Assembly (NCBI RefSeq): GCF_018687815.1
Contig: NZ_CP061306.1
Location: 1,178,001-1,242,000, forward strand
Direction: 5' to 3'
DNA length: 64,000 bases
Source of the DNA: Polynucleobacter sp. JS-JIR-II-b4
GTDB taxonomy: Bacteria; Pseudomonadota; Gammaproteobacteria; Burkholderiales; Burkholderiaceae
This document shows positions 1 to 64,000 of this stretch, piece by piece; position 1 is the first letter of the stretch, and each line of letters begins with the position of its first letter. The notes below the pieces were generated by a model. That model worked only from the letters and a program-made list of their open reading frames with translations. It ran no database searches and had not been told where the DNA came from. The position numbers were made by a program, and so were the translations under genes.

Positions 1-1
1 C

Positions 2-595
2 ATGAAAACATTCCTCAAAAAACTGGCCTTATCTATTGCGTGCCTTGCCGCCCTATCAATCGGTGGTGTTGCTAACGCCCAAAATGCAGACGGGTTTACT
101 GATCTGATTGATGGCGTGAGTTTGAGTGGGTGGAACATTATTGGAAGTGCCAACTGGGTCATTGGTAACGGCATTGTCGAAGGCAATAAGCCCAATGGTT
201 TTTTAGTCAGCACTAAGACCTACAAAAACTTTGTCATCAAGGCTGAGTTTTATGCTGAGTCTAATACGAATAGCGGTATTTTCATTCGCTGCCAAGACCC
301 TAACAAGGTGAGTCAATCCACTTGTTATGAAATCAATATTTGGGATACCCGCCCTGAACAAGCGTACGCAACCGGCGCAATTGTGGATGTTGCTAAAGTT
401 GACCCGGTACCTAAGGCCGGTGGACGCTGGAACACCATGGAGATTGTTGCAAATGGCTCCAACTTTAAGGTCTTGATGAATGGTGTAGTCACGGTAGCTA
501 ATGGCCAAGATAGCAAATATTCTGAAGGCCCCATCGCACTGCAATCTGCTGGTGGCGTCATTAAATTTAGAAAGCTACAGATAAAGCCGCTTTAA
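2..595 (+). CDS. exported DUF1080 (3-keto-disaccharide hydrolase-like) protein
   Basis: 197-aa protein with a clear Sec signal peptide (Lys-rich start, hydrophobic core to about residue 24, likely cut after ANA near residue 26). The rest is a single beta-sandwich domain of the DUF1080/3-keto-disaccharide hydrolase family. It shows the usual landmarks: DGVSLSGWN near the start, NGFLVSTKTYKNFVIKAEF, then NSGIFIRC and RWNTMEIVANG. Family members are concanavalin-like folds that bind or cleave sugar derivatives, so a periplasmic carbohydrate role is likely but the substrate cannot be read. The ATG is at base 2, so the gene is complete but its promoter lies outside the window. It converges with the following gene with almost no gap (stop 595 against 597). 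Confidence 0.85.
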   Translation: MKTFLKKLALSIACLAALSIGGVANAQNADGFTDLIDGVSLSGWNIIGSANWVIGNGIVEGNKPNGFLVSTKTYKNFVIKAEFYAESNTNSGIFIRCQDPNKVSQSTCYEINIWDTRPEQAYATGAIVDVAKVDPVPKAGGRWNTMEIVANGSNFKVLMNGVVTVANGQDSKYSEGPIALQSAGGVIKFRKLQIKPL

Positions 596-596
596 A

Positions 597-947
597 TTAT
601 TGAATACTGATTTCGTAGCGATCGCCACATGCCACGGGCCTCAGGGCCTTGGCCTCTTGGAGCATTTTGACTAAGCCGTAATGAGACATTGTTTTTAGCG
701 TGCGTGATAAGTTCCCCTGCTTTCTTCCGGTAAGCTCTGCCAACTCAGAAATCGATACAGGCTTAGTTGCTCTAATGACATGTAAAAGAGCCCTGTTTTC
801 GTCGCTCAATACCTGCGCCAGTGAACGCATCGAGGTAAACCATATCTTCGGATCAGATGCTTTTGGTTTTAGATCGCCTTTAGCAATGGCCAAGACGCGT
901 GCCCTAATATCTTTTTGTGATGCAATCCCTATTTTGATGACTTTCAT
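597..947 (-). CDS. HTH antitoxin of TumE/TumA-type toxin-antitoxin pair
   Basis: 116-aa DNA-binding protein. The C-terminal half carries a MarR-like winged helix-turn-helix, ISELAELTGRKQGNLSRTL followed by MSHYGLV. It begins with an ATG that overlaps the stop of the upstream TumE-like gene in an ATGA arrangement, so the two are translationally coupled. In this family the toxin gene comes first and the HTH partner second, as here. The predicted job is to neutralise the TumE-like toxin and repress the operon, probably through the palindromic site at about 1307-1331. The family assignment is from motif and context; a stand-alone MarR-type regulator would be the alternative. Confidence 0.8.
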   Translation of the reverse strand: MKVIKIGIASQKDIRARVLAIAKGDLKPKASDPKIWFTSMRSLAQVLSDENRALLHVIRATKPVSISELAELTGRKQGNLSRTLKTMSHYGLVKMLQEAKALRPVACGDRYEISIQ

Positions 948-1303
948 ATATCTTTATCTACCTTTAAGACTTTATCAACATCGACAAAAAAATCACTTAG
1001 GAGTTGGTGCGCATCCCTAAACTCATAGACAACGCCTGGGTCACTTGAACTACGATGCCTGTGATCGAATGCCAATTTTCTACCTGAATAGCCTGCTCTA
1101 AGCCTTACCGCATGAGCATTGTCATAACCCAAAATTCGCAAGCCTTTGGGGTTGTGTAAGGTTAATGAATAGCGCACCCCGTGCGGTACTGCCTCGCTAA
1201 CAGCTACCTCCCAAGCCTCAATCTTTACCCAGTAACCATCGCCTTGATCAATGACCTCTTGGTGCAGATCTAAAAGAGTGATAACTCCACGATTTCCCAT
1301 CAC
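944..1303 (-). CDS. TumE-like toxin (DUF6516 family)
   Basis: 119-aa protein with the DUF6516/TumE pattern: YSLTLHNPKGLRILGYDNAH, then FDHRHRSS and a C-terminal YEFRDAHQLLSDFFVDVD. Family members are toxins of small two-gene modules paired with an HTH antitoxin; their biochemical target is not something the sequence shows. The annotated start is GTG at 1303, and an ATG follows at once at 1300, so the start is uncertain by one codon. The palindromic operator candidate lies only a few bases upstream, as expected for an autoregulated module. Expression of toxin before antitoxin, with a 4-base overlap, fits the family. Confidence 0.8.
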   Translation of the reverse strand: MMGNRGVITLLDLHQEVIDQGDGYWVKIEAWEVAVSEAVPHGVRYSLTLHNPKGLRILGYDNAHAVRLRAGYSGRKLAFDHRHRSSSDPGVVYEFRDAHQLLSDFFVDVDKVLKVDKDI

Positions 1304-1306
1304 TCA

Positions 1307-1331
1307 TGATATATCACCAGATGATATACCA
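1307..1331 (-). promoter_or_regulatory. candidate operator of the TumE/TumA-like pair
   Basis: A perfect 10-base palindrome TGATATATCA (1307-1316) is followed after five bases by a second near copy, TGATATACCA (1322-1331). Both lie directly upstream of the toxin start codon. Spacing of the two copies is 15 bases start to start, about one and a half helical turns. Such paired AT-rich palindromes next to a toxin-antitoxin operon are typical binding sites for the antitoxin. No binding data are implied. Confidence 0.5.
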
Positions 1332-1360
1332 AAAGTAACAGCCCCGCTTAAATTATGGGT

Positions 1361-1666
1361 TTATTTTGCTGGCGGAAAGCCTGCTTTTTGCTCCCACATA
1401 TTATTAAATACATGGATGATTGGCTTTTCATAAACACCCGCCTTGGTATAGGGCTCATCCTTTAACCAAGCTTCCACATCTGCCCTGCTAGGAAAGTCGA
1501 TTGCGAGCAAGCTACCAACTGTAGTCTTACCGTCATCAGAAGTCATCGGTCCAGCAAAAGCCATGCGGTCAGAAAGTTGCGCCAAGTAAGCGCGATGCTC
1601 TGGTCGGATTTGCACTCGCAAGTCAGCAGTACCAGGCTTATCCATCAACAAAATTGCATAGATCAT
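1361..1666 (-). CDS. YciI-like protein (YCII-related domain)
   Basis: 101-aa single-domain protein of the YciI ferredoxin-like family. It opens with MIYAILLMDKPG, has the conserved histidine in IRPEHRAYLAQL, and a GPMTSDDGKTTVGSLLAIDF strand-turn segment with the usual Asp-Asp. Members are small putative enzymes or subunits; no reaction is established for this branch. It is a stand-alone gene between the toxin pair and tRNA-Ser, transcribed leftward. The length matches the family. Confidence 0.85.
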   Translation of the reverse strand: MIYAILLMDKPGTADLRVQIRPEHRAYLAQLSDRMAFAGPMTSDDGKTTVGSLLAIDFPSRADVEAWLKDEPYTKAGVYEKPIIHVFNNMWEQKAGFPPAK

Positions 1667-1733
1667 GTTTTCTCCATCTTTTAATTGGTTTTATTTTTGA
1701 ATCTCAATTAGGAAGATATTACGGTAAGTTCCA

Positions 1734-1760
1734 AAGAAAAAACCACCCGAAGGTGGTTTT
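1734..1760 (-). terminator. intrinsic terminator after tRNA-Ser
   Basis: AACCACC pairs with GGTGGTT around a short loop. Read on the minus strand the hairpin is followed by a run of Ts (1734-1740 on the plus strand is A-rich). It sits ten bases beyond the 3' end of the tRNA-Ser gene, as expected for its terminator. Confidence 0.75.
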
Positions 1761-1769
1761 CTTGATGCT

Positions 1770-1860
1770 TGGCGGAAGAGGCGGGATTCGAACCCGCGGT
1801 AGGCTATTAACCTACGCACGCTTTCCAGGCGTGTGACTTAAACCGCTCATCCACCCTTCC
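1770..1860 (-). tRNA. tRNA-Ser (anticodon GGA)
   Basis: 91-base class II tRNA. The acceptor stem GGAAGGG pairs with CUCUUCC (one G-U), followed by discriminator G and an encoded CCA. The anticodon loop reads CUGGAAA, giving anticodon GGA (serine, UCC/UCU codons). A long variable arm of the serine type is present, as is the TΨC sequence GGTTCGAATCC. A candidate promoter lies just upstream at 1871-1900 and a terminator just downstream. Confidence 0.95.
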
Positions 1861-1870
1861 GGAACCGATG

Positions 1871-1900
1871 ATTATACGATTCCCGAAGGGGTTTGGTCTA
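1871..1900 (-). promoter_or_regulatory. sigma70-type promoter of tRNA-Ser
   Basis: On the minus strand a perfect -10 hexamer TATAAT (1871-1876) sits 10 bases before the mature 5' end. A -35-like TAGACC (1895-1900) lies at 18-base spacing. The -35 overlaps a perfect 16-base palindrome at 1898-1913. Confidence 0.6.
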
Positions 1901-1913
1901 AATCATGATTTAG
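1898..1913. repeat. perfect 16-base palindrome between acs and tRNA-Ser
   Basis: CTAAATCATGATTTAG reads the same on both strands. It lies five bases after the acs stop codon and overlaps the -35 of the tRNA-Ser promoter. It could help end acs transcription or be a protein site; there is no T-run, so a standard terminator is unlikely. Confidence 0.5.
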
Positions 1914-1917
1914 CTTA

Positions 1918-3891
1918 TTACAGAGACTCTTTGAGCTGGTCCAAGATATGTGGATTTTCCAGGGTTGAGGTGTCTTGAGTCACTTCTTCCCCTTTAGCGA
2001 TTACACGCAAGAGACGGCGCATGATCTTACCGGAACGGGTCTTAGGCAAGTTATCACCGAAACGAACATCTTTAGGCTTAGCGATCGGACCGATCTCCTT
2101 ACCTACCCAGTTACGTAACTCAGTAGCAAGTTTCTTGGCCTCATCACCAGTTGGGCGACCACCCTTCAGAACGACGAAGACGCAAATGGCTTCACCAGTC
2201 AGCTCGTCAGGACGACCCACAACTGCTGCTTCAGCAACCAATGGGTTAGCCACTAAGCAAGATTCAATCTCCATGGTTCCCATGCGGTGACCAGAAACGT
2301 TCAATACGTCATCGATACGACCAGTAATGGTGAAGTAGCCAGTATCTTTATTACGAATTGCGCCGTCACCAGCAAGATACAAGGTGCCACCCAACTCTTC
2401 TGGGAAATAAGACTTCACGAAACGATCTGCATCATTCCAAATCGTACGAATCATGGAAGGCCATGGACGCTTCACAACCAGAATACCGCCTTGACCATTA
2501 GGAACGTCTACACCAGCCTCATCCACAATCGCCGCCTGAATACCTGGCAATGGCAATGTGCATGAACCTGGAATCATTGGGGTTGCGCCTGGCAATGGTG
2601 AAATCATGTGACCACCAGTTTCTGTTTGCCAGAACGTATCTGCGATTGGGCACTTTGAATTACCAACATGCTCGTAGTACCACATCCATGCTTCAGGATT
2701 GATTGGCTCACCAACAGAACCCAAGAGACGCAGTGATGATAAATCGTAGCTCTTTGGATGCACTGCTTCGTCATTGCTTGATGCTTTGATCAATGAACGA
2801 ATTGCAGTCGGTGCAGTGTAGAAAATGGAGGCTTTGTGTTTTTGGATCATGTCCCAGAAACGGCCAGCATTTGGATAGGTTGGCACGCCTTCAAATACGA
2901 TCTCAGTGGCGCCAACTGCGAGTGGGCCATAAGTAATATAAGAGTGACCCGTTACCCAACCAATGTCGGCAGTACACCAGAACACGTCATTAGGCTTGAT
3001 GTCGAAAGTCCACTTCATTGTGAGAATGGCCCACAAAAGGTAGCCACCTGTTGAGTGCTGTACACCCTTTGGCTTACCGGTTGAACCAGATGTGTACAAA
3101 ATGAACAATGGATGTTCAGCGCTTACCCACTCTGGCTCACAAGTTGTCGCTTCATTGGCTACGATCTCTTGCATCCAAACGTCACGCCCTGCTTGCATCG
3201 TGATATCAGTACCAGTACGCTTGCTCACGATGACATGCTTAACTTTAGGGCATTCGCCTGTGGAAAGCGCTTCGTCACAAATTGCTTTGAGTGGCAATGC
3301 TTTGCCACCGCGGAACTGGCCATCAGCAGTAATCACTGCAACCGCACCCACGTCCATAATGCGGTCACGCAACGCTTGGGCAGAGAAACCACCAAACACT
3401 ACAGAATGAATTGCGCCAATACGCGCACATGCCTGCATAGCAACAATGCCTTCAATCGTCATTGCCATGTAAATGATGACGCTGTCGCCAGACTTAACGC
3501 CCATCTTGCGCAATGCGTTTGCCATTTTGCAAACACGCTCGAGCATCTCTTTGTAAGTTACTTTAGTAACTGTGCCGTCATCTGCTTCAAAAATAATGGC
3601 TGTCTTATCACCTAAGCCAGCTTCAACTTGGCGATCCAAACAGTTGTATGAAGCATTAGTGGTGCCATCTTCAAACCATTTGTAGAAAGGCGCCTTGGAT
3701 TCATCTAAAACCTTGGTAAAGGGCTTTTTCCAATAGAGGTTCTCTTTTGCAAGACGACCCCAAAAACCATCGTAATCTGAATTGGCTTCAGCACAGAGCT
3801 TGTTATAAGCCTCCATACCTGGAATTGCCGCACCCTTTACAAAGTCTGCAGGTGGGTTAAAAACGCGGTTTTCTTGCTTTAATGGTTCCAT
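1918..3891 (-). CDS. acsA: acetyl-CoA synthetase
   Basis: 657 aa, the normal length for AMP-forming acetate:CoA ligase. It activates acetate to acetyl-CoA through acetyl-AMP in the cytoplasm, feeding the TCA and glyoxylate cycles and fatty acid or PHB synthesis. All core motifs are visible: the P-loop [18 protein letters not shown], the acetyl pocket [33 protein letters not shown] with [15 protein letters not shown] (hinge), and [11 protein letters not shown] near the C-terminus. The lysine in that last motif is the residue that Pat-type acetyltransferases modify in this family. It is transcribed leftward as a single gene, divergent from fumarase. Confidence 0.97.
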
Positions 3892-4021
3892 GCTTCACAG
3901 CCCTCTATCTAATAATCAATAATCTAAAATCAACAACAAATGCGAGAAAATGTCGCAAAATGGCATATTTAGAGTCTCAAGACCTTAGAAGATAAGTGAA
4001 AACACTTGGGATTTGCTCTAT

Positions 4022-4050
4022 GGCAAACCCTTAAAATAGGGCAAACCTTA
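4022..4050 (+). repeat. direct repeat upstream of fumarase
   Basis: GGCAAACCCTTA (4022-4033) recurs as GGCAAACCTTA (4040-4050), 18 bases apart, in the 187-base divergent region between acs and fumarase. An imperfect hairpin (GGGATTTGC with GCAAACCC, 4008-4030) overlaps the first copy. The copies could be sites for a regulator of either gene. No convincing -10/-35 pair was found here. Confidence 0.35.
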
Positions 4051-4078
4051 CTAATAATGTGGAAATAAGCAGATAACC

Positions 4079-5602
4079 ATGACCAATATCAAACAAAACG
4101 ACCTGATTCAAAGCGTTGCGGACGCATTTCAATTCATTTCCTACTACCATCCCAAGGACTTTATTACCGCCATGGGCAAGGCTTATGAATTGGAACAAGG
4201 TCATGGTGCCAAAGATGCGATTGCCCAAATTTTGACCAACAGCCGTATGTGCGCCGAAGGTCACAGGCCAATGTGCCAAGACACCGGGATTGCTGTGGTC
4301 TTTCTCAAAATCGGCATGAATGTTCAATGGCCTGATGCGACCATGAGCGTCACCGATATGGTGAATGAAGGCGTGCGTCGCGCGTACCTCAACCCTGACA
4401 ATATGTTGCGCGCTTCTGTGTTGACAGATCCGGCAGGTAAACGCAAAAATACTGGGGATAACACTCCTGCTGTCATCCACTATGAAATCGTCCCGGGTGA
4501 TGATGTTGAAGTGATTTGTGCGGCTAAAGGTGGTGGCTCAGAAAACAAAGCCAAGATGGTCATGCTCAACCCTTCCGATTCCATTGTGGATTGGGTTTTA
4601 AAGACCGTTCCTACGATGGGCGCAGGTTGGTGCCCTCCAGGCATCCTCGGCATTGGTATTGGCGGCACACCAGAAAAAGCGATGCTCATGGCTAAAGAAG
4701 CCTTAATGGGTCCCGTTGATATTCAAGAACTCATTGAGCGAGGACCTAAAAATCGCGTTGATGAACTACGTCTCGAGCTCTATGAAAAAGTAAACAAACT
4801 CGGCATCGGCGCTCAAGGCCTAGGTGGTTTAGCCACTGTGCTCGACATCAAAATCTTGGATTACCCAACGCATGCTGCTTCATTACCAGTAGCCATGATT
4901 CCGAATTGCGCAGCGACTCGTCACATTCATTTCCATTTGCATGGAGATGGCCCTGCAAAACTCGAAGCTCCTTCACTCTCAGACTGGCCAGATGTAACTT
5001 GGACGCCCGATGTTCAAAAATCCAAGCGCGTAAATTTAGACACCCTCACTGCTGAAGAAGTGGCTGGTTGGAAGCTAGGTGAAACACTATTGCTGAACGG
5101 CAAGATTTTGACTGGTCGTGATGCCGCTCATAAGCGCATTCAAGACATGCTCGCTAAAGGCGAAGAGTTGCCAGTAAGCTTTAAAAATCGCGTGATCTAT
5201 TACGTTGGCCCAGTTGATCCAGTACGTGATGAGGCAGTTGGCCCAGCAGGCCCTACTACTGCAACTCGTATGGATAAATTTACTGAGATGATGCTTGCCA
5301 AAACTGGCTTGATCTCGATGATTGGTAAAGCTGAGCGCGGACCAGAGGCGATTGAAGCCATCAAGAAACATAAGTCAGCTTACTTAATGGCTGTTGGCGG
5401 CGCTGCATACTTGGTATCTAAAGCCATTCAAACTTCTAAAGTAGTTGGCTTTGCCGATTTAGGCATGGAAGCCATTTATGAGTTTGATGTCAAAGACATG
5501 CCAGTCACTGTTGCGGTAAATTCAGAAGGCATCTCGATGCACAATGAAGGTCCACGTGAATGGCAAGCGAAGATTGCTGGTATTCCAGTGAAGATTGCTT
5601 AA
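4079..5602 (+). CDS. fumA: class I (iron-sulfur) fumarate hydratase
   Basis: 507-aa fumarase of the oxygen-sensitive [4Fe-4S] class, interconverting fumarate and malate in the TCA cycle. The N-terminal alpha domain has MCQDTGIAVVF (Cys66), the middle GAGWCPPGILGIGIGG (Cys185), and PNCAATRHIHFHLHG (Cys277). These three cysteines are the expected cluster ligands. The C-terminal beta domain carries YYVGPVDPVRDEAVGPAGPTT and the GKAERG segment. Both domains are on one chain, as in E. coli FumA/FumB. The gene is monocistronic, with murI starting about 40 bases on. The fumA symbol marks the class rather than proven orthology. Confidence 0.95.
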   Translation: MTNIKQNDLIQSVADAFQFISYYHPKDFITAMGKAYELEQGHGAKDAIAQILTNSRMCAEGHRPMCQDTGIAVVFLKIGMNVQWPDATMSVTDMVNEGVRRAYLNPDNMLRASVLTDPAGKRKNTGDNTPAVIHYEIVPGDDVEVICAAKGGGSENKAKMVMLNPSDSIVDWVLKTVPTMGAGWCPPGILGIGIGGTPEKAMLMAKEALMGPVDIQELIERGPKNRVDELRLELYEKVNKLGIGAQGLGGLATVLDIKILDYPTHAASLPVAMIPNCAATRHIHFHLHGDGPAKLEAPSLSDWPDVTWTPDVQKSKRVNLDTLTAEEVAGWKLGETLLLNGKILTGRDAAHKRIQDMLAKGEELPVSFKNRVIYYVGPVDPVRDEAVGPAGPTTATRMDKFTEMMLAKTGLISMIGKAERGPEAIEAIKKHKSAYLMAVGGAAYLVSKAIQTSKVVGFADLGMEAIYEFDVKDMPVTVAVNSEGISMHNEGPREWQAKIAGIPVKIA

Positions 5603-5641
5603 CACCCTAACAACTTCATTACAGAGTAAGCATAGTCCACA

Positions 5642-6448
5642 TTGGCACTCATCGGGGTTTTTGATTCTGGCGTTGGAGGCTTGTCCGTATTGGATGAGGC
5701 TCTGCGTCAGCTGCCCCAGCATGACTATATTTATCTTGCCGATTCAGCCAACGCGCCTTACGGCGAAAAATCAAGTGACTGGATTGCAAGGCGCAGCCTC
5801 GTCCTTTGCAACTATCTAGCCAGCAAAGGATGTAACGCCATCGTAGTTGCCTGCAACACCGCAACTGCTGAAGCGATTAAACAAATTCGGGAGTCAATTT
5901 CTGTTCCGATCATTGGGGTTGAGCCGGGCATTAAGCCAGCAGCCATGCAATCGCAAAATAATATTGTAGGCGTCCTCGCTACTGAGGCGACTCTCAAGAG
6001 CGATAAGTTCAACGCTTTATTAAATACCCTACCAGTTGATTGTCAGTTCATCAAACAAGCTGGCGCAGGATTGGTACCGTTGATAGAGTCTGGTAAAGCG
6101 GATAACGAAGAAACCTTAGAGTTGCTAGCAAAACATCTTGAGCCCATTCAGGATGCCGGCGCCGATACCTTGGTGCTAGGCTGCACGCATTACCCCTTCT
6201 TGAGAAAAGCCATTCGTAAACTGCTAGGCGAATCTATTACGCTGATTGATACCAGTGATGCTGTGGTTAGGCAGCTCAAAAGACAACTTGAGAATCTTAA
6301 AGTTACAAGCTCTAGTAATGAACATGGAGCAATACTATTCCTGAGCAGCAAGAATGAAGAGTCACTATTGCTCATGGCGCAAGATTTAATGTCTGCCGAT
6401 TTAACTTCGCATGCTGTTGAAGCGCGCATCTTGGGTGAAATAAGATGA
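5642..6448 (+). CDS. murI: glutamate racemase
   Basis: 268 aa; converts L- to D-glutamate for peptidoglycan. The two catalytic cysteines are in VVACNTATAEA (Cys71) and VLGCTHYPFL (Cys181), and the start has IGVFDSGVGGLSV. The start codon is TTG: an in-frame TAG stands six bases upstream, and the conserved core begins only three residues in. No other start is therefore possible without losing the active-site strand. The last four bases overlap the start of tonB, tying the four genes murI-tonB-exbB-exbD into one transcript. Confidence 0.95.
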   Translation: MALIGVFDSGVGGLSVLDEALRQLPQHDYIYLADSANAPYGEKSSDWIARRSLVLCNYLASKGCNAIVVACNTATAEAIKQIRESISVPIIGVEPGIKPAAMQSQNNIVGVLATEATLKSDKFNALLNTLPVDCQFIKQAGAGLVPLIESGKADNEETLELLAKHLEPIQDAGADTLVLGCTHYPFLRKAIRKLLGESITLIDTSDAVVRQLKRQLENLKVTSSSNEHGAILFLSSKNEESLLLMAQDLMSADLTSHAVEARILGEIR

Positions 6449-7131
6449 GCGCCTTTCTGAAAAAGATAGACGATTTTCTACCGTTCAATAAATCTGAACG
6501 CATCATTATTGGCATCGTAGTGCTACTACATGCGCTTCCTGCGCTCGAGTTTTTGCACTTTAGTCAGCGACCGCCTCAAATGGATGATGAGCGCGTCATG
6601 GCCAATTTGGTTAGTCCAGAAGCTTCTAAAACCCAGCAACCTCCTGCTGCTACCCCGCCCAAACCAAAAGAAGAAAAGAAAGCAGTTCAGGAGAAACCCA
6701 AAGAAAAGCCCGTAGAAAAGCCTAGCCCTACCCAGGCACCACAACAAACACAGCAAAACCAGGCTCAAAGCAAATCTGACGCCCAACAACAAAATGCATC
6801 TGTAGCCCCTGCTACTAGTGGGGGTGCTAGCGGTACACCTATTCAGACTGACATTGGTAAACTGGTTGTGGTTTATCAACCTGATGCAGATGCCTATTAC
6901 CCATCATTCTCAAAGCGTTCTGGGGAACAAGGTGCAGTGGTAGTGCGCTTAATTATTGATGAAAGTGGCAACGTAGAAGATGTAGCATTACTTCAATCGA
7001 GCACCTTCCCTAGACTAGATCGCGCTGCAACCGATATCGGCAAACGTTATCGCTTTAAACCTTTTTTAGTAAATGGTTCACCCCAAAGAATTTCCACCAA
7101 TCTTTTAATCAAATTTAACCTCAAGAATTAA
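6445..7131 (+). CDS. tonB: TonB-family energy transducer
   Basis: 228 aa with the classic TonB layout. There is a single inner-membrane anchor at about residues 20-38 and a long periplasmic linker rich in Pro, Lys, Glu and Gln (about 55-120). The C-terminal TonB domain runs from about 130 to 228, with AVVVRLIIDESGNVEDVALL and RAATDIGKRYRFKPFLVNG. It passes the energy of the proton gradient from ExbB/ExbD to outer-membrane receptors. The next two genes supply ExbB and ExbD. No TonB-dependent receptor lies in the window, so the cargo is unknown. Confidence 0.92.
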   Translation: MSAFLKKIDDFLPFNKSERIIIGIVVLLHALPALEFLHFSQRPPQMDDERVMANLVSPEASKTQQPPAATPPKPKEEKKAVQEKPKEKPVEKPSPTQAPQQTQQNQAQSKSDAQQQNASVAPATSGGASGTPIQTDIGKLVVVYQPDADAYYPSFSKRSGEQGAVVVRLIIDESGNVEDVALLQSSTFPRLDRAATDIGKRYRFKPFLVNGSPQRISTNLLIKFNLKN

Positions 7132-7136
7132 TCAAT

Positions 7137-7829
7137 ATGAATACACCATTTGGCATAGCAAATCTCTGGCTTGAAGGCGATGCGATTACTCGATTTGTAG
7201 CAATTGCCCTGCTCATCTGCTCTATTGTGACTTGGGTCATTTTGCTCACTCGACTTTGGGATTTACGTAATCTACGCAAACTCAAACCTGAACTTGAGCA
7301 ATTCTGGCGTGCCACTTCATTTGATCAAGGCTTACAAGCATTTAGCAATCATGCCGTCAATCCTTACTATCAAATTGCCAAGTCTGCGACTAAAGCATCT
7401 GCGCATCATCAAAGTCAATCGACCAACCACCGTGAATTACTGCAAACACTGAACTACTCTGAGTGGATGGCAAGAAGCCTTAAAAATAGCGTTGACAGCA
7501 TTGCAGCGGGATTGCAGAAGGGCTTAACCTTCTTAGGATCTACAGGCGCTATCGCTCCATTTATTGGTTTGTTTGGCACCGTCTGGGGTATCTATCACGC
7601 CCTGATCGCGATCAGTAGCTCTGGAAGTGCTCAACTGGATCAAGTGGCTGGCCCCATTGGCGAGGCACTCATCATGACCGCCCTTGGCTTGGCTGTAGCG
7701 ATTCCTGCGGTTCTTGCCTTTAACGCCATTAATCGCGCCAATAAATTGTTTGTAGCTGACCTTAATCGCTTTGGCAATGATCTATTAGCCTACTTTGTTA
7801 CTGGTGCCCGCGTTAATTCCGGAGAATAG
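7137..7829 (+). CDS. exbB: ExbB/TolQ-type proton channel subunit
   Basis: 230 aa of the MotA/TolQ/ExbB family. The first membrane segment is at about residues 18-38 and two more lie in the C-terminal half. They contain GLTFLGSTGAIAPFIGLFGT and GPIGEALIMTALGLAVAIPA, the family signature with the conserved small residues and Thr. It forms the pentameric channel of the TonB motor with the following ExbD. It starts five bases after tonB stops. TolQ is excluded as the better name by the tonB neighbour and the lack of tolA or tolB. Confidence 0.92.
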   Translation: MNTPFGIANLWLEGDAITRFVAIALLICSIVTWVILLTRLWDLRNLRKLKPELEQFWRATSFDQGLQAFSNHAVNPYYQIAKSATKASAHHQSQSTNHRELLQTLNYSEWMARSLKNSVDSIAAGLQKGLTFLGSTGAIAPFIGLFGTVWGIYHALIAISSSGSAQLDQVAGPIGEALIMTALGLAVAIPAVLAFNAINRANKLFVADLNRFGNDLLAYFVTGARVNSGE

Positions 7830-7831
7830 TC

Positions 7832-8245
7832 ATGTCTTTTCATATACAAGACGACCAAAACGACGACAACATTATGTCGGAAATCAACATGACACCGATG
7901 GTGGATGTCATGTTGGTGCTATTGATTATTTTCATCATCACACTGCCCGTCATTCAACAAGCAGTGAAGATTGAGCTTCCAAAGGCCAATAGCGTTCGCA
8001 ATGAAGTAAAGCCAGAGTCAGTTCAACTCTCGATTGATGCTAATGGTCAGATCTTCTGGAATAGCACCCCGATTGATTTGAAGACCTTCGATGGCTATGC
8101 AGAAAAAGCTGCCCAGAAAGAGCCTCAACCAGAGATTAATCTGCGCGCTGATAAATCCGTGAAGTATGAATATGTTGCGCAGGTCTTGGCTGCATCGCGC
8201 CGCGCTGGCTTAACTAAGCTTGGGTTTGTGACAGAGCCAAACTAA
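7832..8245 (+). CDS. exbD: ExbD/TolR-type proton channel subunit
   Basis: 137 aa with one transmembrane helix (about residues 22-42) preceded by the family signature MSEINMTPMVDVMLVLL. The aspartate at residue 25 is the expected proton-carrying residue. The periplasmic domain ends with the usual AASRRAGLTKLGFVTEP. It starts two bases after exbB and is the last gene of the murI-tonB-exbB-exbD run. It converges with the exported protein on the other strand at three bases distance. Confidence 0.93.
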   Translation: MSFHIQDDQNDDNIMSEINMTPMVDVMLVLLIIFIITLPVIQQAVKIELPKANSVRNEVKPESVQLSIDANGQIFWNSTPIDLKTFDGYAEKAAQKEPQPEINLRADKSVKYEYVAQVLAASRRAGLTKLGFVTEPN

Positions 8246-8248
8246 GCT

Positions 8249-8713
8249 TTACTTAGTCCTGTATGGCGCTTTCGAGGGAAAACAAGTTTCTTCACTAGTG
8301 TGCGTGCCGTTTCCAATAGTTGCGCCCAAGATACCACCCTGTATTTTCTCGACCTTCCTGAACTTGCCAGTTACTGGGTCAAGGGTAATGTTGGTGATGA
8401 CATTACCTGCAGGATAAGAAACCCCCATAATTTCTTCAGGCTGAAAATTTGCCTCTATCAATATCAAAATATTGGGTCGCGCCAAGGTGATGCTCTTGAC
8501 GACTTGTGCTCCATACATATCTGACTGATCTAGGTCGCGATCATCTAAAAAGATCTTGGCCTTTTGGGCGCCCGAAGCAAGAGTCATTTTCATCTCATAC
8601 TCTTCGGTGTAGCCTTTTTCTGTGCGCTTGCAATTAAATTCCAGAACGTCTACGCCCCATGCGAGAGATGAAAAGATCAAGCTTGAGCAAATGAGAAGTT
8701 TGGGTAAATTCAT
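8249..8713 (-). CDS. exported protein of unknown function
   Basis: 154 aa with a Sec signal peptide (about residues 1-20, cut after WG or GVD). The mature part is beta-rich and holds two cysteines, in LEFNCKRTEK and SEETCFPSK, that could form a disulfide spanning the whole domain. I do not recognise a family. It follows tRNA-Leu in the same orientation and converges with exbD. A periplasmic or outer-membrane-linked soluble protein is the most that can be said. Confidence 0.65.
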   Translation of the reverse strand: MNLPKLLICSSLIFSSLAWGVDVLEFNCKRTEKGYTEEYEMKMTLASGAQKAKIFLDDRDLDQSDMYGAQVVKSITLARPNILILIEANFQPEEIMGVSYPAGNVITNITLDPVTGKFRKVEKIQGGILGATIGNGTHTSEETCFPSKAPYRTK

Positions 8714-8733
8714 AAACGAGGTAGAAGTGTCTT

Positions 8734-8822
8734 TGGTGCCCGAGGCCGGAATCGAACCGGCACGACTTTTTTGAGTCGGCAGATTTTAAATCTGCTGTGT
8801 CTACCGATTTCACCACTCGGGC
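8734..8822 (-). tRNA. tRNA-Leu (anticodon UAA)
   Basis: 89-base class II tRNA. Acceptor GCCCGAG pairs with CUCGGGC, then discriminator A and an encoded CCA. The anticodon stem GCAGA/TCTGC encloses loop TTTAAAA, giving anticodon UAA. The long variable arm and the TΨC arm GGTTCGATTCC are clear. An inverted repeat (8841-8878) lies in its upstream region. Confidence 0.95.
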
Positions 8823-8840
8823 TCGCATCAACAATAAAGC

Positions 8841-8878
8841 CGTGCTAAATAAATCAAGACAAGCGAAATTTTAGCACG
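8841..8878. repeat. inverted repeat upstream of tRNA-Leu
   Basis: CGTGCTAAA (8841-8849) and TTTAGCACG (8870-8878) are perfect nine-base arms 20 bases apart. They bracket the region where the tRNA-Leu promoter must lie (a weak TTGTCT / TTTATT pair is present on the minus strand). It may be a regulatory site or simply a hairpin. Confidence 0.4.
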
Positions 8879-8885
8879 CAAGCCC

Positions 8886-8911
8886 CATATAGGGCCCTGG
8901 AGCCCTATATG
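8886..8911. repeat. perfect hairpin between tRNA-Leu and the penicillin acylase gene
   Basis: CATATAGGGC (8886-8895) and GCCCTATATG (8902-8911) pair perfectly around a six-base loop. There is no T-run on either strand, so it is not a textbook terminator. It lies about 46 bases before the acylase ATG and could be an operator or a 5' leader hairpin. Confidence 0.4.
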
Positions 8912-8957
8912 CCCCGCCACCCAAGGGTAAGATGAATAAAACATCTAGAATATATCC

Positions 8958-11417
8958 ATGAATTTACCGGCAAAATCATCGGGGCTTAGGAAACTTGTAC
9001 GGGCTGGCCTATGGCTAATAGGACCCTGCCTCATCATTGGTTTAGCAGTCACTCTTGCCTATTTATATTCTGCCCAATCCAATATCTCCGGCAAACGCGC
9101 AATTAAAAGTCTGGGTGATTCTGTTGCCATTACCTTTGATGCGTCTGACATTCCGCATATCAATGCAAAAAGCCAAGCAGATGCCTACTTTGCTTTAGGC
9201 TACCTACATGCTAGTGAACGCTCCTGGCAAATGGAAATGAATCGACGCATTGCGAGCGGTCGACTTTCAGAAATCTTGGGTAATGACACCGTAAAAATTG
9301 ATCGCTTTGTACGCACCCTCGGCATTAAGCGTGCAGCTGAACGCCAATTCGATCGTTATCCTGTTTCTGCCAAGCGTCTACTACAAGCCTATGCCGATGG
9401 CGTCAATGCTGGTAATGCGCAATTGGGTTGGGCGCTCCCAGTTGAGTATTTCCTAACAGGTTCAAAACCAGGTCATTGGTCACCAACAGATAGCGTCGCC
9501 TGGATGCTCATGATGGCGTATGACTTAGGTGGAAATTGGCAGAAAGAATTACAAAGGCTTGAGTTATCCCAATACCTCACAACCAAACAAGTTTGGGAGG
9601 TGGTGCCGCCATATGAGGCAGATGAACCCGTCAGCAATGTAGATTTTTCTAAGTTGTATAGACAGTTGAGTGTTTTTCACACCTCTCCCGGTCCAGCAGA
9701 AAGCAAGCCTCAGAATTTGCCTGCAACCGAGTTGAGCCAGTTAGATCAAATGGGAGCAAGGGATGGTATCGGCTCGAATAACTGGGCTTTGAGTGGCAAG
9801 CTAAGCACTTCTGGCAAGCCATTATTAGCTAACGACCCCCATCTAGGGCTGTCTGCTCCTGCTGTCTGGTACTTTGCTCATCTAGAGGCCCCCGGTTTAA
9901 ATGTAATCGGCGGAACCCTTCCCGGAATACCTGCAGTAGTTTTGGGTAGAACAGATAAGTTTGCATGGAGCTTTACCAATACCGGGCCTGATGTTCAAGA
10001 TTTATACATTGAGCAAATTGACTTGAAGAATCCGGGCATGTATCGGGGTCCTGATGGACCACTTCCATTCAAAGTACATCAAGAGATTATTGATATCAAG
10101 GGATCTCCATCGCTGACTTTCTTAGTAAAAGAAACTCGACATGGTCCTGTCATCTCTGATTCCTATGCAAAAGCCAAGCGTACGATTGATACGGATCGCT
10201 TTGCTCTTGCTTTCCGCTGGACGGCGCTCGATATTGAAAACCAATCTGTTGCTGGATTATTGGATATGAATCGCGCAGCCGATCTAGATCAATTCAAGCA
10301 AGCACTAAGAAAAAATTACGCTCCGATGCAAAACGTGGTCATGGCGGATATCGAAGGTAATATTGCCTATCAAGCAGCGGGAATGGCTCCCAAAAGAATT
10401 CTGCACCATGGTCTTTATGGTGTAGCGCCAGCGCCTGGCTGGGAACGGCAGTATGACTGGAACGGCTATGTGCCTTTTGAACAGCTTCCTGCCAGCAATA
10501 ACCCAGAGCAAGACTGGATAGCAACAGCCAATCAAAAAATTATCGCAGCCAATGATCCCAATCCTTTAACGGGTGATTGGGACTTGCCAACACGTTATAA
10601 CCGTATTGTTGATCTCATTAAATCTAAAAATATTCACTCCGCTGATGATATGAAAACTATGCAGGGCGATACCCTATCGCTTGGGGCAACACCATTATTA
10701 GAATTATTCAAAACCAGCCAGAGCCCCCATCCATTGAGCGCGCAAGCAATGGAAATTGGCAGAAGTTTTGATGGTGATATGAAAAAAAATAGCGCAGGCG
10801 CACTGATTTTTAATGCCTGGGCAGACCAGTTAACACGCAATCTTTTCTCCAGATTAAGTTATCTATTTACCGAAACTTATGGTTCGCGCAATTACCGGGC
10901 ACCACTCATTAATCAAATCAAGAATCCCAATAGCCCCTGGTGTGACGATCCTAAAACGCAGCAGGTTGAATCTTGCCAGGACTCTTCCAACAATGCACTT
11001 GGTAAAGCTTTGGAATATTTAAATAAGGAATATGGTGACGACCCCAAATCTTGGGTTTGGGGCAAAGCGCACATTGCCATCTCCGAGCATCGTCCATTTA
11101 GCAAGGTGCCTTTACTGGGCGAACTATTTAATATCAGAACCCCCTTCGCTGGAGATAGCTTTTCTATCAACGTGGGGCGACTTGAGCTGATGCAGTCCGA
11201 GAATCCCTATGAAACACTACAGGCGCCAAGCTTACGGACAATCTATGATTTAGCGGATCTGGAGAAATCACTCTTTGTTTATCAGACAGGCCAATCTGGA
11301 TGGGTACAAAGCAAGCTATATCGCAATATGAACTCGTTGTGGGCGAACAATGAATACCTTCCCTTGCAGATGAAACCCGAAAAGTCTAGTCGCCAGTTGG
11401 AATTAACCAATAAGTAA
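8958..11417 (+). CDS. membrane-anchored penicillin acylase family hydrolase
   Basis: 819 aa. An N-terminal membrane anchor (about residues 17-38) precedes a full S45 penicillin amidase fold. The alpha chain holds AYFALGYLHASERSWQMEMN. The self-cleavage site is at RDGIGSNNWALSG, where Ser273 after Gly272 becomes the N-terminal nucleophile. LANDPHLGLSAPAVWYFAHL follows, as in all members. Family enzymes cut amide bonds of acylated compounds, including beta-lactams and acyl-homoserine lactones. The natural substrate here cannot be told, and the anchor suggests action in the periplasm. It is a single gene, followed 84 bases later by an Adhesin_E-like gene. Confidence 0.9.
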   Translation: MNLPAKSSGLRKLVRAGLWLIGPCLIIGLAVTLAYLYSAQSNISGKRAIKSLGDSVAITFDASDIPHINAKSQADAYFALGYLHASERSWQMEMNRRIASGRLSEILGNDTVKIDRFVRTLGIKRAAERQFDRYPVSAKRLLQAYADGVNAGNAQLGWALPVEYFLTGSKPGHWSPTDSVAWMLMMAYDLGGNWQKELQRLELSQYLTTKQVWEVVPPYEADEPVSNVDFSKLYRQLSVFHTSPGPAESKPQNLPATELSQLDQMGARDGIGSNNWALSGKLSTSGKPLLANDPHLGLSAPAVWYFAHLEAPGLNVIGGTLPGIPAVVLGRTDKFAWSFTNTGPDVQDLYIEQIDLKNPGMYRGPDGPLPFKVHQEIIDIKGSPSLTFLVKETRHGPVISDSYAKAKRTIDTDRFALAFRWTALDIENQSVAGLLDMNRAADLDQFKQALRKNYAPMQNVVMADIEGNIAYQAAGMAPKRILHHGLYGVAPAPGWERQYDWNGYVPFEQLPASNNPEQDWIATANQKIIAANDPNPLTGDWDLPTRYNRIVDLIKSKNIHSADDMKTMQGDTLSLGATPLLELFKTSQSPHPLSAQAMEIGRSFDGDMKKNSAGALIFNAWADQLTRNLFSRLSYLFTETYGSRNYRAPLINQIKNPNSPWCDDPKTQQVESCQDSSNNALGKALEYLNKEYGDDPKSWVWGKAHIAISEHRPFSKVPLLGELFNIRTPFAGDSFSINVGRLELMQSENPYETLQAPSLRTIYDLADLEKSLFVYQTGQSGWVQSKLYRNMNSLWANNEYLPLQMKPEKSSRQLELTNK

Positions 11418-11501
11418 ACCATTACTACAATGGCACATGGTGGCATAGGCGCTTAAAATAGCATGTATATCTCAAAAGCAATTAATAAGGACTGAATTCT
11501 C

Positions 11502-11906
11502 ATGAAATCCATCACAACCCTACTCGCAATTTCAGCCACATTATTGACAAGTGGAAATGTCATGGCTGCCTGGCAAGAAATTGGTACGGTCGATTCATTC
11601 ACTGTTTTTGTAGATCCAGCAACAATTCAAAAACAGGATGACAAAACTCAAATTTTGTCGATGCTAGATTTTAAAAAGCCAGGTCAAAATCCACAAACCA
11701 AAGAAATTGTAAATTCGATTATTGGTCTTAATGAATTTGATTGCAGCACCGCCAAATATCGCCCAATTGAATTTAAAGCATTTGCTGGCAATGGCGGCAA
11801 AGGTAAGGTGGTTGAGGAGCAGAAAACTCCAGATAGCCCTTTTGAGGCTATTGAAAACAAAACATGGGCTGCAGGCGTGTTCAATGTTGCCTGTCGCAGC
11901 AAATAA
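11502..11906 (+). CDS. small exported protein, surface-adhesin E-like
   Basis: 134 aa with a Sec signal peptide ending at about VMAA (residue 23). The mature domain resembles the Surface-adhesin E family (Adhesin_E) common in Burkholderiales: it starts WQEIGTVDSFTVFVDPATIQ, has a middle Cys (NEFDCSTAKYRP) and ends with a second Cys (FNVACRSK). The two cysteines probably form a disulfide. The role in this host is unknown. A ribosome-binding AAGGA lies upstream of the ATG. The next gene overlaps or directly follows. Confidence 0.7.
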   Translation: MKSITTLLAISATLLTSGNVMAAWQEIGTVDSFTVFVDPATIQKQDDKTQILSMLDFKKPGQNPQTKEIVNSIIGLNEFDCSTAKYRPIEFKAFAGNGGKGKVVEEQKTPDSPFEAIENKTWAAGVFNVACRSK

Positions 11907-12267
11907 TTTTTCCTATTTGCGATTCACCCTTTTTCGCTGGCTTGGCTTAAGTTGCCTAATAGGATTATTGAGTGCTTGCGTCGCACCATTAGCAACCCTT
12001 AGTAGCTCTGGTACAGCAGCTGCCAGTACTATTGGAACCGCTGCTGTAGCAAACCCTGGCACAGCAGTAAGCCTTGCATCTTCTGCGGCGACAGGTAAAT
12101 CTCCCTTAGAGCATATGGCATCTGCCGCCACCAAAAAAGAGTGCAGCTTCTTTAATGTGATTGACTCAAAACCTATCTGTATTGAGGTTGTTCTACCCAC
12201 CGTTACGGATAAAAGTGAGCCCTTATTGGGGCCTGGAGATACGACTAAGAGTTCTGCCAAGCAATAA
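11884..12267 (+). CDS. small lipoprotein of unknown function
   Basis: Predicted lipoprotein. The frame is open far into the preceding gene, but the real start must be near its end. ATG at 11884 gives 127 aa (23-base overlap); TTG at 11917 gives 116 aa with a neater signal sequence. Either way the hydrophobic stretch WLGLSCLIGLLSAC ends in a lipobox, so the mature protein starts at that Cys. The next 60 residues are rich in Ala, Ser, Thr and Gly, and two later cysteines (KKECSFF, SKPICIEV) could pair. No family recognised. Probably co-transcribed with the Adhesin_E-like gene. Confidence 0.6.
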   Translation: MLPVAANNFSYLRFTLFRWLGLSCLIGLLSACVAPLATLSSSGTAAASTIGTAAVANPGTAVSLASSAATGKSPLEHMASAATKKECSFFNVIDSKPICIEVVLPTVTDKSEPLLGPGDTTKSSAKQ

Positions 12268-12313
12268 CTCGGGCACTTAGCCCCAAGCAGGGGGATAAGC
12301 GACTAAAATTAGT

Positions 12314-12323
12314 GCTTATAAGC
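12314..12323. repeat. short palindrome upstream of purU
   Basis: GCTTATAAGC is a perfect ten-base palindrome 20 bases upstream of the purU start. A five-base-arm repeat (ACTAA/TTAGT) lies just before it. It may be an operator, but could occur by chance. Confidence 0.25.
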
Positions 12324-12342
12324 AATCTACTAACGAATTAAT

Positions 12343-13197
12343 ATGGCCACTGAAAACTATTACCTTACTCTTACCTGCCCGAATAAACCCGGCATTGTTG
12401 CTGCGGTCTCTACTTATATATTTGAACTAGGCGGTGACATTGAAGAAGCTCAACAGTTTGATGATAAAGCGTCAAAGCGCTTTTTTATGCGCGTCAGCTT
12501 TAGCTGTCCTGCGAATGTAGAGTCACTCAGAGCGGGCTTTGTCGAAATTGCAAAGCGTTTTGAGCTCACTTGGGAATTGCGTGCAGTAAAGGATCTTAAA
12601 CGCGTATTAATCATGGCTTCCAAGTTAGACCATTGCCTGGTTGACCTTCTCTATCGCTGGCGCATTGGTGAGTTACCGATGATTATCTGTGGCATCGTCT
12701 CCAACCATCCTCGTGACGTCTATGCCAGCATTGATTTTGCGGATATCCCGTTCTACCACCTACCAGTCACACCTGAAACCAAGCCAGCCCAGGAAGCGAG
12801 ACTTCTCGAAATCGTTGCAGATTCTAAGGTAGACATGGTGATTTTGGCGCGCTACATGCAAATCTTGTCAGATGATTTATCGACTAAGCTATCTGGCCGC
12901 TGCATTAACGTGCACCACTCATTCTTGCCTAGCTTTAAGGGTGCTAAACCATACCATCAAGCGCATGCTCGCGGTATCAAGCTCATCGGTGCAACTGCCC
13001 ATTTTGTGACTAGTGATCTGGATGAAGGTCCGATCATCGAGCAAGATGTGACTCGCGTTACGCATGGCGATACACCAGAAGACTTGGTGCGTAAGGGTCG
13101 AGATTTAGAGCGCGCAGTTCTCTCAAGAGCTTTGCGTTACTACCTACACGATCGCGTCCTCATAAATGGAGCAACTTCAGTAGTCTTTTCTGATTAA
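12343..13197 (+). CDS. purU: formyltetrahydrofolate deformylase
   Basis: 284 aa, the usual PurU length. An N-terminal ACT domain (YYLTLTCPNKPGIVAAVSTY, residues about 5-85) precedes a formyl-transferase-fold catalytic domain. The latter has INVHHSFLPSFKGAKPYHQA (active-site His) and SDLDEGPIIEQD (active-site Asp). It hydrolyses 10-formyl-THF to THF and formate, balancing one-carbon pools and feeding PurT-type purine synthesis. The gene stands alone and converges with the sox-like run; an inverted repeat at 13218-13251 separates the two transcripts. Confidence 0.95.
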   Translation: MATENYYLTLTCPNKPGIVAAVSTYIFELGGDIEEAQQFDDKASKRFFMRVSFSCPANVESLRAGFVEIAKRFELTWELRAVKDLKRVLIMASKLDHCLVDLLYRWRIGELPMIICGIVSNHPRDVYASIDFADIPFYHLPVTPETKPAQEARLLEIVADSKVDMVILARYMQILSDDLSTKLSGRCINVHHSFLPSFKGAKPYHQAHARGIKLIGATAHFVTSDLDEGPIIEQDVTRVTHGDTPEDLVRKGRDLERAVLSRALRYYLHDRVLINGATSVVFSD

Positions 13198-13214
13198 CTG
13201 AAGAAAGACCCTTG

Positions 13215-13997
13215 CTAAGGCCTCACCCCTGGAGATTCTAGGGGTAGGCCTCTAGCTCGCCACATCAGAAACAGCTCTAACTGCGCCATCTCTGGCGAGC
13301 CATATTCAAATTGTTGCGCCCTCACACCGCTCATGCAGTTGCGTAGCCGTCTTTGCAATGAACCCAAGGTTTGCCACTCTAAGCGATAGATGGGATAGGC
13401 ATTGGGATGTCCTTGAGGTATTGGGCTACCGCCAAGCTTTAGGCCCGCCCTATCCTCGTGACATTGCGCACAAGATAAATTAAGCTGTCCCATACGCTCA
13501 TTAAATGACTGCCTGCCCTTTTTTAAGAAGGGTGCGTTAGCAGAATTTTCATTCACCGCAATTGGCATGCCCTTGGACTGAAATGCGATGAAGGCAGTTA
13601 AGGCTAAGAGATCTTTGCTCTCGTAGAGCAAGGCGGGGGCTGATTGAGTGCCGATTCGACACTGATTGATTTGGCCTTCCAGCGTTTGGAGTTTGCCTTT
13701 AATCACCTTAGGATATTGAGTAGCTACACCGCGCATGGATTTTTTTGCATCCCCATGACAAGTGCTACAAGCATTATTTTGTGGACCAAGCTTCTGTTGC
13801 CATAAACTTTCACCATCACCAACCCAAAACATTGCTGGATTGAGTGAAGGGTCATCTTGCATTGCCTTGTTCTCGGCAGACATCAACTCATAACTCGACT
13901 GCTGCAATGGCGGTACTGCTTTTGGAGCCCCCATGAATATAAGGCTAGCAAGTATTAGATAAATGCCACTCAGAAAAAAAGAAGTTTTCTTTTTCAC
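13215..13997 (-). CDS. soxA: diheme c-type cytochrome SoxA
   Basis: 260 aa with a signal peptide and two covalent heme sites, ACSTCHGD and SCAQCHED, so this is the diheme type. The active-site cysteine motif of SoxA is present as LRNCMSGVRAQ. SoxA with SoxX forms the periplasmic enzyme that joins a sulfur substrate to the cysteine arm of SoxYZ. The start is GTG, overlapping the soxZ stop by four bases (GTGA). It is the last gene of a leftward six-gene run. No soxB follows; the next gene is purU on the other strand. Confidence 0.92.
   Translation of the reverse strand: MKKKTSFFLSGIYLILASLIFMGAPKAVPPLQQSSYELMSAENKAMQDDPSLNPAMFWVGDGESLWQQKLGPQNNACSTCHGDAKKSMRGVATQYPKVIKGKLQTLEGQINQCRIGTQSAPALLYESKDLLALTAFIAFQSKGMPIAVNENSANAPFLKKGRQSFNERMGQLNLSCAQCHEDRAGLKLGGSPIPQGHPNAYPIYRLEWQTLGSLQRRLRNCMSGVRAQQFEYGSPEMAQLELFLMWRARGLPLESPGVRP
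13218..13251. terminator. candidate bidirectional terminator hairpin between purU and soxA
   Basis: AGGCCT-C-ACCCCT pairs with AGGGGT-A-GGCCT around a nine-base loop. The hairpin lies within the last codons of soxA and just after the purU stop. T-runs are poor on both sides, so efficiency is uncertain. Confidence 0.4.
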
Positions 13998-14323
13998 GAA
14001 ACAGTAATGTGAGACTGGTTGACTGCCTCATACCCATCATCCCCAGCCCATCTGAACTCGAGGGTTCCGGACTCAACAGCGATAGTGGTGAAGATGATTA
14101 AGGGATTAGCCCCTATTCCTGAATAGAAATCCGCTTTAAACACTTCCACAGTGTTGTAGGTGCAGGTAAAGGTACGAATAATATCGCGGGGAATGAGCTT
14201 GCCGCCCTCGGTATAGCGAAAACCTGACTCCATATCATGCTGCGCAATAGCGCGAATCTCAATAATGGAATCTTTTTTGGCCGTAGCTGGCATTGTGATG
14301 GATGTACGGGAAGTTTTACTCAT
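13994..14323 (-). CDS. soxZ: sulfur carrier subunit SoxZ
   Basis: 109 aa from the ATG at 14323 (MSKTSRTSITMP). The frame stays open further upstream, but that would run into soxY. The motifs fit SoxZ: IEIRAIAQHDMESGFRYTE, GGKLIPRDII and a C-terminal GTLEFRWAGDDGYE. SoxZ is the immunoglobulin-like partner of SoxY. The start overlaps the soxY stop as ATGA. A Shine-Dalgarno GGAG lies five bases upstream, inside the last soxY codons. Confidence 0.93.
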   Translation of the reverse strand: MSKTSRTSITMPATAKKDSIIEIRAIAQHDMESGFRYTEGGKLIPRDIIRTFTCTYNTVEVFKADFYSGIGANPLIIFTTIAVESGTLEFRWAGDDGYEAVNQSHITVS

Positions 14324-14796
14324 ACCATCTCCGTGCACGCTGAAAGGGTTACCAAAGTTTCGGCGGAGCCTTGCCAAAAACTACCATTACTCATTTGTGC
14401 AATAGCCCATACCTTCTGGCTATCAGCCAAACGGACACGCGTCGTAATGTTTGCAGTGCCCGAACGTGGAGTAAGGTAAACAGTAAAGATATTAGGCAAA
14501 GGATTGCCCTCGGCAATCACATGTATGGTCTTGACATAATCATTGGCTGTCATCGGACTATCTACACTAACCTTGAGCACGACTAAATTACCATTTTCCA
14601 CTAGCGGTGGAATAACCAGAGTGACTTTACCCTCCCGAATAGCAGCGCCACCGGTAATTTTTTTAATCGCTTCATCTGCCTCTTCTTTTTTAGCAAGGGC
14701 AGCTATCGGATTTAAACAAAAACCCAAGGCCAAAAGCCCAAGACCCTGGACTTGCTTTAGCCATTGCCTGCGATGGTTATGAATGATTTTCTTCAT
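14320..14796 (-). CDS. SoxY-related carrier protein with SACTE-type arm
   Basis: 158 aa. It has a Tat-like leader (HRRQWLKQVQGLGLLALGF) and a SoxY domain including GKVTLVIPPLVENGNLVVLK and PNIFTVYLTPRSGTANITTR. Classic SoxY ends in GGCGG, the swinging arm whose cysteine holds the sulfur intermediate. This one ends VTLSACTEMV: the cysteine (Cys154) is kept, the glycines are not. That resembles the SoxY-related proteins known for an AACIE-type arm rather than true SoxY. Its neighbours soxX, soxZ and soxA are intact, so a working carrier is likely, but not necessarily for thiosulfate. Confidence 0.88.
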   Translation of the reverse strand: MKKIIHNHRRQWLKQVQGLGLLALGFCLNPIAALAKKEEADEAIKKITGGAAIREGKVTLVIPPLVENGNLVVLKVSVDSPMTANDYVKTIHVIAEGNPLPNIFTVYLTPRSGTANITTRVRLADSQKVWAIAQMSNGSFWQGSAETLVTLSACTEMV

Positions 14797-14807
14797 CTCG
14801 ATTTCAG

Positions 14808-15248
14808 TTAATTTGTATTATTCAAAGTCACCAAGAAAGCAATAACATCTTCGATCTCTTGTCCGCTTAGTATTGTCTGCCCCGAAAACTTAGGGGCTAC
14901 ACGATTGAGGTGTTTAGTTTCATAATAAGCCGGCATGATCGTTTGTGGATTGAAGTGTGCTGCATTCACAATACGCGCCCTTAGTTGTGGGGCATTTAAG
15001 CGAGCCACGCTCATCTTCAGTTCAGGAGCTAAGTTCCCCTGAAAGCGCTCTTCTGGAAACGGGCCGCTGTGACATAGCAAACATAAACCTGTTTGACGAC
15101 TTGCCACAATCACTCTACCACGCACCGGATTGCCAGCCTCAGAAGAAAGGGATTCGAAAATCGAATCACCCACGATTACTTGAGCGTGCACAGCATTGAG
15201 ATTGAGGATGACTAGCAATGAAAATGCTAGTGCAATCCTCTTTCTCAT
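14808..15248 (-). CDS. soxX: monoheme c-type cytochrome SoxX
   Basis: 146 aa from the ATG at 15248 (a GTG two codons upstream is also possible). There is a signal peptide ending near VHAQ and a single heme site TGLCLLCHSGPF. The C-terminal half contains MPAYYETKHLNRVAPKFSG, with a methionine suitable as heme ligand, and LSGQEIEDVIAFLVTLN. It is the electron-accepting subunit of SoxXA. The gene begins only about 27 bases after the molybdenum hydroxylase gene, with no room for a strong separate promoter, so all six genes are probably one transcript. Confidence 0.92.
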   Translation of the reverse strand: MRKRIALAFSLLVILNLNAVHAQVIVGDSIFESLSSEAGNPVRGRVIVASRQTGLCLLCHSGPFPEERFQGNLAPELKMSVARLNAPQLRARIVNAAHFNPQTIMPAYYETKHLNRVAPKFSGQTILSGQEIEDVIAFLVTLNNTN

Positions 15249-15275
15249 CGACACAATGTCACTGTGAACTAACGC

Positions 15276-17492
15276 TTAAACTAGCTTGATACCGCTGTTT
15301 TTCAAAGGCACTGTGCGCAAGCGTTTGCCTGTTGCACGATAAATGGCATTGAGAACAGCTGGTGCAGCTACCGCAATCGTTGGTTCACCTACGCCACCCC
15401 ACTCTTTACCGCCACCTTGAATGATGATGGTTTCGACTTTTGGCATCTGATAGAGACGAATCGAGTTAAAGGTATCAAAGTTCTTCTGAACAACAGCACC
15501 TTTTTCAATCGTGATCTCTTCTTCGAATAAAGCGGATAAGCCATAAACAAAGGAGCCGGAGACCTGACGTGCAATTTGCGCAGGGTTAACTGCATAACCA
15601 GGATCGGTAGCGGCAACAATGCGATGAATCTTCACTTCATTGCCGTTAGTTACTGATAACTCGCAAGCTGCTGCTACGTAACTACCAAAGGAGCGCATTT
15701 GCGCAATGCCACGGTATACACCTGGTTTAGCTGGCTTAGTCCAGCCAATGCCATCAGCGACTGCATTGAGAACCGCTACAGCACGCGGGAAATTTTCCAT
15801 ATGCTTGCGACGGAACTCTACAGCATCCATACCAGTTGCTTCAGCCAACTCATCCATAAAGGTTTCAATAAAGATCGCATTTTGGTTTACGTTCACACCA
15901 CGCCAAAATCCGGGTGGTACATGGGTGTTACGCATTGCATGATCGATATTTAAATTTGGGAAGCTATAAGTAATGCCATGCTCACCTGTAGGCTCAACCC
16001 CTTGGAATGCCAACGGATCTTTACCTTTGTTCGCAGCGACTACAGCTGGACGCACCGCAGCCAGGATGGATTGACCTGACAAACGCATGTTAATACCAGT
16101 GACGTTTTTCTTGTCATCAATCGCTGCAGTCATCTTACACATCATTACGGGATGGTAACGACCCTGGGTCATATCCTCTTCACGGGTCCAAATCAGCTTG
16201 ATAGGAGTGCCCGGCATTTGCTTAGCAATATTGACCGCTTGTGTTGTGTAATCCTGGAAGGCTCCACGGCGACCAAATCCACCGCCAAGGTTCACCTTGT
16301 AGACATTACATTTTTCTGCAGGAAGTCCAGATGCAGCAATTACCGCTGCTAATGAAGCTTCACCGTCTTGGGTTGGAACCCAAGCCTCACAAGAGTCAGC
16401 AGTCCACTTCGCAGTCGCCGTTTGCGGCTCCAAAGTGGCGTGATTTAAAAATGGGTAGAAATATGTGGCCTCTAATTTCTTAGATGCGCCAGACATTGCC
16501 GCTTTAACATCACCATTAGTGTTGTGAACAAAAGCATCATCTGCATTTAAGCCCTCTTCCAACATCTTCTTAATGGAAGCACTGGAAACATTGCCATTAG
16601 TACCGCTATCCCAAACGATATTCACTTGGTCTAAAGCGGTTTTAGCTTGCCAGAAGGTATCTGCTACAACTGCTACCGCTGAGTCACCTACCTGAACTAC
16701 TTTCTTTACGCCTTTCATGCTTTGCGCTTTAGCCGCGTCGTAGCTCTTTACTTTGCCGCCAAACACTGGAGACTCTTTAATATTCGCCACCAACATACCT
16801 GGCATCTTCAAGTCAATTGCATAGACCTGTCGCCCAGTGACCTTGTCGGAAACGCCATCAATACGATTGACAGGCTTACCAATTAATGTCCACTCCCTTG
16901 GATCCTTCAATGGCACTTCTTTTGGCACTTCCAACTGTGATGCCGCTACAGATACCTTACCGAAAGTTGTCTTTTTGCCAGACGGAGTATGAGTAATCAC
17001 GCTATCTTTTGCTACGCATTCAGAAGCGGGAACGCCCCATTGATTTGCCGCAGCCTGAATCAACATCATGCGCGCAGCAGCTCCGCCCTTACGCACATAT
17101 TGCTCAGAAGTACGAATGCCACGGCTACCGCCAGTGGAATAGCTACCCCATGCCAGCTTACGCTTTAAATTCTCACCAGGTGATGGATAGTCATAAGAGA
17201 CTTTTTTCCAATCACATTGCAATTCTTCTGCAACCATCTGAGCTAAGCCAGTAATAGTGCCTTGACCCATTTCTGAGCGGACAATACGCACAACAACATC
17301 ATCATTCGGCTTAACTACAACCCAGATACCAATTTCTGGTGTGGCTAATGGAGTCATGGCAGTAGTGCCAGTACCCATAGCCGCATTTGCAGCAGACATA
17401 AAAGAAAGATCGAGGCCAATGGCTAAGCCAGTAGCAATGGCACTAGAGCCAATGACAAAATGGCGGCGGGAAGTATTTGTATTTGTAGTCAT
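15276..17492 (-). CDS. molybdopterin-binding subunit of an isoquinoline 1-oxidoreductase/aldehyde oxidase-type hydroxylase
   Basis: 738 aa from the ATG at 17492 (the open frame runs 34 codons further up, into the upstream gene). A Tat signal TSRRHFVIGSSAIA starts the protein, so the enzyme is exported folded with its cofactor. The xanthine-dehydrogenase-family fold shows GGGFGRRGAFQDY and RGVNVNQNAIFIETFMDELA (Mo-cofactor contacts). KEWGGVGEPTIAVAAPA carries the catalytic glutamate. Typical partners are a 2Fe-2S subunit, present upstream, and a membrane cytochrome c, absent here. Whether SoxX/SoxA serve as electron acceptor is my speculation. Confidence 0.9.
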   Translation of the reverse strand: MTTNTNTSRRHFVIGSSAIATGLAIGLDLSFMSAANAAMGTGTTAMTPLATPEIGIWVVVKPNDDVVVRIVRSEMGQGTITGLAQMVAEELQCDWKKVSYDYPSPGENLKRKLAWGSYSTGGSRGIRTSEQYVRKGGAAARMMLIQAAANQWGVPASECVAKDSVITHTPSGKKTTFGKVSVAASQLEVPKEVPLKDPREWTLIGKPVNRIDGVSDKVTGRQVYAIDLKMPGMLVANIKESPVFGGKVKSYDAAKAQSMKGVKKVVQVGDSAVAVVADTFWQAKTALDQVNIVWDSGTNGNVSSASIKKMLEEGLNADDAFVHNTNGDVKAAMSGASKKLEATYFYPFLNHATLEPQTATAKWTADSCEAWVPTQDGEASLAAVIAASGLPAEKCNVYKVNLGGGFGRRGAFQDYTTQAVNIAKQMPGTPIKLIWTREEDMTQGRYHPVMMCKMTAAIDDKKNVTGINMRLSGQSILAAVRPAVVAANKGKDPLAFQGVEPTGEHGITYSFPNLNIDHAMRNTHVPPGFWRGVNVNQNAIFIETFMDELAEATGMDAVEFRRKHMENFPRAVAVLNAVADGIGWTKPAKPGVYRGIAQMRSFGSYVAAACELSVTNGNEVKIHRIVAATDPGYAVNPAQIARQVSGSFVYGLSALFEEEITIEKGAVVQKNFDTFNSIRLYQMPKVETIIIQGGGKEWGGVGEPTIAVAAPAVLNAIYRATGKRLRTVPLKNSGIKLV

Positions 17493-17502
17493 GTTTTTCC
17501 CC

Positions 17503-17952
17503 TTAAGCCTTGCTAGCTGCATGAATCGCTGCACGCACTTGCTGGAATGTGCCGCAGCGGCAGATATTAGTAATGGACTCGTCGATTTGTGCATCAGTAG
17601 GCTTTGGATTGTTTCTTAACAAAGCGGTGGTTGCCATCACCATGCCGGACTGACAGTAACCACACTGAGGCACTTGATTGTCGACCCACGCTTTTTGAAC
17701 TTTAGAAAGCTGACCACTCTTCTCTAAACTTTCAATAGTCTCGATTTTTTTTCCTTCAGCTGCAGCTACTGGAATAGAGCAGCTACGAATGGCCTGACCC
17801 TCAAACAACACTGTGCACGCACCGCATTGACCAACTCCACATCCATACTTAGTGCCGGTTAAACCGACCTGTTCGCGGATTACCCAAAGCAATGGGGTTT
17901 CTGGATCAACGTCCACCTTGTATTTTTTACCATTGACATTCAATTCAGCCAT
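17503..17952 (-). CDS. 2Fe-2S subunit of the molybdenum hydroxylase
   Basis: 149 aa, the usual size for the small subunit of the isoquinoline oxidoreductase/IorA type. The plant-type 2Fe-2S site is YGCGVGQCGACTVLFEG with a further Cys in AIRSCSIPVA. The second, helical 2Fe-2S site is CGYCQSGM plus ICRCGTFQQVRAAI. It passes electrons from the molybdenum site. It is the first gene of the leftward run, with 10 bases to the large subunit. A candidate promoter lies at 18022-18049. Confidence 0.93.
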   Translation of the reverse strand: MAELNVNGKKYKVDVDPETPLLWVIREQVGLTGTKYGCGVGQCGACTVLFEGQAIRSCSIPVAAAEGKKIETIESLEKSGQLSKVQKAWVDNQVPQCGYCQSGMVMATTALLRNNPKPTDAQIDESITNICRCGTFQQVRAAIHAASKA

Positions 17953-18021
17953 GAGTGCTCTCCTAAAAATTCTTTTTATGGTGTCAGGGGCAACTTCATT
18001 ACCCCCACTTATCGTGTGCTT

Positions 18022-18049
18022 ATCTTAACTAAGAATTAATATATTGCAA
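18022..18049 (-). promoter_or_regulatory. candidate promoter of the molybdenum hydroxylase-sox run
   Basis: On the minus strand TTGCAA (18044-18049) and TAAGAT (18022-18027) are 16 bases apart, each 4 of 6 to consensus. They lie 70 bases upstream of the first gene in the 122-base gap after the M20 gene. TGCAATGCA next to it forms a short mirror-like repeat. Confidence 0.3.
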
Positions 18050-18074
18050 TGCAACATTTATTGGGGGCGAAGAA

Positions 18075-19220
18075 CTAGTGAGCCTGCCAATCAAGAATTA
18101 GCTCAGAAAATAACTGAGTCGCGTCTGTAATTTTGTCGACGTAACAAAATTCGTCAGTTTGATGAGCCATTTCTGGCTGGCCTGGCCCCAGAATCACGGT
18201 GGGTGGATTGCCAATTGCGGGCTTTAATGCTGATGCATCGGTAAAGTAAGACACCGTCTTTTCGACCGGACGAACCCCATTAATCTTTTCACAAAAATCA
18301 AATACGCTTGCCATCCAGGGATCTGTAGCGGGCGTGAACACCCCTTCAATATCAATAATGGTGTCCAGGCGAACCGTAGGGCCCAGCGCTTTACATAGGC
18401 AGCCATAAATATGTTGATGGCTTTGCCCTGCAACCGTACGAATATCCAGCGTCATTTCCGCCGCATCAGGAACTGAGTTGATATTGATGCCTGATTTGGC
18501 AGTACCCACATTAAGAGTGCCTTGACCCATCAACTCATGGACAGGAGTATCAAAAGCAAATTTTTCTAAAGTTAATGCGGCCTTAGCCAACTTATAAAAC
18601 GCGTTGTCGCCACGCTCAGGCATCGAGCCATGAGCGGTAACGCCATCAGTAGAGGCTTTCAACCAGTAGGCCCCCTTGTGACCTAGCAAAGGTTCATTGG
18701 CGGTAGGTTCAGCCACAATAAAGCATCCAGCAGGACCCAGAAAATCCAATATTTCCTGGTTAGCTGCCAAATGAAATGCGCCCTCGCAGCCCGTCTCTTC
18801 TCCTGCGGTAATGATCATGCTCACGCCAGCGCCTTGCTTTGCGGAGTCAGCCATTTTCATAGCTGCAACAACAAAAGCAGCGACGCCACTCTTCATATCA
18901 CTAGAGCCGCGCCCATATAGCTTGCCATCTTCAATAATGCCGGCAAAGGGTTCATATTTCCAAGTGCGAGCACCCAAAGGAACAACGTCTACATGCCCAG
19001 TAAAGCAGATACTAGGCTTTTGATCGGAACAGGCGCCAATTTTGGCAACTAAACTCATTCGATGTGGGGCAAATTCAATCTTGCGACATTCATAGCCTAC
19101 AGACTCTAAGAGTTTCGCTAGATATTCACAGACTTGATCTTCATTGCCCGGGGGATTAATCGTATTAAAACGAATCAGCTCTTGAGTTAATGCAATTGGA
19201 TCAGGAATGTTGGTTGTCAT
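18075..19220 (-). CDS. argE: M20 family amidohydrolase, acetylornithine deacetylase (ArgE)-like
   Basis: 381 aa of the ArgE/DapE group of di-zinc deacylases. Metal and catalytic residues are visible: FTGHVDVVPLG (His), GRGSSDMKSGVAAF (bridging Asp), ITAGEETGCEG (base Glu and ligand Glu), FIVAEPTAN (Asp-equivalent ligand region) and GPGQPEMAHQTDEF (His). ArgE removes acetyl from N-acetylornithine. The gene lies six bases behind livF and shares orientation with the liv operon, so it may instead deacylate an imported N-acyl amino acid. The symbol is therefore provisional. Confidence 0.82.
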   Translation of the reverse strand: MTTNIPDPIALTQELIRFNTINPPGNEDQVCEYLAKLLESVGYECRKIEFAPHRMSLVAKIGACSDQKPSICFTGHVDVVPLGARTWKYEPFAGIIEDGKLYGRGSSDMKSGVAAFVVAAMKMADSAKQGAGVSMIITAGEETGCEGAFHLAANQEILDFLGPAGCFIVAEPTANEPLLGHKGAYWLKASTDGVTAHGSMPERGDNAFYKLAKAALTLEKFAFDTPVHELMGQGTLNVGTAKSGININSVPDAAEMTLDIRTVAGQSHQHIYGCLCKALGPTVRLDTIIDIEGVFTPATDPWMASVFDFCEKINGVRPVEKTVSYFTDASALKPAIGNPPTVILGPGQPEMAHQTDEFCYVDKITDATQLFSELILDWQAH

Positions 19221-19226
19221 CTGTAT

Positions 19227-19934
19227 TTATCCAAAATAAGCTGCTTGTACTTCCGCATTCTCAGCCAATGCTGTGGCGCTTCCCTCAGCCACCACTTGGC
19301 CTTTGGTAATGACATATCCACGATGGGCGATTGCCAAGGTTTGACGAACATTCTGCTCAACCAATAAGACAGTGGTACCCATTTGATTGATTTCTTTAAT
19401 GATCTTAAAGTTTTCTTTTACAAACAAAGGTGACAGGCCCAGTGAAGGCTCATCAAATATCAGCAACTCAGGCGAACTCATGAGGCTGCGACTAATCGCC
19501 AGCATCGCCTGTTCACCACCGGACATAGTCCCCGCTAACTGATTAGAGCGCTCGGCAAGGCGCGGAAATAAATGCTTTACATGCTCACGACGCTCTTCAA
19601 TCACTTTTTTATCAGTTACCAGATAAGCTCCAGCAGATAGATTTTCATCCACCGTCATACGCGGAAACACGCGACGTCCTTCTGGAACACATGCAATTCC
19701 TGCTTCAATAATGCGATGTGTTGGCAAATGGGCAATATCTACGCCATTAAAAATGATTTTTCCACGATTAGCCGGGGTCAATCCTAGGACGGATCGAATT
19801 AAGGTAGATTTACCGGCGCCATTGGCACCAAGAATGCAGGTAATTTCACCCTTCTCGACTTTGATGGAGACGTCTTCCAAAACATCAATGCGATCGTATG
19901 CGGTATAGATGTGTTCAATCTCTAATAAGGCCAT
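19227..19934 (-). CDS. livF: branched-chain amino acid-type ABC transporter ATPase LivF
   Basis: 235 aa, LivF length. Walker A GANGAGKSTLI, ABC signature MSGGEQAMLAISRSL, Walker B LLIFDEPSLGLSP and the H-loop region LLVEQNVRQTLAIAHRGYV are all intact. It pairs with LivG as the second nucleotide-binding subunit. It starts two bases after livG ends. The substrate range of the HAAT family is wide (amino acids, amides, urea), so the name marks the family rather than a proven leucine system. Confidence 0.93.
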   Translation of the reverse strand: MALLEIEHIYTAYDRIDVLEDVSIKVEKGEITCILGANGAGKSTLIRSVLGLTPANRGKIIFNGVDIAHLPTHRIIEAGIACVPEGRRVFPRMTVDENLSAGAYLVTDKKVIEERREHVKHLFPRLAERSNQLAGTMSGGEQAMLAISRSLMSSPELLIFDEPSLGLSPLFVKENFKIIKEINQMGTTVLLVEQNVRQTLAIAHRGYVITKGQVVAEGSATALAENAEVQAAYFG

Positions 19935-19936
19935 GA

Positions 19937-20731
19937 TTATTCCTGCCCCAAATAAGCGACTTGTACTTCGGGATTGTTCACGATCTCATCGTAAGTGCCC
20001 TCAGCAATTTTCTTGCCATAGTTCAGAACAATGCAACGCTCAGTCATTCTTTGAATCAAACCCATTTCATGCTCAATCAAAATAATAGTGAATGGCTTAA
20101 TCTTGCTACGTACCTGCAAAATGTCATCCATTACTTCAGCGGTCTCATCGTGAGTCATGCCGGCTGAAGGCTCATCTAGAAGAAGTAAATCAGGTTGACT
20201 AATCAAGGCTCTGCAGATTTCAATGCGGCGGCGATCAATCATTGGCAAGCTTGCCACTGGCTCAAATATTTTGTCAGCTAACTTAGGATTAAATGTAAGG
20301 AGCAGCTGCCTTACCTGCTCAACCAAGCCTTCGTATTCTTGCTTAAATTTCTCTCTTTGAAACAAATTAAAGAAAAGCCCAGTATTTAATCGACGGTTAT
20401 CTCCAATCGCGATGTTATCGAAGACCGTTAGAGGCAAAGACAAACGCGAGCGTTGAAACGTACGAGTAATTGCATGCAGATACACTTGCTGAGCAGCAGC
20501 ATCAGTTAAATCCTCACCACGAAATAAAACACTGCCTGAGCTGGCCCGATACAAACCGGTAATGACGTTAAAGAAAGTGGTCTTGCCTGAACCATTTGGA
20601 CCTAGCAATCCCAATACTTCGCCCTCATTCACATGAAGGTCCAACGAATCTAATGCTGTTACACCACCAAAACGCATGGTGAGTTTTTCTGCGACTAGGA
20701 TTTGCTTCTTGGATGATGTCAATGAACTCAT
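19937..20731 (-). CDS. livG: branched-chain amino acid-type ABC transporter ATPase LivG
   Basis: 264 aa. Walker A GPNGSGKTTFFNVITG, Walker B LLLLDEPSAGMTHDE and H-loop LIEHEMGLIQRM are standard for LivG. The signature motif is not: where LivG normally has LSYGQQRR, this reads LPMIDRRRIEICRAL, without the glycine that contacts ATP. The paired LivF has a good signature, so one of the two composite ATP sites would be degenerate. The start overlaps the livM stop by four bases. Confidence 0.9.
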   Translation of the reverse strand: MSSLTSSKKQILVAEKLTMRFGGVTALDSLDLHVNEGEVLGLLGPNGSGKTTFFNVITGLYRASSGSVLFRGEDLTDAAAQQVYLHAITRTFQRSRLSLPLTVFDNIAIGDNRRLNTGLFFNLFQREKFKQEYEGLVEQVRQLLLTFNPKLADKIFEPVASLPMIDRRRIEICRALISQPDLLLLDEPSAGMTHDETAEVMDDILQVRSKIKPFTIILIEHEMGLIQRMTERCIVLNYGKKIAEGTYDEIVNNPEVQVAYLGQE

Positions 20732-21870
20732 TTTTGACCTCCCGCTTTGTTGCCCGGGAAATACTCTCGAATCCGCCTTGGCAACAAACCATCAGGACGG
20801 AATAGCAAGATCAAGATCACCACAATGGCATAGAGCAAGAAACGATATTCCTGAATGAATTGAAGCTTCTCAGGAAGAATCACCACAATGGCTGCTGCAG
20901 GAATGATTCCCCATGGGTTGCCAATACCACCCAAAATCACAATTGATACCAATATCAAGGAGTCAGCAAAGGTAAAGTTATTTGGGGCAACATAGGCCGT
21001 CATCATTCCGTAGAGTGCTCCTGCCATACCAGCAATGAAGTTGCCTAATGTGAATGCCACTACCTTCCAGTGCGCAATATTCACACCAAAAGTAGAGGCT
21101 GCAATTTCATCGGTACGGACCATATCCATACTCAATCCAATCCATGAGCGCTCTAAATTGCGGGTGATTCTAAAACTAGCAATTAGCAGAACTAATGCGA
21201 TCAGGAGGTATGGGATGTAGAAAGACAATTCAAAACCACCTATGTCCAAACCATCCGATAAATTCCAGCCAAAAATAGTGAGCGGAGGAATCTTTAACCC
21301 CTGCGGACCACCCAAGGTGTCATTCACCTCCAAGAAGTTGCGGAACAAGATACCGAAAGCGATGGTGACTAAAGCCGCATAGTGCCCACGTGTTCTCAAC
21401 ACTGGGTAGATCAATATGGAACCAATCAGGGCAGAGATACCTGCGGCTATAAATAGAACCAGCAAATGCGGGATCGCGGTGTGGGTCGACAATATTGCAG
21501 CGGTATAACTGCCGATACCAAAGAAAGCGGCACCTGCAAAGTTCACGATGCCGACATAACCAAATTGAATGTTTAAACCAAGGCAAACAATGGAATAGAT
21601 CAGCACTGTAGCGAGCATCAAGAGTGCAAAGTGTGAATTATGGAACACCAGCATGGTTATGAGCACACCTGCAATCGAGGCGTAAGCGGGAAACTGAGGA
21701 TGTTCTCTCACGGCATTTGCTAGCTTATCCATCAACCCTAATTTTTTACCAACCAAACTGGTTACAAACGCGAGGATTACAAGAGCGCCAACTTCTAACT
21801 GGTTTTCAGAGCCCAACAATAGAATGCAATAGACCAGGCAGGCAATGAAGGCAGATATTAATAACTTCAT
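20728..21870 (-). CDS. livM: ABC transporter permease LivM
   Basis: 380-aa membrane protein. An N-terminal pair of helices precedes the LivM core, with IQFGYVGIVNFAGAAFFGIG and IAFGILFRNFLEVNDTLGGP. The EAA-type loop region is IAASTFGVNIAHWKVVAFTLG. The C-terminus GLLPRRIREYFPGNKAGGQK is cytoplasmic. It makes the translocation channel with LivH, which stops two bases upstream of its start. All five liv genes touch or overlap. Confidence 0.92.
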   Translation of the reverse strand: MKLLISAFIACLVYCILLLGSENQLEVGALVILAFVTSLVGKKLGLMDKLANAVREHPQFPAYASIAGVLITMLVFHNSHFALLMLATVLIYSIVCLGLNIQFGYVGIVNFAGAAFFGIGSYTAAILSTHTAIPHLLVLFIAAGISALIGSILIYPVLRTRGHYAALVTIAFGILFRNFLEVNDTLGGPQGLKIPPLTIFGWNLSDGLDIGGFELSFYIPYLLIALVLLIASFRITRNLERSWIGLSMDMVRTDEIAASTFGVNIAHWKVVAFTLGNFIAGMAGALYGMMTAYVAPNNFTFADSLILVSIVILGGIGNPWGIIPAAAIVVILPEKLQFIQEYRFLLYAIVVILILLFRPDGLLPRRIREYFPGNKAGGQK

Positions 21871-21872
21871 AC

Positions 21873-22805
21873 TTAAACTCGCTCGCTGGATTTTTCAGAA
21901 ATCAAGCCTGTAGGCTTCAATCCCATGATGATGATGATTACCGCAAAGGCAAAGACGTCTTTGTATGCACTAGGAACACTGGGCAATATGGCTGGCAGCA
22001 AAACAGCGCCAATCGTTTGGAGTCCTGCAAATAAGAACCCTCCAACAATCGCACCATAGAAATTTCCCAAGCCGCCTACTACCGCAGCAGAGAAGCCAAT
22101 CACACCTAGTAATAAACCCATGCTGAAATTGACTTCGTTGTAATACAGGCCGTTCATCAAGCCAGCTAGCGCAGCCAAGGCCGAACCCAACATGAATGTA
22201 ATCAAGACAATTCGATGGAAGTTAATGCCCATAATGCGTGCTGTCTCGCTATCTTGTGCAACCGCACGAATAGCTAAGCCAATCTTGCTTTTGGTGATCA
22301 GGCGTTGAACCGCAACAATGATTAAGACTCCAGTAATGAGCAGGATGAGACTATCAGCGCGCAAAGTAAATTCGCCAAGAGCAATGCCATCAACAGGCAG
22401 TAACTTTGGAAAAGGTTTGGGATTGGATCCATTTGGATAAAACAAACGGACCAATTCACGCAGTGCAAGACCCAACATCAAGGTTACCAATAAGGTATTG
22501 ATTGGGGGCGCTTTCTGCAAAGGCAGGATGAGGTAGCGAGCAATGACTGCACCAAGAAAGGCTGCAACAGCCAGACTTACTACTATTAATACTAAAAGCT
22601 GTAGCCAAGGAGAAGTAAAAGTCTCGGCTATACCAATATAGGCGGTGAGGCCAGCAAAGGCCCCCACCATGAGGATGTCACCGTGAGAAAACTTAATGAC
22701 ATCCAAAACACCGAAGTAGAGGGTAAATCCAACTGCCACGATTGCATAAATTACACCCAACATCAAACCATTGAGCAAGTACTGCAAAAAAATATCAAAT
22801 GACAT
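21873..22805 (-). CDS. livH: ABC transporter permease LivH
   Basis: 310-aa membrane protein of the LivH family: LLNGLMLGVIYAIVAVGFTL at the start, DVIKFSHGDILMVGAFAGL in the first loop. Further on come IAQDSETA-like AVAQDSETARIMGIN (cytoplasmic coupling loop) and GFSAAVVGGLGNFYGAIVGG near the end. About eight membrane helices are expected. It lies 31 bases after livK, a gap wide enough for a hairpin that would favour binding-protein expression, though I see no strong one. Confidence 0.92.
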   Translation of the reverse strand: MSFDIFLQYLLNGLMLGVIYAIVAVGFTLYFGVLDVIKFSHGDILMVGAFAGLTAYIGIAETFTSPWLQLLVLIVVSLAVAAFLGAVIARYLILPLQKAPPINTLLVTLMLGLALRELVRLFYPNGSNPKPFPKLLPVDGIALGEFTLRADSLILLITGVLIIVAVQRLITKSKIGLAIRAVAQDSETARIMGINFHRIVLITFMLGSALAALAGLMNGLYYNEVNFSMGLLLGVIGFSAAVVGGLGNFYGAIVGGFLFAGLQTIGAVLLPAILPSVPSAYKDVFAFAVIIIIMGLKPTGLISEKSSERV

Positions 22806-22836
22806 GCAAAAATACCCTCTTCTACTACGATTTCAA

Positions 22837-23988
22837 TTACTGCCCTAACTTACGCTGCTTCTTAGCATAGAGACTGTCTTCCCAGAGAACCCATTTGCCA
22901 TCTTGCGCAACATACTTAGAGATCAAGGGAACAATGTTTTGGCGATGATCATCAAAACTGACCTTCCCAATAATCGTTTCTACGTTTTGGGTGTTATTTA
23001 AAAGATCCATGACTTTCTTGCGATTAGGCCCTGCCTTTTCAATTGCAGCCATGATCAGATTAGTCGCGGTATAGGCAAAAGGACCATAGGCTTCAGGCGC
23101 ATCTGGATACTTTTGTTGTGAATACTTGGCAATGAACTCAAGTCCACCTGGGAGTTTTTCCCATGGCGCACCCTCGATGAAAGACAAAGAGCCTTCAGAC
23201 AATTTACCCAAGCCCTCGATGTATGCATCAGACTTAATTCCAGAAGTTCCTTCAAATACCGCCTTGATACCCAAGCGATCCATTTGTGTGCGGATACGAA
23301 TACCGATTGGTGTGAGGCCGCCAAAGTAAACCACTTCAGGGTTCAACTGCTTGATTTTGGTTAATTCGGCTGTGAAGTCTTGCTGATCAGCGGTGACACC
23401 AAAGGTGCCCAAGATCTGGCCGCCATTTTTAGTCAGGAACTGAGAAAAATACTTATTGTGACCTTTGCCGTAATCGGTAGTGTCATGAATGATGACCCAC
23501 TTCTTATAGCCTAAGCCAGTTAAGAATTTAGCTGCTACTTCATTTTGATTAATCATCGTACCGTTTACACGATGAATCTCTTTATAGTCATTGCCATAAG
23601 TGATTTCAGGAAGAACGGCACCCCACACCATCACTGGCAATCCAAACTTGTGATAAACATCGACAGTACTCATTGCGACTGCTGAACAGTAATGGGTTAC
23701 ACCTGCGATGATGGAACTATCTGACGCAATTTTGGTAGCGACTTGAACGCCTACGTTTGGCTTGCACTCATCATCTGCAGTAACCAATTCATACTTATAT
23801 TTAGCATTCGGGTCTTGATTTTTGAGGCGAACTGCTAGATCAGCAGAGTTACGACCACCAATACCATTTGCAGAAACACCTCCGGTCAATGGCCCAATGT
23901 AGGCAATCTTGACCGTATCTTTAGCCGATACAGAAAAAGAAAGGCTGGAACACAAAGCAAGAAGCAAGCCAGATACGAGTGACTTCAT
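22837..23988 (-). CDS. livK: ABC transporter substrate-binding protein (LivK-like)
   Basis: 383 aa with a Sec signal peptide (cut near VSA at residue 22). The mature protein is a type I periplasmic binding protein: VKIAYIGPLTGGVSANGIGG, DDECKPNVGVQVATKI and IAGVTHYCSAVAMS, with two cysteines likely to be paired. KKWVIIHDTTDYGKGH and PEVVYFGGLTPIG mark the second lobe. Members bind amino acids, amides or aromatic acids; the ligand cannot be assigned. It is the first gene of livKHMGF plus the M20 gene. An AGGAG ribosome site precedes the ATG, and a palindrome lies at 24046-24055. Confidence 0.92.
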   Translation of the reverse strand: MKSLVSGLLLALCSSLSFSVSAKDTVKIAYIGPLTGGVSANGIGGRNSADLAVRLKNQDPNAKYKYELVTADDECKPNVGVQVATKIASDSSIIAGVTHYCSAVAMSTVDVYHKFGLPVMVWGAVLPEITYGNDYKEIHRVNGTMINQNEVAAKFLTGLGYKKWVIIHDTTDYGKGHNKYFSQFLTKNGGQILGTFGVTADQQDFTAELTKIKQLNPEVVYFGGLTPIGIRIRTQMDRLGIKAVFEGTSGIKSDAYIEGLGKLSEGSLSFIEGAPWEKLPGGLEFIAKYSQQKYPDAPEAYGPFAYTATNLIMAAIEKAGPNRKKVMDLLNNTQNVETIIGKVSFDDHRQNIVPLISKYVAQDGKWVLWEDSLYAKKQRKLGQ

Positions 23989-24045
23989 GTTGAATCTCCT
24001 ATTTATTAATATGAACTGCTATTTTCAGACCAGTGTAGCAAGGTT

Positions 24046-24055
24046 TTGTATACAA
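24046..24055 (-). promoter_or_regulatory. TTGTATACAA palindrome upstream of livK
   Basis: A perfect ten-base palindrome 58 bases upstream of the livK start. GntR-family regulators of the FCD branch often bind GTATAC-centred sites of this kind, so it is a candidate operator for the liv operon. No regulator gene is adjacent. A small hairpin (TCAGGG/CCCTGA, 24073-24087) lies further upstream. Confidence 0.4.
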
Positions 24056-24205
24056 GATATTGACTGGAATCCTCAGGGCATCCCTGAATAACTCAAATCT
24101 AACTTAGAAAGTCATGGTGAAGCTTTAGAAAACCCCTCCTTTGGTGCCTCTGGCACTGGGATGGCTATCTGGGCACTCTATTCACGCAGGCGGTAAGATA
24201 GCTAC

Positions 24206-24553
24206 ATGATTTTTGGCCTTGTACAAATCCTTCTCTTTCAAAGCCTGGGTGAACTCGTTTCTAAGTTCCTTTTGCCGACGCTCCCTGGACCGGTCATTGG
24301 ATTGGTTCTCTTGGTGCTGTGGCTGGTTTTGCGCAAAGGGATTAATTCCGACTTAGCCATGGTGGGCGATGGCTTTAGTCAGTACCTCGGACTTCTCTTT
24401 GTTCCAGCCGCTGTTGGCGTGGTGCTTTTCTTACCCCAGCTCAAAGCAAATGCATGGGCCATTATTAGCGCCCTCATTGGTAGCGTCATCCTCACTATTG
24501 CCTCTAGCGCGTTAGTCGCCCGTTTATTGAGCAGGAAAGAATCTCATGAGTGA
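24206..24553 (+). CDS. lrgA: CidA/LrgA family membrane protein
   Basis: 115 aa with four predicted membrane helices. The family core is FQSLGELVSKFLLPTLPGPVI and GLVLLVLWLVLRKGINSDLA, followed by LLFVPAAVGVVLFLP. CidA/LrgA proteins are holin-like and act with a LrgB/CidB partner in cell-wall turnover, overflow-metabolite export or programmed lysis, depending on species. The partner follows at once with an eight-base overlap. Confidence 0.9.
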   Translation: MIFGLVQILLFQSLGELVSKFLLPTLPGPVIGLVLLVLWLVLRKGINSDLAMVGDGFSQYLGLLFVPAAVGVVLFLPQLKANAWAIISALIGSVILTIASSALVARLLSRKESHE

Positions 24554-25274
24554 AAAGCACTCTATCGTCGAGATTTGGGTTTACTTATCGGGTAGCCCGC
24601 TTTTTGCCTTATTTATTACGCTAGCAGCCTATCAAATTGGGCTCAGCATTTATAAAGCCAGTCATCAGAATCCATTGGCCAATCCAGTAGCAATTGCCAT
24701 TTTGATTGTGGCAAGCACGATTCAATTTATTGAAATGCCCTACTCAACCTATTTTGAGGGAGCTCAGTTTATTCACTTTTTATTAGGTTCCGCGACAGTT
24801 TCTTTAGCTATCCCCATCTACAGAGGATTAAATAGCCTTAAAGGGAGATCACTCCCTTTAATTGCTTCGCTATGCACGGGTGGATTGGTATCAATCATTA
24901 GTGCGGTAGGTATTGCTACTGTACTTGGGGCAGACTCCAGCATCACTGGTGCCATGTATCCCAAATCTGTTACCGCACCAATTGCGATGGGTATTGCAGA
25001 ACGTATTGGCGTCTCACCAACTCTAACAGCCATCTTTGCCGTGAGTACCGGAATACTAGGGGCTATTTTGGCACCCTTTGTATTGAACGCATTGGGTATG
25101 AAAGCGTGGTGGCAAAGAGGTTTTGCTATTGGTATTGGCGCTCATGGCATCGGCACATCACGTGCATTTAGCATTCATCCTGAAGCAGGAACATACGCTA
25201 GTCTAGCGATGGGCATGAATGGCGTTGTCAGTGCAGTAGCAATACCCGTGATTTACCACTTATTTAATCGCTAA
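24546..25274 (+). CDS. lrgB: LrgB/CidB family membrane protein
   Basis: 242 aa, highly hydrophobic, the LrgB length. Family features include SPLFALFITLAAYQIG near the start, the conserved GADSSITGAMYPKSVTAPIA segment, and GIGAHGIGTSRAF before the last helices. It is translationally coupled to lrgA. In plants and bacteria, LrgA/B relatives transport glycolate, lactate or pyruvate, which is a reasonable alternative to a lysis role here. Confidence 0.92.
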   Translation: MSEKHSIVEIWVYLSGSPLFALFITLAAYQIGLSIYKASHQNPLANPVAIAILIVASTIQFIEMPYSTYFEGAQFIHFLLGSATVSLAIPIYRGLNSLKGRSLPLIASLCTGGLVSIISAVGIATVLGADSSITGAMYPKSVTAPIAMGIAERIGVSPTLTAIFAVSTGILGAILAPFVLNALGMKAWWQRGFAIGIGAHGIGTSRAFSIHPEAGTYASLAMGMNGVVSAVAIPVIYHLFNR

Positions 25275-25289
25275 TTGAGTCGCCAATAA

Positions 25290-25613
25290 TTAGGCAGCCA
25301 GTAAATCCGGTATTTGTATGTGCTTCACTTTAGGTTTAATAGTCTTTCTAGCTTTCCACAAATCATAAGCAGACTGTTGGGCCAACCAAATACTTGCACT
25401 GCCACCATTTTCAACGCCTAACCATGCCTCAATTCTCAATGCCATCTCAGGCGAAATTCCAGCTTTAGCATTTAATACTCGAGATAAAGCAGCTCTAGTC
25501 ACACCAAGCTGATCAGCTGCGGCTGTAACAGTAATCCCTAGGGCAGGAAGAATATCATCACGCAAGGTGAGTCCTGGATGCGGGGGGTTGTGCATTTTTC
25601 TCATTTTTATCAT
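25290..25613 (-). CDS. higA: HigA family antitoxin
   Basis: 107 aa from the ATG at 25613. ATGs at 25604 and 25595 and a TTG at 25616 are also in frame. The HigA family start MHNPPHPGLTLRDDILPALG is followed by the XRE-type helix-turn-helix, TVTAAADQLGVTRAALSRVL and AGISPEMALRIEAWLG. It neutralises HigB and represses the operon. The ATG shares its first base with the higB stop (TGATG), so the two are coupled. Confidence 0.92.
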   Translation of the reverse strand: MIKMRKMHNPPHPGLTLRDDILPALGITVTAAADQLGVTRAALSRVLNAKAGISPEMALRIEAWLGVENGGSASIWLAQQSAYDLWKARKTIKPKVKHIQIPDLLAA

Positions 25614-25891
25614 CAATGGTAGTCCTGATAATTTACCAACACTACGTCTTCACCTTCAAACCTAAAAGTAATTCTCCAGTTTCCACTAACTGAAATTGAA
25701 AAGTGGCCAACCAGTTTTCCACCTAAGGAATGTAATCGCCAGCCAGGAATATTCACATCCTCCCAATTACGGGCCTCATTCAATCTGGATAATTGTCTTG
25801 AAAGACGAGGAGCATGAGAACTTTGAATGCCAGCACGGCTTCCAGTTTCAAAAAATAACTGCAATCCTTTATGCCTAAACGATTTAATCAT
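25613..25891 (-). CDS. higB: HigB family ribosome-dependent mRNase toxin
   Basis: 92 aa from the ATG at 25891 (MIKSFRHKGLQLFFETG). The frame is open nine codons further upstream, but that would lie inside the operator. The RelE-fold motifs of HigB are present: SRQLSRLNEARNWEDVNIPG, WRLHSLGG, HFSISVSGNWRITFRFEG and the C-terminal LVNYQDYH. HigB cuts mRNA on the ribosome. Toxin-first order with an HTH antitoxin second is the higBA layout. Confidence 0.93.
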   Translation of the reverse strand: MIKSFRHKGLQLFFETGSRAGIQSSHAPRLSRQLSRLNEARNWEDVNIPGWRLHSLGGKLVGHFSISVSGNWRITFRFEGEDVVLVNYQDYH

Positions 25892-25895
25892 ACCA

Positions 25896-25920
25896 TATTG
25901 TATAGCGTAGCTATACAATA
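25896..25920 (-). promoter_or_regulatory. higBA operator (perfect inverted repeat)
   Basis: TATTGTATAGC (25896-25906) and GCTATACAATA (25910-25920) are exact 11-base arms around GTA. The repeat ends four bases before the higB ATG and overlaps the likely -10 region, so HigA binding would block transcription and possibly initiation. The form fits the palindromes reported for HigA-type antitoxins. Confidence 0.7.
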
Positions 25921-25954
25921 ATTCAAGCCAATTAAAAGCCTAATATTTACGCGG

Positions 25955-27304
25955 TTAATTAACCTTCATCGCCTCATCAATAGCATCACCTAAAACGCTA
26001 CACAGAAATTCCACTTCTTCAGGCTTGGATATAAATGGGGGGCCTACGGCAATAGCGTCACCAGCCACCCTTACTAATGCACCTCTTTCGATACAGGCCT
26101 CGAGCACCTTCATTGAGCGCAAACCTGGCTTTCCTGGCACAGGATCAAGCTCAATAGCGCCAGATAAACCAAAGTTACGAATATCCAAAATGCCAGACTT
26201 ACCCTTTAGGGCATGAAGTCCATTTTCTAAAACAGGTTCTAGTGCTCGAGCCCGATTGACCAAATCATCAGACTCAAAAATATCAAGCACTGCATGGCCT
26301 GCAGCCGCAGGTATCGGATGACCTGAGTAGGTATAGCCATGGAAAAATTCAATCACTTGCTCTTGCCCACCATTCGAAATAATATTGTCGTAAATATCTC
26401 CACGCACAATCACGCCACCCATTGGAATCACGCCATTCGTAATCCCTTTTGCAAACGTAATCATGTCGGGTGTTACACCAAAACGATCGGCACCGAAGTT
26501 TGCGCCTAAGCGACCAAAGCCGGTAATCACCTCATCAAAGATCAGCAAAATACCGTGCTTAGTACAGATCTCACGAATCTTTTGTAAATAGCCATCGGGT
26601 GGAACTATGACTCCGGTCGATCCCTGCACAGGCTCCATGATGACAGCGGCAATCGTATTGGCATCATGAAGAGCAACAATCTTTTCTAACTCTTCTGCCA
26701 AATGCGCCCCCCACTTTGGTTGCCCTTTTGAGAAAGCCATCTGTGAGAGATTTAATGTATGAGGCAAATGATCCACACCGGGCATCATCATGCTGGCAAA
26801 CATTTTGCGATTGGCGACCATACCACCCACCGATATTCCAGCGATACCAACGCCGTGATAAGCGCGATCTCGTCCAATTAGTCGAATACGGGATGCATTG
26901 CCCATTACTCGGTGGTAACCAATGGCGATCTTCAATGCAGTATCAACCGCCTCAGAACCAGAGTTGGTAAAAAATACCTTATCCAATCCCTCCGGCGCCA
27001 TCTTCGCAATTCGACTAGCCAAGCTAAAAGTTGTCTCACTGGCCATCTGAAATGCAGGGCAATAATCCATCGTTTCAAACTGCTTTTGAATCGCTGCACC
27101 AATACGTGGATCAGCATGCCCCAATGGAGAGCACCACAGCCCAGATAAACCATCAAATAGCTTACGACCCTGATCATCAAAGTAGTAAGCTCCCTTTGCT
27201 GACTGCATGATCTTCGGATGGTGCTGAAAGTAGCGGTTAGGTGTGAATGGCAGCCAATAAGCTGACATATCAATTCCGCCGCTTGTTTTGTTCATTGTTG
27301 TCAT
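25955..27304 (-). CDS. class III pyridoxal-phosphate aminotransferase (omega-amino acid:pyruvate type)
   Basis: 449 aa. The class III pattern is complete: FTNSGSEAVDTALKIAIGYH near the cofactor phosphate, YHGVGIAGISVGGM, LIFDEVITGFGRLGANFGAD (Asp that contacts the ring nitrogen) and MITFAKGITNGVIPMGGVIV with the PLP lysine. It most resembles beta-alanine/omega-amino acid:pyruvate aminotransferases. It would turn an omega-amine into a semialdehyde. The divergent Bug-type binding protein and the gamma-glutamyltransferase-like gene may share a catabolic theme, but this is inference. Confidence 0.9.
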   Translation of the reverse strand: MTTMNKTSGGIDMSAYWLPFTPNRYFQHHPKIMQSAKGAYYFDDQGRKLFDGLSGLWCSPLGHADPRIGAAIQKQFETMDYCPAFQMASETTFSLASRIAKMAPEGLDKVFFTNSGSEAVDTALKIAIGYHRVMGNASRIRLIGRDRAYHGVGIAGISVGGMVANRKMFASMMMPGVDHLPHTLNLSQMAFSKGQPKWGAHLAEELEKIVALHDANTIAAVIMEPVQGSTGVIVPPDGYLQKIREICTKHGILLIFDEVITGFGRLGANFGADRFGVTPDMITFAKGITNGVIPMGGVIVRGDIYDNIISNGGQEQVIEFFHGYTYSGHPIPAAAGHAVLDIFESDDLVNRARALEPVLENGLHALKGKSGILDIRNFGLSGAIELDPVPGKPGLRSMKVLEACIERGALVRVAGDAIAVGPPFISKPEEVEFLCSVLGDAIDEAMKVN

Positions 27305-27384
27305 GCGTCTCTCTATTTGATCTTTTTAAAACTAGATTCTGAATTTCCAATACTATATTACTCATCTCACTATCGGATCATTAA

Positions 27385-28365
27385 ATGCACTATTTCAAAT
27401 CTCTCATCCTTGGCTCATTAGGACTGTTGACTTTAAGTAACTTGGCTCTTGCCGCCTCCGATACAGATTGGCCTAAAAAACCGATTGTTGCGATTGTGTC
27501 CTTTCCTGCAGGCGGATCTACTGATATTTTTGCGCGTAGTGTGACCGCGCCTTTAGCTGAAGCATTGGGTCAATCCATCGTTGTCGAAAATAAACCTGGC
27601 GCTGGTGGAATGATTGGCTTACAAGCCGCTGCTAAAGCCGCCCCTGATGGCTACACCATCAACATTAGTGCGCTGACAAATCAATCGATTTCTTCAGCCC
27701 TATTTAAAAATCCTCCGGCTGACTTACAGAAAGATTTTGTTCCAGTTGCATTAATTGGAACAATTCCGCATTTAATTGTGGTGAACCCAAGTGTTCCAGC
27801 AAAAAATCTTCCTGAACTCATTGCATTCATCAAGTCTAAAAAGGGTGACTTTAATTACGCATCCCAAGGTAATGGCAGCCTCTCCCACTTGGAATCCACT
27901 TTGTTTATGCAGCGTATTGGAGCAACGGGAACGCATATCCCTTATAAGGGCAGCAGCTTTGCTTTGCCTGATTTGATTGCAGGCAATACTCTCATGATGT
28001 TTGATAGCGTGACCGCTTCATTGCCCCATATTCAGAGTGGCAAGCTACGTCCGATTGCTATCGCCGCAGCAGAACGCTCTCCTTTAATGCCCAATGTTCC
28101 CACTCTCGGACAAGATGGCATGAAGCAGTTTGATGTAGAAAACTTTTATGCGGTTTACGTTCCTAAAGGAACTTCTCCAGTAATCATTTCAAAATTAGAA
28201 AAAGAAATTCGTAAGATTCTCACGAATCCCGATTTCAAAGCACGTATGGCAGCCCAAGGTATTCACCCTCAGTTTGCAAACTCTGAAAAGTTATCTGAAA
28301 TTACTGCAAGCGAAGCTAGTAAATGGGAGAAGGTAGTAAAGTCAGCGAATGTTAAAGTTGATTAA
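27385..28365 (+). CDS. Bug/TctC-type tripartite tricarboxylate transporter binding protein
   Basis: 326 aa with a Sec signal peptide ending near ALAAS (residue 24). The mature domain has the Bug family marks: IVSFPAGGSTDIFARSV, IVVENKPGAGGMIGLQAA, KAAPDGYTI and FNYASQGNGSLSHLESTLF. Such proteins are very numerous in Burkholderiales and bind carboxylates or related small molecules. No TctA/TctB membrane subunits are nearby, which is common for these orphans. It is followed 22 bases later by the gamma-glutamyltransferase-like gene, probably in one transcript. Confidence 0.93.
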   Translation: MHYFKSLILGSLGLLTLSNLALAASDTDWPKKPIVAIVSFPAGGSTDIFARSVTAPLAEALGQSIVVENKPGAGGMIGLQAAAKAAPDGYTINISALTNQSISSALFKNPPADLQKDFVPVALIGTIPHLIVVNPSVPAKNLPELIAFIKSKKGDFNYASQGNGSLSHLESTLFMQRIGATGTHIPYKGSSFALPDLIAGNTLMMFDSVTASLPHIQSGKLRPIAIAAAERSPLMPNVPTLGQDGMKQFDVENFYAVYVPKGTSPVIISKLEKEIRKILTNPDFKARMAAQGIHPQFANSEKLSEITASEASKWEKVVKSANVKVD

Positions 28366-28387
28366 GTCGTTAAATAGATAAGTCCTT

Positions 28388-29974
28388 ATGTTGATATCCC
28401 CTCCTTTTGGTAGTCGCGCCCCTGTTCTGGCTAAAAATACGGTTGCGAGTTCTCAACCACTGGCCACTCAGGCAGGCATTGAAGCTCTACAGAGTGGCGG
28501 CAACGCAGTAGATGCAGCACTTGCAACTGCAATCACGCTCACCGTTGTTGAACCTACGATGAATGGCATAGGTGGAGATGGCTTTGCAATTCTTTGGGAT
28601 GGTAAGAAGATACATGGCTTAAATGCTTCTGGTCGCGCTCCTTCAGCTTGGAAGCCAGAGTATTTTGCCGGCAAAGAAGGTATGGATTTAATTGGTTGGA
28701 ATACAGTCACTGTCCCTGGCATGGTTGCCGGCTGGATCGAACTTTCCAGAAAATTTGGCAAGCTGCCCTTTGCGCAATTGTTTAAACGAGCTATCGACTA
28801 TGCGGAAAATGGTTTTCCGGTTTCACCTGTTATCGCTCGTCAATGGCGTGAAGCCATTCCAATCCTGAAGAACCAACCTGGTTTTGTAGAGTCATTTTTA
28901 ATTGATGGCAAGGCACCTCAAGCGGGACAAATCTGGAAATATCCTGCGCAAGCTAAGACTCTAAGAGAAATTGCTGCCACGGAAGGCGATTCTTTTTATA
29001 AAGGTCCACTTGCACAGAGTATGGTGGACTTTGCTCGGGCTACTGGTGGTTGTTTCACCATGCAAGACTTTGCTGATAACCAGCCAGAATGGGTTGAGCC
29101 TTTAGCCTTCGATTATGGTGATTACACTCTCCATGAAATTCCGCCAAATGGATCTGGTATTGCCGCTCAAATTGCCTTAGGTATTTTGCAGGCAGCCAAT
29201 GTGAAGCAATACCCCGCTAACTCAGCGCAACGTATTCATTTACAAATTGAAGCTATGCGGATGGCGTTTGCTGATGTTTATGCCTACGTTTCCGATGCAC
29301 GCTCTATGCAAATGCCAGTGAGCTCTCTTTTAAATAGAGATTACTTGGCCAGTCGCGCAGCCATGATTGATCACAACAAGGCTGGTAGCTATGGTCCAGG
29401 AGATCCACATTCAGGCGGCACTGTTTACTTATGCGCCGCCGATGAATCCGGCATGATGATTTCTTATATTCAATCTAACTTCAAAGGCTTTGGTTCTGGT
29501 GTAGTCGCCCCAGGCGGCATTGCTTTTCATAATCGTGGCATGAGCTTTAGATTAGAAGCTGGGCACCCCAATCAAGTTGCTCCGGGTAAGCGCCCTTTCC
29601 ACACCATTCTTCCCGCCTTCCTCACCAAGGATGGCAAACCTACTATGGCATTTGGTGTGATGGGCGGCAATATGCAGCCGCAGGGTCATATTCAATTCGT
29701 GATGCGCTTTGTGGATGAATACCTCAATCCACAAGCCTGTTCTGATGCGCCCCGTTGGCGTATCGATGATGTAGGCAAACTCACTGTGGAAGCGGCGATG
29801 CCCCAGGGTGTGGTTGATGGATTGAAAGCAATCGGACATGAGGTTGCCGTACAACCAGCAAACAGCTTGGACTTTGGCAGTGCGCAAGCAATTGCCACGC
29901 TCTCAGAAGATGCCGATTCTGCTTATATTGCTGGCAGCGATCACCGTAGAGATGGATTAGCGGCCGGGTTTTAA
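28388..29974 (+). CDS. gamma-glutamyltransferase family Ntn hydrolase
   Basis: 528 aa of the GGT/cephalosporin acylase fold. The N-terminal half has ALQSGGNAVDAALATAITL and NGIGGDGFAILWDG. The expected self-processing site is DPHSGGTVYLCAADESG, where Thr345 would become the new N-terminus. The small-subunit segment FGSGVVAPGGIAFHNRGMSF and a late MGGNMQPQGHIQ are also typical. There is no signal peptide, unlike classic periplasmic GGT, so it probably acts in the cytoplasm on a gamma-glutamyl or acyl amide. The Bug protein upstream may supply the substrate. It converges with the helicase gene with a four-base overlap. Confidence 0.9.
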   Translation: MLISPPFGSRAPVLAKNTVASSQPLATQAGIEALQSGGNAVDAALATAITLTVVEPTMNGIGGDGFAILWDGKKIHGLNASGRAPSAWKPEYFAGKEGMDLIGWNTVTVPGMVAGWIELSRKFGKLPFAQLFKRAIDYAENGFPVSPVIARQWREAIPILKNQPGFVESFLIDGKAPQAGQIWKYPAQAKTLREIAATEGDSFYKGPLAQSMVDFARATGGCFTMQDFADNQPEWVEPLAFDYGDYTLHEIPPNGSGIAAQIALGILQAANVKQYPANSAQRIHLQIEAMRMAFADVYAYVSDARSMQMPVSSLLNRDYLASRAAMIDHNKAGSYGPGDPHSGGTVYLCAADESGMMISYIQSNFKGFGSGVVAPGGIAFHNRGMSFRLEAGHPNQVAPGKRPFHTILPAFLTKDGKPTMAFGVMGGNMQPQGHIQFVMRFVDEYLNPQACSDAPRWRIDDVGKLTVEAAMPQGVVDGLKAIGHEVAVQPANSLDFGSAQAIATLSEDADSAYIAGSDHRRDGLAAGF

Positions 29975-31305
29975 TTATTTGAATTGGGCAAGCAATTCAG
30001 ATAGAAACGCTTGATCTCTTGATCGCAGCTCACATCTCTGGGCTCAATCGGCCTCTGTAGAGAAATGCCTTCAATTGTTTTACAACGGCTTAGGGCAACA
30101 TAAACCTGTCCCGAGGCAAATGCACCTGACGATAGGTCAACCTTAACTTTATCGAGGGTTTTGCCCTGGCTCTTATGAATCGTTACGGCCCAAGCCAGCA
30201 TGAGCGGTATCTGAACATAAGTGCCGATGATGCTTGGGGAGATCTTTCCTGACATCATGTCGTGATCATAGCGATAAGATTCCCACTGATGGCCTGTGAC
30301 TTCAACAGTATTTGAATACGGCCCGTTTTGCACCATCACCTTCACCTTATCTGGCAGTAACTCACGCACTACGCCAATAGTGCCATTGACCCAGCGCTTA
30401 GGAAATCCTGGATCCGTTGCAGTAAACATCACTTTGGCACCCACCTTAAGCACTAAATTATTGGGTGATGGCAAGTTGCGCTCATCAATATTAAATTTTC
30501 CAGTAGATGTACCTGCGTAGACTTTGCCCTCAACGGTAATTGCGCGCAAGCCAGCGCCATTAATTTGATCTGCTCGTGCATTTGTAGTGGTAAGGGTAAT
30601 GGTCTGCTCATCCATCTCAGCATCTTTGCGATAGCACTGTGCATTAAGAGTATCGAGAACTTCATCAACATCATGGTTAATGCGAATGCGATTTAATAAG
30701 CCTGCGAAGTACTCATCCTTTTGACGGAAGATCTTAGAGAGCTCAACCATTGTGACGTCTTTGCGATGTAAGGCCATGGCACAAAAGAAATAAGGCCCCT
30801 CGTAACCACGCTCCGATAGGACTTGCATATCAGATCCAGAAACTACTGGTGGTAGCTGAAATAAATCTCCTACAAACATTACCTGAATGCCACCAAAGGG
30901 TTTACCTTTTTGCGGACCGTTCTCGCGCAGAAATAAATCCATTGCATCTATGAGATCTGCACGCACCATCGAGATCTCATCAATGATGAGTAATCGGATA
31001 TCTTTATAAAGACGTTTATCGCGCAGCGGCTTGATATCTTCCTCAGGAAAAATGAGCCGCGGAGGTAATCTAAAGAAAGAATGAATTGTCACCCCTTTAA
31101 CCTGGAGCGCGGCAACTCCTGTTGGGGCGACTACTACGACGTTACCGGGTATGGTTTCTCGTAAGAAGCCGATTAGAGTCGTTTTGCCGGTGCCAGCTTT
31201 ACCGCTAACGAAGATGTAAGGATCGTGACGCTCAATAGCCTCAATTACCGCTTGGTAATCAGGGGTGATTTCAATTTCAGAAGAATCTACTGCGGAATTA
31301 GTCAT
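29971..31305 (-). CDS. Pif1/RecD2-like superfamily 1 helicase
   Basis: 444 aa. Walker A is VSGKAGTGKTTLIGFL, Walker B RLLIIDEISMVRADLIDAMD, motif III-like MFVGDLFQLPPVV, then HKSQGKTLDKVKVDLSSGAF and GQVYVALSRCKTIEGISL at the C-terminus (motifs V and VI). These identify a small Pif1-type DNA helicase (COG0507 group), which unwinds 5' to 3' and often handles G-quadruplexes or stalled forks. It begins three bases after the FGE-like gene ends, so the two are likely coupled. The reason for that pairing is not known. Confidence 0.88.
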   Translation of the reverse strand: MTNSAVDSSEIEITPDYQAVIEAIERHDPYIFVSGKAGTGKTTLIGFLRETIPGNVVVVAPTGVAALQVKGVTIHSFFRLPPRLIFPEEDIKPLRDKRLYKDIRLLIIDEISMVRADLIDAMDLFLRENGPQKGKPFGGIQVMFVGDLFQLPPVVSGSDMQVLSERGYEGPYFFCAMALHRKDVTMVELSKIFRQKDEYFAGLLNRIRINHDVDEVLDTLNAQCYRKDAEMDEQTITLTTTNARADQINGAGLRAITVEGKVYAGTSTGKFNIDERNLPSPNNLVLKVGAKVMFTATDPGFPKRWVNGTIGVVRELLPDKVKVMVQNGPYSNTVEVTGHQWESYRYDHDMMSGKISPSIIGTYVQIPLMLAWAVTIHKSQGKTLDKVKVDLSSGAFASGQVYVALSRCKTIEGISLQRPIEPRDVSCDQEIKRFYLNCLPNSNN

Positions 31306-31308
31306 TCC

Positions 31309-32118
31309 CTATTGTTTCACGGCATCGGCTACACAACGAAATCCGATATAAACCACGGCAATATCACTAGGCTTGGATTCCACATCGCCTTCCTGCTGTC
31401 TATCGGGACCATACCACCATGATGCTCCACGATTAATGTAGCCGCCATTACGCTCTGTAGCAGTCCACTCCCAAACGTTACCACCCATGTCATACATGCC
31501 ATTAACGCCAGGTTTAGTTGAGCCAGTGATTACGTGCCCAGTACCTCGGTTCAGAGTGCCGGCCGGTGCAAGGCCTTTGTAGTCACCACAACCACTTAGA
31601 CAATGAGATGCCGCAGGAGTGCTGCCACCTGGGTATGGGTAACGCTGACCCTTGATATATCCAGTCGGCGGATTGCCTCTTTGCTCCAAGAATGCGGCGC
31701 TCGTCCATTCTGTATCTGTTGGCAAACGTTTACCGTAATAGCGACAAATAGATTCAGCCTCTTTATGGTTTAGATGAACTGCAGGCTCAGCATTTTTTGC
31801 TAGTACACCGTATGGCGCCTTCCAAGTCCACCCTGGCTTTTGAACAAAGCCGGACTCATAAGACAATCCGCCCCCCATCTTTTCAGCAGCACTTACAAAC
31901 TCCGTAGATGACGCATACATCTTCACATCAGCAATATTCATCTCGGTTTGATCCCAAATCAAATTTCCAATCTGTACCGTAGGAATAGTTGAAATAGAAG
32001 CGCCTTGACTTAGGGTAGATCTGAGCATGAAATACGATGCCACAAAACTAAGCAAGACACCAAAGATAATTGGAAAGACATCAAATTTTTTCATATGCAG
32101 TAAAGATTTTTTAAGCAC
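31309..32118 (-). CDS. membrane-anchored FGE-sulfatase-fold (SUMF1-like) protein
   Basis: 269 aa. One membrane helix lies at about residues 15-33, followed by a formylglycine-generating-enzyme fold: SICRYYGKRLPTDTEWTSAA, NGMYDMGGNVWEWTATE, GYINRGASWWYG and YIGFRCVAD. Real FGE enzymes need a cysteine pair in the segment between the RGASW-type and GFRC-type motifs. That pair is missing here (RGASWWYGPDRQQEG), so sulfatase activation is unlikely. The fold is widely reused for ligand binding or other oxidations. The start codon TTG is possible at 32118; an ATG lies at residue 10. It is coupled to the downstream helicase. Confidence 0.8.
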   Translation of the reverse strand: MLKKSLLHMKKFDVFPIIFGVLLSFVASYFMLRSTLSQGASISTIPTVQIGNLIWDQTEMNIADVKMYASSTEFVSAAEKMGGGLSYESGFVQKPGWTWKAPYGVLAKNAEPAVHLNHKEAESICRYYGKRLPTDTEWTSAAFLEQRGNPPTGYIKGQRYPYPGGSTPAASHCLSGCGDYKGLAPAGTLNRGTGHVITGSTKPGVNGMYDMGGNVWEWTATERNGGYINRGASWWYGPDRQQEGDVESKPSDIAVVYIGFRCVADAVKQ

Positions 32119-32240
32119 ACAATAATGCGAAAACTATACTTAGGTCAGATTTTGATAATGGCACTAAATTATCAAAAGTTTTGCTGTCAGGGGCAAAAGG
32201 ATGATCCATAAAAGTCGCGATTGGTAAGCAGGATTGAAAA

Positions 32241-32271
32241 GTAAATAGCCCCTATTTCAGGGGCTATTTAC
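32241..32271 (-). terminator. strong hairpin terminator after tRNA-His
   Basis: GTAAATAGCCCCT and AGGGGCTATTTAC are exact 13-base arms around a five-base loop. On the minus strand the hairpin lies 10 bases past the tRNA-His 3' end and is followed by TTTTCAATC. It may also protect against read-through from dusA. Confidence 0.75.
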
Positions 32272-32281
32272 TCGAATACTA

Positions 32282-32358
32282 TGGGGCGAACGACGGGGCT
32301 CGAACCCGCGACAACCAGAATCACAATCTGGGACTCTACCAACTGAGCTACGTCCGCC
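32282..32358 (-). tRNA. tRNA-His (anticodon GUG)
   Basis: 77 bases including the extra G at position -1 that pairs with C73, the identity mark of tRNA-His. The acceptor stem GCGGACG pairs with CGUUCGC, the D arm contains AGCTCAGTTGGTAGAG and the anticodon loop reads TTGTGAT. The TΨC arm is GGTTCGAGCC and CCA is encoded. It has a near-ideal promoter at 32373-32402. Confidence 0.96.
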
Positions 32359-32372
32359 ACTGAAGAGTCCAA

Positions 32373-32402
32373 ATTATAGCTTTTCAGCTAAAAACCTGTC
32401 AA
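32373..32402 (-). promoter_or_regulatory. consensus sigma70 promoter of tRNA-His
   Basis: Perfect TTGACA (32397-32402) and perfect TATAAT (32373-32378) with 18-base spacing on the minus strand. The start point would fall about eight bases before the tRNA. It is the best-matching promoter in the window. Confidence 0.85.
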
Positions 32403-32423
32403 AAACACAGTATTTCCAGGTTC

Positions 32424-33506
32424 TTAGGCTGTTTCGAACTCAAAAGCGGCCCAATCTCCAAGGCACAGACTAGCATCGATAAAGAAATCCAATATGGCTG
32501 CCTTACTCTGAACCTTGGCTAAAGCATGGTGATCTGAGAGACGCTGGCGCCAATATCGCGACCCTGCCCTGCCATGAGCTAAGCCCAAAATATGCCGTGT
32601 AAATGCGCCAATATAAAAAAGTTTTCCTTTGGCTTGACATTCATCAAACCAAGCCTGAACTTGCCTCACTAGGGCAATCTGAATGCGGTGCCACTCAGTT
32701 TCACTAAAGAGATAGCCGGCAGCATCACCATCGGTATTGATCATGTCATCCCAACCTAGAAGCAATGCAGGAAAATGATATGCCGCCCTTCCCACCATGA
32801 AGCCATCAAAATCATTCCAATGGCCAGCGATTTGCTCATTGGTTTCCAGGCCGCCATTGAGCAGTACTTTGAGATTCGGAAATTGCTTTTGCGCATCCAA
32901 TCTAAGCTGGGCAGCAACTTCATAACGCAATGGTGGCTTACTGCGATTCTCTTTAGGCGATAAACCTTTTAATACGGCATTGCGCGCATGAATAGTGACT
33001 TGACTTGTACCTGCATCAGCCACTGCCAGAATGAAGTTCAATGCAAATTGATAATCGGCTTCAGAATTTGCTGCATCCATCGTATCTAAACCCAAGCGAT
33101 GCTTGACAGAGATTGGGATATCGACTGCACTCTTCATCGAGCGCACACAGTCTGCAACTAAATTAGGCTCGGCCATTAAACAAGCGCCAAAGGCTCCGCG
33201 TTGAACGCGCTCCGATGGGCAACCACAATTGAGGTCTATCTCATCGTAGCCCCACTGTTGTGCCAATTCAGCAGACCTTGCCAAATCAGTTGGCTCCGAT
33301 CCTCCAAGCTGAAGAACAACAGGATGTTGCTCTTGTGAATAATCTAAATGGCGTGGGACATCACCATGCATCAGCGCACCAGTAGTCACCATCTCGGTAT
33401 AGAGAACGGCCTCCTTGGTAAGCGTGCGATGAAAAGAACGGCAATGGCGGTCTGTCCATTCCATCATGGGAGCGACTGCTAACCGTTTCTTTGGGGTATT
33501 CGTCAT
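32424..33506 (-). CDS. dusA: tRNA-dihydrouridine synthase A
   Basis: 360 aa from the ATG at 33506 (a TTG three codons upstream is less likely). The DUS fold starts AVAPMMEWTDRHCRSFHR, with QLGGSEPTDLARSAELA, EIDLNCGCPSERVQRGAFG and GACLM, where the catalytic cysteine is in the last motif. FMN-binding positions occur in VKHRLGLD and LLNGGLETNEQI. It reduces uridines 20/20a in the tRNA D loop. It lies 20 bases from the tRNA-His promoter, on the same strand. Confidence 0.95.
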   Translation of the reverse strand: MTNTPKKRLAVAPMMEWTDRHCRSFHRTLTKEAVLYTEMVTTGALMHGDVPRHLDYSQEQHPVVLQLGGSEPTDLARSAELAQQWGYDEIDLNCGCPSERVQRGAFGACLMAEPNLVADCVRSMKSAVDIPISVKHRLGLDTMDAANSEADYQFALNFILAVADAGTSQVTIHARNAVLKGLSPKENRSKPPLRYEVAAQLRLDAQKQFPNLKVLLNGGLETNEQIAGHWNDFDGFMVGRAAYHFPALLLGWDDMINTDGDAAGYLFSETEWHRIQIALVRQVQAWFDECQAKGKLFYIGAFTRHILGLAHGRAGSRYWRQRLSDHHALAKVQSKAAILDFFIDASLCLGDWAAFEFETA

Positions 33507-33549
33507 GAACTTCAATTAAATTGCGAGTGATCGCTATTTTAAATGCATT

Positions 33550-33569
33550 AGGGCAACCTAAGTTGCCCT
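33550..33569 (-). terminator. hairpin after the 87-aa gene, before dusA
   Basis: AGGGCAAC and GTTGCCCT pair perfectly around a four-base loop. It lies 25 bases past the stop of the 87-aa gene on the minus strand. The following tail (AATGCATTTAAAA) is A/T-rich rather than a T-run, so it is a plausible but weak terminator. Confidence 0.5.
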
Positions 33570-33593
33570 TGCAGTAAAACAAATAATTCTTGA

Positions 33594-33857
33594 TTAACGC
33601 AATTTTTCGAGCCTAGCTTCTAACTCCACCGCAAGATCCAAAGCCCCCATATAGCCAGACTTTAGATGATTCGGTAAATCGGGGTCGCCCACCATTGCAC
33701 CTAGAGTTTCCACTAAGCTGAAAATAATTCCTTTAGCAGCGCCAGGTGCAATCGTATTGTTTTCCACAGCTTCATCAATATGATTTACTGCATCTAAAAA
33801 ATAGTCATGCCCTGGAAGGCCATCAGACCCTAAGGGTTCTTGAGTTTCATTCTTCAT
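33594..33857 (-). CDS. small hypothetical protein
   Basis: 87 aa, acidic, no membrane segment or signal peptide. Predicted to be mostly helical: HDYFLDAVNHIDEAVENNTI, AAKGIIFSLVETLGAM, and a C-terminal helix LDLAVELEARLEKLR. I do not recognise the family. It is transcribed leftward 23 bases after the 127-aa eRF1-like gene and may be co-expressed with it. A reasonable ATG start and good spacing make it more than a chance frame. Confidence 0.6.
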   Translation of the reverse strand: MKNETQEPLGSDGLPGHDYFLDAVNHIDEAVENNTIAPGAAKGIIFSLVETLGAMVGDPDLPNHLKSGYMGALDLAVELEARLEKLR

Positions 33858-33880
33858 TTTTCGTTTCCTTAAATGACTCT

Positions 33881-34264
33881 TTAAATCATCTGATCTACTT
33901 TATAGAAAAACTTGCGTGCATATGCAAGAATTTCTTTATCAGTAGGATGATCAACCGTTTCTACGCCAACAATTTTTTCTGCGATATTGGCATCATGCTT
34001 ATGCGCATGCTTGATGAGTTCTAGTTTTGCAGAGCCTGGGCCAAGAATCAAAATCTCTTTAGATTCATTCACGGCATTAATAACTGAATGCAAGTATTTG
34101 GAATCTAAAGCCAGTTTGCCGCTACCGACTTCATTGGCTTTGTGATGCAGATGCGTATGAGTACTCTTGCTACGAATCACTTCGGCTTCGCTAGCCCCTT
34201 CGCTCAAGAACATTACGTGAGCTTCTTTATGGTCGATCCAGATTACTGCATGATTTAATGACAT
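33881..34264 (-). CDS. small protein resembling an eRF1-type domain ('translational machinery protein')
   Basis: 127 aa from the ATG at 34264 (MSLNHAVIWIDHKEAHVMFL); the open frame goes 16 codons further up without a good start. Histidine-rich middle (THTHLHHKANEVG). The second half, ILILGPGSAKLELIKHAHKH and ETVDHPTDKEILAYARKFF, looks like the small bacterial relatives of the archaeal/eukaryotic release factor domain. Relatives are usually labelled translational machinery protein, a name without experimental support that I know of. Possible roles are ribosome rescue or stress response. Confidence 0.6.
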   Translation of the reverse strand: MSLNHAVIWIDHKEAHVMFLSEGASEAEVIRSKSTHTHLHHKANEVGSGKLALDSKYLHSVINAVNESKEILILGPGSAKLELIKHAHKHDANIAEKIVGVETVDHPTDKEILAYARKFFYKVDQMI

Positions 34265-34371
34265 ATTCTTCCTATGATTAGTATTAACTACCCCTTCAGA
34301 ATACTCCTGCAATGCTTGAGGATTAGTGAAAAATCACTGAGGAATCGCTATTAGGCTTAATTTATATCAAA

Positions 34372-34401
34372 TTGTTTCTATTAGTATTAAATTCGTATAC
34401 T
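34372..34401 (+). promoter_or_regulatory. promoter of the FMN glutamate synthase-like gene
   Basis: TTGTTT (34372-34377) and TATACT (34396-34401), 18 bases apart, 26 bases upstream of the ATG. Four of six and five of six matches to the sigma70 consensus. Confidence 0.5.
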
Positions 34402-34426
34402 CAGACCATTCACATTTAAGCTCATT

Positions 34427-36067
34427 ATGGCCATGTCCCCCAATAAATACCTACCTATTCGATATATTCCATTTTGCCTTTGCATCCTAGGGGCTATTGT
34501 CAGTTTTTCCTCTTTGCCACTACACCCACAAGCTTGGAATTTTTTCCTACTATTTGGTTTTTTATCATTCGTGGGTATGTATGACGTCTCGCAAACTAAA
34601 GCAGCCATTCTTCGCAACTATCCCGTTATCGGTCACTTGCGTTTCATGCTCGAATTTATTCGCCCTGAAATTCGCCAGTACTTTATCGAGGGCGACAATG
34701 ATGAGACCCCTTTCTCAAAAGAACAGCGCACACTAGTCTATTCACGTGCTAAGGCTGTACCGGATCAAATTCCTTTCGGCACCACTCTGGATGTCATGGC
34801 CCCTGGCTATCAATGGATTAATCAATCATTGGCACCTACCCGCTTACCTAGCCACGATTTCCGGGTCGAGATTGGCGGCAAAGATTGCACACAGAAATAT
34901 TCAGCCAGTATTTTCAATATCTCGGCAATGAGCTTTGGGTCACTTAGTGCCAATGCTATATTGGCTTTAAATCTTGGCGCTAAAAAAGGTGGCTTTGCTC
35001 ATGACACCGGCGAAGGCTCAATCTCTCAATACCATCGCGTGCATGGTGGCGATCTTATCTGGGAAATTGGTTCGGGCTACTTTGGCTGCCGTAATTCCGA
35101 TGGTACTTTTAATGAAAGTAAATACGCGGAGAATGCTTTAGACCCTCAGGTCAAAATGATTGAGATTAAACTCAGTCAAGGCGCTAAGCCTGGTCATGGC
35201 GGCATCTTGCCAGGCTCTAAGGTAACGGCTGAGATTGCTGCTGCACGTGGCGTCAAGGAGGGTGAAGCCTGCATCTCGCCTGCCTCACATAGCGCATTCT
35301 CAACCCCGCTTGAGCTCATTCACTTTGTGAAGAAATTACGCGATCTGTCTGGCGGTAAGCCAGTTGGTTTCAAGTTTTGTGTTGGCCACCCATGGGAATG
35401 GTTTGGCATTGTTAAGGCTATGCTGGAAACTGGTATTTATCCAGACTTTATTGTGGTCGATGGCTCTGAAGGTGGAACCGGTGCATCACCGGTTGAGTTC
35501 ACCAATCATGTGGGTACACCGCTTCAAGAAGGTCTACGTCTTGTGCATAACACCCTAGTAGGAGTTAACCTACGGGATCAAATTAAGATTGGCTGCGCTG
35601 GAAAGATCATTAGCGCGTTTGATATGGCCGTAGTTTTTGCCCTAGGTACTGACTGGTGCAATAGTGCACGTGGCTTTATGTTCTCAATTGGGTGCATCCA
35701 GGCTCAGGTATGCAATACGGGCAACTGCCCTACTGGCGTCACCACACAGAATGCATTGCGCCAGAAAGCTTTAGTGGTGCCCAACAAGGCAGAACGAGTA
35801 TATAACTTTCATAATGAAACCTTGAAGACCTTGAAAGAACTTGTCGAGGCGGCCGGCTTACATCACCCTAGTGAAATTGATGCCCCTCATATCATTCGAC
35901 GCATTAACAAGCATGAAGTGCGCCTTCTATCTTTCCTATTGCCAGAGATGCCTGCCGGCTTGTTACTCAAGGCAGAACACATAGATCCAAGTCTGAATCT
36001 GCCCAGGGTATTTGAGCTGTATTGGCACAAGTCCCAAGCTCAAAGCTTTGCTGCCTTAAAGAATTAA
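34427..36067 (+). CDS. membrane-anchored FMN-binding glutamate synthase family protein
   Basis: 546 aa. Two N-terminal membrane helices (about residues 10-28 and 34-52) precede a GltS FMN domain. It has YSASIFNISAMSFGSLSANA, GAKKGGFAHDTGEGSIS, KPGHGGILPGSKVT, DGSEGGTGASPVEF and the cysteine cluster GCIQAQVCNTGNCPTG for a [3Fe-4S] centre. It lacks the glutaminase and the GXGXG domains of full glutamate synthase, as in YerD-type relatives. Electron donor and physiological reaction are not known. Its 3' end overlaps the convergent RluA-like gene by 12 bases. Confidence 0.88.
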   Translation: MAMSPNKYLPIRYIPFCLCILGAIVSFSSLPLHPQAWNFFLLFGFLSFVGMYDVSQTKAAILRNYPVIGHLRFMLEFIRPEIRQYFIEGDNDETPFSKEQRTLVYSRAKAVPDQIPFGTTLDVMAPGYQWINQSLAPTRLPSHDFRVEIGGKDCTQKYSASIFNISAMSFGSLSANAILALNLGAKKGGFAHDTGEGSISQYHRVHGGDLIWEIGSGYFGCRNSDGTFNESKYAENALDPQVKMIEIKLSQGAKPGHGGILPGSKVTAEIAAARGVKEGEACISPASHSAFSTPLELIHFVKKLRDLSGGKPVGFKFCVGHPWEWFGIVKAMLETGIYPDFIVVDGSEGGTGASPVEFTNHVGTPLQEGLRLVHNTLVGVNLRDQIKIGCAGKIISAFDMAVVFALGTDWCNSARGFMFSIGCIQAQVCNTGNCPTGVTTQNALRQKALVVPNKAERVYNFHNETLKTLKELVEAAGLHHPSEIDAPHIIRRINKHEVRLLSFLLPEMPAGLLLKAEHIDPSLNLPRVFELYWHKSQAQSFAALKN

Positions 36068-36958
36068 TTCTTGAAGGCTCTTGAAGGCTCTTAGATCTCC
36101 AGTTATTGGATCTTTAAATGTAATTTCTTTGGCCAATAGCTGTAATGGTTTAGAGAAATCTAAATCGTATTCTTGATACGGCGTGAGAACAGGGTAAATC
36201 TGGTCATGCTTTATTGGAATACTTAGAGCATTGAGATGACAACGCAATTGATGCTTTTTACCGCTACCTGGTGTTAATCGGTATTTAGCCCATGACTTAT
36301 TTTTTTCTATGAGCTCGATAAATGTGTCTGCGTTTGACTCACCTGCCGCCTCCCGCATCTGCAGAAAATGTTCTGATTCTTCAAGGCGGCTTTGATAAGT
36401 CAAGGGGAGTTTTTTCTCCAGGTCCTCGGAGTATGGTGCTATTGCCTCATAAACTTTGTTGACCGCCCTATCCCTGAACAAATTTTGGTATTGAGCTCTT
36501 TCATCAGGCTTTACAGAAAAAATGACCAAGCCAGCAGTGTCGCGATCAATGCGATGTATTGGACTGAGTGTTTGGATGCCCGCTCTTTTCTTAAGTCTAT
36601 TTAATAAGGTTTGATGCAGGTAAAGTCCACTTGGCGTTACTGGCAGGAAATGAGGCTTATCTGCAACCAGAATATGCTCATCCTGAAAAAGAATCCGTTC
36701 CTCAAAAGGAATGTTAGGCTCACGAGCGAGGCGCCGGAAGTACAGTAGATGAGTATTTGGCAGGTAAGGACTATTTGCGGCCAGGGCTTGGCCGTCTTGA
36801 TCTAAGATGAGGCCTTCATCGAAACGTTGCTCCCACTCATCTCCTGGAATATGGGGGAATTGCTCTATAAAGAATTGCAGCAAATTCAGGTGAGCTTGAT
36901 CAGCAGGCAAATACACCCGCGATGCTGAGACTCCTTCTGAATTAACTTTTGTGCTCAT
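36056..36958 (-). CDS. RluA family pseudouridine synthase
   Basis: 300 aa. The catalytic loop is SPIHRIDRDTAGLVIFSVKP (Asp nucleophile). DEHILVADKPHFLPVTPSG and KVYEAIAP follow family order, as do LTPGSGKKHQLRCHLNALSI and PIKHDQIYP. The N-terminal part before residue 90 is not an S4 domain and resembles the TruC/RluA-like group. The RNA target is unknown. It is transcribed leftward 59 bases after the methylmalonyl-CoA decarboxylase-like gene. Confidence 0.88.
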   Translation of the reverse strand: MSTKVNSEGVSASRVYLPADQAHLNLLQFFIEQFPHIPGDEWEQRFDEGLILDQDGQALAANSPYLPNTHLLYFRRLAREPNIPFEERILFQDEHILVADKPHFLPVTPSGLYLHQTLLNRLKKRAGIQTLSPIHRIDRDTAGLVIFSVKPDERAQYQNLFRDRAVNKVYEAIAPYSEDLEKKLPLTYQSRLEESEHFLQMREAAGESNADTFIELIEKNKSWAKYRLTPGSGKKHQLRCHLNALSIPIKHDQIYPVLTPYQEYDLDFSKPLQLLAKEITFKDPITGDLRAFKSLQELIL

Positions 36959-37017
36959 AGCGCCCCATAGATAGAGGCCCTATTTTATGCTTTTCCCTGA
37001 GCGTTATTAGCGTTGCT

Positions 37018-37806
37018 TTATTTGGCCTGACCAAATACTGGGTCGCGTTTTTCCAGGAAAGCAGTAATACCCTCTCGGTAGTCACTCCCCATATACACAT
37101 TCTTGCGCAAGGATTGTAGGTGTTCAAATACGGCGGGATTCATTACAGCAGCATCTGATAGCATTTGCGCCTGAGCTTTAAGTACTGAGTTAGCCTGAGG
37201 CGAACGTGAAGCAATGGTTCGGGCCATTTGGTAGGTTTTGGACTCTAGTTCGCCAGAGACATATAGATGGTTGAGAATGCCAATCTGCAAGGCACGATCC
37301 GCGCCAATAGGATCAGCAGTCAGAAACATTTCTTTGACAACATTCAAGGGCATGCGGGACATGAAGTGCAAAATGCCGCTCGCGGTATAAGGTAGGCCCA
37401 ACTTGGCTGGTGTAATCGCAAAGGTGGAGTCATGATCGCCAATAGCAATATCGCAACTCATAATCAAATCAGTTGAAGCGCCCCATACCGAACCATCTAC
37501 CATGGCTATCACCGGCGCTCTAAAGGCTCTGATGGATTGCAGCAAAACCATGACAGGGTCATCAGCGGGCAAGGGATCCCGCTCTGATCTAGGCAATTCC
37601 ATCACATCATGACCTGCAGACCAAACTTTATTCTTTTGATCCGACCTCAAAACCAAGACCCGCACATCTTGCTTGCCAAACTCTTCTAGCGCGTGGTGCA
37701 TCTCTTCTATTAAGCACTCACTTAATGCATTACGCTTGTCGTAGTGATTAAACCGAATTGTGGCGATTAAATCAGCTTGCTCTGTTTTGATATATTGATA
37801 GTTCAA
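37018..37806 (-). CDS. enoyl-CoA hydratase family, methylmalonyl-CoA decarboxylase-like
   Basis: 262 aa of the crotonase fold. Its sequence follows E. coli ScpB/YgfG closely: NALSECLIEEMHHAL, VWSAGHDVMELPRSERDPLP (oxyanion hole and family-specific loop), VDGSVWGASTDLIMSCDIAI, FAITPAKLGLPYTASGI and SDYREGITAFLEKRDPVFG. The expected reaction is (R)-methylmalonyl-CoA to propionyl-CoA. It is the last gene of the GST-cupin-unknown-phaZ-unknown run, so it may supply or consume C3 units linked to polyhydroxyalkanoate turnover. The scpB symbol is avoided because segregation protein ScpB is also in this window. Confidence 0.82.
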   Translation of the reverse strand: MNYQYIKTEQADLIATIRFNHYDKRNALSECLIEEMHHALEEFGKQDVRVLVLRSDQKNKVWSAGHDVMELPRSERDPLPADDPVMVLLQSIRAFRAPVIAMVDGSVWGASTDLIMSCDIAIGDHDSTFAITPAKLGLPYTASGILHFMSRMPLNVVKEMFLTADPIGADRALQIGILNHLYVSGELESKTYQMARTIASRSPQANSVLKAQAQMLSDAAVMNPAVFEHLQSLRKNVYMGSDYREGITAFLEKRDPVFGQAK

Positions 37807-37839
37807 AATACTGTCTCTAATTTTATATTTACGTCGTTG

Positions 37840-38055
37840 TTAGGCTGCAATCAAAATATCACCCAGCTCCATCTTTTCCCACCAGATAAAGGGCAAAAGA
37901 TAGACTGGCTCACCAGCATCCTGAAGAATTTCCAGCGCACCATCATTGGTCTTGTTGGCCTCATACTTTCCAGGGTTTAGAGGTCTGCAGCCATTATCCG
38001 TACCATCATTACGACGCATTCTGGCAATGATATTTCGAGTGATATAGACGACCAT
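37840..38055 (-). CDS. small protein of unknown function downstream of phaZ
   Basis: 71 aa, soluble, no signal peptide. It starts MVVYITRNIIARMRRNDGTD and ends YLLPFIWWEKMELGDILIAA, with an aromatic LPFIWW patch near the C-terminus. No family recognised. A Shine-Dalgarno AGGAGG lies just upstream of its ATG, and it sits 12 bases after phaZ and 33 before the decarboxylase-like gene, same strand. That strongly supports a real gene. Confidence 0.65.
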   Translation of the reverse strand: MVVYITRNIIARMRRNDGTDNGCRPLNPGKYEANKTNDGALEILQDAGEPVYLLPFIWWEKMELGDILIAA

Positions 38056-38067
38056 ATTTCCTCCTAA

Positions 38068-39285
38068 TTAAAGTGCTGACTGAATGTGGTTGCGAACTAC
38101 TGGATAAATCTGGCTTTCCCAGCGTTTCCCATTAAATACCCCGTAATGGCCGACGCCCGCTTGTAAGTGATGTGACTTCCTGTATCCAGGGAGACCAGAA
38201 CAGAGATCTTGCGCTGCTAAAGTTTGTCCAATACCACAGATATCATCTCGCTCACCTTCAACGGTGAGCAGAAATGTTTTCTTAATCAGTTTTGGATTCA
38301 CTAGCCTACCTTGGTATGTCAAAGTTCCATTAGCTAGATCGCGATCCATAAATACTTTCTTAATAGTTTCTAAATAGAAAGGCCCTGACAAATCCATAAT
38401 TGCAAAATATTCTTCATAAAAATCATGAATCACATCCGCCTTCTCATCGTCACCATTAACACGATACTCATATAGCTTTCTGAAGGACTCTGCGTGGCGA
38501 TCGGGATTCATACTCATAAATGCCATCAGCTGCAAGAAGCCCGGATAGACTTTGCGCCCAGTACCATTGAATTGATTTGGAATAACCCCGATGAGCTTTT
38601 CTTCAAACCAAGACATGGGTTTGCTGGTAGCTAATTCATTGACCTTTGTTGGGCTTTGACTGACATCAATCGGCCCAGCCATCAAGGTCAAGCTTGCCGG
38701 GACATAGGGACTCTTGTCTTCAGACATGATGGCTGTGGCTGCTAAGCAGGCTACTGTTGGCTGACATACCGCCATCAGGTGGGTTTGAGGTCCGATCACC
38801 TGCAAGAAGTTAATGATGTGCTCGACATAAGCATCAAAGTCAAAGTCGCCACAACTCAATGGAATGTCACGAATGTTCAACCAATCAGTTACATAAACTT
38901 CATGATCAGTTAAAAGTGTCTTAATGGTTCCAGCCAACAAAGTAGCAAAGTGTCCTGACATTGGAGCAACTAAGAGGATTTTAGGTTGACCAGAAATGTT
39001 GGGCTTTGAAAATCGAATCAAGTTACAAAAATGCGTTGAGTAAATTAATTCCTCTGTAACAGGCTGCTCCACCCCAAATGAATCCATAACAGATTGAATT
39101 TTAAAGTCAGGTCTTGTATGCGTAAACCCAAGCAAAGAAATTTGCTCATAGTGCGCAGCCAATCGCTGCATAGGGTTAAGAGAAAAGTTTCCAAACCAAT
39201 TAGTAGAGACGCGCTCTGACGCTTTTGCAAACATCCGAACCGGATTATGCAAATTAGCAAAGGTTTGATAAGCTTTGTACATCAT
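38068..39285 (-). CDS. phaZ: intracellular polyhydroxyalkanoate depolymerase
   Basis: 405 aa of the intracellular short-chain PHA depolymerase type. The nucleophile is a cysteine, THLMAVCQPTVACLAA (Cys174), as in Cupriavidus PhaZa1. The oxyanion region is ILLVAPMSGHFATLLAGT and the catalytic histidine lies in GVGHYGVFNGKRW. VYVTDWLNIRDIPLS is also family-typical. It releases 3-hydroxybutyrate from stored polymer in the cytoplasm. The start overlaps the upstream 112-aa gene by four bases (ATGA). Confidence 0.93.
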   Translation of the reverse strand: MMYKAYQTFANLHNPVRMFAKASERVSTNWFGNFSLNPMQRLAAHYEQISLLGFTHTRPDFKIQSVMDSFGVEQPVTEELIYSTHFCNLIRFSKPNISGQPKILLVAPMSGHFATLLAGTIKTLLTDHEVYVTDWLNIRDIPLSCGDFDFDAYVEHIINFLQVIGPQTHLMAVCQPTVACLAATAIMSEDKSPYVPASLTLMAGPIDVSQSPTKVNELATSKPMSWFEEKLIGVIPNQFNGTGRKVYPGFLQLMAFMSMNPDRHAESFRKLYEYRVNGDDEKADVIHDFYEEYFAIMDLSGPFYLETIKKVFMDRDLANGTLTYQGRLVNPKLIKKTFLLTVEGERDDICGIGQTLAAQDLCSGLPGYRKSHHLQAGVGHYGVFNGKRWESQIYPVVRNHIQSAL

Positions 39286-39620
39286 CTATGGGCACCGCTT
39301 TCTATATGACGCAATGCTCGTTCTGTAGTTTTGAGTGCTGGGTCAAATACCCTACTCAAAGACACATCATTGGCAATAATGGCTGCGGTTTGTGCTGCAC
39401 GTGCTGCAACGATGGATAAATTCACGAAACCAGCAACATTAAAAGTTTTGAGAAGGTCGGGTAACTCTTCGTCGTCTGAAGCAACTTCGCCAGCCTCTAT
39501 CTTTTGATAAAGCTCGCGGTAGTAACTCTTCATACCATCGAGCTCCTCAGCAATCGTCATAATCCGCTGAAACAAGACCGCAAAGTCTGATGCCAGCGCA
39601 TTGTTTTTGACTACTTCCAT
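39282..39620 (-). CDS. protein of unknown function coupled to phaZ
   Basis: 112 aa, predicted all-helical, no signal or membrane segment. The first third is NALASDFAVLFQRIMTIAEE and the middle acidic (EVASDDEELPDLL). The later part is an alanine-rich amphipathic helix (FVNLSIVAARAAQTAAII). I do not recognise the family. It overlaps the cupin gene by 10 bases and phaZ by 4, so the three are made together. An amphipathic Ala-rich helix next to phaZ invites the idea of a phasin-like or depolymerase-binding protein, which is speculation. Confidence 0.75.
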   Translation of the reverse strand: MEVVKNNALASDFAVLFQRIMTIAEELDGMKSYYRELYQKIEAGEVASDDEELPDLLKTFNVAGFVNLSIVAARAAQTAAIIANDVSLSRVFDPALKTTERALRHIESGAHR

Positions 39621-40048
39621 GGAGTTACTCCTGGGACCTCGGCTGGAGCAACAGAAACTGGGATGGTTCCAAAGTCCGCAGGGCCCACTATCTCGAGATA
39701 TTCCATGTCGGGTGAATAGTCAAAAAGGAAATGGGTGATGCCCGGCATTTGATGAACAACATCGCCCGCCTCAACTAAGGTGACCTTATCTTCATACATA
39801 AACTTGGCCCAGCCTTTAGTCATAATGACAATCTGGAACTCTGCTACGTGATAGTGCCAACCAGTACCATTCTCTGGTGGCTTATTGGCCTTCACGAGAT
39901 GAGCGATGACCTTACCCTTGGTGGCCTTCGCTACACCCAAGTCTTTGTAGAGAAAAAAATCTCTCAGACCGCCTGGTAAAAACTGAGTATCGGCAGGTTT
40001 TACATGAGAAAACTCGGTATCACTTTTAAATTTTACGGGTGCGTTCAT
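39611..40048 (-). CDS. cupin domain protein
   Basis: 145 aa with a single cupin barrel. Motif 1 is NGTGWHYHVAEFQIVIMTKG (two His and a Glu as metal ligands). Motif 2 is LVEAGDVVHQMPGITHFLFD with the last His. A long N-terminal arm (FLPGGLRDFFLYKDLGVAKA) precedes it. It may be a small dioxygenase, an isomerase or a ligand-binding protein. It starts two bases after the GST gene ends. Confidence 0.85.
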   Translation of the reverse strand: MNAPVKFKSDTEFSHVKPADTQFLPGGLRDFFLYKDLGVAKATKGKVIAHLVKANKPPENGTGWHYHVAEFQIVIMTKGWAKFMYEDKVTLVEAGDVVHQMPGITHFLFDYSPDMEYLEIVGPADFGTIPVSVAPAEVPGVTPWK

Positions 40049-40050
40049 TT

Positions 40051-40710
40051 TTAAAACTCCACTTCAAGTTCTTCAATGTCATCGGGTTCTTCGAGGGCGC
40101 CCATCACCCATTCCTTCATCTCAGGCATCGCCATGATGTGCGTGCAGTAATCCCTGCTCGCCTTGTCCAGCTCTACGTGATACGTCAAGAATCTTGTGAC
40201 CACTGGCGCAAACATGGCGTCAGCTAATGTGGGCTCCTTGCCAAATAAGAAAGGTCCACCGTATGTTGTTAAGCAGTCCTGCCAGATGACTAGAACGCGA
40301 TTAATATCAATTTGCGCTTTTGACCAAACCTTGAATGACTCAAACTTTGCTTTGACATTCATAGGCAAAGAAGCGCGCAAGGCAGAGAAGCCGGAATGCA
40401 TCTCGCCACAGATAGACCGACAATGCGCTCTTGCTACCGGATCCTTGGGTAGCAAATGGGCTTTAGGGTTTAATTCATTAAGATACTCGCCAATGGCCAT
40501 GGTGTCCCATACTTTGCAGCCGTCATGATCTAAACGAGGAACAAGAATGGATGGTGACAAGAGTAAGAGTTCAGCCCGGTTATCCACATCATCCGGATGC
40601 ACCTGCACTTCCTGGAAAGGGAGGCCAGAAAGCTTGAGCATCAACCAACCGCGTAATGACCATGAAGAGTAATTTTTGCTACTAATCGTCAAGGTAGTCT
40701 GCTTAGGCAT
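40051..40710 (-). CDS. glutathione S-transferase family protein
   Basis: 219 aa from the ATG at 40710 (TTG four codons upstream is possible). The N-terminal thioredoxin fold shows TLTISSKNYSSWSLRGWLML, with the Ser/Tyr region that activates glutathione, and SILVPRLDHDGCKVWDTMAI with the cis-Pro. The C-terminal helical domain holds EPTLADAMFAPVVTRFLTYH. It is the first gene of the leftward phaZ operon; the substrate is unknown. It is divergent from the transglutaminase cassette. Confidence 0.87.
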   Translation of the reverse strand: MPKQTTLTISSKNYSSWSLRGWLMLKLSGLPFQEVQVHPDDVDNRAELLLLSPSILVPRLDHDGCKVWDTMAIGEYLNELNPKAHLLPKDPVARAHCRSICGEMHSGFSALRASLPMNVKAKFESFKVWSKAQIDINRVLVIWQDCLTTYGGPFLFGKEPTLADAMFAPVVTRFLTYHVELDKASRDYCTHIMAMPEMKEWVMGALEEPDDIEELEVEF

Positions 40711-40796
40711 AAGAGCTTTCAAATGAGGTACAACTACAACTTATTCCTCCTCAAACAGCGATAGTTAGCTAAATGCCCTGTTTTTGACGTGTTCTG

Positions 40797-40866
40797 CCCA
40801 AATCTGGGCATACCTCACCTTTACGCACCCATCTTGTGCGTCGTAATAATGCACCCTTGTGGTGAA
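40797..40866. promoter_or_regulatory. cluster of inverted repeats in the GST/transglutaminase divergent region
   Basis: Three dyads in 70 bases. TGCCCA-AATC-TGGGCA sits near 40797-40812. ACGCAC-N7-GTGCGT sits at 40823-40841. TGCACC-N5-GGTGAA sits at 40850-40866. The last two share a GCAC-N7-GTG core, 26 bases apart centre to centre, and resemble NtrC boxes. No sigma54 -24/-12 element is visible, so another regulator is possible. A palindrome TTAGCTAA lies at 40765-40772. Confidence 0.45.
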
Positions 40867-40883
40867 CTTATAGACTTTGAGTC

Positions 40884-43800
40884 ATGTCTATACACGCCGC
40901 CCTACACCACGTCACCGAATACATATATGACCGCCCAGTAAAACTGGGACCGCAGGTAATACGTCTGCGACCGGCACCTCATTGCCGTAGCCATATTCTT
41001 TCTTACTCTCTCAAGATTGAGCCTGAAGGTCATTTCATTAACTGGCAACAGGATCCATTTTCAAACTATCAAGCGCGTTTGGTTTTTCCTGAACCAACGA
41101 CACGCTTTAAAGTAACGGTCGATCTTGTTACGGAGATGGCCGTATACAACCCATTTGATTTCTTTTTAGAGCCAGATGCTGAAGACTACCCCTTTACCTA
41201 CGGCCAAGATCTGAAGAAAGAGTTGCGCCCTTACCTAGGTAAAAAGCGAAATGACGGCATCAACAAATACTTTAAAACGGTTGATCGCAGCAAGATGCGC
41301 ACTATCGATTTTTTGGTTGCGCTCAATCAAAAAGTTCATAAGGATATTAGCTACACCATTCGAATGGAGCCTGGAGTACAGACCCCAGATGAGACTTTAA
41401 AACTTCGCAGTGGTTCTTGTCGTGATTCTGCTTGGTTAATGGTGAATCTCTTGCGTCTTTGCGGACTCGCGTCGCGCTTTGTTTCAGGCTATCTCATTCA
41501 GCTCAAGCCAGATGTGAAAGCGCTGGATGGGCCGAGTGGAACAGAGGTAGATTTCACCGACTTGCACGCCTGGTGTGAGGTGTATTTGCCAGGTGCAGGA
41601 TGGATTGGTTTAGACCCGACTTCGGGCCTATTTGCTGGCGAAGGCCATATTCCTGTTGCCTGCACACCTGAACCTTCAGGTGCAGCCCCGATTGAAGGTG
41701 GTGTTGACGAATGTGAAGTGCAATTTGCTCACTCCATGGAAGTCACTCGCATTTATGAAGCACCCCGAGTAACCAAACCGTACACCGAAGAACAGTGGCA
41801 AGCGATTGTCGATCTGGGTCATCAAGTTGATAAGCAATTGGTTGCGGGCGACGTTCGCTTGACCATGGGTGGTGAGCCTACTTTTGTATCCGTTAATGGG
41901 CGCGATGAACGTGAATGGAATGTAGATGCATTAGGACCAACAAAGCGGGGTTACGCAACCGATTTAGTAGAAAAACTGCGCAAAGAATATGGCGATGGTG
42001 GCTTCCTTCATTTTGGTCAAGGCAAATGGTATCCAGGAGAGCAACTCCCTCGTTGGGCTTTGTCAATCTACTGGAGGGCTGATGGACAGCCTATCTGGAA
42101 AAACCCAAAACTATTTGCCGATGAACGCCACCCTACGAACTACACCAGCAAAGATGCTGAGAAATTTGTCTACACACTTTCCAAAAAATTAGGTTTAGCG
42201 GATAAATTTATCGAACCCGCTTATGAGGATGTTTTCTATTACCTCTGGCGGGAATCCAAGTTACCTGTCAACGTTGACCCCTTCAAATCAAACCTAGACG
42301 ATGAGATGGAGCGCACTCGCTTAAAGCGGGTCTTCACGCAGAAATTAGATTCCGTGGTGGGCTACGTCCTCCCTATCGAAGCGAATGAAGGAAAGAACTA
42401 TCTAGACACCGCTTGGAAAACGGGTCCCTGGGAATATCGTGATGATCGTCTCTATCTGCTACCAGGTGACTCCCCCATGGGCTATCGACTCCCCCTGGAG
42501 TCCCTACCCTGGGTTAGTAAAGCCGACTACCCTTATCTCATTGAGCAAGATCCATTTGCTCCTAGACCGCCATTAAATAGTCAAGCGTCAATTGTTCACC
42601 AACAACAACCCGCTCGTAAAGAATTTCCAGCGTCTGGCAAAACGATTTGGAGTCAGTCGCAAGAAGTAAGGCATCCTAAACGTCAAGAATCAGCTGCATG
42701 GGTTACTAGAACAGCGATGTGCGTAGAAGCGCGTGACCCAATGCGCTCCAATGGACCTAAGGCTGAGAATGAGCATGGCGGTAAGTCAGGCGTGCTGTAT
42801 GTCTTTATGCCCCCACTTGCTCGTCTTGAAGACTATCTCAATTTACTGGAGGCGGTAGAAGCAACTGCTGAAGAACTTCAGTTTCAAATTGTGCTGGAGG
42901 GATACACCCCACCACGCGACCCACGCTTGAAGTTATTACAGGTGACACCAGATCCAGGCGTTATTGAAGTCAATATTCATCCAGCCCATAACTGGGGGGA
43001 GCTAGTTGAGCATACGGAATTCTTATATCAAGCCGCTTTTGAATCTCGCCTTTCTGCTGAGAAATTTATGGCAGATGGCCGTCATACCGGCACAGGTGGT
43101 GGCAATCATTTTGTGATGGGTGGTGCAACACCGATTGATAGTCCGTTCTTACGCAAACCTGAGCTCTTGGCCAGCCTGATTTTATATTGGCACAACCACC
43201 CGAGCTTGAGCTATCTCTTTAGTGGCATGTTTATTGGACCAACCAGTCAAGCACCTCGCGTGGATGAAGCACGCAATGACCAAATCTACGAATTAGAAAT
43301 CGCACTGAAAGAAATTCGTGAGAATCGCAAGAAGTTTGGCCAAAGCATGCCGCCGTGGCTGGTCGATAGAACTCTACGCAATATCCTGATTGACGTCACC
43401 GGCAATACGCATCGCAGCGAGTTCTGTATTGATAAGATGTATTCACCAGATAGTCAAACGGGTCGCTTAGGCCTACTAGAATTACGTGCTTTTGAGATGC
43501 CTCCACATGCGCATATGAGCATTGTTCAGCAATTACTCATTCGTGCTTTGATAGCTCGTTTTTGGGATAAGCCTTATGAAGCACCAATGACGCGCTGGGG
43601 AACTGAACTCCATGACCGCTGTCTCTTACCAACATTTATCAAAATGGACTTTGATGATGTCATTCAAGAGATGCAAAAGCATGGTTATGACTTTAAGCCG
43701 GAGTGGTTTGCGCCTCACCTCGAGTTCCGCTTCCCACTCATTGGACAAGTACAAACAATGGGCACAGAAATTACCTTACGCAATGCGCTTGAACCATGGC

Positions 43801-44279
43801 ATGTTATGGGTGAAGAAAATGCAGCAGGCGGAACTGCACGCTATGTTGACTCCTCATTAGAGAGAATTGAATTACGTGTTACTGGCTTAAATCAAAGCCG
43901 CTACACCATCACCTGCAATGGCGAGCCTTTGCCACTCCAGCCAACAGGTGTTGCGGGAGAGTATGTAGCAGGCGTTCGTTATAAGGCCTGGAATCCTCCA
44001 TCTAGTCTGCATCCGAGTATTGGTATCCATGTTCCATTGATTTTTGATGTGATCGATACCTGGAATAAACGCTCCGTGGGAGGTTGCCAATATCACGTTG
44101 CCCACCCTGGGGGCCGAAACTACGACAACTTCCCTATCAATGCCTATGAGGCAGAGAGTCGCCGTCTTTCCCGCTTCTTTAGGATGGGTCATACCCCAGG
44201 AACTATTGAAGGGGCTCTGGCGAATATTGACCTCCCGGCTAGTAAGGAATTTCCATTTACGCTGGATATGCGGCGGTGA
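40884..44279 (+). CDS. transglutaminase-like peptidase with DUF2126 domain
   Basis: 1131 aa. Residues 1-90 form the bacterial transglutaminase N-terminal domain (ALHHVTEYIYDRPVKLGPQV). The transglutaminase core has the triad Cys in LRSGSCRDSAWLMVNLLRLC, His in DLHAWCEVYLPGAGW and Asp in GLDPTSGLF. From about 320 on is DUF2126, with GDVRLTMGGEPTFVSVNGRD and HTGTGGGNHFVMGGATPID. In genome studies such genes travel with ATP-grasp/alpha-E proteins and are thought to make or trim a peptide-like product; none has been proved. It is the first gene of the cassette, and the next starts 11 bases on. Confidence 0.93.
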   Translation: MSIHAALHHVTEYIYDRPVKLGPQVIRLRPAPHCRSHILSYSLKIEPEGHFINWQQDPFSNYQARLVFPEPTTRFKVTVDLVTEMAVYNPFDFFLEPDAEDYPFTYGQDLKKELRPYLGKKRNDGINKYFKTVDRSKMRTIDFLVALNQKVHKDISYTIRMEPGVQTPDETLKLRSGSCRDSAWLMVNLLRLCGLASRFVSGYLIQLKPDVKALDGPSGTEVDFTDLHAWCEVYLPGAGWIGLDPTSGLFAGEGHIPVACTPEPSGAAPIEGGVDECEVQFAHSMEVTRIYEAPRVTKPYTEEQWQAIVDLGHQVDKQLVAGDVRLTMGGEPTFVSVNGRDEREWNVDALGPTKRGYATDLVEKLRKEYGDGGFLHFGQGKWYPGEQLPRWALSIYWRADGQPIWKNPKLFADERHPTNYTSKDAEKFVYTLSKKLGLADKFIEPAYEDVFYYLWRESKLPVNVDPFKSNLDDEMERTRLKRVFTQKLDSVVGYVLPIEANEGKNYLDTAWKTGPWEYRDDRLYLLPGDSPMGYRLPLESLPWVSKADYPYLIEQDPFAPRPPLNSQASIVHQQQPARKEFPASGKTIWSQSQEVRHPKRQESAAWVTRTAMCVEARDPMRSNGPKAENEHGGKSGVLYVFMPPLARLEDYLNLLEAVEATAEELQFQIVLEGYTPPRDPRLKLLQVTPDPGVIEVNIHPAHNWGELVEHTEFLYQAAFESRLSAEKFMADGRHTGTGGGNHFVMGGATPIDSPFLRKPELLASLILYWHNHPSLSYLFSGMFIGPTSQAPRVDEARNDQIYELEIALKEIRENRKKFGQSMPPWLVDRTLRNILIDVTGNTHRSEFCIDKMYSPDSQTGRLGLLELRAFEMPPHAHMSIVQQLLIRALIARFWDKPYEAPMTRWGTELHDRCLLPTFIKMDFDDVIQEMQKHGYDFKPEWFAPHLEFRFPLIGQVQTMGTEITLRNALEPWHVMGEENAAGGTARYVDSSLERIELRVTGLNQSRYTITCNGEPLPLQPTGVAGEYVAGVRYKAWNPPSSLHPSIGIHVPLIFDVIDTWNKRSVGGCQYHVAHPGGRNYDNFPINAYEAESRRLSRFFRMGHTPGTIEGALANIDLPASKEFPFTLDMRR

Positions 44280-44290
44280 GACAATAGTTT

Positions 44291-46903
44291 GTGGATAACG
44301 CTCAGACCCATTCTTTGAAAGACGCCAGCAACCCTTCGCTGTTGGAGGATATCAACCGCCTATCACCCACACCCAAAGAGGGACACTTTGATGAGTTACG
44401 AGGGAAATCGGCGGCGCTACTGCCCGAATGGCAAACTTTTTTTGAATCTCTTGGCCCCTCTGGGTTAAGCGATCTTGATCAACGCACCCAAGAACTCAAC
44501 AGGCAGATTCGGGATAACGGCATTACGTATAACGTCTATGCCGACGAGTTTGGTCCGCAGCGCCCTTGGTCAGTAGATTTATTCCCGCTCCTCATTAGCC
44601 CTGATTCTTGGCAAAAAATTCAGTCTGGAGTTTTGCAGCGAGCGCGTTTACTCGAAGCCATTATGGCGGATGTGTATGGGCCGCAAAATTTGTTGAAGGA
44701 AGGATGGATTCCACCAGCATTAATTCATGGGCATCCTGGTTACTTGCGCTCAATGCATGGTGTCGATCTTAAGGATAGAAAATATCTTCACATCATGGCT
44801 TTTGATTTAGCCAGAGCGCCTGATGGATCATGGTCAGTTCTGTCGCAACGCACCCAAGCACCTTCTGGTCTTGGGTATCTTTTGGAAAATCGCAATCTGA
44901 TTGCAAGACAATTTCCCAAAGCATATGAGCTCATGCAGATTGCTCCACTAGCCAATGCCTATAGAGACTTAATCGATGCATTGAAGCTTGAAAGTCCGGC
45001 TGGTGCTAATGCCCATATTGCACTTCTTACCCCGGGACCTTATAACGAGACCTACTTTGAGCACGCCTATCTAGCTCGTTATCTCGGCCTAACTCTGGTT
45101 GAAGGTGGTGATTTAACGGTACGCGATCAACATTTATTTTTGAAAACAGTACGCGGTTTAGAGCCTGTACATATTTTGCTAAAACGTTTGGATGATGAGT
45201 TTTTAGATCCATTAGAACTGCGCTCTGATTCCACCCTAGGCGTCCCCGGTCTATTACAAGTGATACGTGCCGGTAATGTTGTATTAGCAAACGCTCCTGG
45301 CTCAGCCTTCCTAGAATCACCTGCACTATTGGGATTCTTGCCGTCGATTAGTGAGAGGCTTTTAAATGAAAAAGTTCAACTTCCAGCAATGGATACTTGG
45401 TGGTGCGGTGAACGCGCTGCACTAGAGGCTGCCATTCCGAATTTAGGGCATAGCGCCATTAAGCCAACCTTTCCGAATGGCACAGGTCATCAAAGTTATG
45501 AATCCACTTTAGGTTGCGATCTAAATCAGGCTCAGCTAGATGAATGGGTTGGACGCATTACCAGGCAGCCCGATGAGCACACTGTGCAAACCTACATTCC
45601 ATTGGCACAAATGCCAACCTGGTTAAATGCCTTCAACCTCAATGATGCTTCTTTGATTGAGCCCCACTCATATATGTTGCGAGTCTTTGCCCTGAGTGAT
45701 GGTTCTAATAGCTGGCAAGTATTGCCTGGTGGACTTGCCCGTATCGCAAGCACTGATTCAGGCATTGCTTCTATGCAACGAGGCGGTAGTAGTGCAGATG
45801 TTTGGGTTCAAAGCCCGCAGCCCTCCCAAGAGCAAGGGCAACAACCACAGCATCCAATGCAAATCCCAGAAAAAGTGATGCGTAAGCGCTTAGTTACCAG
45901 CCGTGCAGCTGAGAATCTCTATTGGTTTGGGCGCTATACCGAGCGCAGTGAAAATATTCTGCGTTTGGCCAAGCTTTATCTTGAAAATATTAATAGCGAA
46001 TACACCCCTTCCCGTTCTTTGTGGTCTTGGCTAGAAAACCTATGCCACTACTACGGGCTTGTGCCTGAAGGTGTACCAAGTAATTTTGATCAGAGTGATA
46101 TGCGTCACCGAATTTTTGAGCGCACTTTAATTGACTCTCTCAATGCCAGCGACAGCGTCACCAGCGTGGGCTACAACCTGAACGCCATGAAACGCACGGC
46201 TTCTAATGTGAGAGAACGACTCTCCCCGGAGCAATGGAGCACTATCAATCATTGCATTGAGCAATTTCAATCTGATTGCCATAAAGCTAATACCTTTAAT
46301 GATTTTTCTGCCTCGCTCGCTATCGACGCTTTAAATGGTGCGAGTAGTTGCTTAGCGGCGATCACTGGCGCTCAAACTGACCGTATGACACGTGATGATG
46401 GTTGGCAACTACTTTCCATTGGAAGGCATATCGAGAGACTTGCCTTTCTAACAAACGCATTAGATTCAGCCATTGTTTCTGGCTTACTTAATAATCCAAA
46501 TGCAGACAGCTCAGGTTATACCGCTCTACTCAATTTATTTGATAGCACGATCACCTTTCATGCGCAGCATCAACAAAGTCGCGAGATAGCTCCTTTAATT
46601 AGCTTACTAGTGATGGATGATGAAAACCCACGCTCCCTAGCCTGGGTTAGCAAAGCGCTCCGCGCCAGACTCTCTAAACTTGCGGGCACCGAGCGAAATA
46701 ACCCGGATGAGTTAACTCGTAGTGTCATTAATCTACTAGATTACGACCAATATACCTTATCGACTGCCGATGGGTTTGGCAATCTCTCCAACTTGAGAAA
46801 TTGTTTGAGCAATTGCTCTCAATCCGCTTGGAATGTTTCAGATGCAATTAGCGCACGCTATTTCAATCTGATTCACTCCAATGAATACAGTTTCCAAATG
46901 TAA
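44291..46903 (+). CDS. circularly permuted ATP-grasp plus alpha-E domain fusion
   Basis: 870 aa with a GTG start. Residues about 60-510 are a type 2 circularly permuted ATP-grasp ligase (NVYADEFGPQRPWSVDLFPL, LLEAIMADVYGPQNLLKEG, VDLKDRKYLHIMAFDLARA, LLTPGPYNETYFEHAYLARY, AIKPTFPNG). From about 540 the helical alpha-E domain follows (VTSRAAENLYWFGRYTERSE, WQLLSIGRHIERLAFLTNAL). In many genomes these are two genes; here they are one chain. ATP-grasp ligases join a carboxylate to an amine using ATP, so an amide or peptide product is expected. Confidence 0.92.
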   Translation: MDNAQTHSLKDASNPSLLEDINRLSPTPKEGHFDELRGKSAALLPEWQTFFESLGPSGLSDLDQRTQELNRQIRDNGITYNVYADEFGPQRPWSVDLFPLLISPDSWQKIQSGVLQRARLLEAIMADVYGPQNLLKEGWIPPALIHGHPGYLRSMHGVDLKDRKYLHIMAFDLARAPDGSWSVLSQRTQAPSGLGYLLENRNLIARQFPKAYELMQIAPLANAYRDLIDALKLESPAGANAHIALLTPGPYNETYFEHAYLARYLGLTLVEGGDLTVRDQHLFLKTVRGLEPVHILLKRLDDEFLDPLELRSDSTLGVPGLLQVIRAGNVVLANAPGSAFLESPALLGFLPSISERLLNEKVQLPAMDTWWCGERAALEAAIPNLGHSAIKPTFPNGTGHQSYESTLGCDLNQAQLDEWVGRITRQPDEHTVQTYIPLAQMPTWLNAFNLNDASLIEPHSYMLRVFALSDGSNSWQVLPGGLARIASTDSGIASMQRGGSSADVWVQSPQPSQEQGQQPQHPMQIPEKVMRKRLVTSRAAENLYWFGRYTERSENILRLAKLYLENINSEYTPSRSLWSWLENLCHYYGLVPEGVPSNFDQSDMRHRIFERTLIDSLNASDSVTSVGYNLNAMKRTASNVRERLSPEQWSTINHCIEQFQSDCHKANTFNDFSASLAIDALNGASSCLAAITGAQTDRMTRDDGWQLLSIGRHIERLAFLTNALDSAIVSGLLNNPNADSSGYTALLNLFDSTITFHAQHQQSREIAPLISLLVMDDENPRSLAWVSKALRARLSKLAGTERNNPDELTRSVINLLDYDQYTLSTADGFGNLSNLRNCLSNCSQSAWNVSDAISARYFNLIHSNEYSFQM

Positions 46904-46913
46904 TGCGCCAATT

Positions 46914-47834
46914 ATGTTGCTAGAAATTACTCACGACACCCGCTACGCTTACGATCCTGATGTTGAGATTGCGCAGCATTTTGCCCACCTCAAGCCGGCA
47001 GATCTAGAAACACAACGGGTATTAAAGTCCGAAGTTCAGGTGAGCCCAAGGCCCTCTTGGAGCGAAGAGAACATAGATAGCCATGGAAATGTTTGCACCT
47101 TCTTTTCTTTGCAGAATAGGCACAGTGAATTACTCATCACAGCCAAGTCACTAATCGAGACTACAGCTACTGAATATGGCCCTAAGCCCCAGGAAACTGC
47201 ACCCTGGGAGCTGGTACGTGAATACTTCCGCTATCACTCCAATACTCAATGGGATGCTGCCTCAGAATTTCTATTTACATCTCCATTCATTACTTTGAGA
47301 CCAGAGTTCGCAGAATTTGCGAGGGCTAATTTCACGGCTGGTAGGCCTATATTAGATGCGGCAATTGATTTGATGAAACGCATCTATAGTGAATTTCATT
47401 ACGTTAGTAAAAGTACCGATATCAACACCCCTGCACTAGAGGCGCTAAATAAGCGTGAAGGTGTTTGCCAGGACTTTGCACATATTTTGATTGCGTCGCT
47501 CCGCAGTATCGGCATTCCAGCAAAATATATGAGCGGCTATATTCTGACGAACCCTGCGCCTGGTCAAGCAAGACTGATTGGCGGCGATGCTTCGCATGCT
47601 TGGGTCTCAGTTTATGTTCCCAGCATGGATGAAAACGGTATTTTAGGTAAGGGCATTTGGTGTGATCTAGACCCAACTAATAATCGCTGGGGCTACGGAA
47701 CTCCTGGGGAAGATTATGTTCACTTGGCCCAGGGAAGAGATTACTCCGATGTCTCTCCTATCCGTGGAGTGATTCATGGCGGAGCAGACCATACGCTTGA
47801 TGTAGCTGTAACGGTAATGCCTATCAATCCCTAA
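46914..47834 (+). CDS. second transglutaminase-like peptidase
   Basis: 306 aa from the ATG at 46914, which lies 10 bases after the preceding stop (the frame is open further into that gene). The N-terminal transglutaminase-associated domain is followed by the core with Cys in REGVCQDFAHILIASLRSIG, His in GGDASHAWVSVYVP and Asp in WCDLDPTNNRWGYG. No signal peptide, so probably cytoplasmic like its partners. It closes the three-gene cassette and converges with tex. Confidence 0.92.
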   Translation: MLLEITHDTRYAYDPDVEIAQHFAHLKPADLETQRVLKSEVQVSPRPSWSEENIDSHGNVCTFFSLQNRHSELLITAKSLIETTATEYGPKPQETAPWELVREYFRYHSNTQWDAASEFLFTSPFITLRPEFAEFARANFTAGRPILDAAIDLMKRIYSEFHYVSKSTDINTPALEALNKREGVCQDFAHILIASLRSIGIPAKYMSGYILTNPAPGQARLIGGDASHAWVSVYVPSMDENGILGKGIWCDLDPTNNRWGYGTPGEDYVHLAQGRDYSDVSPIRGVIHGGADHTLDVAVTVMPINP

Positions 47835-47882
47835 GGATCGATGTAACTTTAAGGATTTTCCACTCATACATAAAGTAAGCTG

Positions 47883-50246
47883 CTATTTTTTTAACTTAGC
47901 TAATGCCATAGCCATGGCGTTATTAATAGGTGCAGCCGACCTTCTATCTTCCTGTGGTTTTCTGTTTTCTGTTGACCTAGGGCGATTGGGGGCTCTTTGC
48001 TCAGTTTTGGCTGCCGCCTTAGTGCTTTCCTTTGGGGCTTCATCACTTAAGCGCATCGTTAATGCAATACGCTTACGCTTTTCGTCCACCTCTAGCACTT
48101 TGACTTTCACAACCTGCCCTGCTTTAACAACGCTATGAGGATCTTTTACGAAGGTATTGGATAAAGCGGAGATATGCACCAAGCCATCTTGATGTACACC
48201 AATATCCACAAAGGCACCAAAGGCGGCAACGTTAGTCACTACACCTTCTAAAATCATATCCGCCTTAAGATCGCTAATTTTCTCGACACCATCTTTAAAG
48301 GTGGCGGTAGTAAATTCTGGACGCGGATCGCGACCTGGCTTTTCTAATTCTTTAATGATGTCAGTAACAGTAGGCAAGCCAAATTGACCATCAGCATACT
48401 TTTCTGGTGAAAGCGACTTCAGCAAGCTGGCATCACCAATCACTTCTTTCACGCCTTTCTTGATATCCTTCAGAATCTTTTCTACCAAAGGGTAAGATTC
48501 GGGATGCACTGCAGAAGCATCTAATGGATCATCGCCATTCATGATGCGCAAGAATCCAGCCGCTTGCTCGTACGTTTTATCGCCAAGTCGCGGAACGCTC
48601 TTGAGATCGGCTCTCGATTTAAATGCACCCTTGCTATCGCGATAGGCCACTATTCCCTCAGCGACTGTTGAGCTTAAACCGGAAACCCTTGCTAGCAATG
48701 GGGCCGAGGCGGTATTCACATCGACACCGACGGCATTCACGCAATCCTCAACTACTGCGACTAATGATTTAGCCAACTGGGTTTGCATCACATCATGCTG
48801 GTACTGACCCACACCAATCGATTTAGGATCAATCTTCACTAACTCAGCCAAGGGATCTTGCAGGCGACGTGCAATCGATACTGCGCCGCGAAGCGATACA
48901 TCCATCCCTGGTAATTCTTTTGAGGCATATTCAGATGCAGAGTAAACAGAGGCACCCGCTTCAGAAACAACAATCTTGGTGAGTTTGAGTTCTGGCTTAG
49001 CCTTAATCAGTTCTTGGGCTAATTTATCAGTCTCGCGAGATGCAGTACCGTTACCAATCGAGATTAAGGTGGCATTGTGCTTCTCAGCTAATTTAGCCAA
49101 GGCATACAATGAACCAGCCCAATCATTTTTTGGTTGATGCGGGTAAATTACTTCGGTGTCCACTACTTTTCCAGTGGCATCCACTACGGCCACTTTCACA
49201 CCAGTGCGCATGCCGGGGTCGAGACCGATAGTTACCCTTGGGCCAGCAGGCGCTGCCAGCAAGAGGGCTTTAAGGTTGCGAGCAAATATATTAATTGCTT
49301 CAGTTTCTGAGCGCTCACGTAACGCTGTCATCAGCTCAGACTCCAAATGGAGTGAACACTTAATGCGCCAAGTCCAGCGAACAGTATCGGCTAACCAAGC
49401 ATCGGCAGGTCGCCCCTCGTTTTTGATCTTGAAGTGATTGGCGATCCGGTTTTCACAAGGATTGTGGGGAGAATCCCATTTGGGCTTTTCTTCTTCAGTA
49501 TCTAGGCGCAGGTTGACCATTAACATCTGTTCCCGACGACCCCTGAATAAAGCTAAGGCACGATGAGATGGAATGGCTTTAATCGGCTCAGAGTAATCAA
49601 AGTAATCAGCGAACTTCTCTCCCTCTTGCTCTTTACCAGCAATCACTTTGGATTCGACTACACCGTGATCTTGTAAGTACTCTCTAAGAGATTGCACTAA
49701 TGATGCATCTTCTGCAAAGCGCTCCATCAAAATTTGACGCGCACCTTCAAGCGCAGCCTTGGTATCTGCAACACCAGGATTATCTGTCCCGTCGACCTGA
49801 AACGCATCCTTCAGATACCTTGCAGCCTCTGTTTCAGGATCAAGCTTGGGGTTATTGAGCAGATCATTTGCCAATGGCTCTAAGCCGGCCTCTAAGGCAA
49901 TTTGCGCCTTAGTCCTTCTCTTAGGTTTATATGGCAGGTAGAGATCCTCCAAGCGAGTCTTATCCTCTGCCAACATGATGGCCTTCAGCAACTCTGGCGT
50001 CATCTTGCCCTGCTCCTCAATGGAGGCAACGATTGTCTTGCGGCGATCCTCTAGCTCACGAAGATAGCTAAGACGTTCCTCTAATAAACGTAACTGCGTA
50101 TCATCCAAGCCACCGGTAGCTTCTTTACGATAACGAGCGATAAATGGCACTGTAGCGCCCTCATCCATCAGGGCTATAGCAGCAGCTACTTGAGCAGGTT
50201 TAGCAGCAAGTTCTTGGGCAAGGCGTTGTTCAATCGATGGCAGCAT
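47883..50246 (-). CDS. tex: RNA-binding transcription accessory protein Tex
   Basis: 787 aa, the Tex length. N-terminal helical region [20 protein letters not shown], a YqgF/RuvC-like domain [20 protein letters not shown], a helix-hairpin-helix pair [20 protein letters not shown], and an S1 RNA-binding domain [20 protein letters not shown]. The C-terminal tail is charged and low in complexity ([19 protein letters not shown]). Tex binds nucleic acid and affects transcript stability and toxin expression in other species. Single gene on the minus strand. Confidence 0.95.
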
Positions 50247-50311
50247 GTATATCTAGTTTTATTTATTTAACTTACAAATGGTTAATTTATAGTTTTGATT
50301 TCAATGAAGAA

Positions 50312-50337
50312 CAAAAGCCACCCGGAGGTGACTTTTG
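50312..50337 (-). terminator. intrinsic terminator after typA
   Basis: CAAAAG-C-CACC and GGTG-A-CTTTTG form a stem around CGGA. It lies 20 bases past the typA stop on the minus strand, with an A/T-rich tail. Confidence 0.65.
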
Positions 50338-50356
50338 TTGTGTAGCTGGAAAGAGC

Positions 50357-52174
<1,818 letters not shown>

Positions 52175-52225
52175 GTGAAGCTTCTTGAGTTAAAGATAAG
52201 TAAAAGGGTTATAAATAATGATTAA

Positions 52226-53137
52226 TTAATGAGCCTGCGAAATCAAACGCTTTGGATGCAACACACCAGAGCGCCAATCAGCAGTACCAATAAAGTTATG
52301 AGGAGCAGCGGTAGCGCGATAAATGCGTACCAATGCTTCAATGGAAGGTAAATTGAGTGGCACACGTTGCCCCATCTCAAGACGTTTAGCCTGTTGCTCA
52401 TCCACCGTTAAATGGGGCAAAGTTTGTAAGAGCGCGTCAACCGGCAAAATATACTCAGCAGTATTTTTCAAGCCGCTCTGAATCGATTCAATCGTAAAAG
52501 ATTGCTCTAGATTTAGGTGCCCTACTTCGGTGCGGCGCAAACCAACTAAGTGAGCACCACAACCTAAAGCATTGCCAATATCTTCAGCCAGAACTCGAAT
52601 ATAGGTTCCTTTACTGCAGCTAACTTCTAATGTAGCTTCTGGCCAAGCAATATTCGTCCAACGAATGGAATGAATAGTGATATCCCGCGCAGTGCGCTCT
52701 AACTCAACCCCTGCACGAGCATATTCATACAACGGCTTACCGTCACGTTTGAGTGCAGAATACATTGGCGGCACTTGAGAAATCGGACCCGTAAATTTTG
52801 GGAGCAAAGCATCTAATGCAGATTTGAGGTCAACTTCACTGGCAAATACTGGCAAAGGTAACTCTTCAATAGTGAGACCCTCAGCATCACCGGTATCAGT
52901 ACGAGAGCCAAACTTTACTTGCGCGATATAGGTCTTATCAGCCTCAAGTAGGTCTTGTGAATACTTAGTTGCTTCACCTAAGCAAATAGGTAATAGGCCT
53001 GTAGCCATTGGATCCAAAGTACCGGTATGACCCGCCTTGTCGGCATTAAAGGCGCGCTTGACAGCGGTAACCGCACCCTGTGAACTCATTCCAGCAGGTT
53101 TATCTAGCAGCACTACGCCGTCGATCCGTATAGACAT
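52226..53137 (-). CDS. truB: tRNA pseudouridine-55 synthase TruB
   Basis: 303 aa. The start GVVLLDKPAGMSSQGAVTAV and catalytic GHTGTLDPMATGLLPICLG (Asp42) are diagnostic, and SCSKGTYIRVLAEDIGNALG binds the T arm. It modifies U55 of all tRNAs. It starts three bases after rbfA ends, the usual order in this operon. Confidence 0.97.
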   Translation of the reverse strand: MSIRIDGVVLLDKPAGMSSQGAVTAVKRAFNADKAGHTGTLDPMATGLLPICLGEATKYSQDLLEADKTYIAQVKFGSRTDTGDAEGLTIEELPLPVFASEVDLKSALDALLPKFTGPISQVPPMYSALKRDGKPLYEYARAGVELERTARDITIHSIRWTNIAWPEATLEVSCSKGTYIRVLAEDIGNALGCGAHLVGLRRTEVGHLNLEQSFTIESIQSGLKNTAEYILPVDALLQTLPHLTVDEQQAKRLEMGQRVPLNLPSIEALVRIYRATAAPHNFIGTADWRSGVLHPKRLISQAH

Positions 53138-53140
53138 GAA

Positions 53141-53509
53141 TTACTTAGTCTCGTCTTTATGATCGCTCTCTACTGCTTGATCGATCAATCGAGACATCTC
53201 TATACCATGCTCTACTGAGCTGTCATAGTGAAAATGTAAAGTAGGAACAGTATGAATATGCAAACGCTTAAACAAGAGTGAGTGCAAATATCCTGCTTTT
53301 TCTTGAAGCGCTTTTAAAGCATGCTCAGGCTCAGCACCCAAAACCGTAAAGAACACTTTGGCATGGGCCAGATCCGGTGTGAGCTCAATACTTTGTAAGG
53401 TGATTAAACCCAAACTCGGACTACGCAATTCACGAGGAATAAGTTCGGCCAGGTCTCGCTGAATTTGATCGGCGAGACGCTGGTTACGATGCGGGCTAGT
53501 TTTATGCAT
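53141..53509 (-). CDS. rbfA: 30S ribosome-binding factor RbfA
   Basis: 122 aa with the KH-type fold of Rbf[47 protein letters not shown], and the C-terminal [20 protein letters not shown]. It helps 16S 5'-end maturation and cold growth. Five bases separate it from infB. Confidence 0.95.
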
Positions 53510-53514
53510 ATTGC

Positions 53515-56274
53515 TTAGAGTGAACGTGCAACTTCAGTAACTTCAAATACCTCAAGCTGGTCACCTTCTTTGATGTCGTTGTAGCCTTTTAATGACAGGC
53601 CGCACTCGACACCGGCACGAACTTCTTTAGCATCATCTTTGAAGCGCTTGAGAGAGTCCAATTCACCAGTCCAAACAACGACGTTGTCACGCAAGAGACG
53701 AACGCTAGATGTGCGTTTAATGATTCCATCAACCACTAAGCAACCTGCAATTGCACCAACCTTAGATACCAAGAAGACCTGACGAATCTCAACGAGACCA
53801 GTGATTTCTTCTTTCTTATCTGGAGTCAACATGCCGCTCAGAGCCAACTTCACTTCATCCACTGCGTCATAAATAATGTTGTGATAGCGAATATCCACAC
53901 CATTGTTCTCGGCTAGCTTACGAGCTGCTGCATCTGCGCGGGAGTTAAATCCAAAAATAACTGCTTTAGAAGCAACAGCCAAATTAACGTCAGTTTCAGT
54001 AATACCACCAACGCCTGCGTGAACAATTTGAACTTTAACCTCTGGTGTAGATAGCTTCATTAATGACTGTGCCAAAGCTTCTTGAGAACCTTGTACGTCA
54101 GCCTTAATAATCAGCGGCAACAACTTCGCTTCAACCGCACCCTCTTCCATGTTTTCCATCATGGTTTCAAGCTTGAATGCCTGCTGTTTCGCTAACTTCA
54201 CATCACGGAACTTGCCTTGACGGAACAATGCGATTTCACGAGCTTTACGCTCATCAGGAACAACCTGCACTGACTCACCAGCTGCAGGAACATCGGCTAA
54301 ACCTTGAATTTCTACCGGAATAGATGGGCCTGCTTCGTTACATGGCTTGCCGTTTTCATCCAACATAGCGCGTACGCGTCCGTAGGTTGAACCCGCCAAC
54401 AACATATCCCCACGTTTGAGCGTGCCTGATTGAACCAATACGGTCGCAACTGGGCCCTTACCTTTATCCAAACGAGCTTCAATGACTAAGCCTTGAGCTG
54501 GCGCGTCTTTAGGCGCTTTCAATTCCAAGATTTCAGCTTGTAAGAGCACATTCTCTAGCAAGGCATCAATGCCCTCACCAGTTTTTGCGGATACCGGAAT
54601 AAATGGCACATCGCCACCGTATTCTTCGGGAACCACTTGCTCTGCCACCAACTCAGTTTTGACGCGCTCAGAATTGGCTTCTGGCTTATCAATCTTGTTA
54701 ATTGCCACCACAATTGGAACGCCACCTGCAAGTGCATGGTGAATCGCTTCTTTTGTTTGCGGCATCACGCCGTCATCTGCCGCAACAACCAAGATCACAA
54801 TGTCCGTTGCCTTAGCACCGCGAGCACGCATTGCCGTAAAGGCTTCGTGACCCGGAGTATCTAAGAAGGTAATCATGCCGCGTGGAGTTTCCACATGGTA
54901 TGCACCAATATGCTGAGTAATGCCACCAGCTTCACCGGTAGCTACTTTAGCTGCACGAATCTTATCAAGCAAAGAAGTTTTACCATGGTCAACGTGGCCC
55001 ATCACTGTAACGACTGGAGGACGTGGCAATAACTCTGCATCATGACCATCAGTACCAAGATCTAAATCTGGATCATCCAGTTTTGCAGCATGAGCTGTAT
55101 GGCCCATTTCTTCTACAAGAATCATTGCGGTATCTTGATCAAGTACTTGATTGATGGTGACCATCTGGCCCATACCCATCAACAACTTAATCACTTCAGC
55201 ACTCTTCACCGCCATTGCATGGGCTAACTCAGCAACAGTAATCGTTTCTGGAACATGAACGTCACGTACCACTGGCTCTGTTGGAACTTGGAAATTCGTA
55301 TCAACGTTCGCTTCAGCGATTTGACGCTGTTTCTTGCGTCCACCGCCTGAACGCCATCCACCAACACCACCAGAAGAATCGCCACGAGTCTTTAGGCCGC
55401 CAGGCTTCTTAGCGCCTTCTTCTTGCCAAGTGGATGATGTCTCAGAAGATTTAATAGTCTTGCCGCCAACTTTAGCAGCGGCCTTCTTTTTATCGTCAGC
55501 ACCTTCAACTTTTGCAGGTTTGTGCAAAGTACCTTTTTTCGCTTCTTCAGCAGCAATTTCACTTGGTGCTTTGAGAACACGTGCAGGAGCGCTCATCATG
55601 TCGCGAATCGCCAAAGCCTCAGCTTCAGCGGCAGCACGACGGACACGAATATCCGCTAATTCTTTTTCTTTGCTAGCAGCTAAATCTTTAGCTGCTTTAT
55701 CTGCTGCCGCCTTTTTCTCTGCTACTGCTGCAGCAGCAGCCGGCGCTGCATCTACAGGCGCCTCTTCTTTAGCAATTACTGGAGCTGCAACTTCTTTTTG
55801 ACGCGCTTCTTCAGCGGCCTTCATTTCTGCTTCTTGACGAGCCAATAACTCAGCCTGGCGTGTTGCTTCAGCTGCGCGCTTCTCTAATTCTTCTTCAGAA
55901 ATAACCGGCTTTGCCGGTGCTACTGGAGCAACTTCTTTAGCCGCTGGAACTGGAGTCTCTTCAGGCGCCTTATCACCGGCCTTAACGAGCACACGCTTTT
56001 TGCGAACTTCAACCTGCACAGTACGAGTGCGTCCAGCAGAATCCGCTTGACGAATTTCTGAGCTCTCGCGCTTGATTAGAGTAATCTTTTTGCGCGCGCC
56101 AGTATCTGCGCTGCCATGCTCTTTTTGCAAATGCTCAAGCAGGACAGTTTTGTCCTTTTCGGTAATGCTATCGTCCTCAGAACCTTTTTCGATACCGGCC
56201 GCCTTCAACTGCTCCAAGAGGTCTGGCGCGGTACGTTTTAATTCTTTAGCGAGTACTTTTACTGTTGTTGCCAT
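53515..56274 (-). CDS. infB: translation initiation factor IF-2
   Basis: 919 aa. An IF2 N-terminal mini-domain ([20 protein letters not shown]) precedes a long low-complexity Ala/Lys/Glu region (about residues 90-330). Then come the G domain with [38 protein letters not shown] and [13 protein letters not shown], and the OB and fMet-tRNA-binding C-terminal domains ([20 protein letters not shown]). It positions initiator tRNA and joins subunits. Antisense open frames in the low-complexity region are composition artefacts. Confidence 0.97.
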
Positions 56275-56287
56275 GCACTACTTCCTC

Positions 56288-57769
56288 TCATGAAGTAAAC
56301 CAATGTTCGCGCGCTTTCATGATGAGCGTTTTCGCAGTTTCTTCGTCAATTTGTGTCGCCTCAACCAGCTCATCAACAGCTAGTTCAGCAAGGTCGTCAC
56401 GGGTATGTACCTGATTGTCAGCAAGCTTAGCAATCAGTTCTGTAGTCATTCCCTCTAAGGAACGTAAGTCTTGTGACACTTCGCCAATACGCTCTTCTTT
56501 TGCCAACTCCATGGTTAACAAAGAATCACGAGCGCGTGTACGCAACTCATTCACAGTATCTTCATCGAATGAATCAATCTCTAACATTTCAGACAATGGT
56601 ACGTAGGCCACCTCTTCTAATGTGTTGAAACCTTCTTCAATCAAAATATCAGCCACTTCCTGGTCTACGTCCAACTTGTCCATAAACAATTGACGTACAG
56701 AAGAAGCTTCTTTTTCTGTTTTCTCAGCAGACTCTTCAGGAGTCATGATGTTGATCTGCCAACCAGTCAAATCACTCGCCAAACGAACGTTCTGTCCACT
56801 GCGGCCAATGGCGATTGCTAAATTCTCTTCGTCAACCACTACATCCATTGCATGACGCTCTTCATCAACCACGATTGATGAAACTTGCGCTGGAGCCAAA
56901 GCACCAATTACAAATTGGGCTGGATCTTCTGACCACAATACGATATCCACTGCTTCGCCAGCAACTTCGTTACGAACCGCAGTCACACGGGTACCACGTA
57001 CGCCAACGCAAGTGCCAATTGGATCGATGCGCTTGTCATAAGTAATCACCGCAATTTTTGCGCGGATACCAGGATCACGGGCAGCGCCTTTGATCTCCAA
57101 TAAACCCTGCTCCATCTCAGGAACTTCGTTCTCAAACAACTTGATCAAGAAATCTGGGCAAGTACGGGAGAGTTCGATTTGTGGACCACGTGCTTCACGA
57201 TCCACTTTAAGGATATATGCGCGAACACGGTCGCCAGAACGTAAGTTCTCTTTCGGAATCATTTGATCGCGGCGGAGCAATGCTTCAACACGACCAGATT
57301 CAATAATCAGGCCATTCTTGTCTGCACGTTTGACGGTACCGGTCATGACTTTTTCGCCACGCTCAAGGTAGTCGTTCAAAATCTGTTCACGTTCAGCGTC
57401 ACGAATGCGTTGCAAGATCACTTGCTTAGCAGCTTGTGCACCGATACGACCAAACGCTAAAGATTCGATTTGCTCTTCGATGTAGTCGCCAACTTCCATG
57501 TCAGCGAGTTGCTCTTGGGCTTCAAATTGCAGAATCTCTTTGTCCGGCTCTTGCAAACCAGCTTCATTGGGCACAACCAACCAGCGACGGAAGGTTTCGT
57601 ATTCACCAGTTTCACGATCAATCGCAACGCGGATATCCACATCTTCTGTAGCGTAGCGCTTCTTAGTCGCAGAGGCTAAAGCCATCTCCAACGCTTCGAA
57701 TACGATAGCTTGATCAACGTTCTTTTCACGCGCTAACGCGTCTGCCAACATGAGAACTTCTCGGCTCAT
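56288..57769 (-). CDS. nusA: transcription termination/antitermination factor NusA
   Basis: 493 aa with the proteobacterial layout. The RNA-polymerase-binding N-terminal domain starts [20 protein letters not shown]. Then come S1 ([19 protein letters not shown]), KH1 and KH2 ([40 protein letters not shown]), and two C-terminal acidic repeats ([20 protein letters not shown] and the final [15 protein letters not shown]). It controls pausing and termination. Its start overlaps the rimP stop by four bases. In E. coli NusA regulates its own operon. Confidence 0.97.
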
Positions 57770-58257
57770 GACTTTCTTCCTTTGAAATCAATAACAGGGA
57801 CCAACCGAGTCTTATCGACCTCGGCTAAAGAGAACTCCAATTGAGAGGGCTGACCATCAGCACCCTCAAATACCAAACCAAACTTTGCATCCGGTGAATT
57901 CAACTCACCACTCAGCAAACCTTGCAACTCACCACGAAAATTCTTGCGACCGCCAACTGCCACGCGCAACTTCAAATCTACTTGCATTCCAGCAAAGCGC
58001 TCATAATCAGCGGCACTTTTCACTGGACGATCCAATCCTGGAGATGAAATCTCTAAACGCTCATAAGGAATGTTTTCAACTGGCAAGGTGTAGCTCAACT
58101 GATGGCTTACCTTCTCGCAATCCAAAACAGAAATCAAGCGTTCGTAATCTGGGTTTTCAATCGTGACGCGCAGCAATCCTCCGGCTTCACGCTCTATCTC
58201 CACTAGCGTGTAACCCAAGTTTTCCAGCTCTGCAGAGATAACCTGCTGATCCTTCAC
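57766..58257 (-). CDS. rimP: ribosome maturation factor RimP
   Basis: 163 aa. The N-terminal alpha/beta domain has [20 protein letters not shown] and VEKVSH-type [16 protein letters not shown], with the family motif [20 protein letters not shown]. The C-terminal SH3-like domain follows. It acts in 30S assembly. It is the first gene of rimP-nusA-infB-rbfA-truB. The start is probably the GTG at 58257. An unusual structured leader (58279-58391) lies upstream. Confidence 0.94.
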
Positions 58258-58281
58258 GACACCCCTTCATACCAAAATGGC

Positions 58282-58307
58282 AAAAAAAAATGGGCTTCAA
58301 AGCCCAT
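58282..58307 (-). terminator. intrinsic terminator-like hairpin directly upstream of rimP
   Basis: ATGGGCTT (58290-58297) and AAGCCCAT (58300-58307) pair perfectly. On the minus strand they are followed by nine Ts (58282-58290), a textbook terminator. It stands only about 25 bases before the rimP start. Either it ends read-through from rluB or it is an attenuator in the rimP-nusA leader. Confidence 0.75.
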
Positions 58308-58365
58308 ATTCTCGAAATTCAGAACAGGCCGACTTACGTTGATCGCAACATCAGTCGGTAACTAC

Positions 58366-58388
58366 TAAAAACAGCAGAATCCTGCTGT
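58366..58388 (-). terminator. hairpin with short T-run between rluB and rimP
   Basis: ACAGCAG (58371-58377) and CTGCTGT (58382-58388) enclose a four-base loop and are followed by TTTTT on the minus strand. It lies 43 bases past the rluB stop and fits as its terminator. However it also follows directly after a TATAAT, so it could be the first hairpin of the rimP leader. Confidence 0.6.
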
Positions 58389-58397
58389 AAGACCGAA

Positions 58398-58403
58398 ATT
58401 ATA
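58398..58403 (-). promoter_or_regulatory. perfect -10 hexamer upstream of rimP
   Basis: TATAAT on the minus strand, with no good -35 at 16-18 bases (TTGTAT lies at 20). If used, transcription would start near 58391 and run through both leader hairpins into rimP. Confidence 0.4.
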
Positions 58404-58430
58404 GCCTATTTGGCAGAAAACTGATACAAA

Positions 58431-60233
58431 TCAGAAGCTTTCGCCCGGATTACGGGGTTTTCTAGGTCCTTTATTGAAGGGTTTGCGCCCTTTTGGTGCG
58501 CTACGTTTAGGCCCATTTCCAGGACTCTGGGGGTTACCCGTCACAAAAGCAGACTGCCCGTGGTGAACTTTGCCACCTTTACTGCGGTTTTGGCCCTGAC
58601 CACCTTGACCACCCTGTCCGCTTTGCCCGCCTCGACCGCCTTGACCACCCTGCCCAGGTCTGCCACCTTGAGTGCGACCACGGAAAGGTCCGCGCCCTTC
58701 GCCAGAACTACTGCCGCCACCAGGTTTTCCACCTCTACCCTGATGCGTTAAGCCATTATGGCCGCTAGCAAGGGTTAAAGCATCACGGGATCCCCAGTAA
58801 GAAACGGAGGTTTGCATTGGATCCGGCTGGAAATCTTCTCCAACTGGACGACGATCACGGTTATTCGAATTAGCGTTAGGGTTGCGACCCTTATCTTGAG
58901 GCTGTGGCATTTTTAAGCCAGCAGACTTCATCAAGTTATAGATGCCGCCGGCCTCAATCTCTTCCCATTTGCCACGACGTAAGCGTGGAGGTAATAAGAA
59001 AATGCCATAACGAGTTCGGATTAAGCGAGATACCGTATGACCAACAGCTTCAAACATACGACGCACTTCGCGATTACGACCTTCACTTAATGCAACGTGA
59101 TACCAACGGTTAGCGCCTTCGCCGCCGCCCATCGCTAGGCGCAAGAATTTAGCTTGACCATCATCGAGCGTAATGCCACTCTTTAAGAGCGAAGTATTTT
59201 CTTGACTCAAGTCACCTAAGATACGCACGGCGTATTCACGCTCGACACCGTAACGTGGATGCATCAAACGATTGGCTAATTCACCAGAAGTGGTGAATAA
59301 CAAAAGACCTTCGGTATTAAAGTCCAAGCGACCTACCGCAATCCAACGCCCTTGACGCGGTTTAGGTAAACGATCAAATACAGTTGGACGACCTTCAGGA
59401 TCAGACTGACTCACGATCTCCCCAGCTGGCTTGTGATACATGATCACGCGTGGCGGCTTAGTCTGAATCTTGCGATGTACTGGCTTGCCATTGATGCGTA
59501 CTTGATCTGTTGGTCCAATACGTTGACCAATGTGGGCTGGCAATCCATTAACTGATACTCGCCCTTGAATAATCAAGTCTTCCATATCGCGACGGGATCC
59601 CATACCAACATCAGCCAATACCTTGTGCAACTTAACGGTATCTTCATCATCAGCATCATCATCTAAACCATCGAGGTCAGACCAAACTTCATCACGCAAA
59701 CTGAGCGGGAGGTCATCAACGTTCGCAAACTGCAGACTACTCATTTCCTCATCGGTTGGCACATCTGAATCTTCATCTTCGCGTGAGCGTTGTGCACGTT
59801 GCGCGCGACGCTCTGCACCAGTTTGATGAGATACCTCGTTCTCATTCACGCCATCGGGATTTTTTAATTCCTCAACTTCTGGAGCATCTAAAGCCGCGTC
59901 AAACTCACCAGAGACAACTGAAGCAAACAAAGCCTCACTCTCAGCTGGATTGGGGGCTAATTTAGAAGATTGGTTATTGCCTTGATTGTTACCACCTTCG
60001 CGCGGACCATTGGCATCACCACCTTCACGGCGTGGTCGATCTTTATTGAATGGGCGCTTCTTATTAAACGGGTGTTTACTGCCTCCGGCACCTTGGCGGC
60101 GCGGGCGACGTTCACCACGCTCTCCACCTTCAGACTTTTGGCCATCGGAGTTCGATGGTGCAGCATCTGCATTAGAAGGGGTTGCCGATGGATTTACTAC
60201 CGGGGATGAATCGTTTTCGTTAGAGCTTGTCAT
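58431..60233 (-). CDS. rluB: RluB-like 23S rRNA pseudouridine synthase with long disordered ends
   Basis: 600 aa, about twice the E. coli RluB length. Residues 1-195 are low in complexity (Asn, Arg, Gly, acidic). An S4 RNA-binding domain follows at about 203-255 ([20 protein letters not shown]). The RsuA-type catalytic domain has [20 protein letters not shown] (Asp) and [20 protein letters not shown]. The last 80 residues are Gly/Gln-rich tandem repeats ([20 protein letters not shown]). It probably modifies 23S helix 89. It starts six bases after scpB ends. Confidence 0.92.
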
Positions 60234-60239
60234 TAATTA

Positions 60240-60968
60240 TTATTTTGTTTCGTCTGGGTTGTCTTCAGACTCAGGGGTAACTTCTTTAGCCTCTTCTTCA
60301 GAAACCTCAATACTGGTTTCTTCTAAAGTTGCTTCGGTTGTGTCTTCGTCAATCTCGCTCACCTCTTGAGCATCTGCATCAATCACTACTGTCTCAACAG
60401 TGGCAGATGGATCAAACTCCATCACCGCTTGACCTAATTGCGCTGCAGCAGCCATTGGCGCCGCATCTTCCAAAATCGGCAAGCTTTGCAAATTGGTCAG
60501 ACTGAGATCATCTAAAAATTGTTTCGTGGTGGCATATAAGCCTGGGCGACCAATGGTTTCTTTATGACCAATTACCTCAACCCAACCACGATCTTCTAAT
60601 TGCTTCATTACGTTACTACTCACAGCAACACCACGAATTTCTTCGATCTCACCACGGGTTACAGGTTGGCGGTAAGCGATGATGGCTAAAGTTTCCATAA
60701 CAGCACGTGAATACTTCGGCGGCTTTTCTGGAGTCAGGCGATCAAGGTACTCACGCATCGAAAGACGGCTTTGAAAACGCCAGCCAGTTGCGATATGCAC
60801 TAATTCCATACCCTTGTCATCCCAAGCGCGTTGCAGCTCGACTAATGCTTCATCGATATCTGCCGTAGTGATGTCTTCTATAAATAAGCGAGACAAATCA
60901 GCAACGGTGAGTGGTTCCTGTGCGCACAGGAGGGCTGTTTCAATAACGCGCTTATTGTGATCGTCCAT
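60240..60968 (-). CDS. scpB: segregation and condensation protein ScpB
   Basis: 242 aa. Two winged-helix domains span about residues 1-170: [40 protein letters not shown] and [20 protein letters not shown] with [20 protein letters not shown]. The tail from about 185 is very acidic. With ScpA and Smc it forms the condensin that compacts DNA. No scpA is adjacent. The order scpB-rluB is common in bacteria. Confidence 0.95.
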
Positions 60969-61154
60969 AAAATTCGGGCTACCAGGAGTGATCCTGACTA
61001 GGCTTTAAAAGGTATTTAGTAATGGGTTTTGGTGTTCTCAAGCTACTACGGGCAATCCATCTCATCAATTCTTCTTGGGATATGCCCGCGCTGAAACGAA
61101 GTACTTTTCGTTCACCTTGCGCCCATTATAAGGTAGGCTCAATACAATAGCCAC
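60969..61154. other. 186-base divergent region between scpB and the patatin gene
   Basis: No RNA gene or strong promoter seen. On the minus strand an ATG at 61065 opens a 28-codon frame ending at 60979 (MRWIARSSLRTPKPITKYLL and eight more residues), 10 bases before the scpB start. It could be a leader peptide but has no clear support. Confidence 0.3.
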
Positions 61155-62078
61155 ATGCACAAGAATTCCACCAAACCCCCTTTATCCCTGCCTGAGGCCA
61201 TCCATTCCTTGGAGCGCCGTCGACTCCTCAGCCTCGGAATTGGCATGGGCGCCCTCCTTGGGGGTGCAGGTTTGAGCTCTTGTAGCCTTGTTGGGGCTAA
61301 AAAGCCTGTAGTTGGCTTAGTTCTAGGCGCTGGAGCAGCTCGAGGTTTTGCTCACGTGGGTGTCATCAAGGCATTAGAAGCCCAAGGCATCAGACCCGAT
61401 ATTGTTGTTGGTAGTAGCGCTGGCAGCGTGATTGCCACCCTACTCGCATCAGGCGCTACTGGGAATGATCTCAATCGCTTAGCCCTCAATCTAGATGAGG
61501 CCACGATTGCCGACTGGGGCCTCCCATTTGCCGGCCGATTTGGCGGACTCATCAAGGGAGATGCCCTGCAAAATATGGTGAATCGAGAAGTGCAAAATAA
61601 ATCGATTGAACAAATGCGCATCCCCTTAGGAATTGTTGCTACTGAATTGCAATCTGGCCAAGGGGTTCTATTTAGAACAGGCAATACCGGTTTAGCCGTT
61701 CGCGCATCTTGCAGCGTACCCGGAGTATTTCAGCCGGCAGTGATCAGTGGCAAAGAATATGTCGATGGTGGTTTGGTGGCGCCAGTACCAGTCAGTTATG
61801 CAAGACAGATGGGGGCAACCTTAGTCATTGCAGTAAATATTTCTTCCGAACCGGTTCATCAAGACGCCAGCGGAACCTTAGGCGTCTTGCAACAAACCAT
61901 CTCTATCATGCAGAGAAGCATCAATCAGTACGAACTCAAAAGCGCTGATATCGTGATTCAGCCGCAGTTAAAACAAATGGGTAGCGGTGATTTCAAATCC
62001 AGAAATGCCGCCATACTCGCCGGTGAAGCTGCGGCGCAAGAGCAAATGGGTTTGATTAAAGAGAAGCTGAAAGGCTAG
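61155..62078 (+). CDS. patatin-like phospholipase, predicted lipoprotein
   Basis: 307 aa. A twin-arginine-like signal ERRRLLSLGIGMGALLGG ends in a lipobox LSSC (Cys43), so it is probably lipid-anchored in the periplasm. The patatin domain has the oxyanion loop GLVLGAGAARGFAHVGV, the nucleophile elbow VVGSSAGSVIA (Ser88) and the second catalytic residue in YVDGGLVAPVPV (Asp). It resembles the RssA/NTE group. Substrate lipids are unknown. It is a single gene convergent with the NlpC/P60 gene. Confidence 0.9.
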   Translation: MHKNSTKPPLSLPEAIHSLERRRLLSLGIGMGALLGGAGLSSCSLVGAKKPVVGLVLGAGAARGFAHVGVIKALEAQGIRPDIVVGSSAGSVIATLLASGATGNDLNRLALNLDEATIADWGLPFAGRFGGLIKGDALQNMVNREVQNKSIEQMRIPLGIVATELQSGQGVLFRTGNTGLAVRASCSVPGVFQPAVISGKEYVDGGLVAPVPVSYARQMGATLVIAVNISSEPVHQDASGTLGVLQQTISIMQRSINQYELKSADIVIQPQLKQMGSGDFKSRNAAILAGEAAAQEQMGLIKEKLKG

Positions 62079-62104
62079 CAACCATTAAGCTGCAGAGCAC
62101 TTGA

Positions 62105-62752
62105 TTAAAGACTGCGTGATTTGCGCTTGAGATTTTTGACTTCGTTGAGAAGCTCTTGACGCTCAGAGTCATCCAGATTATCACTGCCATCTAAACGACG
62201 TGCTCCGTCAAAACGTTTATCCCAATAGAGACTGCCGAGATCATCCACACGGACATTGGTACCTTTAGAAGGTGAGTGAATGAATTTGTTATCGCCCACA
62301 TAAATTCCGACGTGAGAAAAAGTGAGTCGCATCGTATTAAAAAATACAAGATCTCCTGGCTGCAATTCTTCACGGGTAATCGGCTTACCAACACGACTCA
62401 TTTGCGTTGACTTGCGTGGCAATAAGAATCCCAGCTTATCTTTAAAGACATAGCCAACAAAGCTACTGCCATCTAATCCAGACTGCGGTAATTCTGTATC
62501 CCAGCGATAGCGCACGCCAATAACTTCCATAGCGCGGTTAATTAATTCCTCTGATTTGCCAGTCACGGTATCGGCCAAGCGGTCTGATACTCGGGCGATA
62601 TAAGAGCGCCCTGCTTGGAACATACTTTCCTTAGGAACTGCCGTATCGGAGGATGCCTCTACCGCCGTATCAACCGCATAGGCAGATACAGAGATGATGG
62701 CGCCTAAACCTAGGCCCAGCAGTTTCAAAAGAAGTGCTTTTTTCAATGACAT
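62105..62752 (-). CDS. NlpC/P60 (C40) family protein lacking the catalytic cysteine
   Basis: 215 aa with a Sec signal peptide (cut near VSAYA, residue 26). The NlpC/P60 domain spans about 68-185: NRAMEVIGVRYRWD, LQPGDLVFFNTMRLTFSHVG with the catalytic His147, and KFIHSPSKGTNV. At the nucleophile position the usual DCSGF reads DGSSF: residue 95 is Gly (codon GGC at 62468-62470) instead of Cys, and the next-but-one Gly is Ser. The enzyme is therefore predicted inactive as a cysteine endopeptidase. It could be a binding or regulatory pseudoenzyme. Confidence 0.87.
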   Translation of the reverse strand: MSLKKALLLKLLGLGLGAIISVSAYAVDTAVEASSDTAVPKESMFQAGRSYIARVSDRLADTVTGKSEELINRAMEVIGVRYRWDTELPQSGLDGSSFVGYVFKDKLGFLLPRKSTQMSRVGKPITREELQPGDLVFFNTMRLTFSHVGIYVGDNKFIHSPSKGTNVRVDDLGSLYWDKRFDGARRLDGSDNLDDSERQELLNEVKNLKRKSRSL

Positions 62753-62888
62753 CGGATCAGTTTAACAAAGAACCCTCAATTAACCAAGTCTTCACTCTAT
62801 GCTTAAGTCTTTGTTTATAAAGATAAAATTGCTTTATATCAGGGCAAATGCACCAAATTAGCCCATTCAAGGGGGGTTGATCCACTAT

Positions 62889-64000
62889 CTAAGTCAGCTC
62901 TGCAGCCGCAAATAGCTCTTTCGTATAGGTCTGACGAGGATGCTTAATCAGGGTTTCGGTATCACCAAATTCCACCACCTTGCCCCCTTTGAGAACCATC
63001 ACCTCGTGAGACATTGCTCTAATCACTGCCAGATCATGACTAATCATGAGGTAGGCTAAGTTGTACTTTTTTTGCAGCTCGGTCAATAAGGCAAGTACCT
63101 GTTTTTGAATCGAGACATCCAATGCCGAGGTGGGCTCATCTAATACCAAAATTTGTGGGCGCAAAATTAAGGCGCGCGCAATCGCAATTCTTTGGCGCTG
63201 CCCTCCAGAAAATTCATGGGGGTAGCGCAGAAGCGCAGAACGATCTAAACCCACTTCTTTGAGCATATCCACTACACGTGTCTCACGTTCTGCAGTAGAC
63301 AGTTTCGGAAAATGCACATCCAAGCCCTCAGAAATAATCTGCAATACGTTCATGCGCGGTGAAAGCGAGCCAAAGGGATCCTGAAAGATCACCTGCAAGC
63401 TAGAACGCATCGCACGTCGCTCAATAGGCTTGAGTGTTTGCCAATCGCTGCCAAGTACATCAACATTGCCAGTCACTTCTGCCATTGAATCACCCAGCAA
63501 ACCGAGCACAGCCATACCCAGTGTGGTTTTGCCAGAGCCTGATTCGCCAATGACACCGATAGTCTGACCTTGCTTTAATGCAAAGCTGACTTTTTTCAAT
63601 ACTTTATGTGATGGCGCTTTTTTAAACCAAGAGACCGACTCTGCGCTCGGGTAAGCAACCGAGAGGTCCTCTGTTTTCAACAACACTGGAGCTAATGGCA
63701 TCAGAGGTGCAAGGTCGCGTACCGGCTCACTATTGACCAAGGCGCGCGTATAAGGATCCTCTGGGTGTTCAAATACTTGTTTGGTTGGCCCAGTCTCCAT
63801 CAAGTTACCTTGATTGAGCACAGCGACACGTTGTGCAAAATGCTTCACCAAATTGAGATCATGGGTAATCAACAAAATGCCCATACCACCATGATCTTTG
63901 GATTCCTCTTGGAGCTCTTTGAGTAAATCCAAGATTTGCAAACGCAAACTCACATCTAAGGCTGTCGTAGGCTCATCTGCAATCAGTAGTCGTGGCTTAC
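62889..64000 (-). CDS. tandem-ATPase peptide/oligopeptide ABC transporter protein (YejF-like), 5' part cut by window edge
   Basis: At least 370 aa are visible. The frame stays open to the window end, so the start lies outside. The visible first part holds the end of a first ATPase: Walker B LLIADEPTTALDV and H-loop LLITHDLNLVKHFAQR. A full second ATPase follows, with Walker A GVIGESGSGKTTLGMAVLG, signature FSGGQRQRIAIARAL, Walker B ILVLDEPTSALDVS and H-loop MISHDLAVI. Two ATPases on one chain is the YejF/GsiA pattern for peptide or glutathione-type import. The permeases must lie beyond the edge. Confidence 0.9.
   Translation of the reverse strand, partial: KPRLLIADEPTTALDVSLRLQILDLLKELQEESKDHGGMGILLITHDLNLVKHFAQRVAVLNQGNLMETGPTKQVFEHPEDPYTRALVNSEPVRDLAPLMPLAPVLLKTEDLSVAYPSAESVSWFKKAPSHKVLKKVSFALKQGQTIGVIGESGSGKTTLGMAVLGLLGDSMAEVTGNVDVLGSDWQTLKPIERRAMRSSLQVIFQDPFGSLSPRMNVLQIISEGLDVHFPKLSTAERETRVVDMLKEVGLDRSALLRYPHEFSGGQRQRIAIARALILRPQILVLDEPTSALDVSIQKQVLALLTELQKKYNLAYLMISHDLAVIRAMSHEVMVLKGGKVVEFGDTETLIKHPRQTYTKELFAAAELT

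Follow-up and report, generated by a model that had tools for sequence, protein, structure and literature searches.

SoxYZ carriers and their partner enzymes

The closest described relative of the locus reported here lies in Starkeya novella, where soxX2Y2Z2A2F2 and an XO-family molybdenum enzyme (Snov_1975/1976) form one operon, according to the accessible text of PMC3797975. As reported there, expression of this second cluster is very low on glucose, methanol and thiosulfate, and its SoxAX and SoxYZ proteins were undetected; it is therefore not thiosulfate machinery in that organism. The authors of PMC3797975 suggested that the cluster is without functional significance, and the operon type was published without an assigned function. 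The preliminary description of the present locus, in which such a system was said to be new, thus has to be amended as regards the operon type, while the partnership that it proposed is real. The S. novella cluster resembles the present one in combining SoxXYZA, without SoxB/SoxCD, with a two-gene XO-family molybdenum enzyme in the same operon, and in the presence of a complete sox set elsewhere in the genome. Compared by its published text, as far as accessible, it differs in that it includes a SoxF flavocytochrome, whereas here the gene of FCSD/SoxF type is found at another place in the genome, outside the locus. A sox set and an XO-family enzyme appear together in PMC3797975, and in none of the accessible passages of PMC5748708, PMC3308952, PMC2864759, PMC12997753 and PMC10708946.

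Another SoxYZ-like carrier, PP_2677/PP_2678 with SoxH, is associated with a quinoprotein dehydrogenase (PMC12997753, accessible part). This TIGR04557/SoxH system is alike in that its carrier, of SoxYZ type, goes with a dehydrogenase of the periplasm instead of with thiosulfate. However, it joins a Y-Z fusion to a PQQ alcohol dehydrogenase, whereas two proteins and a molybdenum hydroxylase are found here: soxY2 and soxZ2 are two separate genes, whose products score 54.5 and 24.3 bits against the fused SoxYZ family TIGR04557 (cut-off 140). With canonical Sox (SoxXA, SoxYZ, SoxB, SoxCD), the locus shares a loading cytochrome and a carrier with retained cysteines, as well as a molybdoenzyme partner, but it is without SoxB/SoxCD, the carrier has a SACTE arm instead of GGCGG, and the molybdoenzyme is of a different family.

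The six-gene block and its products

In the window, that is, the whole 64-kb stretch of Polynucleobacter DNA analysed, the minus-strand block iorA-iorB-soxX-soxY-soxZ-soxA occupies positions 13215-17952, with all six reading frames intact (Table 1). The tight co-directional arrangement previously described was confirmed, the spacing being at most 21 bases (iorA-iorB 10, iorB-soxX 21, soxX-soxY 11), with 4-base overlaps, ATGA and GTGA, at soxY/soxZ and soxZ/soxA. Over the whole stretch, 3 promoter-like sites were scored against 7.3 in shuffles (sd 2.6), and 9 terminator-like sites against 4.4 (sd 2.0). Two terminator-like sites lie inside soxX (15151-15186). The start codon of soxX2 is GTG, with an ATG two codons downstream, and that of soxA2 is a GTG overlapping the soxZ stop.

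Table 1. Genes and key codons of the block, numbered from the first base of the window
Feature	Position	Strand	Remarks
iorA-like, small [2Fe-2S] subunit, XO-family molybdenum hydroxylase	17503..17952	(-)	149 aa; Fer2 and Fer2_2 above cut-off
iorB-like, large molybdopterin subunit	15276..17492	(-)	738 aa; MoCoBD_1/2; 8gy3_C match; Sox-linked clade
IorB Glu703 codon, motif GGVGEP	15384..15386	(-)	Glu invariant in alignment; role presumed from family
soxX2, monoheme cytochrome c (CLLCH)	14808..15254	(-)	TIGR04485; 1h31_B
soxY2, carrier, SACTE arm replacing GGCGG	14320..14796	(-)	TIGR04487
SoxY2 arm Cys154 codon	14335..14337	(-)	Aligned with 2ox5 arm Cys
soxZ2, SoxY2 partner	13994..14323	(-)	PF08770; 2ox5_Z
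soxA2, diheme SoxA (CSTCH, CAQCH)	13215..13997	(-)	TIGR04484; 1h31_A
SoxA2 active-site cysteine codon, NCMSGVR	13335..13337	(-)	Aligned to cysteine in 1h31 and 2c1d; role presumed

Profile searches identified Fer2 and Fer2_2 domains in IorA, where no signal peptide was seen by eye, and MoCoBD_1, MoCoBD_2 and Ald_Xan_dh_C domains in IorB, whose N-terminus has, by eye, a twin-arginine start (SRRHFV). The position equivalent to IorB Glu703, presumably the catalytic base as in other XO-family enzymes, is Glu in 71/71 clade members and in 14/14 other aligned sequences, and IorAB thereby has the marks of a two-subunit molybdenum hydroxylase of the XO family: a small protein with Fer2/Fer2_2, a large one with MoCoBD domains, and the Glu expected at the active site. 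IorB Trp698 is a clade-specific residue. No NCBIfam equivalog reaches its cut-off for IorA or IorB (IorB best 166.9 versus 780), and neither subunit is thus assigned to a named class of substrates. The closest solved chain to IorB is 8gy3_C (249.6 bits, over IorB residues 6-735), from an aldehyde dehydrogenase, presumably of an acetic acid bacterium. With respect to this enzyme and to IorAB-type hydroxylases, the present one differs by a cluster without a cytochrome subunit and by a distinct, SoxYZ-tied clade. The missing cytochrome c subunit had been pointed out in the preliminary description; none is indeed encoded in the cluster, but two-subunit IorAB-type enzymes are usually without one.

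On the Sox side, SoxX2 reaches 73.0 bits against TIGR04485 (cut-off 61) and 61.7 bits against 1h31_B, with 0 Pfam matches, and SoxA2 reaches 223.8 bits against TIGR04484 (cut-off 110) and 146.3 bits against 1h31_A. SoxZ2 stays under the cut-off of TIGR04490 (66.9 bits, cut-off 76) and is recognised by Pfam SoxZ PF08770 (73.4 bits, cut-off 25), its solved-chain match being 2ox5_Z. As previously described, SoxXA keeps its heme motifs and the NCMSGVR cysteine, presumably the active site by family role, which aligns with a cysteine of 1h31 (diheme SoxA) and of 2c1d; SoxXA is in this respect that of canonical Sox. SoxY2, which by eye also has a twin-arginine start (HRRQWLK), passes the curated cut-off of TIGR04487 ('SoxY-related AACIE arm protein', SoxY_para_1, NCBIfam; 225.5 bits, cut-off 172), a protein family alone, whose displayed name gives no pathway or partner, and falls below that of true SoxY, TIGR04488 (98.9 bits, cut-off 125). 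The canonical GGCGG arm is absent from SoxY2, whose C-terminal arm reads SACTEMV; the arm cysteine, Cys154, aligns with that of 2ox5 and is invariant across 25 aligned sequences, SoxY2 of the locus counted in. Judged from sequence, these matches to solved chains settle the protein folds.

A hydroxylase clade linked to the carrier

Among 399 genomes of the order, the SoxY type is found in 67 and the hydroxylase clade in 75, both being present in 65, while 2 genomes have the SoxY type alone and 10 the clade alone (Fisher p 3e-61, kinship ignored), with thresholds (SoxY E <= 1e-30, IorB E <= 1e-170) that were both set after score gaps had been seen. The hydroxylase lies at most 4 kb from soxY in 121 of the 135 surveyed loci, and iorB has soxX, soxY and soxA nearby in 100 of them, a recurrence that excludes a chance arrangement. 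Set A consists of the best 80 of 543 matches, mostly from Polynucleobacter and Bradyrhizobium; set B consists of 40 loci from the upper part of the SoxY list of the order and 7 later ones of the same arm type, leaves out hydroxylase-clade loci without such a SoxY, and may share genomes with set A. Even divergent iorAB and sox halves are still linked, in L154 (two intervening ORFs) and in L315.

In the IorB tree, 66 linked IorB and 5 unlinked copies form one clade (SH-aLRT 100), set apart from 15 other XO-family paralogues, which have no Sox gene within the 4.5-7 kb fetched around each; this is a quick tree with SH-aLRT support only, including 20 of the 80 set A loci, picked for spread. Across 61 loci, IorB and SoxYZ distances are correlated (Mantel r 0.76, equalled in 0/2000 permutations), and kinship accounts for part of both this correlation and the co-occurrence. 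For soxXYZA2 loci without adjacent iorAB and clear of contig edges, 8 of 9 genomes have a clade member elsewhere; in G382, the carrier set is present and no member of the hydroxylase clade was found. Seven genomes have the clade but no linked carrier (G141, G224, G248, G319, G329, G245 and G271, the contig ending at the hydroxylase locus in the last two), and the enzyme is therefore apparently able to work alone.

The arm follows the same division, since GGC is found in 0/64 IorAB-linked SoxY versus 25/25 SoxB-linked SoxY. In a phylum sample, iorAB is present in 8/8 fetched non-redundant loci with TIGR04487-type matches above ~158 bits (L180-L187) and in 0/29 loci with matches at 92-144 bits (L188-L216), many of them canonical soxB sets, which rules out that all TIGR04487 matches are of the IorAB-linked type. 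Locus L217 of the order set has iorAB at only 80 bits; score alone is therefore no clean divide.

Taken together, these data make a dedicated coupling of IorAB and SoxYZ2 well supported. The preliminary description would have given way to a separate promoter and no conserved linkage between hydroxylase and soxX; what was found is a linkage conserved across genomes, with one IorB clade, also where SoxB was not found, and an iorB-soxX junction with 0 promoter-like and 0 terminator-like sites scored in its 21 bases.

Canonical sox genes and minimal clusters

Neither soxB nor soxCD was found in the window, and SoxB is not encoded with the set at this locus. A canonical soxCDYZAXB cluster is present in the same genome at C1:847940-854584, ~340 kb from the second set, with soxB at C1:852851-854584 and soxD assigned from position and weak cytochrome matches. 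The cell therefore has soxB although the window lacks it, which rules out 'no soxB' as a trait of the organism: the earlier claim of a set without soxB stands for the window and falls for the genome, and the soxB/soxCD locus elsewhere is half of what had been named as counting against it. SoxB and SoxCD of this genome could in principle act on SoxY2. Among the 50 higher-scoring of the 67 genomes with this SoxY type, most of them drafts, SoxB is above cut-off in 38 and was not found in 11, 7 of which are at least 97% complete. The carrier has a changed arm and occurs without SoxB.

Minimal iorAB-soxYZ clusters, without soxX and soxA at the locus, make up 16 of the 47 set B loci, further cases being L118 (contig edge) and L095. 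A search for SoxA located soxA elsewhere in 16/16 minimal-type genomes tested (including G322, which carries the edge locus), and SoxA is present in 71/75 clade-bearing genomes versus 127/324 others.

Proposed pathway and alternatives

The best explanation, to which we assign a probability of roughly 0.45, is that the products of the block form a pathway around the SoxYZ carrier, located in the periplasm and separate from thiosulfate oxidation, in which the carrier arm is loaded by SoxXA and the group bound to it is oxidised by IorAB, the dedicated enzyme from the XO family. In such a pathway, SoxXA2, or another SoxXA of the genome, would oxidatively couple a sulfur-bearing substrate, at a guess an organic thiol or thio-compound, to Cys154 of the SACTE arm, and the loaded arm would present the bound group to IorAB, which would oxidise it with oxygen from water and hand the electrons to c-type cytochromes by way of its [2Fe-2S] subunit. 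IorAB would thereby take the role held in the canonical cycle by SoxCD, which is also a molybdoenzyme. This chemistry, including SoxXA loading, the step that IorAB would catalyse on the arm and the route of the electrons, is what we infer, as is the identity of the enzyme processing the loaded substrate. The second sox set looks like a separate pathway because relatives retain the same carrier-hydroxylase pairing. More tentatively, it may represent a third kind of SoxYZ-carrier pathway in Alpha- and Betaproteobacteria, beside the thiosulfate and quinoprotein-linked ones, in which SoxXA would tether an organic thiol to the specialised arm and the XO-family hydroxylase would oxidise this thiol, while tethered, at a carbon centre. 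XO-family enzymes normally act on C-H bonds of soluble substrates; to our knowledge, none acts on a protein-bound substrate, and this one would be the first.

It is rather unlikely, although no new XO-family chemistry would be required, that the two halves work in sequence, IorAB hydroxylating a free organosulfur compound (S-heterocycle, thio-aldehyde or similar) and the freed reduced sulfur being caught by SoxXA2/SoxYZ2 and the sulfide dehydrogenase SoxF. This would fit a SoxF-type flavoprotein gene (FCSD domains in 3/3 tested) that separates iorB from soxY in 34 of the 80 set A loci, all within L073-L114 and with alphaproteobacterial titles apart from few exceptions. No soxF was seen by eye among the neighbouring ORFs of the present locus; FCSD is found in 17/18 other genomes tested, its own among them (C1:1259285), and not in G016. 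However, a sequential pathway leaves unexplained the differing arm in 64/64 linked carriers, as well as the minimal pairs L221, L223 and L224, whose genomes have another Sox set, with a GGC arm, to which the capture of free sulfur could fall.

SoxY arms are able to carry sulfane sulfur, and SoxYZ2 might thus be a persulfide donor through which the exported hydroxylase acquires or restores its terminal Mo=S ligand, which we consider quite improbable. Such a role would account for iorAB-soxYZ pairs without SoxB, and XO-family molybdenum carries an equatorial sulfur ligand (PMC2997495, accessible text). Nevertheless, the usual maturase XdhC is encoded in 17/17 genomes tested, one of them being G076, whose sole MoCoBD_1 match is this IorB. 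The presence of XdhC weakens SoxYZ2 as the only source of Mo=S sulfur; besides, the 15 other XO-family paralogues manage without a neighbouring Sox gene.

Two further proposals have little probability. A spare thiosulfate/sulfide module feeding canonical SoxB/SoxCD, with the hydroxylase as unrelated passenger, would agree with the canonical set of this genome and with SoxB in most of the 50 genomes, but not with the 11 where SoxB was not found, nor with the linkage, clades and arm differences described above, nor, provided that soxY2 of Bradyrhizobium diazoefficiens is of the present type, with the need for soxY1 only in thiosulfate oxidation by that species (earlier work cited in the accessible text of PMC5748708). 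SoxXA2 merely accepting IorAB electrons in place of the missing cytochrome subunit, with SoxYZ2 of minor importance, in redox or as a chaperone, would suit two adjoining c-type cytochromes in a cluster without a cytochrome gene of IorAB's own, but minimal clusters retain SoxYZ and lose SoxXA from the locus, and the SoxA2 active-site cysteine is kept although superfluous for simple electron transfer.

Significance

Duplicate sox genes are commonly taken as spare thiosulfate machinery. Since an arm and an enzyme clade of its own, together with an occurrence without SoxB, distinguish this paralogue, 'sox genes present' need not imply that freshwater and soil bacteria, Polynucleobacter and Bradyrhizobium among them, oxidise sulfur. 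With four to six genes, the locus offers a small and tractable set for finding what a SoxYZ arm carries besides thiosulfate.

The cluster and its genome

The run of six Sox and molybdenum hydroxylase genes reported in the preliminary description was confirmed, with open genes, the families as claimed and tight spacing (gaps of 10, 21 and 11 bases, then two 4-base overlaps). IorB is the large subunit of a xanthine oxidase (XO)-family enzyme, with 8gy3_C as its closest PDB chain, while the diheme-type SoxA aligns with 1h31, its cysteine being in register, and SoxX, SoxY and SoxZ match solved Sox chains too. According to family profile scores, SoxY is not a true SoxY and belongs to TIGR04487 ("SoxY-related AACIE arm protein"), and SoxZ falls below the true-SoxZ cut-off. 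Since twin-arginine motifs were read by eye at the starts of IorB and SoxY, both proteins are expected to be exported.

The genome (2.02 Mb, single contig, 99.98% complete) also carries a canonical sox set outside the window, whose SoxB (865 bits) and SoxC (597.7) are both over cut-off and whose SoxD is assigned from its position and weak cytochrome matches only. The absence of soxB, on which the proposal of a possibly new system had partly rested, is therefore a trait of the cluster and not of the cell. MoCoBD_1, a domain of XO-family large subunits, occurs in four proteins of this genome.

Coordinates of the features discussed (plain numbers count within the window, which spans C1:1178001-1242000; C1 is the contig holding it)
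Feature	Position	Strand	Basis or remark
iorA, iorB, soxX, soxY, soxZ, soxA	13215-17952	minus	reading frames and family scores
soxC, soxD, soxY (GGCGG), soxZ, soxA, soxX, soxB	C1:847940-854584		same genome, outside the window
FCSD/SoxF-type protein	C1:1259285		
XdhC	C1:974951		
Second Sox-linked-clade IorB (L239)	G000:C1:425297-427489		window's genome; no sox neighbours
IorB of a SoxB-less genome	G012:C11:264578-266752		clade member; one in-frame TAG in the match, from gene disruption or an assembly fault

Conserved association of enzyme and carrier

Linkage, defined as iorB lying at most 4 kb from soxY, was surveyed in three locus sets (80 + 47 + 8 = 135) and was found in 72/80 loci of set A (the best 80 of 543 matches to the window SoxY among named relatives), in 41/47 loci of the order and in 8/8 of a phylum sample. 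The suggested hydroxylase-carrier link is thus conserved in 121 of 135 loci. Polynucleobacter provides the nearest named relatives among these best 80 of 543 matches; in its loci the six genes mostly stay together and the flanking genes vary, some including ABC transporter genes and a peptidase that by eye resembles DapE. At L315 the enzyme half lies directly beside the Sox half in divergent orientation, and at L154 two ORFs separate the divergent halves. At L133, iorA is flanked by two IorB genes beside Sox genes, the same genome holding a second IorAB-Sox locus, L122. The cluster was also met in a metagenome bin titled Klebsiella pneumoniae (L089), which is most likely mislabelled or mixed because its IorB pairs with that of L122, from a Burkholderiales-order genome.

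A phylogeny of 86 IorB-type proteins unites the 66 Sox-linked sequences with 5 unlinked ones in a single clade (SH-aLRT 100) and leaves outside it another 15 XO-family paralogues, many of which come from those same genomes; the XA/XAF labels of this tree are inexact for set A, where SoxF was unscored at that stage. Glu703, the catalytic base expected from the family role, is kept in 71/71 clade members, and Trp698, five residues ahead and a candidate for lining the channel, is present in 71/71 compared to 0/14 sequences from beyond the clade, which have Pro (9), Ser (4) or Ala (1) there. In the SoxY+SoxZ tree (111 rows), a single branch with support 98 separates two groups: one contains every one of the 25 SoxB-linked carriers along with 14 others, the other every one of the 64 IorAB-linked carriers along with 8 that share their arm type. 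Besides, GG directly precedes the arm cysteine in 25/25 SoxB-linked but 0/64 IorAB-linked carriers, the latter having AA (33), SA (16) or mixed residues. IorB and SoxYZ distances correlate (Mantel r 0.76, 61 loci), part of which will be owed to kinship alone.

Five of the 14 loci without linked iorB lie near contig edges (L045, L087, L090, L113, L140). Four of their genomes were searched: a clade member is present in G349 (L140), G768 (L087) and G770 (L113), whereas G769 (L090) yielded a 60%-identity fragment plus one full-length protein that falls outside the clade. The other nine belong to G764, G765, G766, G767, G382, G293, G131, G263 and G097, eight of which hold a clade member elsewhere (seven placed in the tree, G097 by score only, 941 bits), the exception being G382, whose sole candidate IorB falls in another branch. 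In G764, G765 and G766, the soxXYZA2 sets are without iorAB, and the sole clade members found are close relatives of the L239 IorB.

Across the order (399 genomes), the SoxY type occurs in 67 genomes and the IorB clade, judged by score, in 75, with 65 holding both. Only G368 and G382 have the SoxY type alone; as the short contig with the SoxY of G368 also bears fragments of IorB, G382 alone remains. Regarding the ten genomes with the IorB clade only, a more divergent SoxY adjoins IorB in G125 (L307) and G198 (L217), G097 has an AAC-armed Sox set elsewhere (L305), and the IorB contigs of G245 and G271 stop at an edge. The other five (G141, G224, G248, G319, G329) have a clade IorB without linked carrier, which argues against the enzyme strictly requiring it.

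Core and accessory components

Of 50 genomes examined for SoxB, 38 gave a match over cut-off; of the remaining 12, eight gave no match, three weak matches only (G039, G016, G012; none above 90.6 bits, the cut-off being 550) and one a fragment (G393, 331 bits). Seven of 11 SoxB-less genomes are at least 97% complete (G169, G039, G140, G065, G016, G181, G012), G140 and G181 showing 5% contamination. From these genomes, SoxB is not needed by the IorAB-SoxYZ pair.

The locus is reduced to iorA-iorB-soxY-soxZ, soxX and soxA being gone, in 16 loci of the order and in L095, and L118 shows the same form at a contig edge. SoxA is encoded elsewhere in 16/16 minimal-form genomes tested, and is present in 71/75 clade-bearing genomes compared to 127/324 others; the four lacking it have truncated cluster contigs (G210, G330) or an unlinked IorB (G141, G319). 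SoxXA thus seems to be a required helper, which another part of the genome may supply. SoxF lies between iorB and soxY in 34/80 set A loci (best 80 of 543), and is a frequent extra in alphaproteobacterial loci. These counts therefore define the core as the IorAB enzyme and the SoxYZ carrier.

Further Sox sets were met. In the five SoxB-less Burkholderiales-order genomes whose SoxA locus was retrieved (L220-L224), SoxA is divergent and sits in yet another set with a SoxX-like gene and SoxYZ, whose arm is GGC in the three readable cases (L221, L223, L224); an M48-peptidase-like gene (by eye) lies beside it, as does a moaC-like gene in L222 and L224, and comparable sets were seen in two genomes that do have SoxB (L225, L226). 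In L218 and L219, an SGCGM-armed SoxYZ, perhaps another carrier variant, adjoins two SoxF-like flavoproteins, and neither soxXA nor soxB scored in the fetched stretches. An NGCK-armed SoxYZ lies near a SoxF-type gene at L206, in a genome that also holds the IorAB-linked set L181.

Relation to published work and proposed mechanism

In PMC3797975, Starkeya novella is described as having soxX2Y2Z2A2F2 with an XO-family enzyme; very low expression is reported, SoxAX and SoxYZ proteins of this second cluster being undetected, while one SoxF subunit was present in small amounts in all conditions but glucose. Its authors suggest that the cluster either is functionally unimportant or acts under conditions they had not tested. 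Unlike in that cluster, the FCSD/SoxF-type protein of the genome studied here is encoded apart. According to PMC3308952, a strain of Polynucleobacter has three sox clusters, among them a four-gene one (Pnuc_1154-1157), and shares part of its sox genes with Bradyrhizobium but not Cupriavidus; "isoquinoline" and "molybd" are absent from its main text. Given PMC3797975 and the TIGR04487 name, the operon type is therefore already in print and the SoxY family already named. In the portions of the literature searched, no mention was found of the dedicated clades, the reduced enzyme-carrier form, the SoxB-less occurrence or the arm rule.

Among Sox components, SoxCD is a molybdoenzyme. Thiosulfate is bound on the SoxYZ cysteine with release of two electrons, as stated in part of PMC5748708, and SoxXA is the coupling enzyme, SoxB and SoxCD working on the bound chain, as stated in part of PMC2864759. 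Taken together, the data support the interpretation of the preliminary description in part and make coupling of IorAB with SoxYZ2 highly probable (about 0.9). The precise sequence of events, in which SoxXA would load the arm and IorAB would oxidise the bound group, is proposed more tentatively, at slightly under even odds. An organic thiol as arm cargo is a guess, made because the XO family usually attacks C-H bonds. The simplest fit would be that IorAB, a second molybdoenzyme travelling with a modified carrier, acts on whatever SoxYZ2 holds.
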